DNA of 50,851 bases, from contig PAZP01000032.1 of NCBI GenBank assembly GCA_002715565.1, positions 1 through 50,851 of the forward strand, written 5' to 3'. Of this stretch, positions 1 to 50,851 are shown in pieces (the first letter of the stretch is position 1; every line of letters starts with the position of its first letter). The notes under the pieces were generated by a model. The model did not search any database, was not told the DNA's origin, and worked only from the letters and a program-made list of their open reading frames with translations. This DNA is from Flavobacteriales bacterium. GTDB taxonomy: Bacteria; Bacteroidota; Bacteroidia; Flavobacteriales; BACL11. Position numbers and translations under genes: made by a program.

Positions 1-582
1 GATTTATATAATTTAATAATTGAAAAAATTCCTAGATCAAGGTTTTCTGATGATGCATCTGTTAAATTAGGTGAATATTTTTATGCAAGAGGGCTTTACT
101 CCCAAGCATGTAGAAGTTTATCACAATTTCCTAGAAAACATCCTCGCTATCATGATATGCAAAGAGTAATAGATTTATTGGTTACTTCATTCCAAGCTGT
201 TGGTCAAAATGATTCTGCTAAATATTATCTTAGCATATACCAGGGTATGTTTCCTTATTTGGATGTGGAAAAATATGGTATTAATACTTCCAATTTGAAT
301 CCACCGAGTACCCAAAAACAGATGTTTAGCAATAAACGGTCTCCTTACGTAGTTCAAATAGGAGCTTTCAGTAGCCTAAAAAATGCCAATAGGTTAAAAC
401 TACAAGCGAACCAAATAGGTCATAAAGTTGAAATTGTGCAAATAGAGACAAAGGACAGAACTTTAAATGCTGTAAGGGTTATAAGATATAATTCTAAAAC
501 CGCTGCTGAAAAAGTTGGTCAAAATATTAAAAGAAAATTAGGTGTCGACTACAGAGTCTTATATCGTCCAATTGATGGATGA
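1..582 (+). CDS. SPOR-domain protein, C-terminal part (5' end outside window)
   Basis: The reading frame is open from the first base, so the annotated methionine at 157 is internal and the gene begins before the window. The C-terminal 80 or so residues (from about base 340) form a SPOR domain, starting SPYVVQIGAFSSLKNA and ending VDYRVLYRP, the fold that binds denuded peptidoglycan at division sites. The part before it is helical with TPR-like character (AKYYLSIYQ, YARGLYSQACRSL), as in YbgF/CpoB-like envelope proteins. It most likely acts in the periplasm. It ends 6 nt before a tRNA-Sec gene. The SPOR assignment is firm; the role of the protein is inferred. Confidence 0.85.
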   Translation, partial: DLYNLIIEKIPRSRFSDDASVKLGEYFYARGLYSQACRSLSQFPRKHPRYHDMQRVIDLLVTSFQAVGQNDSAKYYLSIYQGMFPYLDVEKYGINTSNLNPPSTQKQMFSNKRSPYVVQIGAFSSLKNANRLKLQANQIGHKVEIVQIETKDRTLNAVRVIRYNSKTAAEKVGQNIKRKLGVDYRVLYRPIDG

Positions 583-588
583 AAATTT

Positions 589-681
589 GGGAATGATTGA
601 GTTGCTGGTGCTCTCCACGGCCTTCAAAGCCGTTGTCTGTAGTAAAACTGCAGAGCTGGGTTCGATTCCCAGGCGTTCCCG
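589..681 (+). tRNA. selC: tRNA-Sec (anticodon TCA)
   Basis: A long tRNA with a large variable arm. The acceptor stem pairs GGGAATG with CGTTCCC. The anticodon arm is CGGC-CTTCAAA-GCCG, giving anticodon TCA, which reads UGA. The variable arm is a 7-bp hairpin (TCTGTAG with CTGCAGA around TAAAA). The T arm is CTGGG-TTCGATT-CCCAG. The anticodon loop CTTCAAA is the same as in the E. coli selenocysteine tRNA, and the variable arm and the extended acceptor/T stack (one A-G mismatch at the eighth pair) fit the family. The D stem is only clear for four pairs. No CCA is encoded (GCAT follows the stem). No other selenium genes are in the window. Confidence 0.88.
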
Positions 682-690
682 CATAAAATT

Positions 691-1032
691 CGTTCAAAAG
701 GTTATTCAGGATACACTTTTAAAAAGCTTGTATCGTTGTGGTTGAACATGTTTACTAATTTTTCTATTGTTCCATTAAGAATATCTACAGTTTTAGGCAC
801 AATCTTATCATTTGGTGGATTTTTATTTGCTCTAGCTATTCTTATTGAAAAATTTCTTAATCCTGAAGTCCCTCAAGGCTATGCCTCTTTAGTAATTATC
901 TTTATAATATTCTCTGGTGTTCAATTAATTTTCATAGGCTTGATTGGGGAGTATGTAGGAAGACTTTTTATTTCAAATAATAAGCATCCTCAATTTTTTA
1001 TCACTAAGAAATACGAGAATAATGAAACATAA
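691..1032 (+). pseudogene. 3' remnant of a polyprenol-phosphate glycosyltransferase (GT2, ArnC/DPM1-like)
   Basis: Only the membrane-anchoring end of a GT2 polyprenol-phosphate sugar transferase is present. Family-like sequence starts upstream of the TTG at 736: SGYTFKKLVSLWLNMFTNFS is the juxtamembrane segment of this family and is encoded from about base 706. Two membrane helices follow (ISTVLGTILSFGGFLFAL and SLVIIFIIFSGVQLIFIGLI), then the usual GEYVGRLF and a short polar tail. The catalytic domain of roughly 230 residues that should precede it is absent, and the frame runs into the tRNA-Sec gene. A short product from TTG 736 or ATG 748 is possible but could not be a transferase. It overlaps the next gene by 11 nt, the usual arrangement for an intact GT2-methyltransferase pair. 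Confidence 0.8.
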
Positions 1033-1759
1033 TATTCACCATGAATATGAAAAGAACCATTGGTGGTTTAAAAGCAGAAGAATGGTGATGAAACATGCTC
1101 TAATGAAGATAAAGTCATTAGAAGATAAACAATTATTAGAAGTAGGATGTGGCACTGGAGGTAATTTAAAATATTTATTTAAGGATATAAGACACAAACA
1201 TGGTATTGAAATTGATGAAGACGCTTTAAAGTATGCAAAAAAAACGTGCAAAAATTCTAATATATTTTGGGGTGATGCTAATTTTTTAGATGAAATTAAA
1301 ATAAAATTTGATATTATCGCTTTTTTAGATGTTCTTTATCATGAAAATATTATAAATGTTGAAACCGTTCTAAAAAAAGCATATGGGAAATTGAATGATA
1401 ATGGTTTTCTGATTCTAACTGAACCAGCATTTGAGGTATTAATTGGAGATCATTCTCGAACAGTTAAAGCAAAAAGAAGATTTAGAAGAGATCAATTAGA
1501 AAAAAAATTAAATAAAGCCGGATTTAATATAGTTAAATTTTCAAGATATTGGGGTTATTTAACTTTTGTGATATTACTTTTTAAAAGAAGATTACTTGAA
1601 AAAATATTACCATTTTCTCTAAGTAATGAGGGGACAGACATAATTCATATTCCTTTTATTAATAAGTTTTTATTTTGGATCACTAAAGTTGAGATGCTTC
1701 TATTAAGATTATTAAATCTTCCTTTTGGTAATTCAATATTAATTATTGTTCAAAAGTAG
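1022..1759 (+). CDS. class I SAM-dependent methyltransferase (UbiG/type 11-like)
   Basis: A 245-residue methyltransferase. The SAM-binding motif I is LLEVGCGTGGNLKYL (residues 38-52), followed by the acidic motif II in HGIEIDEDAL and by DIIAFLDVLYHE. The N-terminal NHWWFKSRR (12-20) is typical of the methyltransferases found next to polyprenol-phosphate GT2 genes. It starts inside the end of the GT2 remnant (11-nt overlap), so the pair was translationally coupled before the GT2 gene was broken. The substrate is not known; a lipid-linked sugar or polyprenol intermediate is a reasonable guess. The same frame stays open for 45 codons beyond its TAG. Confidence 0.82.
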   Translation: MKHNIHHEYEKNHWWFKSRRMVMKHALMKIKSLEDKQLLEVGCGTGGNLKYLFKDIRHKHGIEIDEDALKYAKKTCKNSNIFWGDANFLDEIKIKFDIIAFLDVLYHENIINVETVLKKAYGKLNDNGFLILTEPAFEVLIGDHSRTVKAKRRFRRDQLEKKLNKAGFNIVKFSRYWGYLTFVILLFKRRLLEKILPFSLSNEGTDIIHIPFINKFLFWITKVEMLLLRLLNLPFGNSILIIVQK

Positions 1760-1959
1760 AAAACATCTTCTGATATAATTACAAGTGATGATCCAATTGG
1801 AATCCATTTTGTATTTGTAATGATTAGAATTAAAGCAATATCATTTTTTGTTTCTAATATCCAAATAGGTAAAAAACAAAGTATGATTAATTTTTAGATA
1901 TACTTTTATTTGCAATATTTTACGCCTATATTTTGAATCTGAGGTATTTATAACAATCA

Positions 1960-2880
1960 ATGAAAAATATAATTTTAAAATTAATTCTGTTGATTTTTAC
2001 TATTGAGGGTCTTAGCGCTCTTCATGGAAAAATTGTTTTCTACGACGGAACTTATGTTGTTGGCAAAGTAACTAAAGTAGATGAGGCATCAGTCTATATT
2101 GTACCAATTGGACTGGATACTCCTGAAGGTGTTCTTGTTGGCAATATCGATTCGTTAAGAATGGAAAATGGTATGGTTCCCGTTGTAAATAGTGCTGTAA
2201 AATACTTTTATCAAAATGGCGAATTCCTTGCAAATGATTCTGACTGGATGGATGAATATGATGATTTTAAATATGACGATTATGCTTTTATTCAGGAGGA
2301 ATATAAATATGAAGAAACAAAAAGAATTAACACAGATTATTGGTCAATCTCTGCATTTGGTGCATATCCTGCAATAAAGTTTAGTTCGTTAGTTGATTCT
2401 ATGAAAATTACTAAGTTAGCTCCAAATTTTGGAGTAGGCATGCAATCTCCGTTTTACCCCATAGGGGCATTAGACTTTTCTGGCGGTTTTAGGTTTATGA
2501 CCTTTGGAATTATTGAGCATCCTGAAATGGGTGATATAGATGCATTACAATTTGCTGGATTTATAAGCACAGATCTAAAACCAGTTCTTTATTTTTTACC
2601 GAAAGATATTCATCTATGCGTTGACTTTGGCTTTAGCTATAGCATGGGTCTTAAAGTTGAACCAAAATCAAGTCAATATGAGGGCGATCCAACATATGGA
2701 GGAGTTGGTATTTCATCGGGATTAAATATTGATTATCATTTGGAAGAATTACCAATTGCATTACGCTTTTTTGCAAGAAGTACTATTGTTCCTCAAGGTA
2801 TTCCATTTCCTGATGAGAAGACTGGTTTTGTAAATTTTGGTGCTAACATAATTATTGCACTTAAAAGACATCACGATTAG
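1960..2880 (+). CDS. exported protein of unknown function, probable outer-membrane beta-barrel
   Basis: 306 residues, not recognised as a named family. The first 20 residues are a signal peptide (KNIILKLILLIFTIEGLSA, probable cleavage after A20). The following segment (HGKIVFYDGTYVVGKVTKV) resembles the small beta modules seen in exported FCB proteins. An acidic linker (DWMDEYDDFKYDDYAF) leads into a C-terminal half of alternating aromatic and glycine strands (WSISAFGAYPAIKF, ALDFSGGFRFMTFG, LPIALRFFARSTIV), which suggests a beta-barrel. It is separated from the methyltransferase by 200 nt and is convergent with the antiterminator gene with only 4 nt between the stops. The export call is solid; the barrel is inference. 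Confidence 0.65.
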   Translation: MKNIILKLILLIFTIEGLSALHGKIVFYDGTYVVGKVTKVDEASVYIVPIGLDTPEGVLVGNIDSLRMENGMVPVVNSAVKYFYQNGEFLANDSDWMDEYDDFKYDDYAFIQEEYKYEETKRINTDYWSISAFGAYPAIKFSSLVDSMKITKLAPNFGVGMQSPFYPIGALDFSGGFRFMTFGIIEHPEMGDIDALQFAGFISTDLKPVLYFLPKDIHLCVDFGFSYSMGLKVEPKSSQYEGDPTYGGVGISSGLNIDYHLEELPIALRFFARSTIVPQGIPFPDEKTGFVNFGANIIIALKRHHD

Positions 2881-2884
2881 TATT

Positions 2885-3403
2885 TTATTTTATGTTGTCA
2901 ATCAATTTCAAATAACCTTGGTCTATCTTTACTGATAAACACTGTTGTATTGCATCGATGCGCATTACCAACCGGTTCTGGTTCTCAATGCTTAAAACCT
3001 CACCAACTAAACCTTTAAGTGGGCCATGTTCTACAATAACGGGATTTCCTTTCAGAAAATAATTTTCTGCTCTTGGTTCGAACCCCCCTTCAACCATTTT
3101 ATTTATTGCATCTAACTCTTTATCACTTACAAGAGCAATTTTTTCCCCAAATTTCACTATTCTTACTACACCATTGGTTTTAGATATTTGTATGGAGTGC
3201 TTTGGATCAGTTTTTATAAATAAGTACGATCGAAAAAGAGGAAACTCAACCCATTTTTTGCGATCACTCCACTTTCTCCTTTTTCGAAGTAAAGGTAAAT
3301 ATACTTCAAATTTATTTTTTAAGAGTTCGTCTCTTACAACTTTTTCATGTTTTGGTTTGGTATAGACAACAATCCATTTTGTACTATTTACTTTATATTT
3401 CAA
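2885..3403 (-). CDS. NusG/RfaH/UpxY-family transcription antiterminator
   Basis: 172 residues with a NusG N-terminal (NGN) domain at about 8-110 (TKWIVVYTKPKHEKVVRDEL, then FPLFRSYLFIK and TNGVVRIVKFG) and a KOW domain at about 118-150 (KGNPVIVEHGPLKGLVGEVL). Length and sequence match specialised NusG paralogues such as UpxY, LoaP and RfaH, which load on RNA polymerase at a leader element and allow transcription through long polysaccharide operons. It is the only minus-strand gene in the window and is not the first gene of the operon, as UpxY usually is. Its likely client is the operon of at least 46 kb starting at 4649, whose leader carries a stem-loop. The target is inferred. Confidence 0.88.
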   Translation of the reverse strand: MKYKVNSTKWIVVYTKPKHEKVVRDELLKNKFEVYLPLLRKRRKWSDRKKWVEFPLFRSYLFIKTDPKHSIQISKTNGVVRIVKFGEKIALVSDKELDAINKMVEGGFEPRAENYFLKGNPVIVEHGPLKGLVGEVLSIENQNRLVMRIDAIQQCLSVKIDQGYLKLIDNIK

Positions 3404-3430
3404 AATATTTTTCAGGCCATTTCTTTTTTA

Positions 3431-3510
3431 AAAATTATGTATTAAAATTATGTAATGTTTGTTAATGTTTACTAAATTAGTTGATAAAGTAATAATAAAT
3501 GGTTGATAAA
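3431..3510. promoter_or_regulatory. divergent promoter region with three pairs of direct repeats
   Basis: The 115-nt divergent gap between the antiterminator and the HTH-ATPase-STAS gene holds three close direct repeats: AAAATTATGTA at 3431 and 3444, TAATGTTT at 3453 and 3463, and GTTGATAAA at 3480 and 3502. Spacings of 10 and 22 nt are near whole helical turns, which would suit a dimeric regulator binding one face. The winged-helix protein encoded next door is the obvious candidate. The region is very A+T-rich, so chance repeats cannot be excluded. Confidence 0.35.
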
Positions 3511-3518
3511 AATATCCT

Positions 3519-4529
3519 TTGAATTCATCAAGTCAAATAAAAAAATTTATTTTAGATAATCTATCTAGTCACCGTAAGGATATAATATATACAGCGATTC
3601 AAAGATTTGGAGTTTCGCGCCAAGCAATACTGAAACATATGCATACTCTTATTAGTGAAAATAAGGTAATTGCTCATGGAAAAACAAGAGATCGGTTTTA
3701 TGAACTCAGGACTCAACTTAGTTTCAACAAGACAATCAAGGTGGATCATAACTTCTCATGCTCTAAAACTATAAAAAAATATGTTTTACCTCACCTAAAC
3801 AAACTTCCTGATAATGTAGCTCAAATTGTAAAATTTTCTATGGCTGCTCTTTTACAAAATATTATAGATCACTCAAATTCAGATCAATTGTATTTTAAAT
3901 TATATTTCAATCATGACTGTTTCCATGCAATTTTAAGAGATAATGGCAAAGGCCTTTTTAGTCACATTAGTTCAACTAATAATCTTGGAAGTTTAAATAA
4001 CGCTGCAATTGAATTGGTAAAAGGTGGAGTAACTACAGATAAGGAAAATCACTCCGGATATGAATTGAACGCTGTAATGCATCTTTTTGATTCATTTAAA
4101 ATTGAATCTAATGGTATGTATTTGGATTATAATCATATTGATCAAAGTTACATTTCAGGAGAATCAGCTCAATTACAGGGAACCCGCATGCATTTCAAAA
4201 TCAGTCCTTTCTCAAAAAGGACATGTCATGAAATTTTTAAAAAAATATTTGATGTTGAAAATAAAACACTCTCAATTCCAATAAATCTTCTAGCAATTTC
4301 TGATAGTGATCAAATTAACTCCAGAGATCAGGCAAGAGAAATATTGAACAATATTTCAGGTAGTAAAAAAATCAAATTCGACTTTAAGAGTGTAAATCTA
4401 ATTAGTCCGGCATTTGCAGATGAATTGATAAGGAAAATTAAAAATACCGATCCTAATATTGAAATTCAATGGATTAATTCAAATGAGACAATTGATATGA
4501 TGATGTCTCATTTTCTGAAAAGATTATAA
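3519..4529 (+). CDS. winged-helix / GHKL ATPase / STAS-like (DUF4325-type) regulator
   Basis: 336 residues in three parts. Residues 1-63 are a winged helix (YTAIQRFGVSRQAILKHMHT, wing around KVIAHGKTRDRFYEL). Residues about 95-230 are a GHKL-type ATP-binding fold with N box LLQNIIDHSN (111-120), G1 box DNGKG (141-145) and G2-like HSGYELNAV (178-186); there is no phospho-accepting histidine domain. Residues about 250-336 are STAS-like (KIKFDFKSVNLISPAFADEL), matching the DUF4325 pattern. The parts resemble an anti-sigma kinase and its STAS antagonist in one chain with a DNA-binding head. The start is TTG at 3519; the ATG at 3499 is out of frame. A role in controlling the flanking genes is inference from position. 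Confidence 0.8.
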   Translation: MNSSSQIKKFILDNLSSHRKDIIYTAIQRFGVSRQAILKHMHTLISENKVIAHGKTRDRFYELRTQLSFNKTIKVDHNFSCSKTIKKYVLPHLNKLPDNVAQIVKFSMAALLQNIIDHSNSDQLYFKLYFNHDCFHAILRDNGKGLFSHISSTNNLGSLNNAAIELVKGGVTTDKENHSGYELNAVMHLFDSFKIESNGMYLDYNHIDQSYISGESAQLQGTRMHFKISPFSKRTCHEIFKKIFDVENKTLSIPINLLAISDSDQINSRDQAREILNNISGSKKIKFDFKSVNLISPAFADELIRKIKNTDPNIEIQWINSNETIDMMMSHFLKRL

Positions 4530-4562
4530 AAAGTAATCTTTAGAAAAATGTTGAAACTTTTC

Positions 4563-4614
4563 AGTACGAAATGGGACTGACAAGGCGAAGCTTTATCCTA
4601 GTCAGATTAGTACT
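4563..4614 (+). promoter_or_regulatory. leader stem-loop, candidate antiterminator recruitment site
   Basis: The 119-nt leader before the first operon gene contains nested inverted repeats: outer AGTAC (4563-4567) with GTACT (4610-4614), middle CTGAC (4577-4581) with GTCAG (4601-4605), and inner AGG (4583-4585) with CCT (4597-4599). The apical loop is CGAAGCTTTAT. No T tract follows, so it is not an ordinary intrinsic terminator. GGCGAAGC at 4584-4591 loosely resembles the start of the RfaH ops element (GGCGGTAGC). A NusG-like factor encoded 1.2 kb away makes this a plausible loading site. The hairpin is visible; the function is inferred. Confidence 0.4.
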
Positions 4615-4648
4615 TAAAATTATAAAATAAATGGAATAAAAATTAAAA

Positions 4649-5440
4649 ATGATTGATTTTCATAATCATGTCCTACCAAATGTAGATGATGGTTCAAAAT
4701 CTTTGAAAATGTCTCTTAATATGTTGAAATCTGCAGCTGCTCAGGGGATTACAGATGTTATAAATACTGTCCATTACTTTCATCCAAAAGTTAAGGATGG
4801 CGAGATAACGCTCAATAATATTCTAGAAAAAACTGGTTTGTTACAAAATGAAATTGACAAACATTCAATTCCAATCAAAATACACTGCGGCTCTGAAATA
4901 TTTTTTCGACCAAATCTTGTAGAACTAAAGAATGATCCATTAGCAACCTTTTTTCATGGTAAATACATGCTTATCGAATTTGATCTATTTCAAATACCTA
5001 GTACATATAAACAAGAATTATTTAATCTTAAAATGGAAGGTATCACTCCAATAATTGCTCATCCAGAAAGGTATCAAGCTATACATAGAAACATCAATAT
5101 TATTCCAAATTTATTAGAGGCAGGCTGTATAATTCAGTTAGATGCGGGTAGTTTATTAGGCCATTTTGGTTCAAAGGTCAAATTAATAGCAGATAGAATT
5201 ATTAAAAATAGGTGGTGCCAAATAATTGGTTCTGATTCCCACAATGATCGTCGAAGAAACTTTTGCCTTAATGCAGCAATTGATTTGATCAATAATCGTA
5301 TTGATCCAAAACAATTGGTCATAGAAAATCCAAGAAAAGTATTAAATGGTGAAGAGATATTAGTTGATGTCCATTATGAAGAAATTAAAGAAAAGCAGGG
5401 AATTATTTATCAGATAAAAAGTAAAATGGGTTTAAAATAA
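4649..5440 (+). CDS. CpsB/Wzb-type PHP-fold tyrosine-protein phosphatase
   Basis: 263 residues of the PHP metal-dependent phosphatase family that dephosphorylates the tyrosine-rich tail of capsule copolymerase kinases. Metal ligands are visible at H5 and H7 (MIDFHNHVLPNVDDG), D13/D14, E83 in GSEIFF, H138 (AHPERYQ), and D196/H198 (GSDSHND). Full length for the family. It is the first gene of the operon, 34 nt after the leader hairpin, and two genes before the matching Wzc-type kinase. Expected to act in the cytoplasm on that kinase and so to gate chain length and export. Confidence 0.92.
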   Translation: MIDFHNHVLPNVDDGSKSLKMSLNMLKSAAAQGITDVINTVHYFHPKVKDGEITLNNILEKTGLLQNEIDKHSIPIKIHCGSEIFFRPNLVELKNDPLATFFHGKYMLIEFDLFQIPSTYKQELFNLKMEGITPIIAHPERYQAIHRNINIIPNLLEAGCIIQLDAGSLLGHFGSKVKLIADRIIKNRWCQIIGSDSHNDRRRNFCLNAAIDLINNRIDPKQLVIENPRKVLNGEEILVDVHYEEIKEKQGIIYQIKSKMGLK

Positions 5441-5443
5441 TAA

Positions 5444-5944
5444 ATGTTATTTCAAAGAAAAATAAGTTTAACTGTATTGCTTTGTTCTATTCATTTCATT
5501 TTCTGTCAGGATTTGGTTGAAAACAATAATATCAGCGATTATCAAATTTCAAGCGAGAAATATATTACCTCTCAAAATGGAAGCATATTAATGCATGTCA
5601 ACATATGGGGCAAAGTAGTACAACCAGGCAGGAAGTTGGTCTATGACGGTATTGACATGGCAACACTTTTATCAATTGTAGGAGGGCCAGGTTCAGGTGC
5701 AAACATGAAAAAGGTCAGATTGTATAGAGAAGTTGCTGACGAAAACGGACAATTGGTCTATGAAATTAATTTAGATAATTTTATAAGGAGTGGTGATAGA
5801 TCAGACTTCATTAAAATTAAGCCAAATGATACCATCCTAATTCCTCAAACTGTGACCTCATTGTTATTAAATCAGGTAGGAACCCTTAATACCTTGTTGT
5901 CATTCTTAAACTTTTATTTAATTATAAACTCTCAGTTTAACTAG
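5444..5944 (+). CDS. short SLBB-domain polysaccharide export protein
   Basis: 166 residues with a signal peptide (KISLTVLLCSIHFIFC; a cysteine at 21 could be lipid-modified, but the lipobox is poor) and one SLBB domain at about 50-135 (VNIWGKVVQPGRKLVYDG, IKPNDTILIP). The C-terminal LLSFLNFYLIIN is hydrophobic. Wza-type export proteins normally begin with a poly-export domain; it is missing here, so this is either an accessory SLBB protein or half of a split Wza, with the other half elsewhere. Placed 3 nt after cpsB and 21 nt before the Wzc gene, as in Wza-Wzc pairs. Confidence 0.82.
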   Translation: MLFQRKISLTVLLCSIHFIFCQDLVENNNISDYQISSEKYITSQNGSILMHVNIWGKVVQPGRKLVYDGIDMATLLSIVGGPGSGANMKKVRLYREVADENGQLVYEINLDNFIRSGDRSDFIKIKPNDTILIPQTVTSLLLNQVGTLNTLLSFLNFYLIINSQFN

Positions 5945-5965
5945 TTAATTGTAAATAACAATACT

Positions 5966-8290
5966 TTGAATAATAAAGAGACAAACACATTTGAAAAGCA
6001 GTTTACTGTGATGGAGTTAATGGGAATACTTCGTTTTCACTATAAATTGATTTTAACGATTACTTTGTTTGGCATTATGATTTTTACTTATAGAACTTAC
6101 ACAATTCACCCAGTATACAGATCTACAAGCTCAATAATTATTAAGGAAAAGCCAGGTACATCTATGATAATGCAATATGGTAGTAGAGACCGATCTGATA
6201 TGAGCAACGAAATTGAAGTATTACGATCAAGAAGATTAGCAAAAGATGTTGTGAAACTATTTTGGGACTCTAACCGTCGTAATTCATTGGCCCTTTTCAA
6301 CACGAGAAAGTATTATCCAAGAGGGGAAAAGTATAGGAGAATTTTAAAGGAAATTATGTCATTAGGGATTTATAGTCCTGAGATTGAAAAAGAGGAACAT
6401 TATACTGAGCCATATTCAGATGCCATTGGGGAAAAATTTTCTCAAAATGTTATGAATGGGATATCAATAAAAAGAAGAAATGCAACGGGTGTCCTTGAAA
6501 TTACTTTTCAATCAGTATTTGCAGATGAAGCCAGAAGAATATCTGATGGCATTGCGCAAGTATATAAAAACTTAGAAAAAACTATAGGGAATGAAGATGC
6601 AACTCTGAGAGTGGAGTTCATGGATGATCTTGTTAATCAGCAAGAAGGTAAACTGTTACTTGCAGAGGACAGTTTAAAACAATTTAAAATAGAAAACAGC
6701 TTTTTCAGCAGTGATGGGGAGGCTTCTTCTGTAGCAAGACAGATTTCTGCTCTTGAAAATGACATTTATAATACACGTTCTGAGTTAAACATGAGACGTG
6801 AGAGAATATCTTTTTTGAACTCCAAGTTATCTGCTGAAGAAAAGAATTTTGCTACAAAAATTAGTACTGATATTAATGCCCAGATGATTGTTCTTAGAAA
6901 GGAGATTAACCAACTCGAATCTCAATCAATTCAAAACGCTATGATATATGGTGAGAATCACAGTGCAGTGATAGAAATTCAAAAAAGAGTTTCAATTATG
7001 AAAGAAAAGCTAGATGAGAAAGTGCAACAACTCATTGCTCAAGGGATCACTTCACAAGATCCTCTTGCAGAGAGGCAAAAAATAATTTCTGACATTTTAT
7101 CTTTAGATGCTGAGATATTTGGCTTTTTACAAAAAGAGCAGCAAATAGAAAATTTATTAAGTTTATATCAAAATAAATTGTTAACCCTGCCCGATAAGCA
7201 GCTAAAAATGGCCTCCCTAATGAGGGATGTTAATGTACTTAGTCAAAATTACATGATGTTGAGGCAAAAACTTGAAGAAGCTAAAATTGAATTAGCTTCT
7301 CAGAGTGGCAGAGTCCAGCTTTTGGATTCTGCTCGACGTCCCTCGAGGCCCATATCACCAAATCATAGAAGCGATATTTTACAGGGTCTTATTATTAGTT
7401 TAGCAATTTCATTTGGAATTATTTTTTTAATTGAATTCTTAGATAATTCAATACGTTCCATCAACGATATTGAAAATCTTAAAATGTCAGTATTGGGAGT
7501 TATTCCTGCAATTTCAGGTTCAACAAATGCTGTAATTAACTATAGAGCCAAACTTTTTGGCAAGCAAAAACAAATTTCAAACAAAAATATTACTCGCAGG
7601 CTTATAACGCGGGAAGATCCTCGATCGCCAATTTCTGAAGCATATAGAAGCTTACGCACTAATATGATTTATAATGACGTTGATTTAAAAATAAAATCTA
7701 TTCTTGTTTCAAGTGCAGGACCTGGAGAAGGCAAAACAACTACTGTGGCAAATATGGCGATCACATACGCAAACCTAGGAAAAAAGACATTACTCGTTGA
7801 TACGGATTTGAGAAGGCCAGTAGTTCATAAAATATTTGATCTAAAAAAAGAACCTGGCATCACAAACTTTCTAGCGGGTACTCAAGAAGATTTTTCATCT
7901 CTAATAAAAAGTACAAGTATTGAAAATCTTTTTGTGGTGACATCTGGCGTAATACCTCCAAATCCTTCAGAATTACTGGGTTCCAGTAAAATGGAAAATC
8001 TGATAAATGAACTGGAGAATGAGTGGGATATTATATTATTTGATAGCCCTCCGCTGGTTGCGGTTACAGATGCAACAATGGTCAGCAAGGCAATTGACAA
8101 AATTATAATAGTAGTAAAAATGGGACAAACGGAGAAGAAAGCCTTCGAGCACACAATAAAATCACTTGAAAATGTCCATGCTCCTGTTGCTGGAGTGGTC
8201 CTAAATGCTGTCACGAAATCGAATAGCTATGGATCATACTACTATTACTACCAATACTATAATTATTATGGAAGTGATTCTGATAAATAG
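5966..8290 (+). CDS. wzc: Wzc-type polysaccharide copolymerase with BY-kinase domain
   Basis: 774 residues. The Wzz part starts with a membrane helix at about 28-42, continues through a long periplasmic coiled-coil region (GNVR-like, about 200-450), and ends in a second helix (LQGLIISLAISFGIIFLIEF). The cytoplasmic bacterial tyrosine kinase has Walker A GPGEGKTTT (K590), Walker A' VDTDLRRP (D612, D614) and Walker B LFDSPP (D693). The last 23 residues carry ten tyrosines, the autophosphorylation cluster. Family role: control of chain length and coupling of polymerisation to export in Wzx/Wzy-dependent systems. The start is TTG, in the recurrent local context CTTTGAATAA. Its phosphatase and SLBB partner are immediately upstream. 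Confidence 0.94.
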   Translation: MNNKETNTFEKQFTVMELMGILRFHYKLILTITLFGIMIFTYRTYTIHPVYRSTSSIIIKEKPGTSMIMQYGSRDRSDMSNEIEVLRSRRLAKDVVKLFWDSNRRNSLALFNTRKYYPRGEKYRRILKEIMSLGIYSPEIEKEEHYTEPYSDAIGEKFSQNVMNGISIKRRNATGVLEITFQSVFADEARRISDGIAQVYKNLEKTIGNEDATLRVEFMDDLVNQQEGKLLLAEDSLKQFKIENSFFSSDGEASSVARQISALENDIYNTRSELNMRRERISFLNSKLSAEEKNFATKISTDINAQMIVLRKEINQLESQSIQNAMIYGENHSAVIEIQKRVSIMKEKLDEKVQQLIAQGITSQDPLAERQKIISDILSLDAEIFGFLQKEQQIENLLSLYQNKLLTLPDKQLKMASLMRDVNVLSQNYMMLRQKLEEAKIELASQSGRVQLLDSARRPSRPISPNHRSDILQGLIISLAISFGIIFLIEFLDNSIRSINDIENLKMSVLGVIPAISGSTNAVINYRAKLFGKQKQISNKNITRRLITREDPRSPISEAYRSLRTNMIYNDVDLKIKSILVSSAGPGEGKTTTVANMAITYANLGKKTLLVDTDLRRPVVHKIFDLKKEPGITNFLAGTQEDFSSLIKSTSIENLFVVTSGVIPPNPSELLGSSKMENLINELENEWDIILFDSPPLVAVTDATMVSKAIDKIIIVVKMGQTEKKAFEHTIKSLENVHAPVAGVVLNAVTKSNSYGSYYYYYQYYNYYGSDSDK

Positions 8291-8363
8291 TTTATAGCTA
8301 TTACTCCCTTCTAAAAAGAAAAATACTTTGATATCATTCTTAGATTAAGATTTAAAATTTAAA

Positions 8364-9182
8364 ATGTCGGTTAAAATCATCGCAGAAATTGGAATAAATC
8401 ACAATGGTGATTTAAATATTGCAAAAAAACTGATTGATATTGCATCAGTGGCAGGTTGTGACTTTGTAAAATTTCAAAAAAGGAACCCCGATATTTGTGT
8501 TCCATCTAATGAAAAAAGGAAAACAAAAACCACACCTTGGGGGAAAATGTCCTATTTAGATTATAAATGGAAAATTGAATTTAATAGATCTGATTATGAT
8601 GAGATTGATGACTATTGCGCTAAAAAAAAAATCAAATGGTTTGCAAGTGTTTGGGACGAAGATTCAGTTGATTTTATGCAAAAATATACTGATACTATTA
8701 AAATTCCATCAGCTTTATTAACTCATCATGTTTTGGGGGAATATGCTAGAAAGAAAAATAAATTTCTAATGCTTTCAACTGGTATGAGCAATGAAAGTGA
8801 TATTGATGCTGCAGTGGCCTCTTATAGTCCAGATTTACTTTTTCACACAAACTCAACCTACCCATGTCCAATAGATGAATTAAATCTTGGTTACATAAAA
8901 ACTTTATTGAAAAAACATCCTTCAAAAATTATTGGATATAGTGGTCACGAATTTGGTCTAGTGGCAACATTTACTGCAGTTGCATTTGGAGCAAGATACG
9001 TTGAAAGGCATGTCACACTGGAGAGAACTATGTGGGGCTCAGATCAAATGGCCTCTGTAGAGCCGGGTGGTTTGATAAAATTGGTAAAAGGTATTCGCGA
9101 TATGGAGAAGGCTATTGGATCTGATGGTCCAAGAAAAGTAATGAAAAGTGAATTAAAAAAGTTAAAATCACTAAGAGGGTAG
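8364..9182 (+). CDS. NeuB-family nonulosonic acid synthase without SAF domain
   Basis: 272 residues of the sialic acid synthase TIM-barrel: IIAEIGINHNGD (5-16), FVKFQKR, LSTGMS, GYSGHEFG and YVERHVTLERTMWGSDQ. These enzymes condense phosphoenolpyruvate with an N-acetylhexosamine to give neuraminic, legionaminic or pseudaminic acid. Usual members have about 340 residues and end with an antifreeze-like SAF domain that reaches into the partner active site of the dimer; here the chain stops after the barrel. Followed 3 nt later by a small HAD phosphatase. The matching cytidylyltransferase is about 20 kb downstream. The exact sugar cannot be told from sequence. Confidence 0.87.
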   Translation: MSVKIIAEIGINHNGDLNIAKKLIDIASVAGCDFVKFQKRNPDICVPSNEKRKTKTTPWGKMSYLDYKWKIEFNRSDYDEIDDYCAKKKIKWFASVWDEDSVDFMQKYTDTIKIPSALLTHHVLGEYARKKNKFLMLSTGMSNESDIDAAVASYSPDLLFHTNSTYPCPIDELNLGYIKTLLKKHPSKIIGYSGHEFGLVATFTAVAFGARYVERHVTLERTMWGSDQMASVEPGGLIKLVKGIRDMEKAIGSDGPRKVMKSELKKLKSLRG

Positions 9183-9185
9183 GTT

Positions 9186-9512
9186 GTGAAAATTTTCGTT
9201 GATATAGATGATACGATCTGTACTACAAATGGAGATCTAGATTATTCAAAAGCAAAACCTATCAAGAGGAATATAAAACATATAAATAAATTATTTGATA
9301 TGGGTCACAAAATAACTTTCTGGTCTGCACGAGGAAGTGAAACTGGAATTGATTGGGAAGATATAACAAAAAAACAATTTAAAGTTTGGGGAGTAAAATA
9401 TCATAAACTGATTTTAGGTGAAAAGCCTGTTTTTGATTTACTAATTGATGACAGAGCGGTAAATGTAAGGGATTTAAATCAAGAACTAGTCAGTTCTTTA
9501 AACAAAAAATAA
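9186..9512 (+). CDS. small HAD-superfamily phosphatase
   Basis: 108 residues, a minimal cap-less HAD fold. Motif I is VDIDDTIC (D6, D8), motif II is the serine in FWSARGSE, motif III is probably K80, and motif IV is LLIDDRA (D88, D89). It resembles small capsule-locus HAD proteins. Coupled to the NeuB-like gene (3-nt gap, GTG start), it could remove a phosphate from a sugar 9-phosphate or from another sugar phosphate in the same pathway; this is inferred from position only. Confidence 0.78.
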   Translation: MKIFVDIDDTICTTNGDLDYSKAKPIKRNIKHINKLFDMGHKITFWSARGSETGIDWEDITKKQFKVWGVKYHKLILGEKPVFDLLIDDRAVNVRDLNQELVSSLNKK

Positions 9513-9524
9513 ATACATATTAAA

Positions 9525-10307
9525 ATGGATTTCATAAAGAATATAAAAAAACAAATTAACTATAGTTTTACCATAAAAAATAAGCCTCCTACTGCGGTAG
9601 CAATTGAAACCAACTCAATTTGTAATAGAAGCTGTGAATATTGTCCAGTATCAATCGAAAAGAGGGAAAAAGGAGAAATGAGTAGAGAACTGTTCATTAA
9701 AATTATTAATGGATTAGATGATTTAAAATTTCATGGACTTTTAACTTTTCATCATTTTAATGAACCACTAATTGACAAAAGATTACCTAGCTTAATAGAA
9801 TATGCTAGATCTGTTCTGGTTGATGCACATATCAGAATCGTTTCAAATGGAGATCTTATTAATGAGGATTCTATTTTAGATCTATTCCATAGCGGAATAA
9901 GCGAGCTAAGAATTTCGGGTCATGATGAAAAAGCCTCTTCGAGGATAGAAAAATTAATTTCTAATTATAGCGGTGATTATAAAAACAAAATATTTTTCCA
10001 AAGGTTTTATGATGGAAGTATGAGGATGAGTAATTGGGGTGGGACTATTAAACTAAGTAAAAAATATGATAAACTAATGTCGCATCCTTCTGGTGGCTGC
10101 AAATATGGTCAACAACTTACTATTAACTATAAAGGTGAGTCTGTCATATGTTGTAGAGACTACTTCTCTGAAGGAATGATAGGCGATCATAAAAGGAATA
10201 CTGTTAAAGAAATTTGGAATAATTCCTCAAAAGTAAGAAAAAATATTTCTCTTGGAAACTACGAATTTGATATTTGTAAAAATTGTAATGTACCACAATC
10301 ATCCTGA
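9525..10307 (+). CDS. radical SAM/SPASM-domain protein
   Basis: 260 residues. The radical SAM 4Fe-4S motif is CNRSCEYC (C33, C37, C40), preceded by the strand VAIETNSI. A C-terminal SPASM-like cysteine set (CKYG, VICCRDYF, DICKNCNV) would hold an auxiliary cluster. The segment NYKGESVICC ... GDHKRNTVKEIWNN is the usual SPASM layout. The substrate is unknown. Several SPASM enzymes act on sugars or peptides; its place after the NeuB-HAD pair suggests a sugar or sugar-nucleotide. Compare the second radical SAM gene at 30259, which follows the NeuA-SDR pair. Confidence 0.85.
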   Translation: MDFIKNIKKQINYSFTIKNKPPTAVAIETNSICNRSCEYCPVSIEKREKGEMSRELFIKIINGLDDLKFHGLLTFHHFNEPLIDKRLPSLIEYARSVLVDAHIRIVSNGDLINEDSILDLFHSGISELRISGHDEKASSRIEKLISNYSGDYKNKIFFQRFYDGSMRMSNWGGTIKLSKKYDKLMSHPSGGCKYGQQLTINYKGESVICCRDYFSEGMIGDHKRNTVKEIWNNSSKVRKNISLGNYEFDICKNCNVPQSS

Positions 10308-10340
10308 AATATTTCTTTATTTTCTAAAAATATCAATTAT

Positions 10341-11189
10341 TTGAATAAAAGTATAACTACAACTATCAAACCCAATAGAGGATTATTTGATATCCAAATT
10401 TTGGAAATATGGAGTTATAGAGATCTCTTGTGGTTATTAATTAAAAGAGACTTCACAGTTTTTTATAAACAAACAATACTTGGTCCGTTTTGGTTTTTTA
10501 TACAACCGCTATTATCAACAATTGTATTTACAATCATTTTTAATAAGGTAGCAGGAATTTCAACTGATGGTACTCCACCAAATTTGTTTTACATGTCAGG
10601 AATTATTGCCTGGAATTATTTCTCTGGATGTTTGTCTGAAACATCTAATGTATTTAACAGAAATGCCGGTCTTTTTGGTAAGGTCTACTTTCCAAGAATA
10701 GTGGTACCCTTATCTATTGTTATATCTAAACTAACAACTTTTTTTGTACAGAGTGTTTTACTATTAATTTTACACTTCTATTATAGTTCAAATGGAGATC
10801 TAAATTACCATTTTGACTATTCCTATATTGTATTACTTCCGATAATGATCTTGCAAATGGCAATATTAGGTTTGGGTTTAGGATCAATTATTTCATCATT
10901 GACTGTAAAATATAGAGATTTAGGTTTTTTGTTAGGATTTGGCACACAATTACTTATGTATGCCTGCCCAATTGTATATCCACTTACTTCGGTTCCAGAA
11001 AATTACAAATCTTACATCCAATTAAATCCTATGACTCCAATAATAATAGGTTTCAGGAAAATATTTACAGGAGAAGGTCAGCTTGTCTTAGATATATATC
11101 TATTATCAATATTCACTTCAGTGTTTATTTTCTTTATTGGCTTAATAATCTTTTCAAAGGTGGAAAAGAATTTTATTGATACTATTTAG
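10341..11189 (+). CDS. wzm: ABC-2 type polysaccharide export permease
   Basis: 282 residues with about six membrane helices. The amphipathic N-terminus YRDLLWLLIKRDFTVFYKQT followed by LGPFWFFIQPL is characteristic of the Wzm/TagG/KpsM-like permeases that move completed polysaccharide chains across the inner membrane. The C-terminal half contains KYRDLGFLLGF and NPMTPIIIGFRKIF, both common in the family. Start TTG at 10341. The ATPase partner is not adjacent but lies one gene downstream, with a methyltransferase between them. Confidence 0.93.
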   Translation: MNKSITTTIKPNRGLFDIQILEIWSYRDLLWLLIKRDFTVFYKQTILGPFWFFIQPLLSTIVFTIIFNKVAGISTDGTPPNLFYMSGIIAWNYFSGCLSETSNVFNRNAGLFGKVYFPRIVVPLSIVISKLTTFFVQSVLLLILHFYYSSNGDLNYHFDYSYIVLLPIMILQMAILGLGLGSIISSLTVKYRDLGFLLGFGTQLLMYACPIVYPLTSVPENYKSYIQLNPMTPIIIGFRKIFTGEGQLVLDIYLLSIFTSVFIFFIGLIIFSKVEKNFIDTI

Positions 11190-11200
11190 AATTTGATATT

Positions 11201-12214
11201 TTGAGAAAAAGTTTTTTCATTGAAAGATTAGGTTTTCCCTTATCGTTATTACTTACAAATTATACTTTGAGGATTTTAGTTTCAATATTTAGTAACAAAA
11301 GAGATTACCTAAAATTTCTTTACAAGCTTACCCGATCGTATGATTGCAAAAGAGTCTCAACAGATGTAAAACGTATAATGTTACCTCTATTGACAAGAAA
11401 ACAAAATTCAATTTACTTTGATCGTATAATGGAATTCTGCCAGTTTTTTGATGTTGGATATATAGAATTAAATAAAATAATTACCCGATTTGGTGTTCCT
11501 GATCAACCTGTATTTAGGAAAAATATTTTTAAAGGGTTTGACAAAATCAAAGATACTGAAATAAAGATATTTTATAAAGGAATAGCCAGGCTTCATACTT
11601 TAAGACTATTGATGAAGTTTGAAAGAGAAAAAGATATTTTTGAATTTGAACAACTAATAGGTCAACCAGATAAAAAAATGATAGTACTTGACTATGGATG
11701 CGGAGTTTCCGATTTAGGTCTAGTGGCGGCATCAAAAGGTTGTAACGTTACAATATGTGATTTAAATGATGAAAAATTCGATTTTGCTAGATGGCGTTAT
11801 GAAAGGAATTCATTGAAAGTAGAGACTATTCCAATAAACAATCCAATGAAACTTCCAGAGTTGAAAGAGAATTCTTTTGATATGATTCTTGTTGCTGATG
11901 TGATGAAACAGGTATTTAAACCTGTAGAGCATATTGCTATGTTTTACCATGTACTTCGCCCTGGAGGTTTATTATTCTGTAACCAAGGAAATCCCAAAAG
12001 CATAGATCAATCAAAATATTCAACTAATCCAAATGATAAATGGACTGTTACTGATCAAATCGATAGCTCACTTGAGAAGATCAATAATAAAGAATATGCG
12101 ATCTATTTCAATAACCATTTCACAAACTATGAAACCAACTCCCAAAATTATCATTGGTGGTTATCAAAAAAGTCCTTTTCTACAGAAAACAAAAAAGAAA
12201 TATGGATGCAATAA
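11201..12214 (+). CDS. class I SAM-dependent methyltransferase inserted between wzm and wzt
   Basis: 337 residues. The SAM-binding motif is VLDYGCGVSDLGL (D164-G168 core), with ICDLNDEKF as motif II and DMILVADVMKQVFKPVEH leading to LRPGGLLF. The first 150 residues are helical and unassigned. The gene starts with TTG 11 nt after wzm and overlaps the wzt start by 13 nt. In O-antigen ABC systems a chain-terminating methyltransferase (WbdD-like) can set chain length and be recognised by the Wzt C-terminal domain. The position here would fit such a role, but no kinase domain is present and this is speculative. Confidence 0.78.
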   Translation: MRKSFFIERLGFPLSLLLTNYTLRILVSIFSNKRDYLKFLYKLTRSYDCKRVSTDVKRIMLPLLTRKQNSIYFDRIMEFCQFFDVGYIELNKIITRFGVPDQPVFRKNIFKGFDKIKDTEIKIFYKGIARLHTLRLLMKFEREKDIFEFEQLIGQPDKKMIVLDYGCGVSDLGLVAASKGCNVTICDLNDEKFDFARWRYERNSLKVETIPINNPMKLPELKENSFDMILVADVMKQVFKPVEHIAMFYHVLRPGGLLFCNQGNPKSIDQSKYSTNPNDKWTVTDQIDSSLEKINNKEYAIYFNNHFTNYETNSQNYHWWLSKKSFSTENKKEIWMQ

Positions 12215-13494
12215 AAGTCAAAAATCTATCAAAAGAATATAGACTTGGGGTTATATCGGCAAGAACCTTATCTGAAGAAATTACCAATGGCATATCAGCC
12301 TTTATGAATTGGAATAAAGGTAAGAAAAAGCAACAAGCAATAAATCACCTTAACACTTCTGATAAATCAGGAAAAGTTATGGCTTTGAGGGATATTAATT
12401 TTTCTGTGAAATCAGGCGAAATACTTGGAATTATTGGTAAAAATGGAGCTGGAAAATCAACCCTATTAAAACTTCTTTCTCGAGTTACATCCCCTACTAA
12501 TGGGACTGTAATCATTAATGGGAAGATTTCATCTTTATTAGAGGTTGGCACTGGATTTCATCCAGAGTTAACAGGAAAAGAAAATGTATATCTAAATGGC
12601 GCAATACTAGGTATGAAAAAAAAAGATATCGAAAAAAAACTAGATAAAATTATTGAATTCTCTGGTATCAAAAAATATATAAATACACCTGCGAAAAGAT
12701 ACTCTAGTGGAATGCGTGTGAGGTTAGGGTTTGCAGTAGCTGCACATTTGGATTCAGATATAATTCTTATTGATGAAGTATTAGCAGTTGGAGATGCTAT
12801 TTTTCAAAGATTGTGTGTAGAAAAAATATTAGAGTTAGTTAATGATGGGCGAACAATACTTTTTGTTAGTCATAATATGACACTAATCAGCCAATTGTGT
12901 ACTAAAACTATTCTGCTTAACAAAGGAAAAATAGAGCAATATGGTAATACCAAGGATGTCATCAGAAAGTATATGTATGATGACTTCAAAAAAAGTTCTG
13001 CATATAAAAAATGGGATAAGGGAATTTCAAATATTGGAGTAGAAGAACTAAAAATATTAGAAGCATATATTAAAAATAATGACAACGAAGTAACAGATGC
13101 TCTTCAAAATAACCAGCCATTTAAAATAATAATAAAGTACAGATTATTACAACCAATGGAAATATGTCATGTAGGTATTTTAATAAATACCATTGAGGGT
13201 ATAGAGGTTTTCGATGGCTATGAAACGGATAATGAAAATCTATGCGATCATAAAGATATTGGTATTTATGAAACAAATTGTTTAGTTCCGGAAAACTTAT
13301 TGAACGAAGGAAAATATTTTATTTCAATATACTCTGGTATTGCTGGTGTAAAACAGTTTGCCAAACTAGAAAATGCATTAAGCTTTCAAATTATTAGGCT
13401 AGAGGACAAAGGTTCAGAACTATTGATTAATAGAAAGCCTCGCGGAATAATAAGGCCTCAATTAATTTGGTCAAGAGAAATAAGCTCTAACTGA
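12202..13494 (+). CDS. wzt: ABC exporter ATPase with C-terminal carbohydrate-binding domain
   Basis: 430 residues from the ATG at 12202 (MDAIKVKNLSKEYRLG); an upstream TTG at 12154 in the same frame lies inside the preceding gene and adds no family sequence. Walker A is GKNGAGKST (79-87), signature RYSSGMRVRLG, Walker B IILIDEVLAVGD, H-loop FVSHN. The last 160 residues form the Wzt-type beta-sandwich that binds the glycan end (KIIIKYRLLQPMEICHVGIL, EGKYFISIYSGI). Partner of the Wzm permease upstream. Its C-terminal domain implies recognition of a modified chain end. Confidence 0.94.
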   Translation: MDAIKVKNLSKEYRLGVISARTLSEEITNGISAFMNWNKGKKKQQAINHLNTSDKSGKVMALRDINFSVKSGEILGIIGKNGAGKSTLLKLLSRVTSPTNGTVIINGKISSLLEVGTGFHPELTGKENVYLNGAILGMKKKDIEKKLDKIIEFSGIKKYINTPAKRYSSGMRVRLGFAVAAHLDSDIILIDEVLAVGDAIFQRLCVEKILELVNDGRTILFVSHNMTLISQLCTKTILLNKGKIEQYGNTKDVIRKYMYDDFKKSSAYKKWDKGISNIGVEELKILEAYIKNNDNEVTDALQNNQPFKIIIKYRLLQPMEICHVGILINTIEGIEVFDGYETDNENLCDHKDIGIYETNCLVPENLLNEGKYFISIYSGIAGVKQFAKLENALSFQIIRLEDKGSELLINRKPRGIIRPQLIWSREISSN

Positions 13495-13510
13495 CAAATA
13501 TACATTACAA

Positions 13511-14359
13511 ATGAATTACCAATCAAAATCACTAGTCAGTTGTATTGTAACAACAAAAAATAGGGCTTCTTTTTTTTTACAGAGGGCAATTAATAGTATA
13601 CTCAATCAGACCTATCAAAATATCGAATTGATAATAATTAATGATGCATCCGACGATGACACAAAATCATTTTTAGAGAAAATTTCCAATGAAAAACCAA
13701 AAGTTAACCATTTTTCGCTTGATAAATCTCGAGGCCCTCAATTTTGTAGGAATCAAGGTATAAAACTTGCTAATGGAAATTATATTGCTTTTCTTGATGA
13801 CGATGATGAGTGGTTGCCAAAAAAGATTGAAAAACAAATCAATCTAGCAGATACCTATAGCATGGTTAGTTGTCCAGCAAACATAGTATCAGAAAAAGGT
13901 TCCAATAAACAGAAAATTAAATTTTCAGATAAATTAGTATATAATTTTGAAGACATCTTTAATTCTACTAGATATTTTTATCCATCGGGGATATTGATGA
14001 AACGGGAATATGCTAAATCCTGTGGAGGATTTAACATAGAACTTCAGGAATGGGATTATTTTTTAAAAGTAGTAAAAAATCACGGACCCGCTGTTGTCAT
14101 CGATGAGCATCTTGTAAATTTTGATAGAAATGAAAACGTAAATAGACTTTCAAATGAATCCTACCATCATGATTTAGAATTAATCATATATAACAAATAC
14201 AAAAAAAATGTAAGACTTAAAAATCGCATCTACAGAATTATGAACATCCATAGGGGTAGATATTTAAAAGAGCATAGTTCAATCAGGTCTTCCTACTCTT
14301 ATTTATTATTCAATTTTTATAAGTATGTGAATATTATTTTCACAAAATTAGGAAAATAA
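13511..14359 (+). CDS. family 2 glycosyltransferase
   Basis: 282 residues with a GT-A fold: VSCIVTTKNRASFFLQRAIN, LIIINDASDDDT (40-51), and the metal and donor motif IAFLDDDDEW (92-101). QEWDYFLKVVKNHG supplies the usual acceptor-side segment. Cytoplasmic, no membrane helix. First of the glycosyltransferases after the exporter genes. Donor and acceptor sugars cannot be read from the sequence. Confidence 0.9.
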   Translation: MNYQSKSLVSCIVTTKNRASFFLQRAINSILNQTYQNIELIIINDASDDDTKSFLEKISNEKPKVNHFSLDKSRGPQFCRNQGIKLANGNYIAFLDDDDEWLPKKIEKQINLADTYSMVSCPANIVSEKGSNKQKIKFSDKLVYNFEDIFNSTRYFYPSGILMKREYAKSCGGFNIELQEWDYFLKVVKNHGPAVVIDEHLVNFDRNENVNRLSNESYHHDLELIIYNKYKKNVRLKNRIYRIMNIHRGRYLKEHSSIRSSYSYLLFNFYKYVNIIFTKLGK

Positions 14360-14361
14360 TA

Positions 14362-15288
14362 ATGTTTTTTATTATTGGGACAGGAAGATGTGGAACAAAA
14401 CTTTTGAGACAAATGCTGATTAATCATCCAAAAGTGAAAATCATAATTGAATCACACTTCTTGCCAATGCTTTATGAAAAATTTGGTACTGAAAATGTGA
14501 GTTTTAGGAAATTCTATGATGTTATAGAAAATCATTTCGATAGTGCTGGTAACAGTTGGCTTTTGACAATACAAAAAAAAGAAAAATTGAAAATAGATAA
14601 CTTTCAACAGAACTTTGAAAAGTATTGTGAAAGTATAAATCATAAAACAATCAAAGATTATTACGAAGCGTTTGCTTCCTTTTTATATGGAAAAGGATAT
14701 TATTTAGGTGATAAAACTCCTCATTATGGGACAAATATGTTGATGATAAAAAAAATTTGGAAAAACGCAAAATTTATACACCTAACTAGAGATGGTATTC
14801 ATACAAGTATTTCAATGACCAAACATAGAGGTTTTATCAAACTAATTAACTCAAAATTATCTGTAGAACTTTTAGATAAATGCCACTATAATGCCCAAAT
14901 CCAAACTTTCTCTGATGAAAAAATCACTTTAGATAAAGCAGTTAAATTTTGGAAAAAAATCGTAAAAAAAATAATTACAGATTCCAAAGAAATTCCCAAT
15001 AATGATTATTTAGAAATAAAGTTTGAAAATCTTATTAATGATACCAGCAAAACTTTATATAAGATTGGGTCATTTTTAGAATTGCCTGAAGATAATGATT
15101 GGATAAAACGTTCAGTGCTATTGCCTAGAGCATTTTACTTATTCAATCAAAAAAGTATTATCGATAGTGCAGAATATGATTACTACAGTTCTATTATTAA
15201 AGAAGAACAACAATATTTTGGTTATCCATTAGATAAAAAATATTATAAAATAAATAAATTAGATTTTTACAGAAAAATTTTCCAATGA
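14362..15288 (+). CDS. sulfotransferase family protein
   Basis: 308 residues. The 5'-phosphosulfate loop for PAPS is FIIGTGRCGTKLLRQML (residues 3-19), and the 3'-phosphate site is FIHLTRDGIHTSISM with R143 and S151. GDKTPHYG (116-123) is a common conserved block. Predicted to transfer sulfate to a hydroxyl of the glycan or a precursor. It begins 2 nt after a GT2 gene. A second, more divergent sulfotransferase is at 35888. Sulfated polysaccharides are common in marine organisms, which agrees with the inferred habitat. Confidence 0.87.
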   Translation: MFFIIGTGRCGTKLLRQMLINHPKVKIIIESHFLPMLYEKFGTENVSFRKFYDVIENHFDSAGNSWLLTIQKKEKLKIDNFQQNFEKYCESINHKTIKDYYEAFASFLYGKGYYLGDKTPHYGTNMLMIKKIWKNAKFIHLTRDGIHTSISMTKHRGFIKLINSKLSVELLDKCHYNAQIQTFSDEKITLDKAVKFWKKIVKKIITDSKEIPNNDYLEIKFENLINDTSKTLYKIGSFLELPEDNDWIKRSVLLPRAFYLFNQKSIIDSAEYDYYSSIIKEEQQYFGYPLDKKYYKINKLDFYRKIFQ

Positions 15289-15298
15289 CTATAATGAG

Positions 15299-16057
15299 AT
15301 GAAACGGTTTTTAAAACAACATTTATTTCCCTCAGAGGATCCGTTGAAACTATTGAGACATAATAGAGGAATTATAATATTAATGTATCATTCAGTGCAT
15401 CCACCCGTAAATAAGGTAGATTATAAGTATAGTATCTCATCTGAAGATTTTATAGAACATGTTAGAATCTTAAAGGACAATACAAATATAATTAGCACGA
15501 AGGATATATTATCAAACAAAAACATAAGTAAAGACAAACTAAATGTTGCAATTACATTCGACGATGGATATAAGAATAATTACTCAATAGCTTCAAAAAA
15601 ATTAGCAGAAGGTGATATACCTTTCACAATTTTCCTAACAACTTATTTTATGAAAAGGAGGTTCAATTCTTTTTTAGATTGGAATCAGATTATCAAGATG
15701 AAAGAATCAATGGATGTTATATTTGGCTCGCATAGTGTAAACCATTGGAATCTCACCATGCTGGATCAAAATGAGTTAGTTTATGAGTTATCAAATTCAA
15801 AAAGAATGATTGAGGATAAATTGAATGATAAAATTGACCTTCTAGCCTACCCAGGAGGAGGGTTTAATGATAATGTAATTGAGATAGCTAAAGAAGTGGG
15901 CTATAGTGCTGCATTCAAAGATAGGATAGAAAAAGGAAATGAGAATAACAATCAATTCCATATTGGAAGGATTAGTATTGATCAATCTAATTCAGCAATA
16001 AATAGTTTTATTGGTACTTTGAATAGGGTGGAAAAATTTACAAAGATAAAAAAATAA
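15299..16057 (+). CDS. polysaccharide deacetylase (NodB homology, CE4)
   Basis: 252 residues. CE4 motifs are intact: MT1 AITFDDGYKNN (D88, D89), MT2 GSHSVNHWNLTML (H145, H149), and MT3-like LLAYPGGGFND. LMYHSVHPP at the N-terminus is typical of the cytoplasmic or membrane-associated members. Predicted to remove N-acetyl (or O-acetyl) groups from sugars in the pathway. No signal peptide is evident, so it may act on lipid-linked or nucleotide-linked precursors. Two other deacetylase-like genes lie at 16059 and 41350. Confidence 0.88.
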   Translation: MKRFLKQHLFPSEDPLKLLRHNRGIIILMYHSVHPPVNKVDYKYSISSEDFIEHVRILKDNTNIISTKDILSNKNISKDKLNVAITFDDGYKNNYSIASKKLAEGDIPFTIFLTTYFMKRRFNSFLDWNQIIKMKESMDVIFGSHSVNHWNLTMLDQNELVYELSNSKRMIEDKLNDKIDLLAYPGGGFNDNVIEIAKEVGYSAAFKDRIEKGNENNNQFHIGRISIDQSNSAINSFIGTLNRVEKFTKIKK

Positions 16058-16058
16058 T

Positions 16059-17435
16059 TTGGGTTACAACTCCTTAATATATAATTCAGGAAAAAGTAGT
16101 ATTGATAAAAAGTGGGTGGAATATTCCCTTGGAGAATTAAACAACAGAATTTTTAAAAAAAATAAAATTGATATTAAAAATTCTATTATCATTAATTCTG
16201 TTAATAAAAACCAATTATATAAAATTTTAGACAATCCTAATAATAGAGTAGAATGGTATTCTACATCTTTGTTATTACCTCCTAATTCAAATATTGGCTT
16301 ACCTGACAAAATACCAATTATTTTTAAATTAAATGAATCCATAGATCAAAATAATCTCATAATAAAAAATGAAAATAAAGTTATCTTCAATTTTGATATC
16401 GTAGCGGCGACATTTTTTATGCTTTCAAGATTTGAGGAAATACATTGTAATGAAAAAGATGAACATTGCCGTTTCCCTTTTGATAAATCATTTGCCTATA
16501 TTAATGGATTTTTAGACAGACCAATTATTGATGAATATGCACTAATTATACAAAATTGGATAAAATATCTCTTCCCAAATTGGGAATTACCAAAAAATCA
16601 ATTCAAATTTAATATAAGTCATGATATTGACTTGCTCTACGATAAGAAAATATTTACTTCTAATAAGCAAATAATTAGAAATATTAAAAAGTATATCATT
16701 AGTTTTGATTACAGGAAGGTATTTCAAGTACTTGTTAAAGGATTGAAATATCAATTTGGAATTAAAGTAAATAAAAGATATATAAGTGGTATCGAAACAT
16801 TAATCTCATTGCTTGAAAAAAGTAATTTAAAAAGTACCTTTTATTTTATGGGTGCAGAAAAGAAACAATATGACCAAGGTTATGATATATTTGAATTTAA
16901 AAGTTTAATTAAAAATATAACCGATAGGAATCATGAGATTGGTTTTCATCCTGGTTATCATACAATGGATGATGGTAAAAGAATGATTGAAGAAAAGAGT
17001 AAGATTGATCAAGTTTTATTAAAACCAACTACAAAAAGTAGACAACATTATTTAAGATTTATCGTACCAAATACCTATTGGTTGTTATTTAAGTGTGGCA
17101 TTAAATACGACTCAACACTAGGCTATAGTAAGGTAAATGGTTTTAGAGCGGGTACATGTTATCCATTCAAACCTTACGATATAAAAAAAGATATAGTTAT
17201 TCCCATAATTGAAAATCCTCTAGTTGTAATGGATAAAACTTTAATTATTAATAATATCACTGAAAACAAAATACGTGAGAGATTTTTATTTTTCACAAAG
17301 ATTTGCAAGACAGTCGGCGGTCAATTCAACTTTTTATTACACAATAATACAATTTCAGAAATTGAACCTGCTTTAAAAAAATTGATTATCAGCCTTATTC
17401 ATGAAACATCATTATTAGAAAGGAAGGATAAATAA
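16059..17435 (+). CDS. deacetylase-like protein with N-terminal extra domain (DUF7033-like)
   Basis: 458 residues. The C-terminal 280 residues are a divergent NodB-type barrel with FNISHDIDLLYD (SHDID 187-191 in place of TFDDG), STFYFMGAEKKQYD, and HEIGFHPGYHTM (H297, H301). The first 175 residues form a separate domain ending IQNWIKYLFPNW, seen in other capsule-locus deacetylase-like proteins. Starts with TTG, 1 nt after the preceding deacetylase stop. The conserved aspartate and histidines suggest an active metal hydrolase, but the substrate is unknown. Confidence 0.75.
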   Translation: MGYNSLIYNSGKSSIDKKWVEYSLGELNNRIFKKNKIDIKNSIIINSVNKNQLYKILDNPNNRVEWYSTSLLLPPNSNIGLPDKIPIIFKLNESIDQNNLIIKNENKVIFNFDIVAATFFMLSRFEEIHCNEKDEHCRFPFDKSFAYINGFLDRPIIDEYALIIQNWIKYLFPNWELPKNQFKFNISHDIDLLYDKKIFTSNKQIIRNIKKYIISFDYRKVFQVLVKGLKYQFGIKVNKRYISGIETLISLLEKSNLKSTFYFMGAEKKQYDQGYDIFEFKSLIKNITDRNHEIGFHPGYHTMDDGKRMIEEKSKIDQVLLKPTTKSRQHYLRFIVPNTYWLLFKCGIKYDSTLGYSKVNGFRAGTCYPFKPYDIKKDIVIPIIENPLVVMDKTLIINNITENKIRERFLFFTKICKTVGGQFNFLLHNNTISEIEPALKKLIISLIHETSLLERKDK

Positions 17436-17441
17436 TCTTTA

Positions 17442-18377
17442 ATGGATGATCTTGTAAGTGTAATTATTGCAACTTATAACAGGCCAACACTTCTCAAAAG
17501 AGCATTGCGAAGTGTTGAAAAACAAACTCACAAAAATCTTGAAGTAATAATAATAGATGACTGTTCAAAATTTTCACCAGAACATATAATATCACAATTT
17601 AAATCTCTTAATATCAGATATTTTAGAAATAAGACTAATTCTAAAGTTGCATATTCAACAAACAAGGGAGTTAAACTTGCAAAAGGTGAATACATTGCAT
17701 TATTAGGGGATGATGATGAATGGACATCTAAATGTAAAATAGAAAACCAGCTAGGTTGTATAAAAAATTCAAAAAAGTCAAATGTTGGTGCAGTTTTTAC
17801 GGGGTTTAGGTACATTGATGATTTTACTAAAAAAGAAATAGAAAGTATTTATCCAAATATCGGAGGTAACCTATTAAAAAAAATACTTGTTAAAAATGGG
17901 ATTTTAGCCAGCACTACTGTTTTAATGCCATCAAGTGTTTGGCAAAGTATTGGCGGTTATAATGAAAATATAACTAGAGGCATAGATTCAGACTTATTTA
18001 GAAGATTATTAATCGCAAACTATAATATTGTTTCTATAAATAAAATTATGGCAAATGTATATATCGGTCGTAAAGATAGAATGGGATATGGATCATCATC
18101 AGAAAGTCTTGAAATGCATATCAGAAGTGAAAAATATAAACTTAACAGATTTAAACTTATTTTTGAGGAATATTCGTTTGAAAAAAAAGAAGTTTATAAA
18201 AAGATTTCAAAACATGAATACAAAGCTTGGATTTTTTCAAGGAAAAACACATATCTGATCAATTCAACATATCATCTATTTAAAAGCATGCCATTCACAA
18301 AAGGTCAATATTTGAATTCTGCCAAAACTATGCTTGGAAGGTTTTATAATATTTTAATTTTATGCTTAACAAGATGA
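17442..18377 (+). CDS. family 2 glycosyltransferase
   Basis: 311 residues, GT-A fold. LVSVIIATYNRPTLLKRALR (4-23), VIIIDDCSKF (35-44), and IALLGDDDEW (85-94) give the nucleotide-sugar site. It resembles the GT2 encoded next (18450) in its N-terminus, so the two may be old paralogues. The C-terminal 100 residues are basic and helical without membrane spans. Sugar specificity unknown. Confidence 0.9.
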   Translation: MDDLVSVIIATYNRPTLLKRALRSVEKQTHKNLEVIIIDDCSKFSPEHIISQFKSLNIRYFRNKTNSKVAYSTNKGVKLAKGEYIALLGDDDEWTSKCKIENQLGCIKNSKKSNVGAVFTGFRYIDDFTKKEIESIYPNIGGNLLKKILVKNGILASTTVLMPSSVWQSIGGYNENITRGIDSDLFRRLLIANYNIVSINKIMANVYIGRKDRMGYGSSSESLEMHIRSEKYKLNRFKLIFEEYSFEKKEVYKKISKHEYKAWIFSRKNTYLINSTYHLFKSMPFTKGQYLNSAKTMLGRFYNILILCLTR

Positions 18378-18449
18378 TTGGCAGGTAAAAAACACCAATT
18401 ATGTGTTACCATAATTATTAAGAATGTATAAAAATATTAAAGGGATTCT

Positions 18450-19358
18450 ATGGCTGACGACTTAGTAAGTGTAATTATCACTACTTATGAAAGAGAAAGT
18501 TCATTGGCCAATGCTATAGGAAGTGTTTTATCTCAATCATATGAAAATCTTGAATTAATCATTGTTGATGACGGCTCATCTGTGAATGTTAATAAAATAC
18601 TCAGTTCTACAAAAAGTAAAAAAATTCGTTATTTAAAACATAAATATAATCTAGGATTAAGTTCATCCAGGAATACGGGAATTCAGGCAAGTAAGGGGAA
18701 ATATGTTGCATTTCTTGATGATGACGACAAATGGAAGGCGGATAAGCTTGAAAAACAAATTAAGATCTTCAAAGATACAAATTTTAGTTCAGTAGGTTTG
18801 GTATCTTGCTGGGCCGATCAATATGATAAAAAAGGAAAATTTCAAAAAACAAATCAAGTTTCTTACAGTGGGGCGATAAAACCTTTTGTTAATTCTGGTC
18901 GATTTAAAACAGTTCCATCAAGTATATTAATTAAGAGGTCCCTGTTGGAAAGGATTCGAGGCTTTGATGAAAGACTTAAATCTCATATAGATTTCGACTT
19001 ATGGATGAAATTGGCAGAAATAAATGCAAAATGTTATTTTGTTCAGCTACCTTTGGTAAATAATTATACCAATCAAAAAGGCAGATTAACTTCACCAAAT
19101 CAAAAAAGGTTAGAAAGCACATTTAATTTTATTAATAAATGGAATCCAAGCTGGAGGAGATGGTTCTCTCACAAGCCTGCGCAAAAATTATCTTGGACAA
19201 TATCAAGAAAAGTATTGGTGCCTATAATAAAAGAATTGTTATTGGACAAAAAAATTATAATTTTAATTAAAACCTACTATTTTGTAATCAAACAGAACCC
19301 AAGTGCGGTTAGGACAAATTATCAATTCATTCGTTATACACTATTTAATGCTTCTTAA
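18450..19358 (+). CDS. family 2 glycosyltransferase
   Basis: 302 residues. Motifs: LVSVIITTYERESSLANAI (5-23), LIIVDDGSSV (36-45), YVAFLDDDDKW (85-95), and IDFDLWMKLAEI for the acceptor side. Preceded by a 72-nt gap, one of the longer ones in the operon, with no recognisable structure. Cytoplasmic. Specificity unknown. Confidence 0.9.
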   Translation: MADDLVSVIITTYERESSLANAIGSVLSQSYENLELIIVDDGSSVNVNKILSSTKSKKIRYLKHKYNLGLSSSRNTGIQASKGKYVAFLDDDDKWKADKLEKQIKIFKDTNFSSVGLVSCWADQYDKKGKFQKTNQVSYSGAIKPFVNSGRFKTVPSSILIKRSLLERIRGFDERLKSHIDFDLWMKLAEINAKCYFVQLPLVNNYTNQKGRLTSPNQKRLESTFNFINKWNPSWRRWFSHKPAQKLSWTISRKVLVPIIKELLLDKKIIILIKTYYFVIKQNPSAVRTNYQFIRYTLFNAS

Positions 19359-19361
19359 AAA

Positions 19362-20237
19362 ATGAGATTAATAGAATCCATGATAAATAATGATGAAGCT
19401 AAAAGAATATCTATAATCACTCCTTCATACCAACAAGGTCATTTTTTAGAGGATACAATAAAATCAGTTTTAAATCAACATTGCCCTTATCTTGAGTATA
19501 TAATTATTGATGGTGGAAGCGTAGACCAGACCTTAGATGTCATCAAAAAATATGAATCAGGAATCTCATATTGGGCTAGTGAGCAAGATAAGGGGCAAAG
19601 TCATGCAATTAATAAGGGGTGGAGAAAAAGCACAGGACAAATTATTTCCTGGTTAAACTCAGACGATCTATATCTAAATGATACTTTGAAATTTGTGATT
19701 GATTATTTCAATAAATATCCGAAATGCGATGTAGTAGTGGGCGCATGTCAAAGAATCGATGAAAATGGTAAAAAATTAGATTCTATCAAACGGGTCAAAG
19801 AGTTTGATCTAAATAGTATTATTTACAACTACAATTCGCTACCACAGCCGTCGGTCTTTTTTAAAAAGAGTTTAATTGAAAAATATGGACTTTTAAATAA
19901 TAATTTACATTACTCCATGGATACGGAACTTTTTTTACGCTTTTGGTTTAATAATGCCGAAATTCATTTTATTCCAAATAAAATTCTTTCCTATGAAAGA
20001 TGGCACTCAAAGCAAAAATCAAGAAATCTTTTTCTTTCAAGAAAAGAAAAGGCATATGTTATACACAAATATTTTGAGCAACATTTAGGCGGCCGTTGGA
20101 CAAATCTATTCAAAATGATTTTATATAATAGAAAATTGTCATTAAAAAGAAATGGAATGATAAGGTGTTTTCATGGCTTTCCTAATGGTCAAGAGAAATC
20201 CATGATTAATTACTTTTCAGAAATGTTTTTTCTTTAA
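19362..20237 (+). CDS. family 2 glycosyltransferase (WcaA/SunS-like PSYQQ type)
   Basis: 291 residues. ISIITPSYQQGHFLEDTI (17-34), YIIIDGGSVDQT, ISYWASEQDKGQSHAINKG (68-86) and ISWLNSDDLY are the hallmarks of a large GT2 subgroup common in surface polysaccharide loci, in which SDD replaces DDD as the metal motif. Begins 3 nt after the preceding GT2. The sugar transferred is unknown. Confidence 0.9.
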   Translation: MRLIESMINNDEAKRISIITPSYQQGHFLEDTIKSVLNQHCPYLEYIIIDGGSVDQTLDVIKKYESGISYWASEQDKGQSHAINKGWRKSTGQIISWLNSDDLYLNDTLKFVIDYFNKYPKCDVVVGACQRIDENGKKLDSIKRVKEFDLNSIIYNYNSLPQPSVFFKKSLIEKYGLLNNNLHYSMDTELFLRFWFNNAEIHFIPNKILSYERWHSKQKSRNLFLSRKEKAYVIHKYFEQHLGGRWTNLFKMILYNRKLSLKRNGMIRCFHGFPNGQEKSMINYFSEMFFL

Positions 20238-20302
20238 GATTAAAGAATCAATTAAAGAACTTGATTAAACAAATTTCATCAACCAAAGTGACTAAACATT
20301 AA

Positions 20303-21625
20303 TTGGATAAAGAACGAAAGACTAGAGTCCTAATTGTATCTTTATTTGCAATAAAATCCAATCGTAGCAGTACCGCACAAAATACGAGGAACATTGCCCA
20401 GTACTTTATTGAAAAAGGAGCTGAGGTCCAAATAGTGACCGGGGGTGAAATCAAAGAGGATATAGAGCAAGATGATTATATTGTAAAATGCTATCCTCTT
20501 TTTGAAAAAAATAAAAGTATGAAATGGTATCACTTTTATAGACCAAATGAATTCTTAAAAAAGAATGCAAAAGACTTTTTTAAAAAATGGAAACCAGATA
20601 TAATTTATTCTGGAGCAATTCAAGGCCTACAGGAGTTTATAATTGAAGGAGGTAGAAATAGAATCCCGGTCTACCAAATGATTCATGATTATTCACTATT
20701 TTGCCTTAAACAATGGTTGGTAAAACCAAATGGTGAAATATGCAGTGGGCCTGAAGAGAGTCATTGTAAAAATTGTATAGAAAATAGTCTTGGGAAAAAT
20801 GATAAAATCAAAAATAATGTACTATCATTTCCAATTATAGGTAAGATACTTAGACTTTGTTTGGCTAAGAATTCAAGATATTTTGTACATGTCAGTTCTT
20901 TGATTGAAGAATCCTTTTATTTGCGAAAACAAATGCTCATGAAAATTAAAAAGTTTATTTCGCAAGGCAATAACGTATCTAATGTTCTTGAAAGCAATGC
21001 CTTGAATAAAGATGACATTTTATTCTTACCTCAATACATTGGTGAAAGCAGATTAATAAAATATGATAAGGGTCCTAAAGATTATGAGAAGATAATATTT
21101 TGTTTTGTTGGAAGATGGACACCATTAAAAGGAAAGGATATACTAATTAAATCCTTTGATGATATGATATCAACAAAAAAAGTGGAGATGTGGATAATAA
21201 CTCCAAATAAAAACATTAAATATCTAGAGAAAATGACTTTTCGCAAATCAGAAAAAAGTAAGATGATAAAAGTATTTAACGATGTAAATGGGATTAAAGT
21301 ATCTAAACTAATTTCAAAAGTACACTGTACAATTGTTCCTTCCATATGGAAAGAGGTAGGACCGCGGGTTATAATTGAATCATTTTCCCAGGGCATACCA
21401 GTTATTACAACAGATTATGTTGGTGAAAATAATATTGTAATTAATAATTTTAATGGAGCACTGTTTGATAGCAGAAAGCCAGAAAATCTTAAAAGAATTA
21501 TGGAGAATATTGTCAATAATCCCATAATTCTTGATAAATGGTCGAAGAATATTACACGTCAAATAAGCAAAGAGGATTGGTATAAAAAACTAAATGAAAT
21601 GGATATGATGGGCTACTCAATATGA
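20303..21625 (+). CDS. family 4-type glycosyltransferase (GT-B)
   Basis: 440 residues. The N-terminal Rossmann half has VLIVSLFAIKSNRSSTAQNT and IRN-type helices. The middle contains a cysteine pair segment (FCLKQWLVKPNGEICSG, HCKNC) often seen in capsule GT4 enzymes. The C-terminal half has the donor site: IIFCFVGRWTPLKGKDIL and VPSIWKEVGPRVIIESFSQG with the E-x7-E pattern. Start TTG at 20303 after a 65-nt gap. Its stop overlaps the next start (ATGA), indicating coupling with the FkbM gene. Confidence 0.88.
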   Translation: MDKERKTRVLIVSLFAIKSNRSSTAQNTRNIAQYFIEKGAEVQIVTGGEIKEDIEQDDYIVKCYPLFEKNKSMKWYHFYRPNEFLKKNAKDFFKKWKPDIIYSGAIQGLQEFIIEGGRNRIPVYQMIHDYSLFCLKQWLVKPNGEICSGPEESHCKNCIENSLGKNDKIKNNVLSFPIIGKILRLCLAKNSRYFVHVSSLIEESFYLRKQMLMKIKKFISQGNNVSNVLESNALNKDDILFLPQYIGESRLIKYDKGPKDYEKIIFCFVGRWTPLKGKDILIKSFDDMISTKKVEMWIITPNKNIKYLEKMTFRKSEKSKMIKVFNDVNGIKVSKLISKVHCTIVPSIWKEVGPRVIIESFSQGIPVITTDYVGENNIVINNFNGALFDSRKPENLKRIMENIVNNPIILDKWSKNITRQISKEDWYKKLNEMDMMGYSI

Positions 21626-22353
21626 TAAAGAGGTTCTTCAAAAAAAAAGCAGTTGCAACAACTTACTCATGGGTAAGGATAAATAAAGGTCTCTTCAATG
21701 GGAAAACTTTATTTCTACCAGACTCATGGGGTGAAAAAATTATTAATGGTGAACATGAAAGCGAAATAATAAAAACAATGGAATTGATTGTAAACCAAGA
21801 TGGCACTTTTTACGATATTGGAGCACATTACGGATGGTTTTCGATTGCTTGGTTATCACTAAATGGTAAATATGTGGAGGCATTTGAGCCCTCATCTTAT
21901 AATAAAGGTATAATTAAAAAAACTGTTGAAATTAATGAATTTGGTAAGAATTTAAATCTTCACGCTTTTGCTTTAGGTAAAAAATCTGAAGAAAGTGAAT
22001 TACAGTTATATCCAACAGATACAAGCAGAAATTTTATATCAAAATCAAAAGATAATAATTTGAAAACAAGAGAATCAATTCAAATAAAGTCTCTGGATGA
22101 AATCTATGATACTTTAAAATTGAAGAAACCTGATTTAATAAAAATAGATGTTGAAGGCTATGAAATAGAAGTACTGAAAGGATCAAAAAATTTATTAAAA
22201 AAATTAAAACCTACCATTATAATAGAAATACATGATGTCACAAATGGATTACTAGTGGCTGATTTTATGTCAAAATTAGGGTTTAAAATGAAAATTTTAG
22301 GTTACAAAGGCAAAAACCAAACTTTACCATTAGTCCTATGGTTACCTAATTGA
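21622..22353 (+). CDS. FkbM-family methyltransferase
   Basis: 243 residues. The SAM-binding motif is GTFYDIGAHYGWFSI (61-75), and LIKIDVEGYEIEVLKG is the FkbM signature. Members O-methylate sugars or related hydroxyls. Overlaps the previous GT4 by 4 nt and is followed by another GT4. The same GT4-FkbM-GT4 order occurs at 25807-28837, but the two FkbM proteins are far apart in sequence. Confidence 0.87.
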   Translation: MIKRFFKKKAVATTYSWVRINKGLFNGKTLFLPDSWGEKIINGEHESEIIKTMELIVNQDGTFYDIGAHYGWFSIAWLSLNGKYVEAFEPSSYNKGIIKKTVEINEFGKNLNLHAFALGKKSEESELQLYPTDTSRNFISKSKDNNLKTRESIQIKSLDEIYDTLKLKKPDLIKIDVEGYEIEVLKGSKNLLKKLKPTIIIEIHDVTNGLLVADFMSKLGFKMKILGYKGKNQTLPLVLWLPN

Positions 22354-22448
22354 TGCACCTTTTTTAATAAGAAATTTTTTCAAAAGAATTTTCATATATA
22401 ATAACAAAATTATACTTGTATAAATTTTCATGATGGAACAATAATTAA

Positions 22449-23690
22449 ATGAGTAATAAAAAAAAAATTTATTTCTACACACAAGTAATACCTGCCGAAA
22501 CAGGGAGTGGTGCATCTGTAAGAGTATTTACAAATTTAAGAGCATATTTGGATCTAGGTTATAGCGTTGAACTCATTCTATTTCTGGAAGATTTAAATAA
22601 AAATATAGAATTAAACAAACCTTTAAAATTAATTGAAATTAAAAAGATTCAGATAGGTTCAAATAATTACAAATTTTTTGAAAAGTTAGCATTCTATATC
22701 GGTTTCCCAAAAGAGTCCATATTAAATCATCTTTTCCCTGTGAGGAGAATAGTAAAAAAAGAAATTGAAAAACGTTTGGCAGAGAACAATTCAGATATCC
22801 ACCACTTTGAATATTTAAACATTGCTAGCTCTATAGTTGGTTTGGATGGAAATTTTATTTGGAGTAACCATGATCTTAATCCTGAAAGATATCTTTCAAT
22901 CCAAAGAATTAGGAATAAAATAAAAAAAAGACATTCCTTTTTCAGCAAACATTTAAAATATTTTCGATTGAGAAGAAGTGAAAAGTGGATCGCTAATCAT
23001 TCAAAGATTATGCTAAATATTTCCGAATTGGAAACAAATATATATCAAAAAAGAATCAAAAATGTGAATTCAAAATTGTTGCCTTTTAGTTGGCCTGAAG
23101 AAAAGTTTTTAAGCCAAAGTAAGGTATGGACCAATGATGGAAAATTAAGAATGCTTCATGTAGGAAGTCTTAATTCAATGGTGCCATTCTCCTCATTAGA
23201 TTTCATAATTAGGAAGCTTTTTAAAATAATTCCAAAAGAAATGTTAAAGAAGATTGAACTTATTGTTGTAGGAAATAATCCCAATGCAACCTTTAGCAAC
23301 TACATAAAAAAATTGGCATCAGATTATGAGAATATTCATTTCCTAGGATATGTTGAAAATTTAGACTCATTATTTATGGATACAGACATTCAAATTGTAT
23401 GTTCCCAGTTTTCTTCAGGTTTGCGTACAAGAATTGTTGAATCATTTGTACGTGGGCTTCCAGTATTGAGTACTGTATCTGCCTCAAATGGATTATATGG
23501 TTTAGAAAATTGGAAGAATATTTTAATTGGGAAAAATGAATTAGAAATAATGAAAATTATTACAGATTTACTAACTGATAAGTCTCCTCTAGAAAATATT
23601 GCGATTTGTGCAAAAAAACTTTACGTTGAAAAATATTCAAGAAAAGTTCATTCAAAAAAGTTAAACAACTTTATCAATTTTTATACATAA
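22449..23690 (+). CDS. glycosyltransferase, GT-B fold (family 4-like)
   Basis: 413 residues. The N-terminal half begins KIYFYTQVIPAETGSGASVR and contains FIWSNHDLNPER. The donor half has LRMLHVGSLNSMVPFSSLDF, NIHFLGYVENLDSLFMDTDI and CSQFSSGLRTRIVESFVRGL. The usual E-x7-E is shifted (RTRIVESF), as in capsule enzymes of this type. It follows a 95-nt gap. Specificity unknown. Confidence 0.85.
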   Translation: MSNKKKIYFYTQVIPAETGSGASVRVFTNLRAYLDLGYSVELILFLEDLNKNIELNKPLKLIEIKKIQIGSNNYKFFEKLAFYIGFPKESILNHLFPVRRIVKKEIEKRLAENNSDIHHFEYLNIASSIVGLDGNFIWSNHDLNPERYLSIQRIRNKIKKRHSFFSKHLKYFRLRRSEKWIANHSKIMLNISELETNIYQKRIKNVNSKLLPFSWPEEKFLSQSKVWTNDGKLRMLHVGSLNSMVPFSSLDFIIRKLFKIIPKEMLKKIELIVVGNNPNATFSNYIKKLASDYENIHFLGYVENLDSLFMDTDIQIVCSQFSSGLRTRIVESFVRGLPVLSTVSASNGLYGLENWKNILIGKNELEIMKIITDLLTDKSPLENIAICAKKLYVEKYSRKVHSKKLNNFINFYT

Positions 23691-23706
23691 TCTAGGTTAG
23701 ATAAAT

Positions 23707-24795
23707 ATTCAAATAATTTTTATCATATTAAAATCAATAATACCCGAGTGGAAAAAAAACTATAAGTTCAGTGGTGGTATAAAATCTCTGATTAAATGCA
23801 TCTTTAATACTCTTTTAATACAGTTAAGAAGGAATAAAGTTGAAGAAAGTGAAAAAATAGAAATTCTTACCTTTTCAATCTTGCCAAGCATCACCCTACA
23901 CTGGTTAAATATTTTAACCAAAATATTTCCATCTAAAAATATTAAATATACAGTTGGGGATTGCTCAGGTTCATTTAGAGGTAGAAGATATTATCCTGAC
24001 TTAAGGCATGTACCTTTTATTAATCTGGAACATGGGGTCAAGATAGATATTTTTATAAGAAAAGTTTGCAATTCAGAATTTATTTTAATTTGCGATGATG
24101 ACATTTTTTTGATTGATAGATCGCCGATAGATTGGGCATTAGATAAGCTAAAGAGTAATAAAAAATTAGCAGCTGTTTCATTATTTCCTAGACCAGAATA
24201 CAAAAAGAGATTGAACGATTATTTTAAGTTGTACGATGGCATTAATTTGAGAAAAGATATAAGTCGTTTAATGGGATCATATTGTATAATAATTAGAAGG
24301 GATATATGGATAAGAGAAAACCTTTATTTTCAGCAAGTAAAGCCTGAAAATTGGAAAGACGTGGGAAACTTTTTTGACACAGCTGATTATTCAAACCTTA
24401 AATTAATAGAGCTAGGCTATAAAATAGAATTTGCGCCGAAAAGTTTACAAAATAAATTGATATTTTTTAGTAGTCTTAGCCTCTGGGGAATAAAAATACA
24501 ATCAACATTAGGTAATATTCATGAGGCAATTAAGCCAAGGCCTGGTGAATATGAAAAAGCTTATCAAACAGCAGTTTCAATCATCAATTTTAATGAAATT
24601 ATAAGAAAAAGAAATTATTTTAATAATACCAGTTTATTTCCAAATACTTTTCTTACAAAAACAATAGAAATATGTAAAAAAAATCTTAAAAAGAATGATT
24701 TAAAAGTTCTAACAAAAAATCTTAAAAAGAAGTTTAAAAAAATTAATCAAATTGAAAAAATGTATTTTATAAACAAGTATAAATCTTATGGGTAG
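23707..24795 (+). CDS. probable GT-A glycosyltransferase; start codon uncertain (ATT?)
   Basis: The first usual start codon in frame is TTG at 23881, but the frame is open from 23701 and the upstream part reads as protein (IPEWKKNYKFSGGIKSLI, then EKIEILTFSILPSI, which gives the first beta strand of a GT-A fold). No ATG, GTG or TTG lies in that stretch, so translation may start at ATT 23707. The metal motif is EFILICDDDIFLID, and RLMGSYCIIIRRDIW supplies a typical downstream block. The C-terminus overlaps the next gene by 8 nt. The glycosyltransferase call rests on fold-level motifs only. Confidence 0.68.
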   Translation: MQIIFIILKSIIPEWKKNYKFSGGIKSLIKCIFNTLLIQLRRNKVEESEKIEILTFSILPSITLHWLNILTKIFPSKNIKYTVGDCSGSFRGRRYYPDLRHVPFINLEHGVKIDIFIRKVCNSEFILICDDDIFLIDRSPIDWALDKLKSNKKLAAVSLFPRPEYKKRLNDYFKLYDGINLRKDISRLMGSYCIIIRRDIWIRENLYFQQVKPENWKDVGNFFDTADYSNLKLIELGYKIEFAPKSLQNKLIFFSSLSLWGIKIQSTLGNIHEAIKPRPGEYEKAYQTAVSIINFNEIIRKRNYFNNTSLFPNTFLTKTIEICKKNLKKNDLKVLTKNLKKKFKKINQIEKMYFINKYKSYG

Positions 24796-25810
24796 GACTG
24801 GACAAAATCCGCTCAAATGGATTCAAAACGATGAAAATTATCAAGACATTACCATAATTACAATCGTTCACATACCAGATTTTTCAGGTTTCTGGGAGAA
24901 TAGTTTTGAAGCTTTAAAAACATGCTTGAATAGTTTAAAACAGAATACTGATGAAAAGTATGATTTAATGGTTTGGGATAACGGCAGTTGTAGGGAAGTT
25001 AAAGATTACCTATTTAGTTGTCATGCAAATGGTGAAATAAAGTCACTATTTTTTTCTAGTTATAATATGCGAAAATTAGGTGCTCTTAACCAATTACTAC
25101 ACCTAGCACCTGGAAATATTATCTCATACTCTGATTCCGATGTTTTCTTTAAGAAAGGTTGGCTCAAAGAAAGTTTGCGAATAATTAAAAACTATCCCGA
25201 AGTTGGAATGGTGTCAGGTCTACCTACAATTGATAAAACAGAAAACTACTTTGGTAGCACCTATCAAGGTATTGAGAATGCTAGCGATTTGCTTGTTGAG
25301 ACAGGAAATAATTTGATTCCAATTGAATATATAAATGCACATAGAAAAAGCATTGGTAAGTCCAAAGAAGAATATTTTAGTTCTAAAAATAAAAGGATTG
25401 ATACAAAAATAACACGTAATAACGTAAGTGCATACGTTTGCGCTCAAGATTTTCAATTTACATCAAAAAAAGAAATTATTGATAAGGTGCTTCCCTTAGA
25501 GGTTCGTTCAGAAAAAGAATATTATGATCCAATTTATAGCCCTGTTTTTGAGGCAAAATTAGATGAATTAGGGTTCTGGAGAGTATCTACAGAAGATTAT
25601 TTAATTCATCATATTGGAAATAATGTCGACATGCTAGATTATGAACTATTAAAAATAAATAATAATCCAAAACAAAGAAGTAAAGATGCGCCTATCACAA
25701 AAACTAAATCTAAAAATAAAATTTATAAACGTTTCAAATTACATCCATTAACAAGAAAAGTTTTAAAATATGTCTACTCGAAGATTTATAAGATATTATA
25801 CGAATTTTGA
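24788..25810 (+). CDS. family 2-like glycosyltransferase
   Basis: 340 residues. ITIITIVHIPDFSGFWENSF opens the Rossmann-like half, followed by DLMVWDNGSCREV (59-71) and IISYSDSDVFFKKGW (111-125), where D116 and D118 are the probable metal ligands. The C-terminal 50 residues are strongly basic (NKIYKRFKLHPLTRKVLKYV), suggesting peripheral membrane contact. Overlaps both neighbours (8 nt upstream, 4 nt downstream). Confidence 0.84.
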   Translation: MGRTGQNPLKWIQNDENYQDITIITIVHIPDFSGFWENSFEALKTCLNSLKQNTDEKYDLMVWDNGSCREVKDYLFSCHANGEIKSLFFSSYNMRKLGALNQLLHLAPGNIISYSDSDVFFKKGWLKESLRIIKNYPEVGMVSGLPTIDKTENYFGSTYQGIENASDLLVETGNNLIPIEYINAHRKSIGKSKEEYFSSKNKRIDTKITRNNVSAYVCAQDFQFTSKKEIIDKVLPLEVRSEKEYYDPIYSPVFEAKLDELGFWRVSTEDYLIHHIGNNVDMLDYELLKINNNPKQRSKDAPITKTKSKNKIYKRFKLHPLTRKVLKYVYSKIYKILYEF

Positions 25811-26976
25811 ATATTCTTTTTGCAACTTTATATAATTTAAAAGACATAAATAAAGGTTCAGGTACATATCACTATATGTATAAAGCCTTAATTAATCAGA
25901 ATCATAAAGTACTTTTACTTCCTCATTTAGACTACGAATTCCCTATTTTATCAAGATTTTTTCAATACTTTACTAAACGAGTCCTAAAGAAAAAATATTT
26001 TTCATATATGGACCCATTCATTGCGAAAGAAATTGGTAATAAAATCAGTAAAGGACTTGATGGCAAAGAATTCGACTTTATATTGACAAACGATTATCTA
26101 ATTGCTGGATATGTAAAAACAAAAAAACCAATAGTTTTATGGACAGATTCAATTTTCCCTAAAAATTATAAGATGAATACACATCCTTGGCTTAATAACA
26201 TGCCATGGTTTGCTGTTAAATTCTATAAAATGATTGTTTCAAGGGCATTGAGAACTATTGATTTATGTATTGTGCCTGGAGAATGGCATAAAAAGGAGAT
26301 ATCCAATTATGATATAATTGAAAAAAGAAAAATATTAAAAATACCTTTTGGTGCAAATATCTCCGAATTTGTTTTCGACGGCTATAATTCCAAAACAAAT
26401 ATTAAAGAAAAATTAAATATACTGTTTGTCGGAAAAGATCAGAGGAGAAAGTCGCTGAATCTTGTTATATCCGTTGTGCAAGAATTGAAACAAAGAGGAT
26501 TAAATGTATTTTTAGATGTTGTTGGAGTAGATTCCAAAGGTGTAGCATGTGATAGTGAAATTATTAAATTTCATGGATTCTTAAATAAGAAAAGTAACGA
26601 TGATCTAAAAAAAATTCTTTCTCTATACAAAAAAAGTAATATCTATCTAATGCCCTCAATTGCTGAGGGATTTGGAATTGTTTATATGGAAGCTGCGGCA
26701 TTTGGTACACCATCTATTGGCTTCAAGACACAAGGTGTTTCAGAGGCTGTAAAGGATATGCAAACAGGACGATTATTAGACCTTGGTTCAAGCTCTTCAG
26801 ATTTTGCCAATACAATAATTTCTTGGCATAGAAACCCTAAATTATATAAGAAGTTATGTATTCAAGCTCGAAAACATTATGAGAATAATGGAAAATGGAA
26901 TTCACTGATCTTTACTTTTTTGACAAAAGTAAATGAGCATCTAAGGCTAAACAATAAAATCATGAACTATCATTGA
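25807..26976 (+). CDS. family 4 glycosyltransferase
   Basis: 389 residues. GT-B fold with N-terminal NILFATLYNLKDINKGSGTY and C-terminal donor half LNILFVGKDQRRKSLNLVIS, then YLMPSIAEGFGIVYMEAAAF with the E-x7-E pair. Start is TTG overlapping the preceding TGA by 4 nt, in the context TTTTGAATA. Its TGA overlaps the next ATG (TGATG). Specificity unknown. Confidence 0.9.
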   Translation: MNILFATLYNLKDINKGSGTYHYMYKALINQNHKVLLLPHLDYEFPILSRFFQYFTKRVLKKKYFSYMDPFIAKEIGNKISKGLDGKEFDFILTNDYLIAGYVKTKKPIVLWTDSIFPKNYKMNTHPWLNNMPWFAVKFYKMIVSRALRTIDLCIVPGEWHKKEISNYDIIEKRKILKIPFGANISEFVFDGYNSKTNIKEKLNILFVGKDQRRKSLNLVISVVQELKQRGLNVFLDVVGVDSKGVACDSEIIKFHGFLNKKSNDDLKKILSLYKKSNIYLMPSIAEGFGIVYMEAAAFGTPSIGFKTQGVSEAVKDMQTGRLLDLGSSSSDFANTIISWHRNPKLYKKLCIQARKHYENNGKWNSLIFTFLTKVNEHLRLNNKIMNYH

Positions 26977-27692
26977 TGCCAGATTTTTCTTTAAATAGAT
27001 TTTCCAGGTTTCTTAGAAGAATTATAAAAAAAATCAATCGCATTATTAAGCCATTCCATCAGGCTTATTTGGACCTCTATCTAAAAAATGTTTCAGGTGT
27101 GATACATTTAGGAGCTAATAGGGGGCAAGAGAGAGAATTATACGCTAAACATAATTTAGATGTTATTTGGGTAGAACCAATTGAGGAATATTTTTTAGCG
27201 CTAAAAGAAAATCTGAAAGAATTTCACAAACAAAAAGCCTATCAATTTTTAATTACAGATAAAGATGATGAATATATTGATTTTCACATCTCCAATGATG
27301 ATGGAGGATCTTCATCAATTTATAATTTAAAATATCTTCCAAAATTATGGTCTGATGTAAAGTATGAAAATATGATTAAGATGAAAACAATTACAGTTGA
27401 CTCATTGTTAAAAAAGCTCAAAGTAAAGAAAAAATATGATGCTCTTGTTATGGACATACAAGGAGCAGAGCTTTTAGCCCTTAAAGGCTCGATTAACTTG
27501 TTGAAAGATGTTACCTACGTAAAAACTGAAGTTGCAGATTTCCAGGCATATGAGAATGGATGCCAATTAGAAGAGTTAGAGCAGTTTTTATCTGAATTTG
27601 GTTTTAAAGAGGTGAGAAGATTTAAATTTCGTTCGAGATCAAATGTGGGATCCTATTTTGATATATTATTTAAAAAGGTATATCAGAAATAG
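26976..27692 (+). CDS. FkbM-family methyltransferase
   Basis: 238 residues from the ATG at 26976 (TGATG coupling with the gene before; a TTG at 26973 would add one residue). SAM motif GVIHLGANRGQERELY (41-56), acidic WVEPIEEYF, and ALVMDIQGAELLALKG, where glutamine stands in the usual DVEG position, a variant known in the family. Sits between two GT4 genes. Predicted sugar O-methyltransferase. Confidence 0.86.
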   Translation: MPDFSLNRFSRFLRRIIKKINRIIKPFHQAYLDLYLKNVSGVIHLGANRGQERELYAKHNLDVIWVEPIEEYFLALKENLKEFHKQKAYQFLITDKDDEYIDFHISNDDGGSSSIYNLKYLPKLWSDVKYENMIKMKTITVDSLLKKLKVKKKYDALVMDIQGAELLALKGSINLLKDVTYVKTEVADFQAYENGCQLEELEQFLSEFGFKEVRRFKFRSRSNVGSYFDILFKKVYQK

Positions 27693-27712
27693 AATGTAAT
27701 AATTATTAAAAG

Positions 27713-28837
27713 TTGAAGATACTATATATATCAATTAAATATAACCCACTAGACCCCAGTGGAGGCAGTAGTTTAGATTATGAGCTTTTCCGCGTTTTAC
27801 AGCTGATATCAAAGAACATAGAGGTGTTACAATACAGTGATAAATACAACTATAAAATATTTGCAAGTATAAAACGATTTTATAGAAAAATAACTGGCAA
27901 GAAACTTTACAAATATGGATTAATTGATTCTTGGATTTTATCTAGGGAAATTGAAAATGTATTAAAAAGTAATCAATATGATTTTGTTTTTACAGCTTAT
28001 CCTAATGCAATGTGTTTTTATAAAAACAAAGTTCCGCTAATTTTAGTTACTGATACGACATTCATTGGACAACAAATTCAATGGCCTTTATATGGTACAA
28101 TTGGAATGCAACTATCTGTTTGGCAAGAACTTAGAGCCTTCAAAAAAGGTAACAGAATAATTACTTTTAGCAAATGGTCAAAAGAGATACTTAAAAAATA
28201 TTATATGATTGAAGCAAAAAAGATTGATTTTTTTCCAATTCCAGCTGCAATTCCAGAAAAATTTTCAAAAAGTACAAGCAATACAATAAATGTTAAGACC
28301 TTAAAACTCCTAATTGTTGCAAGAGAATTTTATAGAAAAGGGGTAGATATTGCTATTGAAGTTGTTAAACATTTAAATGCAATTGGTAAAGAAACAAAGT
28401 TAGTTATTTGTGGCTTAACTGGCAGAAATAACTCGCAAATTGAATTTATTGGTCCATTTGATAAAGGAAATGATTTAGAGTTAAAGCAGTATATAAGTAC
28501 ATATAAAAATGCTCACTTACTCATTCATCCAGCCAGGTTTGAAGCTGCAGGAATCACACCTAGTGAGGCTGCTGCTTGTGGTATTCCAACCATAACTAAT
28601 AATGTAGGTGGACTTGGGACAACTGTTCAACATGGAGTTTCGGGAATTGTTTTACCTGCAAAAAGTGATTCGAGTGCATATGTAAGGGAAATACTTAAGC
28701 TTATTAAAAATCCATATAGATACACAAAACTTTGTCAAAATAGTAGAAAGAGGTATGAAAAAGAGTTGAAATGGTCCTCACAAATAGGAAACGTAAAAGG
28801 AATTCTTCAAAGCGCCAAAAACTATAGTGGAACATAA
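27713..28837 (+). CDS. family 4 glycosyltransferase
   Basis: 374 residues. KILYISIKYNPLDPSGGSSL opens the acceptor half; LKLLIVAREFYRKGVDIAIE and LIHPARFEAAGITPSEAAAC make the donor half. Start TTG at 27713, no ATG nearby. The stop TAA directly abuts the ATG of the CMP-sugar synthetase gene. It could transfer the CMP-activated sugar made next door, but GT4 enzymes usually use NDP-sugars, so this is not claimed. Confidence 0.9.
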   Translation: MKILYISIKYNPLDPSGGSSLDYELFRVLQLISKNIEVLQYSDKYNYKIFASIKRFYRKITGKKLYKYGLIDSWILSREIENVLKSNQYDFVFTAYPNAMCFYKNKVPLILVTDTTFIGQQIQWPLYGTIGMQLSVWQELRAFKKGNRIITFSKWSKEILKKYYMIEAKKIDFFPIPAAIPEKFSKSTSNTINVKTLKLLIVAREFYRKGVDIAIEVVKHLNAIGKETKLVICGLTGRNNSQIEFIGPFDKGNDLELKQYISTYKNAHLLIHPARFEAAGITPSEAAACGIPTITNNVGGLGTTVQHGVSGIVLPAKSDSSAYVREILKLIKNPYRYTKLCQNSRKRYEKELKWSSQIGNVKGILQSAKNYSGT

Positions 28838-29527
28838 ATGAGAATAGTTGCTATAATACCCGCAAGGGGTGGTTCAAAAGGGATTCCAAACAAGAATGTT
28901 AAAAACTTTGATGGGAAGCCATTGATGACTTGGACTATTGAACAGGCCTTAAATTCAAAATTGATTCAAGAAACTTACATTACCTCAGATTCTCATCAAA
29001 TTCTCTCCATCGCTAATGATATTGGAGTTCGAACAATTTTAAGGCCAAAAGAATTATCTAATGATAGAGCCTCATCTGAATCTGCAATACTGCATGCTCT
29101 GGGATCGATAAAAAATCAACCTGATTTAATTGTATTTCTTCAAGTTACCTCTCCATTAAGGAAAAAGGACGATATAGATTGCGCTATTCAAAAACTATTT
29201 GATGATAAGGCAGATTCATTACTTTCATTATGTAGATCTAAGGAGTTCATCTGGGAAAAATCAGATAAAAGATATACACCTATAACTTATGATATGACAA
29301 ATAGGTGTGATCACAGAAACTTAAAAAATATATATTATGAAAATGGTTCTATATATATTTTTAAACCTGAAATACTTAAAAAATATAATAATAGGTTAGG
29401 AGGTAAGATTTCAGTTTATATCATGGAATCATGGCAAAAGGCAGACATAGACGATCAAGATTCATTCGATCATTGTCTCCTAAAGTTTAAGAAATATAAT
29501 CCTGTTATTTTTGGTGAAAAAACTTGA
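28838..29527 (+). CDS. CMP-nonulosonic acid synthetase (NeuA/LegF-like cytidylyltransferase)
   Basis: 229 residues. Signature VAIIPARGGSKGIPNKNVK (4-22), TYITSDS, RPKELSNDRASSESAI, VFLQVTSPLRKKDDID and YYENGSIYIFK are all in place. It activates a nonulosonic acid with CTP. With the NeuB-like synthase at 8364 it gives two of the core steps of a sialic- or legionaminic-type pathway. The following SDR recalls the PtmA-PtmB pairing in flagellin-modification loci. Cytoplasmic. Confidence 0.9.
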   Translation: MRIVAIIPARGGSKGIPNKNVKNFDGKPLMTWTIEQALNSKLIQETYITSDSHQILSIANDIGVRTILRPKELSNDRASSESAILHALGSIKNQPDLIVFLQVTSPLRKKDDIDCAIQKLFDDKADSLLSLCRSKEFIWEKSDKRYTPITYDMTNRCDHRNLKNIYYENGSIYIFKPEILKKYNNRLGGKISVYIMESWQKADIDDQDSFDHCLLKFKKYNPVIFGEKT

Positions 29528-29541
29528 GAAAAATAAATTAA

Positions 29542-30219
29542 ATGAGAAAAGATACAGTGGTTATAACTGGATCAAATGGGCTGATAGGATCCGATTTAGC
29601 AAGTAATATGAAAGCTAAATATAAAGTTAATAGGTTATCGCTCAGTTTGGGACATGATTTGACAAATGAAGACTTTGTTAAAGAATACTTTTTTCAAAAT
29701 GATGCAGAATATTTAGTTAATTGCTTTGGATATAATGATCATATTGATAAGACTAAAAATAAAGATGGTATCATGGACGTAACGCTTGAAAGTATAAATA
29801 AATATCTATTGGTAAATGTCTTAGCTCTATTCTCAGTTTGTAGGGAATTTGCAAAAAATCCTAAATCAAAAGGGATTGTCAATATTTCTTCAATCTATGG
29901 GCAAGTATCTCCTAAAAAAGTTCTATATGGTAAATCAGAAAAACACATTGGATATTCTATTTCAAAAGCGGCTGTTAATCAAATGACAAGACACTTAGCA
30001 ACACACTTAGCCCCGAAGATAAGAGTAAATTGTATATCGCTGGGAGGTATTGAACACAACCAAGATTCTGACTTTATTGAAAAATATAGTCAAGAAGTTC
30101 CAATGAGAAGAATGATGCAAACTGATGAAGTTTTTGGCATAATTAACTATTTATGTAGTGATAAATCTACCTACACCACTGGTTCAATAATTAATATAGA
30201 TGGGGGATGGACGTCATAA
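29542..30219 (+). CDS. short-chain dehydrogenase/reductase
   Basis: 225 residues. Cofactor motif VVITGSNGLIGSDLA (6-20), catalytic serine region VNISSIYG (113-120), YSISK with Y138 and K142, and the C-terminal YTTGSIINIDGGWTS. Classical SDR. Position after the CMP-sugar synthetase suggests a nonulosonic acid precursor or a related sugar as substrate, by analogy with PtmA; this is inference. Confidence 0.87.
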   Translation: MRKDTVVITGSNGLIGSDLASNMKAKYKVNRLSLSLGHDLTNEDFVKEYFFQNDAEYLVNCFGYNDHIDKTKNKDGIMDVTLESINKYLLVNVLALFSVCREFAKNPKSKGIVNISSIYGQVSPKKVLYGKSEKHIGYSISKAAVNQMTRHLATHLAPKIRVNCISLGGIEHNQDSDFIEKYSQEVPMRRMMQTDEVFGIINYLCSDKSTYTTGSIINIDGGWTS

Positions 30220-30258
30220 TAAACTTATTAAAACTATTCGATTTCAAAGTGGGTAAAA

Positions 30259-31413
30259 ATGTTTGACATAAACTTTTACATGCAGTCTTATGCACTAATT
30301 AAAGAGATCGATAATGGTAAAGAATTTTCAAAATTAGAATTGTATAATTACTTTGAAAAAATTAGATCTAAGGATCCAATCGTTTACAATATTGAGACAA
30401 CTAATGCATGTAATATGCGCTGTAAAATGTGTCCTCGCACAAGTAGGATGACAAGGAAGATATCTTTTTTAGAAACAGATTATTATGAGGGGGTAATAAA
30501 ACAATTAAAGCCACATGATAAAAAGCTATGGAGCAAGTGGGAACAATTTTGCATTGATAACTATGGAATCTCTTCGATTGATGGACCGAGTGAGAATCAC
30601 TTTTTCCTTTATGTAATTCCTAAGGTAATTCAGCTTCATGGATATGGTGACCCTCTTTTAGATAAGAACATTGGTAAAGTTGTAGATATATTGACCAAAA
30701 ATAATTTAGAATCTTACTTTAGTTGCACACCTGCAAATATAGAGGTAATGAAGACTATTGAAATGATGGACCTTGGATTAGGTTATCTCAAATATTCCTA
30801 TGAAAGCACAGACGATGCAAAATTTAAAGAAATAAGAGGTAATGCCGCGAATTTTCAGGAGGCATATGATAAAACTATTCAAGTATTGAATGAGAAGGAA
30901 AAAAGAGGATTAAGTACAGAAATTATAATTACAATGATTGATATTGGCCACGATCAAAAACAACAAGAAGAGTTTGCTCAATTAAGTGAAGCATTTAAGG
31001 GTTTAGATGTTTATGTTTACCTAAAAAGTGAAGATCAGCAGTGGTATCGCAAGGATGAAACATTAAAGGATTATTTACAATCAAACAAAAGAGATTTGCC
31101 TTCGCAAAAGGATGACTATTACGGAACTAATTCAATACATTGGCAAGAATTTTGTAAGCATCCCTGGATGTCTATGAGTATCAAGTCAGATGGAGAAGTG
31201 CATATGTGCATGGAGGATTATAATAATGAGATTTTCTTGGGGAATTCTTATGAAAATAGTCTAGCAGAAATATGGAATGGTGATTTATATGATAAATTTA
31301 GAAAAGATCACTTTGACTTAACACCCTGTATAAAATGTACAGAAGAGTGTGATATGTCACTTGTTGGTAACAAATTAAATAATAGAACAAAGTTAGAAAT
31401 TTTATCATCTTAA
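30259..31413 (+). CDS. radical SAM/SPASM-domain protein
   Basis: 384 residues. Radical SAM motif CNMRCKMC (C51, C55, C58) after the strand NIETTNA. C-terminal SPASM set: FCKHPW, VHMCMEDYNN, CIKCTEECDM. The section between the motif and the barrel body has a longer insert (KKLWSKWEQFCIDNYG) than the other radical SAM protein at 9525. It closes the NeuA-SDR group just as the other closes the NeuB-HAD group. Function unknown; a radical step on a sugar such as epimerisation, dehydration or deoxygenation is one option. Confidence 0.85.
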   Translation: MFDINFYMQSYALIKEIDNGKEFSKLELYNYFEKIRSKDPIVYNIETTNACNMRCKMCPRTSRMTRKISFLETDYYEGVIKQLKPHDKKLWSKWEQFCIDNYGISSIDGPSENHFFLYVIPKVIQLHGYGDPLLDKNIGKVVDILTKNNLESYFSCTPANIEVMKTIEMMDLGLGYLKYSYESTDDAKFKEIRGNAANFQEAYDKTIQVLNEKEKRGLSTEIIITMIDIGHDQKQQEEFAQLSEAFKGLDVYVYLKSEDQQWYRKDETLKDYLQSNKRDLPSQKDDYYGTNSIHWQEFCKHPWMSMSIKSDGEVHMCMEDYNNEIFLGNSYENSLAEIWNGDLYDKFRKDHFDLTPCIKCTEECDMSLVGNKLNNRTKLEILSS

Positions 31414-31433
31414 GTACCTACATGTGGAATTAA

Positions 31434-31466
31434 TTATCTATTTACATTTTATAATATCATAGATAA
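31434..31466 (+). other. inverted repeat in the gap after the second radical SAM gene
   Basis: TTATCTAT (31434-31441) is the reverse complement of ATAGATAA (31459-31466), with a 17-nt loop. There is no GC-rich stem and no T tract, so it is a poor intrinsic terminator. The gap (31414-31508) is among the longest in the operon and could hold an internal regulatory site. Confidence 0.25.
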
Positions 31467-31508
31467 GAAAATCAAAGTATCAATCAAACATTAATTAAGA
31501 AAGGTTGT

Positions 31509-32882
31509 CTGGCCACAATATTTATAAAATCTAAAATTTTTAATTTAAAAACAGTCATTACTTTTGCTTTTTTACTAAGAATATTAATTTTATTACTTTT
31601 AGTAAATGATGGCAATTTTATTGCAAGTGATTCCCGACTTTATAAAGAATCTGCACTTACACTGCTAGAGAACAACTCATTTTCTCTTTCCAGGCAAAAT
31701 TTGGATATTCCTCTTTTGATAAGAACTCCTGGTTATTCTTTTTTTATTGCAATTTTATATAAAATATTTAATGTTCATGATATTGTTTTAATTATTGCAA
31801 ATATAGCTATTAGTTTGATTTCTTTAGTTTTAATAAGTAAAACTTTATCGCTCTTTACAACAAGTAATACTGCTTTGATTGGTTCATTACTGTATGCTGT
31901 GGAGCCTTTATCCTTATCTTTGATTTTCTATGTTTTACCCCAAATTCTTTTTCAATCTATATTAATAACTATTGCCTTTTTTTCAATAAAACTATTAAAA
32001 AAAGATTGGACATATAAAATCTGGTTTCTTTTTGGACTCTCATTATCAGTCGCTAGTATAATAAAGCCAGTTGGATTTTACCTTATTTCCCCTTTTGTTT
32101 TTGGAGTAATTGCCTTTCTTTACTTTCAAAGGGTTCATATTTTTTTCATAGTTAAGTATCTAATAATTCTCTTCATTCCTATAATTCTCATTACTGGGGG
32201 TTGGCTTTATAGAAACTTTTCAATCACGGGTGATTTTACAATTTCGCATATAAAAGCCTTAGACCTTATCTATTTTAAAGCACCTGCTATTTTAGCATAC
32301 AAAGAAAGCATTCCATTTGAGGAGGCAAGAAAAAAAATTGTTGGTGAAAGAGATGTGTGGAATTGGATTTTGGTTAATCCAAGATCAGAAGAAATTAATA
32401 TACTGGAGAGCGAAAGTATAAGTATACTGATTGATAATCCTTATTTAACATCTAAAATATTATTCAAAGGCATGATAAATACCCTTTTTGGTCCTGGAGA
32501 TGGTCAATTTTATAGTGTTATTGGTAAAGGACATTTACGACAAGGTCCATTGGGTGATATTTTTAGATTATCTATTGGTGAGTATTATTATAAATGGATT
32601 TTAAACAAGCCATTACTTTTTATTATGTTTCTTTTATTTTCATTCTACCTGCTTATTCTGTACAGTGGTGTTGTAAGTTTTTTTTACAATAAGATTTATG
32701 CTAAAAATGAATTATGGATAAATTTATTTTTATTCTTAATTCTTTCTTATTTCATCATTATTTCAGGAGGTTTGGAAACTTATTATAGGTTTAGAAACCC
32801 GATGACACCATTTTTTATAATCTTATCATCACAAGGATGGGACTTTTTACTTTCTTCTTTTACTAAAAGTCGATTTAAATGA
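31509..32882 (+). CDS. membrane glycosyltransferase of the GT39/ArnT-like (GT-C) type; start codon uncertain
   Basis: About 457 residues with around ten membrane helices. The first usual start is TTG at 31701, but the upstream frame clearly encodes the family N-terminus: VITFAFLLRILILLLLVNDG, then the conserved acidic pair in ASDSRLYKESA before LIRTPGYSFFIAILY. No ATG, GTG or TTG exists there; CTG at 31509 (after AAGAAAGG) or ATT at 31494 are the candidates. GT-C enzymes of this kind move a sugar from a polyprenyl phosphate to a periplasmic acceptor. The enzyme that would make such a donor could be the GT2 that follows. Ends with an ATGA overlap. Confidence 0.75.
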   Translation: MATIFIKSKIFNLKTVITFAFLLRILILLLLVNDGNFIASDSRLYKESALTLLENNSFSLSRQNLDIPLLIRTPGYSFFIAILYKIFNVHDIVLIIANIAISLISLVLISKTLSLFTTSNTALIGSLLYAVEPLSLSLIFYVLPQILFQSILITIAFFSIKLLKKDWTYKIWFLFGLSLSVASIIKPVGFYLISPFVFGVIAFLYFQRVHIFFIVKYLIILFIPIILITGGWLYRNFSITGDFTISHIKALDLIYFKAPAILAYKESIPFEEARKKIVGERDVWNWILVNPRSEEINILESESISILIDNPYLTSKILFKGMINTLFGPGDGQFYSVIGKGHLRQGPLGDIFRLSIGEYYYKWILNKPLLFIMFLLFSFYLLILYSGVVSFFYNKIYAKNELWINLFLFLILSYFIIISGGLETYYRFRNPMTPFFIILSSQGWDFLLSSFTKSRFK

Positions 32883-34375
32883 ATACAGATGTAAAAATAA
32901 ATAAAAAAAAATTATTAGTTTTTATTGTCGCCTACAACGCTGAAAATACTATTGCTAATGTATTAACTAGAATTCCGAACAATTTATCTAAGGATTATGA
33001 AATATCAATTTTAATCATTGATGATGCTTCTAATGATAAGACATTTGATATAAGTAAAAACTTTAAGGAAAAGAAGCTAAGTACTTTTCCTATTACAACC
33101 TTGAAAAATCCTATTAATCAGGGTTATGGCGGCAATCAGAAAATTGGATTCTTCTATGCAATTAAAAATAATTTTGATATCGTTGCTCTTATTCATGGAG
33201 ACGGGCAATATGCACCTGAATGCCTAAATGATTTACTATTACCAATTAATCAGGGACTTGCTGATGTGGTTTTTGGTTCTAGAATGATGACTAGGTTTGG
33301 AGCTCTGAAAGGAAAAATGCCGCTTTATAAATTTATTGGTAACAGAATCTTAACAATATTTCAAAATTTTATGTTGAACTCTAGCCTTAGCGAATTTCAC
33401 TCAGGATATAGAGTCTATACCGTGAAATCACTAAAAGTAATTCCTTTTGATTTAAATAGTAATGATTTCCACTTTGACACAGAAATAATCATTCAATTGA
33501 TGTTTGCAAAAAAAAGAATTATTGAATTACCTATCCCTACTTATTATGGAAGTGAAATATCTCGTGTCAATGGTCTTAAGTATGCATATAACGTAATTCT
33601 TTCAACACTTAGAGCATGTGTTCAAAAATTCGCAATACTTTATGATCCAAAATTTGATATTCAAATGGATGGTGAAGAAAATTACTCATCAAAGGTGGGG
33701 TTTTCCAGCTCACATAGTGAGACAATAAATCGAATAGAATCAAACAAAAACATTCTTGACATTGGTGGAGCTTCTGGAATGATTTCTGATGCTCTTAAAA
33801 AGAAAAATTGTTCAATTACGGGTCTAGACAAACATAATCCAAGAAAAAACACTTATAATGAATTTATTAAGTTTGATTTGAATTCTGGCCCAATTCCAAT
33901 AAAATTAAATCCTTTTGATTATATACTATTATTAGATGTAATAGAACATTTATTGTCCCCGGAAAAATTCATATCTGATTTGAGGAAATATGGGAAAATT
34001 AAATATAAAACAAAAATTTTAGTTAGCGTGCCAAATACAGCTTTTTTACCATTAAGGCTTAGTCTTTTCTTTGGAATATTTAATTATGGTAAAAAAGGAA
34101 TTCTTGATAAAACTCACACCCGTTTGTTCACTTTAAGCTCAATAATTAATCTTTTAAATCAAAATGGCTTTGAAATAAAGAACATTAAAGGGATTCCTGT
34201 ACCATTCGGATTAATTTTTGGAACAAATTCCTTTATTTCTAAAATTTTTACATATTTTAATTCGATAGCAATCAGAGTTTGGAAAAGGTTATTCTCATAT
34301 CAATTTTTTTTAGAGATCCGTCAACAACCAACTTTGGAACAACTATTAGATGAGGCGAGCAATAACTCAAAATAG
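32879..34375 (+). CDS. GT2 (DPM1-like) fused to a SAM-dependent methyltransferase
   Basis: 498 residues. The first 250 are a polyprenol-phosphate-type GT2: LLVFIVAYNAENTIANVL, LIIDDASNDKT (45-55), LIHGDGQYAPE (105-114), FHSGYRVY and FHFDTEIIIQ. The last 210 are a class I methyltransferase with ILDIGGASGMISDAL (motif at 295-300), GLDKHNP, DYILLLDVIEHLLSPEKF and FTLSSIINLLNQNGF. There is no membrane tail after the GT2 part, unlike the family with two C-terminal helices. The gene overlaps the GT-C gene by 4 nt, so it may provide its lipid-linked donor. The fusion is directly visible in one frame. Confidence 0.86.
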   Translation: MNTDVKINKKKLLVFIVAYNAENTIANVLTRIPNNLSKDYEISILIIDDASNDKTFDISKNFKEKKLSTFPITTLKNPINQGYGGNQKIGFFYAIKNNFDIVALIHGDGQYAPECLNDLLLPINQGLADVVFGSRMMTRFGALKGKMPLYKFIGNRILTIFQNFMLNSSLSEFHSGYRVYTVKSLKVIPFDLNSNDFHFDTEIIIQLMFAKKRIIELPIPTYYGSEISRVNGLKYAYNVILSTLRACVQKFAILYDPKFDIQMDGEENYSSKVGFSSSHSETINRIESNKNILDIGGASGMISDALKKKNCSITGLDKHNPRKNTYNEFIKFDLNSGPIPIKLNPFDYILLLDVIEHLLSPEKFISDLRKYGKIKYKTKILVSVPNTAFLPLRLSLFFGIFNYGKKGILDKTHTRLFTLSSIINLLNQNGFEIKNIKGIPVPFGLIFGTNSFISKIFTYFNSIAIRVWKRLFSYQFFLEIRQQPTLEQLLDEASNNSK

Positions 34376-34464
34376 ATGGTTATTAAAAACTTTCAATTAA
34401 AATCAAATTAGTTGTTCAATCTAATTATTTAAAAGTGTTCAAATTATAATGCATTCACATAGAT

Positions 34465-35898
34465 TTGAATAAAGCACAAGTAAAGAAACCACACATAGTG
34501 CTCGTAATTGCCCGAGGAGAGGCAATTAGAAATTTTGTTTTTTCAGATTTTCTTAAAGAACTAAATAAACTTTCTACAATATCAATCTTATCTTCAATTC
34601 CCGATGGTGAGATTATTGATTATTCATCTCCTTACGTAAAACAAATAATCCCATTAAAAAAGTATAAAGAGAACTCCTTTGTTGTGTTTTTTAGAGAGAT
34701 TATTCATACAGCGCACTATAGATGGAATTGGACTAATGCTGTAAAGTACTATTGGCATAGACATAACAAAAGAGTAGAAGGAAAATTTAAAGAGAAAATT
34801 AAACTTTTGGCCTGGAGGACATTGGGACTGCCACTTGCAAATAAAAAAGGGCTGCATATTACAACAATTATTGAAAGATGGTTCAGTTGGGTATTTCGTC
34901 CAACAAAGGATTTTGATAAGTTGTTTGATCAAATAAAACCCGATATTGTTTTTAATTGTTCACACGTTCATGGTGTTGATGCAGATTTGCCAATGAAGAT
35001 AGCCTCGAGAATGGGATTTAAAACTGGTACATTCATATTCTCTTGGGATAACTTGTTTACAAGAAGTAGGATTTTCCCAAAATATGACTTTTTCTTTACT
35101 TGGCATAATGAAATGCGCAGCCATCTATTTAAAATCTATGAAAATGAAATTAATCTAGATGATATTTATGTAACCGGTACTCCTCAATTTGATTTTCATT
35201 TTAATAAAAGGTATTATTGGGATAAAAAAACTCTTTACAAGAAAATGGGTCTTAAGATAAGTCGACCTTATATCTTGTATACAACAGGCATGCATCCAGT
35301 TTTTTTAGAAGAGGATAAAATGGTAAACGCCGTAATCGATATTCTAAAAAGAATAAAAAAATCAAATAGGCCTTACTTGGTAGTTCGAACATATATTAAA
35401 GGCAATAGTAATGAGATGATTGCTTTATCTGAAAAATATCAAAATGACGATGATGTCATTTTCCCAACAATAATGTGGGATAAGAATTGGAACATGCCAC
35501 TTTTTGAAGATTTATTTATTTACACAAATCTTCTTAGATATACATCACTTGGTATTAACGCAGCATCAACGGTATCTATTGAATTAATGATACATAACAA
35601 GCCAATAATTAATTTAGGATTTGAACCTCCCAATAGCTCACTTCCTTACTGGACAAGATTTTCACAGCATGTGGATTATGAGCATTACAGGCCCTTAGTT
35701 AAAAGTAAGGGTGTTGCAGTAGCAAAATCATTAGAAGAACTAGAATATTCAATCAACAGATCACTCAATCATCCAAAATACCTAGAAGACTATCAGAAAT
35801 TATTTCTTAAAACACTTTTTAATGATTCCCTAGATAGATTTTCAGCGAAAAGAATTGGAAAAATCTTGAATCAGAAAGCAATCCAGAATGAAAAATAA
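34465..35898 (+). CDS. probable GT-B glycosyltransferase of unassigned family
   Basis: 477 residues. A GT-B-like layout: N-terminal IVLVIARGEAIRNFVFSDFL, middle PDIVFNCSHVHGVDADLPMK and TGTFIFSWDNLFTRS, then RPYILYTTGMHPVF and the C-terminal YTSLGINAASTVSIELMIHN with conserved S and E as in CDP-glycerol-like and UDP-GlcNAc epimerase-like folds. The TTG start at 34465 follows an 89-nt gap. It overlaps the sulfotransferase gene by 11 nt. Family not certain; glycosyl transfer is the likeliest role. Confidence 0.65.
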   Translation: MNKAQVKKPHIVLVIARGEAIRNFVFSDFLKELNKLSTISILSSIPDGEIIDYSSPYVKQIIPLKKYKENSFVVFFREIIHTAHYRWNWTNAVKYYWHRHNKRVEGKFKEKIKLLAWRTLGLPLANKKGLHITTIIERWFSWVFRPTKDFDKLFDQIKPDIVFNCSHVHGVDADLPMKIASRMGFKTGTFIFSWDNLFTRSRIFPKYDFFFTWHNEMRSHLFKIYENEINLDDIYVTGTPQFDFHFNKRYYWDKKTLYKKMGLKISRPYILYTTGMHPVFLEEDKMVNAVIDILKRIKKSNRPYLVVRTYIKGNSNEMIALSEKYQNDDDVIFPTIMWDKNWNMPLFEDLFIYTNLLRYTSLGINAASTVSIELMIHNKPIINLGFEPPNSSLPYWTRFSQHVDYEHYRPLVKSKGVAVAKSLEELEYSINRSLNHPKYLEDYQKLFLKTLFNDSLDRFSAKRIGKILNQKAIQNEK

Positions 35899-36775
35899 AT
35901 CTCCAATTATACTAAATTGTTTTTCACGAGGTGGGAGTAATATACTTTGGAATTTCTTTTTATCTCATCCTTCTGTACTTCATCCCATAGAAGAAACCAT
36001 ACAAATATTCAATACCACTTTTAGAGCTCCGAGACTTGAAGGATATAAAATAGTAATGATGGAAAATCGTTTTGTATTCCGGCAGTGGGAATTTAAGGAA
36101 ATAAATCCTGTAAATATCGAAACTGCTAGGTATATAGATACAATATTATTTAATAAAAAAATAAAAAATCTTCAAGATTCTGAAATGAAATACAAAACTT
36201 CATCTGTAAAATACAGTCCAAGTGAAATCAAAAATACTAGGTTAGTTATAAAAAATAATAATGGACTAGTATTTTGTACGAATATGTTTTCTAAAATATA
36301 TCCGGATGCCAGTTTCATTGGCTTAATAAGGCATCCTGTCCCTTTATTTGAAAGTCACAAGAGGAGAAAAACGCCTGTTTCAAAATCGATTGAAACCTTT
36401 GTTGATTATTATAAAAAAATAGCAAAAAAAATTAAAAATGATCAAAAAATAATAAGCAATTATCACATTATTAAGTTTGAAGAATTATTATATGAGCCAA
36501 TCCCAAGCTTGGAAAAGCTTTATAGTTGGACAAATCTTGATTTCAGTATGGTTGAAGAAATTAGATTAAAAGCGAAACCATTTATGAAAGATGATGGATC
36601 ACACTCAACCAAGTTCACAAAAAACAAGCATTATTGGTTTAAGCTTGACGATGTTTATAAAATTTTGGAACCTAAAGTAAATGATTTTCAATCAAAACAG
36701 TTGAGCCAAAAAGAATCACAACGCATATTAGACTTAACAGAGTCTATCAGGGAGGATTTTGGTTACAGCATCTAA
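35888..36775 (+). CDS. divergent sulfotransferase-like protein
   Basis: 295 residues. The probable PAPS loop is LNCFSRGGSNILWNFFLSHP, with RGGSNIL in place of the usual GTGRCGT, and the 3'-phosphate site is FIGLIRHPVPLFESHKRRK. FEELLYEPIPSLEKLYSW is a common late block. These fit the stf0/sulfotransferase fold, with more drift than the copy at 14362. It may sulfate a different sugar. Starts within the end of the preceding gene and itself overlaps the next by 17 nt. Confidence 0.75.
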   Translation: MKNKSPIILNCFSRGGSNILWNFFLSHPSVLHPIEETIQIFNTTFRAPRLEGYKIVMMENRFVFRQWEFKEINPVNIETARYIDTILFNKKIKNLQDSEMKYKTSSVKYSPSEIKNTRLVIKNNNGLVFCTNMFSKIYPDASFIGLIRHPVPLFESHKRRKTPVSKSIETFVDYYKKIAKKIKNDQKIISNYHIIKFEELLYEPIPSLEKLYSWTNLDFSMVEEIRLKAKPFMKDDGSHSTKFTKNKHYWFKLDDVYKILEPKVNDFQSKQLSQKESQRILDLTESIREDFGYSI

Positions 36776-37733
36776 TTTAACTATTTCAGTAATTACTCCA
36801 ACATTATCAAGACCAGAAGAGATAAAGGGTATGATACAAAACTTAGGAGAAATGAAATATTTACCGAAAGAAGTAATTTACGTAGATGGTGCACCAAAAT
36901 CTGATAATAGAACTCAAAAAATTATTAAAAACTTAGATAATAACTTGCCATTTAAGGTTGTTTACATACGGAGTGGTGGCGGAACTGCAGTTCAAAGGAA
37001 TATAGGAATTGAAGAAGCAAAGTGCGACTTAATTTCTTTCATTGATGATGATATACGATTGGAAATTGATTTTTTTAACATAATTGTTCATCATTTTCAA
37101 AATCCTAAAAACAATGATATTGGCGGGATTGTTGGTTATCGTACAAATGAACATATAAATGCAAGCAACCACAAAAGGTGGTACTGGTATAAGAAACTTG
37201 GAATCTATTCAAATTTTGAGCCAGGGAAGTTTGATTATAAAACTGGCTACCCAATTAATGCCAATTTGCAACCTCCCTTTACAGGTACAAGAGAAGTTGA
37301 TTTTATGACAACTGCTTGTGCAGTATGGCGAAGAGAGGTTTTAGATGATGGTTTTCGTTTTGATGAATTTTTTAAAAATTATGGTGTTCTCGAGGATGCA
37401 CATTTTTCCTTACGTGCTGGGAAAAAATGGAAATTAATTCAAGCCGGGGATGCTCGTTGCGTACATTTGAGATCAGTAAGTTCACGAGAAAGTTCATATT
37501 TAGTTGCTAGTAAAACCGCAATTAATTATAGGTATGTATTTATTGATATAATTCCTAGTAGGACAATAACGCAAGAATTCAGATTTTGGAGTGTTCAGCT
37601 ATTTGATTTGTGCCATTTTATTGTGTATGCAATCTGCAATTGGAAAAAGGAAAACTGGTTAAAAGTTTTAGGGAAATTGGTTGGTATTTTTAAAGCAATA
37701 CCACTATCGAAAAATAAATTTCACACACAATAG
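36759..37733 (+). CDS. family 2 glycosyltransferase
   Basis: 324 residues. ISVITPTLSRPEEIKGMIQN, VIYVDGAPKSDNRTQ and LISFIDDDIRLE set the GT-A core; DFMTTACAVWRREVLDD and YGVLEDAHFSLRAG give the acceptor side. Start TTG at 36759 with a purine-rich GGGAGGA (36749-36755) just upstream, one of the few clear Shine-Dalgarno-like sequences here. Overlaps the sulfotransferase gene by 17 nt. Confidence 0.88.
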   Translation: MVTASNLTISVITPTLSRPEEIKGMIQNLGEMKYLPKEVIYVDGAPKSDNRTQKIIKNLDNNLPFKVVYIRSGGGTAVQRNIGIEEAKCDLISFIDDDIRLEIDFFNIIVHHFQNPKNNDIGGIVGYRTNEHINASNHKRWYWYKKLGIYSNFEPGKFDYKTGYPINANLQPPFTGTREVDFMTTACAVWRREVLDDGFRFDEFFKNYGVLEDAHFSLRAGKKWKLIQAGDARCVHLRSVSSRESSYLVASKTAINYRYVFIDIIPSRTITQEFRFWSVQLFDLCHFIVYAICNWKKENWLKVLGKLVGIFKAIPLSKNKFHTQ

Positions 37734-37734
37734 A

Positions 37735-38421
37735 ATGAACAGTTATATTAAAAACTTTTTTAATCTTATTTCTAAACCTGAATTTTTCAATGGAAAGGTC
37801 GTACTAGAAATAGGCTCTAGAAATGTTAATGGATCACTTCGTAGTATAATTGAAAACTATGAACCTCTAAGTTATACTGGAATTGATATAATTGATGGGG
37901 AAGGTGTTGATATTGTTTGTGATGCAAATGAATTACTAAATCAATTCGATGATGATTCTGTAGATGTGATTATTTGTACAGAGTTGTTAGAACATGTTAA
38001 AAATTGGAAAAATGTAATAAATAATATAAAACAAGTATTGAAGGCAGACGGAATAGCTTTTATTACTACAAGATCTAAAGGATTCGGCTATCATGGATTT
38101 CCAAATGATTATTGGAGATACGAGATTATAGATTTTCAATATATATTTTCGGACTTTGATATTATTTGTTTAGCAAAAGATACCGAGATGCCAGGTGTTT
38201 TATTCCTAGGAAGAAAGCCAGCTTCTTTTAAAAAGGCAGATTTAAAGAAAGTTAAGCTGTGGTCAATTATAAAACGTCGAAGAACGAATTCTGTTTCTCG
38301 CCTTTCAATCTTTTTGTTTCTCAGGTTATTACCACTTTATAAAAATTACCTCATGCCTTTTATAGTAAAACCCATAAGAAAGATCTCCAATTTTAGAAGT
38401 TATAATGGTAAAAGGATTTAA
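37735..38421 (+). CDS. class I SAM-dependent methyltransferase
   Basis: 228 residues from ATG 37735, one base after the preceding TAG; an in-frame ATG at 37681 lies within the GT2 gene and is not needed. SAM motif KVVLEIGSRNVNGSL (21-35), YTGIDIIDGEGVDIV, VDVIICTELLEHVKNWKN and VLKADGIAFITT, with the PNDYWRYE block shared by sugar methyltransferases. Its stop shares one base with the next ATG (TAATG). Substrate unknown. Confidence 0.87.
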   Translation: MNSYIKNFFNLISKPEFFNGKVVLEIGSRNVNGSLRSIIENYEPLSYTGIDIIDGEGVDIVCDANELLNQFDDDSVDVIICTELLEHVKNWKNVINNIKQVLKADGIAFITTRSKGFGYHGFPNDYWRYEIIDFQYIFSDFDIICLAKDTEMPGVLFLGRKPASFKKADLKKVKLWSIIKRRRTNSVSRLSIFLFLRLLPLYKNYLMPFIVKPIRKISNFRSYNGKRI

Positions 38422-39146
38422 TGTTCTCCATAAAAACAATATTAAGAAAACGTTTAAGACCGCTAACTAGGCAGAGGATAAGATCATTGCTTGTTACTTT
38501 CTTAAACCTATTTTTCAAAGTTAAATTGGACGATTTAGCAAATTTATATGGAACAGATAAAAACTACAAACATGACTATACCAAATACTATGATATGCTA
38601 TTTTCAAAAATTAGACATAAGAAAATCATACTACTTGAAATTGGAATTGGCGGTTATGAAAAATCTAATTTGGGCGGTGCTTCGCTGAGAATGTGGAAAA
38701 AATATTTTAAAAGAGGCTTGATCAATGGTATCGATATATATGATAAAAAAAAGATTGAAGAAAAAAGGATACGAACATTTAGAGTTAATCAAACCGATCA
38801 AGCAAATTTGGAAATAGTAATTACAAAAATAGGATCGCCTGATATAATAATTGATGATGGTAGTCATCATAATGGTGATGTAATCAAAACATTTATGATT
38901 TTATTTCCACATCTAACCTCAAACGGATTTTATATAATTGAAGATGTACATACCTCATATAGGGATTCATATGGAGGGGATTCAAAAACTTTAGAAAATA
39001 AAAAAACAACTATGAATTTTTTTAAAAAAATCGCTGATAATTCAAACTTAGAATTTTTTAAGAAAGAACTTCTAGATAAAAGTATTATTAAGACAAGTAT
39101 TGATTTTATTTGGTTCACAAAGGGAATGATAATAATCAAAAAATGA
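38421..39146 (+). CDS. MycE-like sugar O-methyltransferase
   Basis: 241 residues. LANLYGTDKNYKHDYTKYYD (39-58), LLEIGIGGYEKSNLGGASLR (71-90), MWKKYFKRGLINGIDIYDK, DIIIDDGSHHNGD (141-153) and GFYIIEDVHTSY (169-180) follow the metal-dependent sugar methyltransferases known from macrolide and tetracenomycin glycosides. D145, D146 and the EDVHTSY acidic pair are the likely metal and SAM contacts. The closest known relatives act on deoxysugars, so the glycan may contain one; that is inference. Confidence 0.84.
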   Translation: MFSIKTILRKRLRPLTRQRIRSLLVTFLNLFFKVKLDDLANLYGTDKNYKHDYTKYYDMLFSKIRHKKIILLEIGIGGYEKSNLGGASLRMWKKYFKRGLINGIDIYDKKKIEEKRIRTFRVNQTDQANLEIVITKIGSPDIIIDDGSHHNGDVIKTFMILFPHLTSNGFYIIEDVHTSYRDSYGGDSKTLENKKTTMNFFKKIADNSNLEFFKKELLDKSIIKTSIDFIWFTKGMIIIKK

Positions 39147-39198
39147 TGAGATTTCATTAGAATAGATCTTAAAATATCAATCTATAAGTATATTAAGA

Positions 39199-40188
39199 AT
39201 GATTACAATTTATCCAAAATTTGATGCTTACTACTATTCATATTACCTTTATGGCCTAACAAAAAAATATAAAAATATAGAATTTTCTAAATTAGGTTTT
39301 AGAAAATTTCATCATCATTGTCTTGCATTTATTCTTCACGACGAAAAAAAAGATTATAAGATTTACATTTCAGCAGGCGATGGACCAGGCTTCAATCAAG
39401 CAGGTCTTGAATGGAGCGATATATATGCCAAAGTCAATATTAAAAAGGATACAATTCCTAAGGAATATTTTGAAAAAGTAATCCCAATTGGTCCAAGTTT
39501 TGCAGTCAAAATATATGATTTAAATAATAGTATCAAAATAGGGCTAAGAAATTTAATTAAGGACCTCCATACGACGAATTATAGGCAGCATTTATCCAAT
39601 TACTATAGACAATATAGGTACAGGTCCCCAATTAAATTGTATGAACCTCAAGTTGAAGACATAAACTATATTTTTTATTGCGCTACATTGTGGAGGAAAG
39701 AGGAGAAGACTAATTATTTCAGGTACAACTTTATGAAGGCTGCTAAATCATTACCAAATCTTCATTTTGAGGGAGGTTTTGCACCAGGCAAAGAGGATAT
39801 AAATCAATATAATGATTATCCTATTCTTGAGCGCAAATTCGATCATGAAATGTATTTAGAAAAAACTAAAAAGTCATTAGTCGCATTTAATACCCCCGCA
39901 GTACAGGGTTGCTTAGGTTGGAAGCTTGGAGAATTTCTTGCATTAGGAAAAACAATTATTTCTACTCCAATTGATAATATTTTACCAAGTCCCTTAATCC
40001 ATGGGAAACATCTTCATATTGTCGATGGATCAGTCGCATCAATTAGAAACTCTATTAATCTGATCAGATCTGATAAAAAATACAGGAAAATGTTGTCTAC
40101 AAATGCTAGAAAATATTTTCTTAAATATCTAGAGCCTAAAATTGTTTTGCAGCGAATCTTATTAAATGCAAAAGAGCATGATACTTAA
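39199..40188 (+). CDS. probable glycosyltransferase, GT-B-like
   Basis: 329 residues. The C-terminal half reads as a donor domain: DINYIFYCATLWRKEEKTNY, NLHFEGGFAPG, LVAFNTPAVQGCLGWKLGEF and LALGKTIISTPI. The N-terminal half is short and histidine-rich (FRKFHHHCLAFIL). The GT-B call is by layout, and no family is assigned. Follows a 52-nt gap after the MycE-like gene. Confidence 0.66.
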   Translation: MITIYPKFDAYYYSYYLYGLTKKYKNIEFSKLGFRKFHHHCLAFILHDEKKDYKIYISAGDGPGFNQAGLEWSDIYAKVNIKKDTIPKEYFEKVIPIGPSFAVKIYDLNNSIKIGLRNLIKDLHTTNYRQHLSNYYRQYRYRSPIKLYEPQVEDINYIFYCATLWRKEEKTNYFRYNFMKAAKSLPNLHFEGGFAPGKEDINQYNDYPILERKFDHEMYLEKTKKSLVAFNTPAVQGCLGWKLGEFLALGKTIISTPIDNILPSPLIHGKHLHIVDGSVASIRNSINLIRSDKKYRKMLSTNARKYFLKYLEPKIVLQRILLNAKEHDT

Positions 40189-40195
40189 TTACTGA

Positions 40196-41350
40196 ATGTC
40201 AAAACTAGTAATCATTACTCACAAAGAAATATACTCTGGGAAGAATGAAAATTCCTTTGCGACAACTGGAGGATTTCCATTTCAGATAGAAATGATATCA
40301 AAATTATTCTCAAGTACATCATTACTGTGTACTTTAAGAGACAACCCCAATATTGACAACTTAACTGAAATCAAAGGAAAAAATCTATCAGTTGTAGCAT
40401 TAAAAGAACCACCTTTTAATAATTATAAAAGACATTTGTCATTGCTGATTTGGCTTCCCAAAAATATTAAAACTATTTTAAAACATATCGAATCTGCTGA
40501 TATTGTTCATTCTATGATCCCAGGTGACATTGGTTTAATTGGATTGTTGATAGCATTATTTTTGAAAAAAAAAATATTTGTTCGTCATTGTGGAACATGG
40601 GGAAATAAAACCACTTTAGCAGATCGATTTATTTTTTGGCTATTGCCTATTGTGGCTAGTAAAAAAGTAATTGTTTTTGCAACTGGAGGAGGCCAATCAG
40701 TTCCTGAACCAAATAATCAATACATTCATTGGATTTTTTCAACATCGATACATAAAAAGGAATGGGAGAACATTACTCCTGCTGAACCCTGGACCCCAGA
40801 GCTAAGTTTGAAACTTATTTCCGTATCAAGAATCACTAAAGATAAAAATATAAAATCAATTATTTTTGCATTCTCACTGCTTAAAAAACATTTTTCTGAT
40901 ATTTCTTTAGAAATAATTGGCGATGGCGAGGAGAAAAAAAAATTAGAAGAGATTGTTATTGAACTAAACCTAAAGGGTAAAATTACATTTACCGGAAACT
41001 TAGATCATAATTCTGTAATTAATAAGATGTCAGAGAGTCATATATTTCTTTTCCCAACCAGAACAAAGGAAGGATTCCCAAAAGTACTCATCGAGGCAAT
41101 GGCATGTGGATTACCAATTATTTCCTCAAGGGTTTCAGTAATACCAGAAATGATTGAAAATAAATGTGGTATAATCTTAGATGCCACAGATGCTAACTCT
41201 ATTTGCGGAGGAATAATTGATATGATTGATAATCCTAAAAAATTAGGAAAAATGGGAAAGGAAGCTCGTAGAATTAGTCAGGGATTTTTCCTTGAAAAAT
41301 GGCAAGATTCTATAAAAGTCACTCTTGGAAAACATTGGATTGATCAATAA
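40196..41350 (+). CDS. family 4 glycosyltransferase
   Basis: 384 residues. TGGFPFQIEMISKLF at the acceptor side, IVHSMIPGDIGLIGLLIALF, then LKLISVSRITKDKNIKSIIF and FPTRTKEGFPKVLIEAMACG (E-x7-E) for the donor. Its stop shares a base with the ATG of the next deacetylase gene. Specificity unknown. Confidence 0.9.
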   Translation: MSKLVIITHKEIYSGKNENSFATTGGFPFQIEMISKLFSSTSLLCTLRDNPNIDNLTEIKGKNLSVVALKEPPFNNYKRHLSLLIWLPKNIKTILKHIESADIVHSMIPGDIGLIGLLIALFLKKKIFVRHCGTWGNKTTLADRFIFWLLPIVASKKVIVFATGGGQSVPEPNNQYIHWIFSTSIHKKEWENITPAEPWTPELSLKLISVSRITKDKNIKSIIFAFSLLKKHFSDISLEIIGDGEEKKKLEEIVIELNLKGKITFTGNLDHNSVINKMSESHIFLFPTRTKEGFPKVLIEAMACGLPIISSRVSVIPEMIENKCGIILDATDANSICGGIIDMIDNPKKLGKMGKEARRISQGFFLEKWQDSIKVTLGKHWIDQ

Positions 41351-42195
41351 TGATTAAACTAAATGCCCTTATTACAAATACCTCATATTATTGTGGGATA
41401 TCATATCTATTTCGAAAAATATTTTCAAGTAAAGGGAAATTTGTTATTATGTTCCATGGAGTTTCAAAAAAGAAAAATCCGAATCTGCCAATGGATATCC
41501 AGCCCCACCTTGATATTAATCAATTCAACTTTATTTTGAACTGGATAAAAAACTCTTTTCAAATTCTTGATCCAGATACTTTTATGACAAGCCAGCAAAA
41601 TGGAGTATTACTTACTTTTGATGATGGTTTTCTAAATAACTTTTCAAATGTTTTACCAGTTTTAGAGACATATGATGCACCCGCACTTTTTTTCATAACT
41701 ACAGAAAATATAGAGTTTCCAGAAAAATGGCTCCACTTTATAACAGACAAGCTAAAAAATTATGGGATAAATAAATCTGACCTTTCAAGAGATACAAGAA
41801 AAGATCTTTTTGATGGTATTTCCAAAAGAAATCTAATTAAAATGTCATCTAATCCTCTTGTAACAATAGGTAGCCATTCTAAGACTCACCCACTACTGTC
41901 TCAATGTTCAAATGAAGATTTAAACGTAGAAATTATTCGCTCAAAAAAATATCTGGAATCACTAATTAAAAGACCAGTAAGGTTCTTTGCCTATCCATCA
42001 GGTGATTACAATCAACTTGTTTTGGATAAAGTTTCAAATTCTGGATATGAGGCTGCTTTTGGGATTGATAAAATAGAAAATTTAGGTAGAACTAAATTTG
42101 AAATACCTAGGATCGGAATTTATTCGAGCAAAAAACCTTACTTAGCTGCAAAATTTAGTGGGCTATATCAGAGCCCAATTAAATATCTTAAATAG
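41350..42195 (+). CDS. polysaccharide deacetylase (NodB homology, CE4)
   Basis: 281 residues. VIMFHGVSKKKNPNLP opens the domain; MT1 LLTFDDGFLNNFSN, MT2 IGSHSKTHPLLSQ, MT3-like FFAYPSGDYNQ and a C-terminal IPRIGIYSS. All the metal-binding D and H residues are intact. No signal peptide, so it probably acts in the cytoplasm or on a membrane-bound precursor. Third deacetylase-type gene of the operon. Confidence 0.88.
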   Translation: MIKLNALITNTSYYCGISYLFRKIFSSKGKFVIMFHGVSKKKNPNLPMDIQPHLDINQFNFILNWIKNSFQILDPDTFMTSQQNGVLLTFDDGFLNNFSNVLPVLETYDAPALFFITTENIEFPEKWLHFITDKLKNYGINKSDLSRDTRKDLFDGISKRNLIKMSSNPLVTIGSHSKTHPLLSQCSNEDLNVEIIRSKKYLESLIKRPVRFFAYPSGDYNQLVLDKVSNSGYEAAFGIDKIENLGRTKFEIPRIGIYSSKKPYLAAKFSGLYQSPIKYLK

Positions 42196-42205
42196 TTGAC
42201 TTAAA

Positions 42206-43297
42206 ATGAGAAAAAAAAGAATTGTTTTTTTCATAGGTCAAATAGGTTTTGGTGGTAGTGAAAAACAGTTATCACTCCTGCTTAATTATCTTGATAAAAA
42301 GAATGACTATTTTGTAGTTGTTTTCAATAAAAGCAATTATGGTGAATTAACTAAAGAATTAAAAAAAAATGGTGCCAATATTATTTTTATTCCAGAAAAG
42401 CTTAAATCCATTTTTGGTAGATTAATTTTTTTAGTTTCAATTATTTTTAAAATCAAGCCAAATATCATTCACTCCTGGACAGTCCATGATAATGCTTATG
42501 TTGGAATAATAGGAAGACTTTTTAATATAAAAAAAATATATGGATCTGTAAGAGGCTCTTTAGATGGAACAAGTTTCTCGATTATGCCAAAAGTATTTCA
42601 AATACTATCACTAAGACTTGTACCCAAATTAGTTGTTAATTCAAATGAAATAAAAAATGAACTCGTTCATTGGGGTGTCAAGTTAGAAAATATAATTCTT
42701 TTACCTAATTGTGTTAAGCCTCAAAAAGTTATAAACCCTAGTTCAATAAAAGAGAGCCCTGTTATTTGCAATATCGGTAATCTAAGAAAAAATAAAAATC
42801 AGGCTTTATTTATCAAAGCTATGAAAATTGTAATTAATGAAATTCCAGAAGCAATTGGATATATTATCGGACAAAAAGTAGAAGATGAACCAGGAATTGA
42901 AAATATACTAATTAAATTAATAAATAGGGATGAACTTAGTCAAAATATTAAACTTCTAGGTTTTCAAAAAGATACAACTGAATTTCTCAAAAAAAGTACA
43001 ATCTTTGTTTTGCCATCTTTAAACGAGGGTACACCAAATACTGTCTTGGAGGCAATGTCTTTAGGTGTTCCTGTCATAGCATCACGAGTAGGAGGAATAC
43101 CTGATTTAATTACTGATGGCCTTAATGGTTTTTTAGTTGATAATAATGATGCAGAAAAACTTGGCCAAAAAATATTAGAACTATTGAATGATGAAAAACA
43201 AAGAAAATATATTAGTACTAATTCAATTAAATTTATAAATCAAAATCATCATCCACTTCAAATAAAAAAACTGGCAGAAAGAATTTATGAGTTTTAG
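42206..43297 (+). CDS. family 4 glycosyltransferase
   Basis: 363 residues. FFIGQIGFGGSEKQLSLLLN (conserved glycine loop with SEKQ), NIIHSWTVHDNAYVGIIGR, VICNIGNLRKNKNQALFIKA, and VLPSLNEGTPNTVLEAMSLG with the E-x7-E pair. A standard GT4 with high similarity to the family pattern. 10 nt after the deacetylase, 6 nt before the acyltransferase. Confidence 0.92.
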   Translation: MRKKRIVFFIGQIGFGGSEKQLSLLLNYLDKKNDYFVVVFNKSNYGELTKELKKNGANIIFIPEKLKSIFGRLIFLVSIIFKIKPNIIHSWTVHDNAYVGIIGRLFNIKKIYGSVRGSLDGTSFSIMPKVFQILSLRLVPKLVVNSNEIKNELVHWGVKLENIILLPNCVKPQKVINPSSIKESPVICNIGNLRKNKNQALFIKAMKIVINEIPEAIGYIIGQKVEDEPGIENILIKLINRDELSQNIKLLGFQKDTTEFLKKSTIFVLPSLNEGTPNTVLEAMSLGVPVIASRVGGIPDLITDGLNGFLVDNNDAEKLGQKILELLNDEKQRKYISTNSIKFINQNHHPLQIKKLAERIYEF

Positions 43298-43303
43298 TTA
43301 ATA

Positions 43304-44713
43304 ATGCTCTTTAACAGTTATCTATTTTGGTCTTTTTTCTTCTGTGTTTTTACATTGTATTGGTTGGTACCTAAAAAATTTCAAAATACTGTATTATTAA
43401 TTTCATCCTACGCATTTTATTCTTTTTGGGACTGGAGATTTTTGGGTTTGATAATTATATCTACCTTAACAGATTTTATTTTAGCAAAAAAAATTACTGT
43501 AAGTCCCAAAAACAAAAATACTTATTTATATATGTCATTGACAGTAAATCTTGGAGTACTTGCTCTATTCAAGTATTTTGGATTTTTTATTGAACAGATT
43601 AATCATCTTCTTTATCTTATTGGTATTAACTCATTTTCAAATATTTTACATTTTGTTTTGCCTATTGGGATATCTTTTTACACGTTCCAAACCATTAGCT
43701 ATACTGTTGATGTTTATCGTGGAATTACAAAGCCGATTAATAATATATTAAATTTTGCGTTATATGTATCCTTTTTCCCACAGTTAGTAGCAGGTCCCAT
43801 TGAGCGGTCTTATAAACTATTGCCACAGTTAACAAAGGTCAAAAATTTTAAAAACATTAATTTCACTGAGGGGTTTTACTTTATACTCTATGGTTTATTT
43901 ATGAAAATTGTTTTGGCTGATAATATGGCGATAGTTTCAAATGGCATATATAACCAAAATATTGAAAGTCTTATGGGTGTAGATATAATTGTTGGGACAT
44001 ATGCTTTCGCATTCCAAATCTATGGTGATTTTTCAGGTTACTCACTAATTGCTATAGGGGTTAGTAAGCTATTTGGCATTGATTTAATGAGAAATTTTAA
44101 GGTACCTTATATTTCGACCAATCCTTCGGAATTTTGGAGGAGATGGCATATAAGTTTATCCTCTTGGTTAAAAGATTATCTATACATTCCCCTTGGAGGT
44201 AATAAGGCTGGTATAAAGATTACATATAAAAATTTACTGATTACAATGTTACTTGGAGGATTATGGCATGGTGCAAATTGGACATTTATTTTTTGGGGTT
44301 TATTTCATGGTCTAATCCTAATTGCCTATAAAGCATATGATTACAAGTTTAAAGTAAAATTATTAGTAAGACGAAATCCATTATATCAAATATTGCAAAC
44401 CTTCTTTTTCTTTCATTTGATATGTATATCATGGATATTCTTCAGATCAGAGACAATCATTGATGCATATAAAATATTAATCCAAATACTTTACAATTTT
44501 TCATTCTCAAGCGATACGCTAGGAATGATGGGTATGATTTTATTTTTTGTTGCACCAATCTTCGTTTATGAATATTGGGATGAAAGAAAAAACCACAGTT
44601 CATTCAATGAAAGATCTTTGTCCTCTGTTATGTTATTCTCTAATTATTGTATTTTTATGATAATATTATTTCAAGCGCCAACATTTCAGGAGTTTATTTA
44701 TTTCCAATTTTAA
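43304..44713 (+). CDS. MBOAT-family O-acyltransferase (AlgI-like)
   Basis: 469 residues with about ten membrane helices. VLPIGISFYTFQTISYTVDV, LVAGPIERSYKLLPQL, FWRRWHISLSSWLKDYLYIP and LLGGLWHGANWTFIFWGLFH carry the conserved MBOAT block and the catalytic histidine in LWHGANW. AlgI and PatA relatives pass acyl groups, usually acetyl, across the inner membrane for glycan or peptidoglycan O-acetylation. The next gene is a probable SGNH-type partner, as in AlgI-AlgJ and PatA-PatB. Confidence 0.93.
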   Translation: MLFNSYLFWSFFFCVFTLYWLVPKKFQNTVLLISSYAFYSFWDWRFLGLIIISTLTDFILAKKITVSPKNKNTYLYMSLTVNLGVLALFKYFGFFIEQINHLLYLIGINSFSNILHFVLPIGISFYTFQTISYTVDVYRGITKPINNILNFALYVSFFPQLVAGPIERSYKLLPQLTKVKNFKNINFTEGFYFILYGLFMKIVLADNMAIVSNGIYNQNIESLMGVDIIVGTYAFAFQIYGDFSGYSLIAIGVSKLFGIDLMRNFKVPYISTNPSEFWRRWHISLSSWLKDYLYIPLGGNKAGIKITYKNLLITMLLGGLWHGANWTFIFWGLFHGLILIAYKAYDYKFKVKLLVRRNPLYQILQTFFFFHLICISWIFFRSETIIDAYKILIQILYNFSFSSDTLGMMGMILFFVAPIFVYEYWDERKNHSSFNERSLSSVMLFSNYCIFMIILFQAPTFQEFIYFQF

Positions 44714-45596
44714 AAAAATTATCTTTTCCATACTCTTGCTTCTGATCATCACAGAAATAATTTTATTTTTTACTGAAGACTTTTTATCAAAAGATATACA
44801 ACATTTAAAATCCATAGATAATATTACCAAAGAAAATAATGAGATGATTATTATTGGTAATTCATTGACAAGAAAAGGCATCAATGAAACATTGTTAATT
44901 AAAAATTTAAAAACAAATAAAACAAATTATAAAAAGGCAGGGATAATTTATTTAGATGATACCTCAATCATAGAGTGGTATTATGTTTTCAAATCCTATT
45001 TTTATGAAAATGATATTATTCCTAAAAAGTTAATTATAAACTTTGCTCTTAATCAACTGCGCACCCCTGAGTTAGAATTTGAAGAATTGTCTAGAATTGC
45101 CTCTTATGTTCCTATAAAAAAACTTTATGCAACTTGTGAACAAGAAACTTTGAACTTTTCACAAAAAATAGATCTTTATCTTGCAAAATTTTTTCGAATA
45201 TTTTGTCATAGAGAAAGAATATCAAAACGAGTTTTAGATCTTATTCCTAATTATAGAAGTACAATAAGAAAGTTGAATGTATATAATAAACCCAAGAAAA
45301 AATATTTTAAAAATAATCATGATTATAGACATTTAGATAAAATTATAGAGATGGTAGAAATAGCAGGTATCGAATTAATCTTTTGTGCAATGCCATTACC
45401 AGAAAGCTATACTATTGATAAGAAAATAATTTCAATAATCAAGGGCTCAGATAATTGTACAATTATTGGATTCAATGAGGATAATTATTTTACAGATTAT
45501 CATTTTGTTGATGGATATCATCTGAATCCAGAGGGTGCACAATTATTTACTGAATCATTCGCTGACATGATATCAAATAAGGTGTCACAATTTTAG
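44700..45596 (+). CDS. membrane-anchored probable SGNH-type acyl-transfer partner; start uncertain
   Basis: About 298 residues. The first usual start is TTG at 44736, but ATT at 44700 would give a better signal anchor (NFKKIIFSILLLIITEIILF, with positive residues before the helix). Block I of the SGNH fold appears as IIIGNSLTRKGIN, with S in the GNS motif, and block V as YHFVDGYHLNPEGAQLF, with D and H spaced as in the catalytic pair. Overall similarity is weak, so the family is tentative. Position directly after an MBOAT gene, overlapping it, supports a role in periplasmic O-acylation of the glycan. Confidence 0.68.
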   Translation: MSNFKKIIFSILLLLIITEIILFFTEDFLSKDIQHLKSIDNITKENNEMIIIGNSLTRKGINETLLIKNLKTNKTNYKKAGIIYLDDTSIIEWYYVFKSYFYENDIIPKKLIINFALNQLRTPELEFEELSRIASYVPIKKLYATCEQETLNFSQKIDLYLAKFFRIFCHRERISKRVLDLIPNYRSTIRKLNVYNKPKKKYFKNNHDYRHLDKIIEMVEIAGIELIFCAMPLPESYTIDKKIISIIKGSDNCTIIGFNEDNYFTDYHFVDGYHLNPEGAQLFTESFADMISNKVSQF

Positions 45597-45598
45597 AA

Positions 45599-46612
45599 AT
45601 GTCAAAACCAAAAATATTTTCACTTAAAAGTGTAAGTGTAGATAAAGTTAACATTTTCTTGAAAAAGCAATTTGAACCTTTAAAAGCAAGATTTTTAATT
45701 AAGCATGGAGAATGGTTGCATAAGGGAAATGGAAACAGATTTGTTCTTGTACTAAATGACGAAATTATTGGATATTCTGGAATAATTCCGACCCAAGTTT
45801 ATATTAATGGCGTCACAAAACCAGCAATTTGGTGGATAGATTTAATCATTTCAAGGGAATTTCGTAAGGTTGGATATCAAACTATTTTTGACGAATTCAT
45901 AACCAAGAGACCAGAAACTAAATTAGGATTCCCAAATAAAATAGCTGCAAGTATTCATGCTAAACATGGATGGAAAATTTATAATAAAATTAAAGTATTT
46001 AAGTTTCCTTTAAAGCCAAACCACATTCCAGAAATAAACAAATATGGTCGATTTTTTACTAAATTGATCTATCTGATAATTTCATTTAAGTTGAGGAGAG
46101 TTATAAATGTAAAGTCTAAATTGATTGAAAAACATAATACTCCTGAATTTGAACAGTTAATTAATCTGCATCATCAAACAAAAAAAAAATATTTTACAAC
46201 CTTTAAGGATAAAGAATTTTTTAAATGGAGATATTTTAACTCTCCATTTAAAAAGGATTATGTTTTTTATATATTAAAGAAAGAAGAAATAATTCATTTA
46301 ACGATGATTGTTCGTAAAATTGAAAAAGAAAATGGATTAAATATAAGGATAGTCGATTTTTTTGGTTACCTTGATGACAATGATGCAATTTTGGAATTGC
46401 TAAATAAATTGATATCAGATTCAATAAAGCTGGGAGCTATTCAAATAACTGTTTTTGAAAATGATCCAAACATCAAACGATTACTTTTTAGAAATGGATT
46501 CATACTCTTTAAAAAAGTTAGGTTCTGTTCATTCAGTAAATCTCAAACTCTCAATAAAAATACAAAGATTAGGTGGTCAATTTCCGATAGTGATAATGAT
46601 TTTTTAGATTAA
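45599..46612 (+). CDS. GNAT-family N-acyltransferase-like protein
   Basis: 337 residues. RFVLVLNDEIIGYSGIIPTQ, AIWWIDLIISREFRKVGYQT (acetyl-CoA-binding region with the R-x-x-G part) and IRIVDFFGYLDDNDAILELL, with a second possible GNAT unit at the C-terminus (LGAIQITVFENDPNIKRLLF). Tandem GNAT-like proteins occur in polysaccharide loci, where they acylate amino sugars. Between the SGNH-like gene and the polymerase, 1-3 nt gaps on both sides. Confidence 0.75.
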   Translation: MSKPKIFSLKSVSVDKVNIFLKKQFEPLKARFLIKHGEWLHKGNGNRFVLVLNDEIIGYSGIIPTQVYINGVTKPAIWWIDLIISREFRKVGYQTIFDEFITKRPETKLGFPNKIAASIHAKHGWKIYNKIKVFKFPLKPNHIPEINKYGRFFTKLIYLIISFKLRRVINVKSKLIEKHNTPEFEQLINLHHQTKKKYFTTFKDKEFFKWRYFNSPFKKDYVFYILKKEEIIHLTMIVRKIEKENGLNIRIVDFFGYLDDNDAILELLNKLISDSIKLGAIQITVFENDPNIKRLLFRNGFILFKKVRFCSFSKSQTLNKNTKIRWSISDSDNDFLD

Positions 46613-47884
46613 ATGAAAAACCTCATACTATCAATATTTATCCATATTATCCTTGGTCTCTTAATTAGTAATAATTCATCGGTTGGAACAATTCATGCTC
46701 AAATAGTTGTTGCGGTTGCAATCTACTTTTCTCTTTTTGATAAAAATACAGACAGAACTATGCCTCTGATACTGTACATTACCGGAGCGGAATTATTGTG
46801 GCGTGGGTTCGGTGCAAATGTTTTCTGGGAATATGGTAAATATTCAGCCATTTTATTGATGGCAATAAATATTTTTAGATTTGGATCAAAAAAAATAAAA
46901 AATAAAATTGGATTTTTAATTTTGCTTTTACTTCTTCCCTCATTTGTTGTTCTTAGTGAGTTTAAAAGACAATCTATTGCTCATGCAATGTCAGGTCCTT
47001 TTTGCTTGGGAATTGCAGTAATCTTTTTCTCAAATCAGATCATTAATAAAGAGAAATTAATATTGCTATTAACTGTCTTAGCACTGCCAATTATTAGTCT
47101 ACTTTCAATAATGCTCATTTCAACATTACAATATGGTGAAATTGATGTTTATGCAGCTTATATAAAAGCATATACAACTGCTGGAGTTGGCCCTAACCAA
47201 GCTTCTAATATACTTGGACTTGGAGTTCTAACATTTTTTCTGCTGTATCTTGTAAATAAAGAAAATGCCGTCATTTATATGACTCTTGGCTTATTAATGC
47301 TATTCCAAACAATAATTACCCATAGTCGAGGAGGGTTTTGGAATGCTTTTCTAGCCGTTAGCATTTGTATCACATTTCTGTTTGCCGAAAAAAAGGTGAG
47401 GCAAAAATTCTTTTTGGGTGTTTCATCATTCTGCCTTCTTTTGTACATCTTTGTATTTCCAATTATTGATGATTATTCTAAAGGGTCTATATCAAATAGA
47501 TATACCGACACTGACATTTCTCACAGAGAAAACATAATAGAAACTGAGTTGCGAGCTTTTGTTGAAAACCCGTTACTAGGTATTGGTCCTGGAAGTTCTA
47601 GAAATTTTAGGATCGAAAATTATAATAGTCCAAAACACACCCATACAGAATACACACGTTTGTTATCTGAGCACGGTTTATTTGGAATTTTTGTAATCTT
47701 ATTATTTTTAATAATATTAAAAAATATAATTAGAAAAAATAATGGTTTAGCCAGATCAATAAGTCTGTCATTAATATTTTGGAGCTTACTGTTTATGTTT
47801 CATTCAGCAACTAGGCTAGCAGCTCCAGCAATAATCTTCGGTCTTTCAACCATTCACTTTAGATTTAGTTCTAAAAATTTATAA
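46613..47884 (+). CDS. O-antigen ligase/polymerase family membrane protein (Wzy/WaaL-like)
   Basis: 423 residues with ten or more membrane helices. The conserved periplasmic segment is TELRAFVENPLLGIGPGSSR, followed by THTEYTRLLSEHGLFGIFVI, which is the Wzy_C pattern; THSRGGFWNAFLAV is also typical. It either polymerises repeat units or ligates the chain to an acceptor; sequence alone does not separate these. No Wzx flippase was found to go with a Wzy role, so a ligase role is also open. Confidence 0.88.
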   Translation: MKNLILSIFIHIILGLLISNNSSVGTIHAQIVVAVAIYFSLFDKNTDRTMPLILYITGAELLWRGFGANVFWEYGKYSAILLMAINIFRFGSKKIKNKIGFLILLLLLPSFVVLSEFKRQSIAHAMSGPFCLGIAVIFFSNQIINKEKLILLLTVLALPIISLLSIMLISTLQYGEIDVYAAYIKAYTTAGVGPNQASNILGLGVLTFFLLYLVNKENAVIYMTLGLLMLFQTIITHSRGGFWNAFLAVSICITFLFAEKKVRQKFFLGVSSFCLLLYIFVFPIIDDYSKGSISNRYTDTDISHRENIIETELRAFVENPLLGIGPGSSRNFRIENYNSPKHTHTEYTRLLSEHGLFGIFVILLFLIILKNIIRKNNGLARSISLSLIFWSLLFMFHSATRLAAPAIIFGLSTIHFRFSSKNL

Positions 47885-47889
47885 ATTCT

Positions 47890-48840
47890 TTGAATATACT
47901 TATCATTACAAGTGAGTGGCCTTCTGATCAACATCCAAACCATGTTCCATTTTTAGTCGAACAGGTACAGTATTTAAGAGAAAATGGAATCAAAGCAGAA
48001 GTTCATAAAATCAGCACAAAATCGATCTTAAGTAAGATAATATCAATAATTGAATTAAGGATTAAACTTAAAAAACATCGGTATGATATTATTCATACAC
48101 ACTGGGGTTATAATGGACTTTTCTGCTTAGGATCTAATACACCTCATGTAGTCACCTATCATGGTTCAGATTTAAACAAGCCAAATAGATTTAACTTTAG
48201 GTTAATAATATTATATTTTATTTCAAGACTAAGTACGACATTCTCGAATTATAATGTTTTTGTTTCAAAGCGGTTGGCTCAAAGTAGTTTGAGAGCAAAC
48301 AAAAATAGAAGAATAATACCAATGGGAGTAGATTTGAAAAAGTTTTTTCCAATGGACAAATCCAAATGTAGAAAAAAACTGAAAATGCCCCTAAAAAAAA
48401 AATTAATCCTTTTTGGAGGGAATTCTACCAAGACTGTGAAAAGAATATCACTTGCTGAAAATTCAATCGATTTATTGGGGCATGATTATGAATTAATAAA
48501 AATAGACTACATCGATCACAAACTTGTTCCAATCTATATTAATGCATGCGATCTATTGTTAATGACATCAGAGAGTGAAGGATCACCTATGATGATAAAA
48601 GAAGCTCTTGCTTGTAATAAACCCATTATTTCTACAAATGTCGGAGACGTCGCTGAGCAAATAAATAGTTTAGATAATTGTTTTGTTTTAAATGATGAAT
48701 CTCCGCAAATATTTGCAAAAAAGATTAAGGAATGTATTGAAAACAATAAAATGCCTAATGGAAGACATATGATCAAGAAGAAATATTCATTAGAAAAATC
48801 TACAAATTGCATAATAAATATATATAAAAGCATCATTTAA
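47890..48840 (+). CDS. family 4 glycosyltransferase
   Basis: 316 residues, short for the family. NILIITSEWPSDQHPNHVPF at the start, IIHTHWGYNGLFCLGS and VVTYHGSDLNKPN for the acceptor half, LILFGGNSTKTVKRISLAEN and LLMTSESEGSPMMIKEALAC for the donor half (E-x7-E shape). Start TTG at 47890 (context TTCTTTGAATA). Specificity unknown. Confidence 0.9.
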   Translation: MNILIITSEWPSDQHPNHVPFLVEQVQYLRENGIKAEVHKISTKSILSKIISIIELRIKLKKHRYDIIHTHWGYNGLFCLGSNTPHVVTYHGSDLNKPNRFNFRLIILYFISRLSTTFSNYNVFVSKRLAQSSLRANKNRRIIPMGVDLKKFFPMDKSKCRKKLKMPLKKKLILFGGNSTKTVKRISLAENSIDLLGHDYELIKIDYIDHKLVPIYINACDLLLMTSESEGSPMMIKEALACNKPIISTNVGDVAEQINSLDNCFVLNDESPQIFAKKIKECIENNKMPNGRHMIKKKYSLEKSTNCIINIYKSII

Positions 48841-48845
48841 ATCAA

Positions 48846-49883
48846 ATGTTGATATCAGTAATTCTTCCAATTAGAAATGAAAAGCAATTCATTGAAAAAA
48901 CGTTAACATCAATTACGAATCAAAAATTTGATGGCGAATTGGAAATTATCATTTCAGACGGGTTATCAAATGATGGGACATTGGATATAATTAAACAATT
49001 TCAAAAAAAATATAGATACATCAAACTAATTAGAAATAATGCTAGAACTGTCCCTGTTGGATTTAATAAAGCTCTAAGCTTTGCTAAAGGTGATATTATT
49101 ATCCGAGTAGATGGGCATTCCACACTAGAACCTGATTTTATAAACAACTGCATAAAAATGTTAAATAAAAAAAATGCTAGTTGCGTTGGTGGTCCTACAA
49201 AACATTTTTCAAATACTATTATCGGTAGAAATATATCTATTGCACAATGCTCATATTTTGGCGCTGGTGGGGCATCATTCAGAACAGGCGTAAGTAAGGG
49301 GAAATATGTTAATACTTTGGCTTTTGGAGCCTACAAAAGAGCTGAGTTCTTGAAAGTGGGAGCCTATGATGAAGAGCTAATTCGAAATCAAGATGAGGAG
49401 CTTAACTATCGAATAGTTAAAAATGGTGGAAAAATCTGGATTGACCCTTCTATTAAATCGATATATTATGTACGAAATTCTATACTTAAACTCTTTACCC
49501 AGTATTTTTACTATGGCTTTTATAAAGTCAGGGTTATACAAAAAATAAAATCAATTTTTTCATTGAGGCATCTTGTACCAGCTATATTTGTTTTAACACT
49601 AATTCTATTTGTGGTAATTGCCATTTTTCAAAAAATATTTTGGCCAATACTCTTTTTTGGAGGAATATACCTTTTAATGAACATAACTTTTTCAATATAC
49701 GAATCAATAAAAAGTCAATCCAAGTCATTGGTCCTATTACCTGTGATTTATTTTATCATGCACCTGTCATATGGTATTGGTTTTTTAGCTGGATTAGTTT
49801 TTTTTGCAAATAGATGGAAAGCATCAAAGGTTGTGGATAATTCCTTCAAAAAGGAAAACTTTTCCCCTAGAGTAAATGCATAA
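48846..49883 (+). CDS. ExoA-like membrane-associated family 2 glycosyltransferase
   Basis: 345 residues. ISVILPIRNEKQFIEKTLTS, IIISDGLSNDGTLDII, IIIRVDGHSTLEPDF and CVGGPTKHFSNTIIGRNISI match the succinoglycan-type ExoA subgroup, with RNQDEELNYRIVKNGGKIW as the acceptor-side block. Three or so C-terminal membrane helices anchor it in the inner membrane. Ends with an 8-nt overlap into the Wzi-like gene. Confidence 0.9.
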   Translation: MLISVILPIRNEKQFIEKTLTSITNQKFDGELEIIISDGLSNDGTLDIIKQFQKKYRYIKLIRNNARTVPVGFNKALSFAKGDIIIRVDGHSTLEPDFINNCIKMLNKKNASCVGGPTKHFSNTIIGRNISIAQCSYFGAGGASFRTGVSKGKYVNTLAFGAYKRAEFLKVGAYDEELIRNQDEELNYRIVKNGGKIWIDPSIKSIYYVRNSILKLFTQYFYYGFYKVRVIQKIKSIFSLRHLVPAIFVLTLILFVVIAIFQKIFWPILFFGGIYLLMNITFSIYESIKSQSKSLVLLPVIYFIMHLSYGIGFLAGLVFFANRWKASKVVDNSFKKENFSPRVNA

Positions 49884-50851
49884 ACAACTGCTATACTTCG
49901 TTCTAGTAACATCATTCGCACATGTGAACTTGTATTCTCAACCTATTCCTAATACATTTTTGGAATATAAGCTTATGAGGTATAACTTTTATATTGACCA
50001 AAAATGGAGTGATAATTCAACATTTGGATATAGAAGATTTGAACATAATCATTTAGAATCTGATTCTCTTAAAATCTTATCTAGATTTGGAATATCTTTT
50101 GCTAACAATCAAAAAATGTTATTTGGTTATGGACATTTCACATATAAGGAAAATTTTCATGGTTATCTTCATCCTCGGATTGTAGATGATCCAGGGAAAT
50201 TCTCTGGGTATTCTGGGATTCCAAGAGATATTGAAAGATATGGCTTCTCATCTGGAGAAACAGATATTTCAGGCATAGCCTATGAAAATAATTGGATGAT
50301 ATTGCAATATGGAAGAGGTAGACAAAGTTGGGGTGCAGGCGATGATATCCAATTAGCTTTGAGTGAACAATCAAACTCTTACGATTACGGAATGCTTGAC
50401 TTAGATTTTGAAAAATTAAGAGTAAGATATTTTCATGGGTATTTAGAATCGGACTCTTTGCTCGTTAACAGATATATTACCGGAAGGGGTCTCGAATGGA
50501 ACAACAATACAAATTTCTTAATTGGTTTATCTGAAATAGTTATTTATTCTGGAATTAATAGACCAATTGATTTTTCATACTTGAATCCAATCACTACTCA
50601 CCTTGAAGTAGAACTCAATGATCGTCAAAATAGTAGAGGAACTGATAATGGAAACGGAGTGTGGCAACTTTCTTTAGATTATTTATTCAAAAGGAACCTA
50701 AGACTTTCGCTAAACTATCTTTTCGATGAATTCATTTTAGATAATGAGCAAAAAGAAAATGGAAAAGGCACTGGAAAGGCCTACTCTTTCAAGGCTGAAT
50801 TTTCGCCATCAAAGGATGTAAATTCCTTTATTAAATACTACTTTTCAGTCA
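49876..50851 (+). CDS. Wzi-like outer-membrane capsule assembly protein, 5' part (3' end outside window)
   Basis: The ATG at 49876 opens a frame that runs off the window (325 codons visible). The signal peptide is MHKQLLYFVLVTSFAHVNLYS. The mature part is rich in beta-strand pairs and contains ILQYGRGRQSWGAGDDIQLA, similar to the conserved G-x-G region of Wzi-family capsule assembly proteins, then YFHGYLE and NRPIDFSYLNPITTH. Family role: an outer-membrane barrel that holds or organises surface polysaccharide. It overlaps the preceding gene by 8 nt, placing it in the same transcript. Confidence 0.78.
   Translation, partial: MHKQLLYFVLVTSFAHVNLYSQPIPNTFLEYKLMRYNFYIDQKWSDNSTFGYRRFEHNHLESDSLKILSRFGISFANNQKMLFGYGHFTYKENFHGYLHPRIVDDPGKFSGYSGIPRDIERYGFSSGETDISGIAYENNWMILQYGRGRQSWGAGDDIQLALSEQSNSYDYGMLDLDFEKLRVRYFHGYLESDSLLVNRYITGRGLEWNNNTNFLIGLSEIVIYSGINRPIDFSYLNPITTHLEVELNDRQNSRGTDNGNGVWQLSLDYLFKRNLRLSLNYLFDEFILDNEQKENGKGTGKAYSFKAEFSPSKDVNSFIKYYFSV

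Follow-up and report, generated by a model that had tools for sequence, protein, structure and literature searches.

A tRNA-Sec gene as the left edge of a Marinimicrobia surface-polysaccharide locus, probably exchanged as a replacement-type genomic island

The window (the whole stretch of 50,851 nucleotides analysed here) is a Marinimicrobia surface-polysaccharide locus with the tRNA-Sec gene (selC) as its left edge. We suggest, with a probability of about 0.6, that this locus is a replacement-type flexible genomic island which was exchanged with its left edge at selC, and that a headless glycosyltransferase (GT2) gene lying directly behind the tRNA is the scar of the joint. The boundary is probably real and reflects a known kind of event, island exchange, at a site apparently not described before: a search of the open-licence literature on Marinimicrobia with selenocysteine or genomic islands returned no description of it.

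The tRNA-Sec gene, its left flank and the origin of the contig

selC (589-682, plus strand) was recognised by ARAGORN with the anticodon TCA and matches Rfam RF01852 at 589-680 (62.2 bits, E 2.4e-10), its tRNA-Sec fold lying 3.6 sd below those of shuffled sequences. It is preceded by the 3' part of a TPR/SPOR-domain gene (1-582, plus strand, cut by the contig start; PF05036, E 2.9e-11), whose protein is 93, 89 and 66% identical to those of three Ca. Marinimicrobia assemblies (L033, L034 and L035, respectively). SPOR is conserved to the left of selC: almost all of the ~65 genomes of the Marinimicrobia order in which this could be checked have it there, which agrees with the earlier statement that the tRNA lies in its expected place; the SPOR-selC order is ancient in this group. 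Two further ideas about this segment were rejected: the encoded CCA end is not a mark of recombination, as the presence of GCCA varies across the order without inserts, and a phage origin of 560-1040 is not indicated, as this region had no match in phage records (the junction 30-mer was likewise not found in viral contigs).

The window is contig C32 of G000, a bin of 38 contigs (81% complete) that belongs to another phylum. The MiaB protein of this bin is 45% identical to a Marinimicrobia protein, the corresponding values being 46-47% for relatives from the bin's own family and 68-88% for Marinimicrobia relatives. Since MiaB of the bin is thus unlike Marinimicrobia while the SPOR protein is so close to them, the contig is most likely mis-binned Marinimicrobia DNA, and conclusions for the organism of the bin drawn from the window would for this reason be wrong. 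The SPOR protein was found in none of the 59 other genomes searched (the bin's family and order relatives), and tRNA-Sec scored over the cut-off in only one relative from the bin's family, G033, where the SelB-selC stretch (L002) is located on a contig appearing foreign to its own bin.

The joint behind selC and its counterparts in relatives

The frame 682-1032 (plus strand) is open for 116 codons with no internal stops and represents the C-terminal membrane part of a GT2 enzyme of the ArnC/PgfS type. It matches the NCBIfam models ArnC (NF007986, positions 200-312 of 316, E 1e-17) and PgfS (NF047588, positions 196-304 of 308), so the C-terminal ~111 residues are like those of these polyprenyl-phosphate glycosyltransferases, whereas the first ~199 model positions, which include the catalytic domain and make up some 63% of the enzyme, are missing. 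Alignment to intact homologues from the order (306-326 aa) gave the same picture, the first ~196 residues being absent. In the nearest homologue, PF00535 occupies residues 6-132; a Pfam search of the 682-1032 frame found neither PF00535 nor any other catalytic domain.

The first codon with GT2 homology (CAT, His; 682-684) straddles the tRNA 3' end and marks the junction, as judged from the ArnC/PgfS matches, the alignment and blastn. When the frame was extended by 12 codons back into the tRNA, the start of the ArnC match remained at codon 682-684 and that of the PgfS match moved only two residues earlier. The preliminary description had a GT2 without its catalytic domain abutting tRNA-Sec, and the cut indeed falls within one codon of the tRNA 3' end; it was also right that the GT2 sequence is in frame, but it placed the start at about 706 because only the best-conserved part had been noticed, while the homology begins at about 682. 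The plausible GT2 starts are internal (TTG 736 or ATG 748), and for this reason we regard the remnant as a probable pseudogene. As the closest intact homologue in the order is only ~41% identical, the lost 5' DNA could not be read off. A second copy of the fragment was not found in the bin, and since the bin is that of a different organism, this search is empty as a test for the catalytic half.

A SAM-dependent methyltransferase gene (1022-1759, plus strand; PF08242, E 1.3e-10) overlaps the GT2 stop codon. Homology to G064, a relative with an insert-free site, resumes at ~1886 (blastn, 76%) and leads into the gene of an uncharacterised protein, for which we use the working label HGK (1960-2880, plus strand), the first gene of the conserved capsule locus. 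HGK of the window is 55% identical to that of G064, 53% to that of G063 and 46% to that of G060. It is followed at 2885-8290 by an UpxY/NusG-like gene (minus strand), a DUF4325 regulator, CpsB/CapC, an SLBB-type export protein and a Wzz/BY-kinase (assigned by Pfam), in the order found by tblastn in G064, G073 and G074. The remainder of the glycan locus (8364-50851, plus strand) includes NeuB-like, ABC transporter, GT2/GT1 and sulfotransferase genes and, where the contig ends, a Wzi-like gene; the exchange has its right edge outside the window.

Many members of the order have a conserved gene run (clusters c3-c0-c1-c2) after selC, often with extra genes between. In the family of the window, selC is followed by variable surface-glycan DNA or, in the clean sites, by a Ni-SOD gene (PF09055) and then by the capsule locus HGK-UpxY-DUF4325-CpsB-SLBB-Wzz. 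The comparison of the SPOR-selC neighbourhood that had been proposed as a check revealed such sites without an insert, full or partial, in L055, L056, L057, L058 and L063. In three relatives, G060, G061 and G062, 7-19 kb of differing glycan genes lie between selC and Ni-SOD, and tblastn found in them neither UpxY nor DUF4325, both of which are present in the window. In the window itself the Ni-SOD gene is gone, and the local addition is confined to the truncated GT2 and the methyltransferase (683-~1885), which stand in its place. The earlier suggestion that the polysaccharide region had joined the chromosome here is therefore not upheld: because the capsule locus is already present in relatives without the insert, it was exchanged rather than newly inserted.

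Conflict between the two sides of selC

Up to selC, the window has ~89% DNA identity to its nearest relatives, no genome of its own species having been found. Homology to G060 (blastn) covers the 588 bases before selC and the gene itself and stops at the junction 682-684; identity within the flank declines from 93% (1-300) to 83% (301-579), a drop that is seen in other pairs too. The SPOR proteins of the window and G060, the window and G061, and G060 and G061 are 92.7, 89.1 and 89.5% identical, respectively, and in the SPOR tree these three form a clade with support of 100/100. Behind selC the relations are different: the window is 46.0/44.7% identical to G060/G061 in HGK, 51.5/50.6% in CpsB and 43.8/43.8% in Wzz, while G060 and G061 are 92.0, 88.3 and 90.0% identical to each other. 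For the concatenated capsule genes (HGK, CpsB, the SLBB-type export protein and Wzz), the clade of the window with G060 and G061 is rejected (p-AU 9.6e-76), and the capsule tree is also compatible with the window being the sister of G060, G061 and G062 together.

A separate, independent two-sided swap, again with its left edge at selC, is seen between G060 and G061: their DNA is 88% identical up to selC, then ~16-18 kb of largely unrelated glycan genes follow, and identity returns to 86% just before HGK. These are two public assemblies other than that of the window, so the left edge at selC does not rest on the window alone. Ni-SOD of G060 and G061 is only 61% identical while the genes on either side are ~90% identical, which argues that Ni-SOD was probably swapped together with the glycan insert. 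Across the related lineages the island has the same location, with SPOR-selC on the left and HGK-CpsB-Wzz on the right, and the differing gene sets behind selC (in the window, G060, G061 and G062) have an equivalent surface-glycan function. With the DNA homology ending at selC, the trees conflicting across it and G060/G061 sharing the edge, the proposal that selC is a recombination boundary holds.

We suppose that an ancestor of the window exchanged the block to the right of selC, from HGK to Wzz at least and probably beyond, for its counterpart in a more distantly related Marinimicrobia lineage. Homology on the left would have been provided by the conserved segment SPOR-selC, the crossover probably lying inside selC or just upstream of it. 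Either in the incoming allele or in a second event, a GT2-methyltransferase fragment would have taken the place of the Ni-SOD gene and of the bases behind the tRNA and been fused directly to the 3' end of selC, whereby the GT2 would have lost its first ~200 residues and become a pseudogene. The truncation, the conserved surroundings, the insert-free sites, the tree conflict across selC and the swap in G060/G061 are shown directly; that homologous recombination drove the exchange, that the crossover fell within selC and in which order the events took place is what we infer from them, and homologous recombination alone leaves the cut of GT2 within one codon of the tRNA end unexplained.

The sequence of selC itself bears on the position of the crossover. 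Its 5' half resembles G060/G061, while the variable arm and the 3' half resemble G063/G064: the window differs from G060 by one base in the 5' half and five in the 3' half, and from G063 by two and one, respectively. Such a mosaic suggests a crossover inside the gene. In control pairs with SPOR identity of at least 85%, the selC 3' halves mostly have 0-1 differences, some pairs have 4-5, and L160 has 20; the variable arm is only a short stretch, and differences as large are at times seen in pairs with a comparable SPOR identity. It is possible, if on balance doubtful, that tRNA-Sec itself is the crossover point at which Marinimicrobia lineages swap whole polysaccharide loci within a short, near-invariant gene, the resulting tRNA combining the 5' half of the recipient with the 3' half of the donor. 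With the mosaic tRNA it becomes testable whether recombination between distant lineages can make do with very short conserved genes as its arms.

Other explanations and known islands

The preliminary description rightly asked for a misassembly at the tRNA to be excluded. The contig starts only 588 bases before tRNA-Sec and was binned with another phylum, so a chimera at its end would give a similar picture. It would join the SPOR-selC end of one Marinimicrobia genome to the selC-capsule part of another through shared tRNA bases, making the left contig end false; stretches of selC are identical between lineages, and the contig is mis-binned. Moreover, among the selC contigs of the order, 10 break off within ~260 bases after the gene, compared with 2 that begin within ~260 bases before it, so assemblers do fail there; these breaks suggest strain variation right behind selC that disrupts assemblies. 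However, a chimera would not create the GT2 truncation, since its second source would need selC with a headless GT2, unless an intact GT2 contained the tRNA end. In addition, the window selC carries an A (tRNA base 29) that is present in neither candidate parent group, and the independent swap in G060/G061 occurred at the same place. We consider a chimera unlikely, and it would mostly shift the question, because the right-hand source itself would need a headless GT2 directly behind selC.

An integrase-mediated insertion at the selC 3' end, that is, a tRNA-associated island with its integrase and distal repeat decayed or located past the contig end, agrees with the position of the junction and with the use of selC in other genomes of the order, where an insert, PF00589 genes or short 3'-end repeats follow it (see below). 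It is nevertheless improbable: no PF00589 integrase was found on the selC contigs of the window's family, and a scan of the 50 kb of the window revealed none either; a search with the selC 3' end (24 bases, allowing up to 6 mismatches) gave no further copy in the window or in the insert-bearing relatives, the right border lying outside the window; and the capsule locus already occupies the site in relatives without the insert. These searches bear out the earlier notice that neither an integrase nor a second att copy is present in the window, and the preference given to a replacement exchange over a live element. A purely local deletion, in which a complete GT2 behind selC lost its 5' part from the tRNA end and the capsule genes simply evolve fast, would account for the truncation and the lost Ni-SOD without transfer, with the methyltransferase still behind GT2, but it is very improbable, since G060 and G061 share 88-92% identity in HGK, CpsB and Wzz (44-52% with the window), which are thus not fast-evolving, since UpxY and DUF4325 are present in the window but were not found in G060-G062, and since the capsule tree rejects the joint clade.

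A replacement exchange resembles the replacement flexible genomic islands of aquatic prokaryotes, for which exchange via homologous recombination through the flanks was proposed (Lopez-Perez et al. 2014; PMC4033161): the same chromosomal place carries differing gene sets of similar surface-glycan function between conserved flanks, with no recombinase hallmarks at the edges. Unlike those islands, the window belongs to Marinimicrobia and has a tRNA-Sec gene at its left edge, its exchange spans lineages with capsule proteins only ~45-55% identical, and its joint left a decapitated gene. In Pelagibacterales, the O-chain cluster adjoins rRNA genes, or tRNA genes in one genomospecies, which was described as a relocation (PMC11898729); there, too, a hypervariable glycan cluster is bordered by stable-RNA genes, although the phylum and the RNA gene are different. 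The integrase-type selC islands of enterobacteria (PMC6174562) are likewise foreign DNA bounded by the selC 3' end, whereas in the window neither an integrase nor a distal direct repeat was seen within 50 kb, and a conserved capsule locus was exchanged, not an element inserted. In an uncultured marine phylum, the analysis points to tRNA-Sec as a conserved boundary of a hypervariable surface-glycan island. Islands of this kind are thought to affect sensitivity to phages (PMC4033161), and their recovery from long reads has a simple handle in the conserved flank SPOR-selC.

Elsewhere in the order, in L160, an insert of ~0.95 kb separates selC from a second, degenerate copy of the selC 3' end at +947, behind which the original flank continues; the insert has two small ORFs, HigB/HigA-like on our reading, and selC of L160 has 20 differences from close relatives in the 3' half and 0 in the 5' half. 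This is an insertion at selC and serves as a positive control for integration, the mark of which is absent from the window. In L121 and L150, tyrosine integrase genes (PF00589) lie on the minus strand just downstream of selC, so in some Marinimicrobia selC serves as an integration site. Stretches of 13-19 bases from the selC 3' end are repeated exactly within ~100 bases after selC in L170, L151, L056, L118, L171 and L125, and these repeats exceed the lengths obtained with shuffled sequences.
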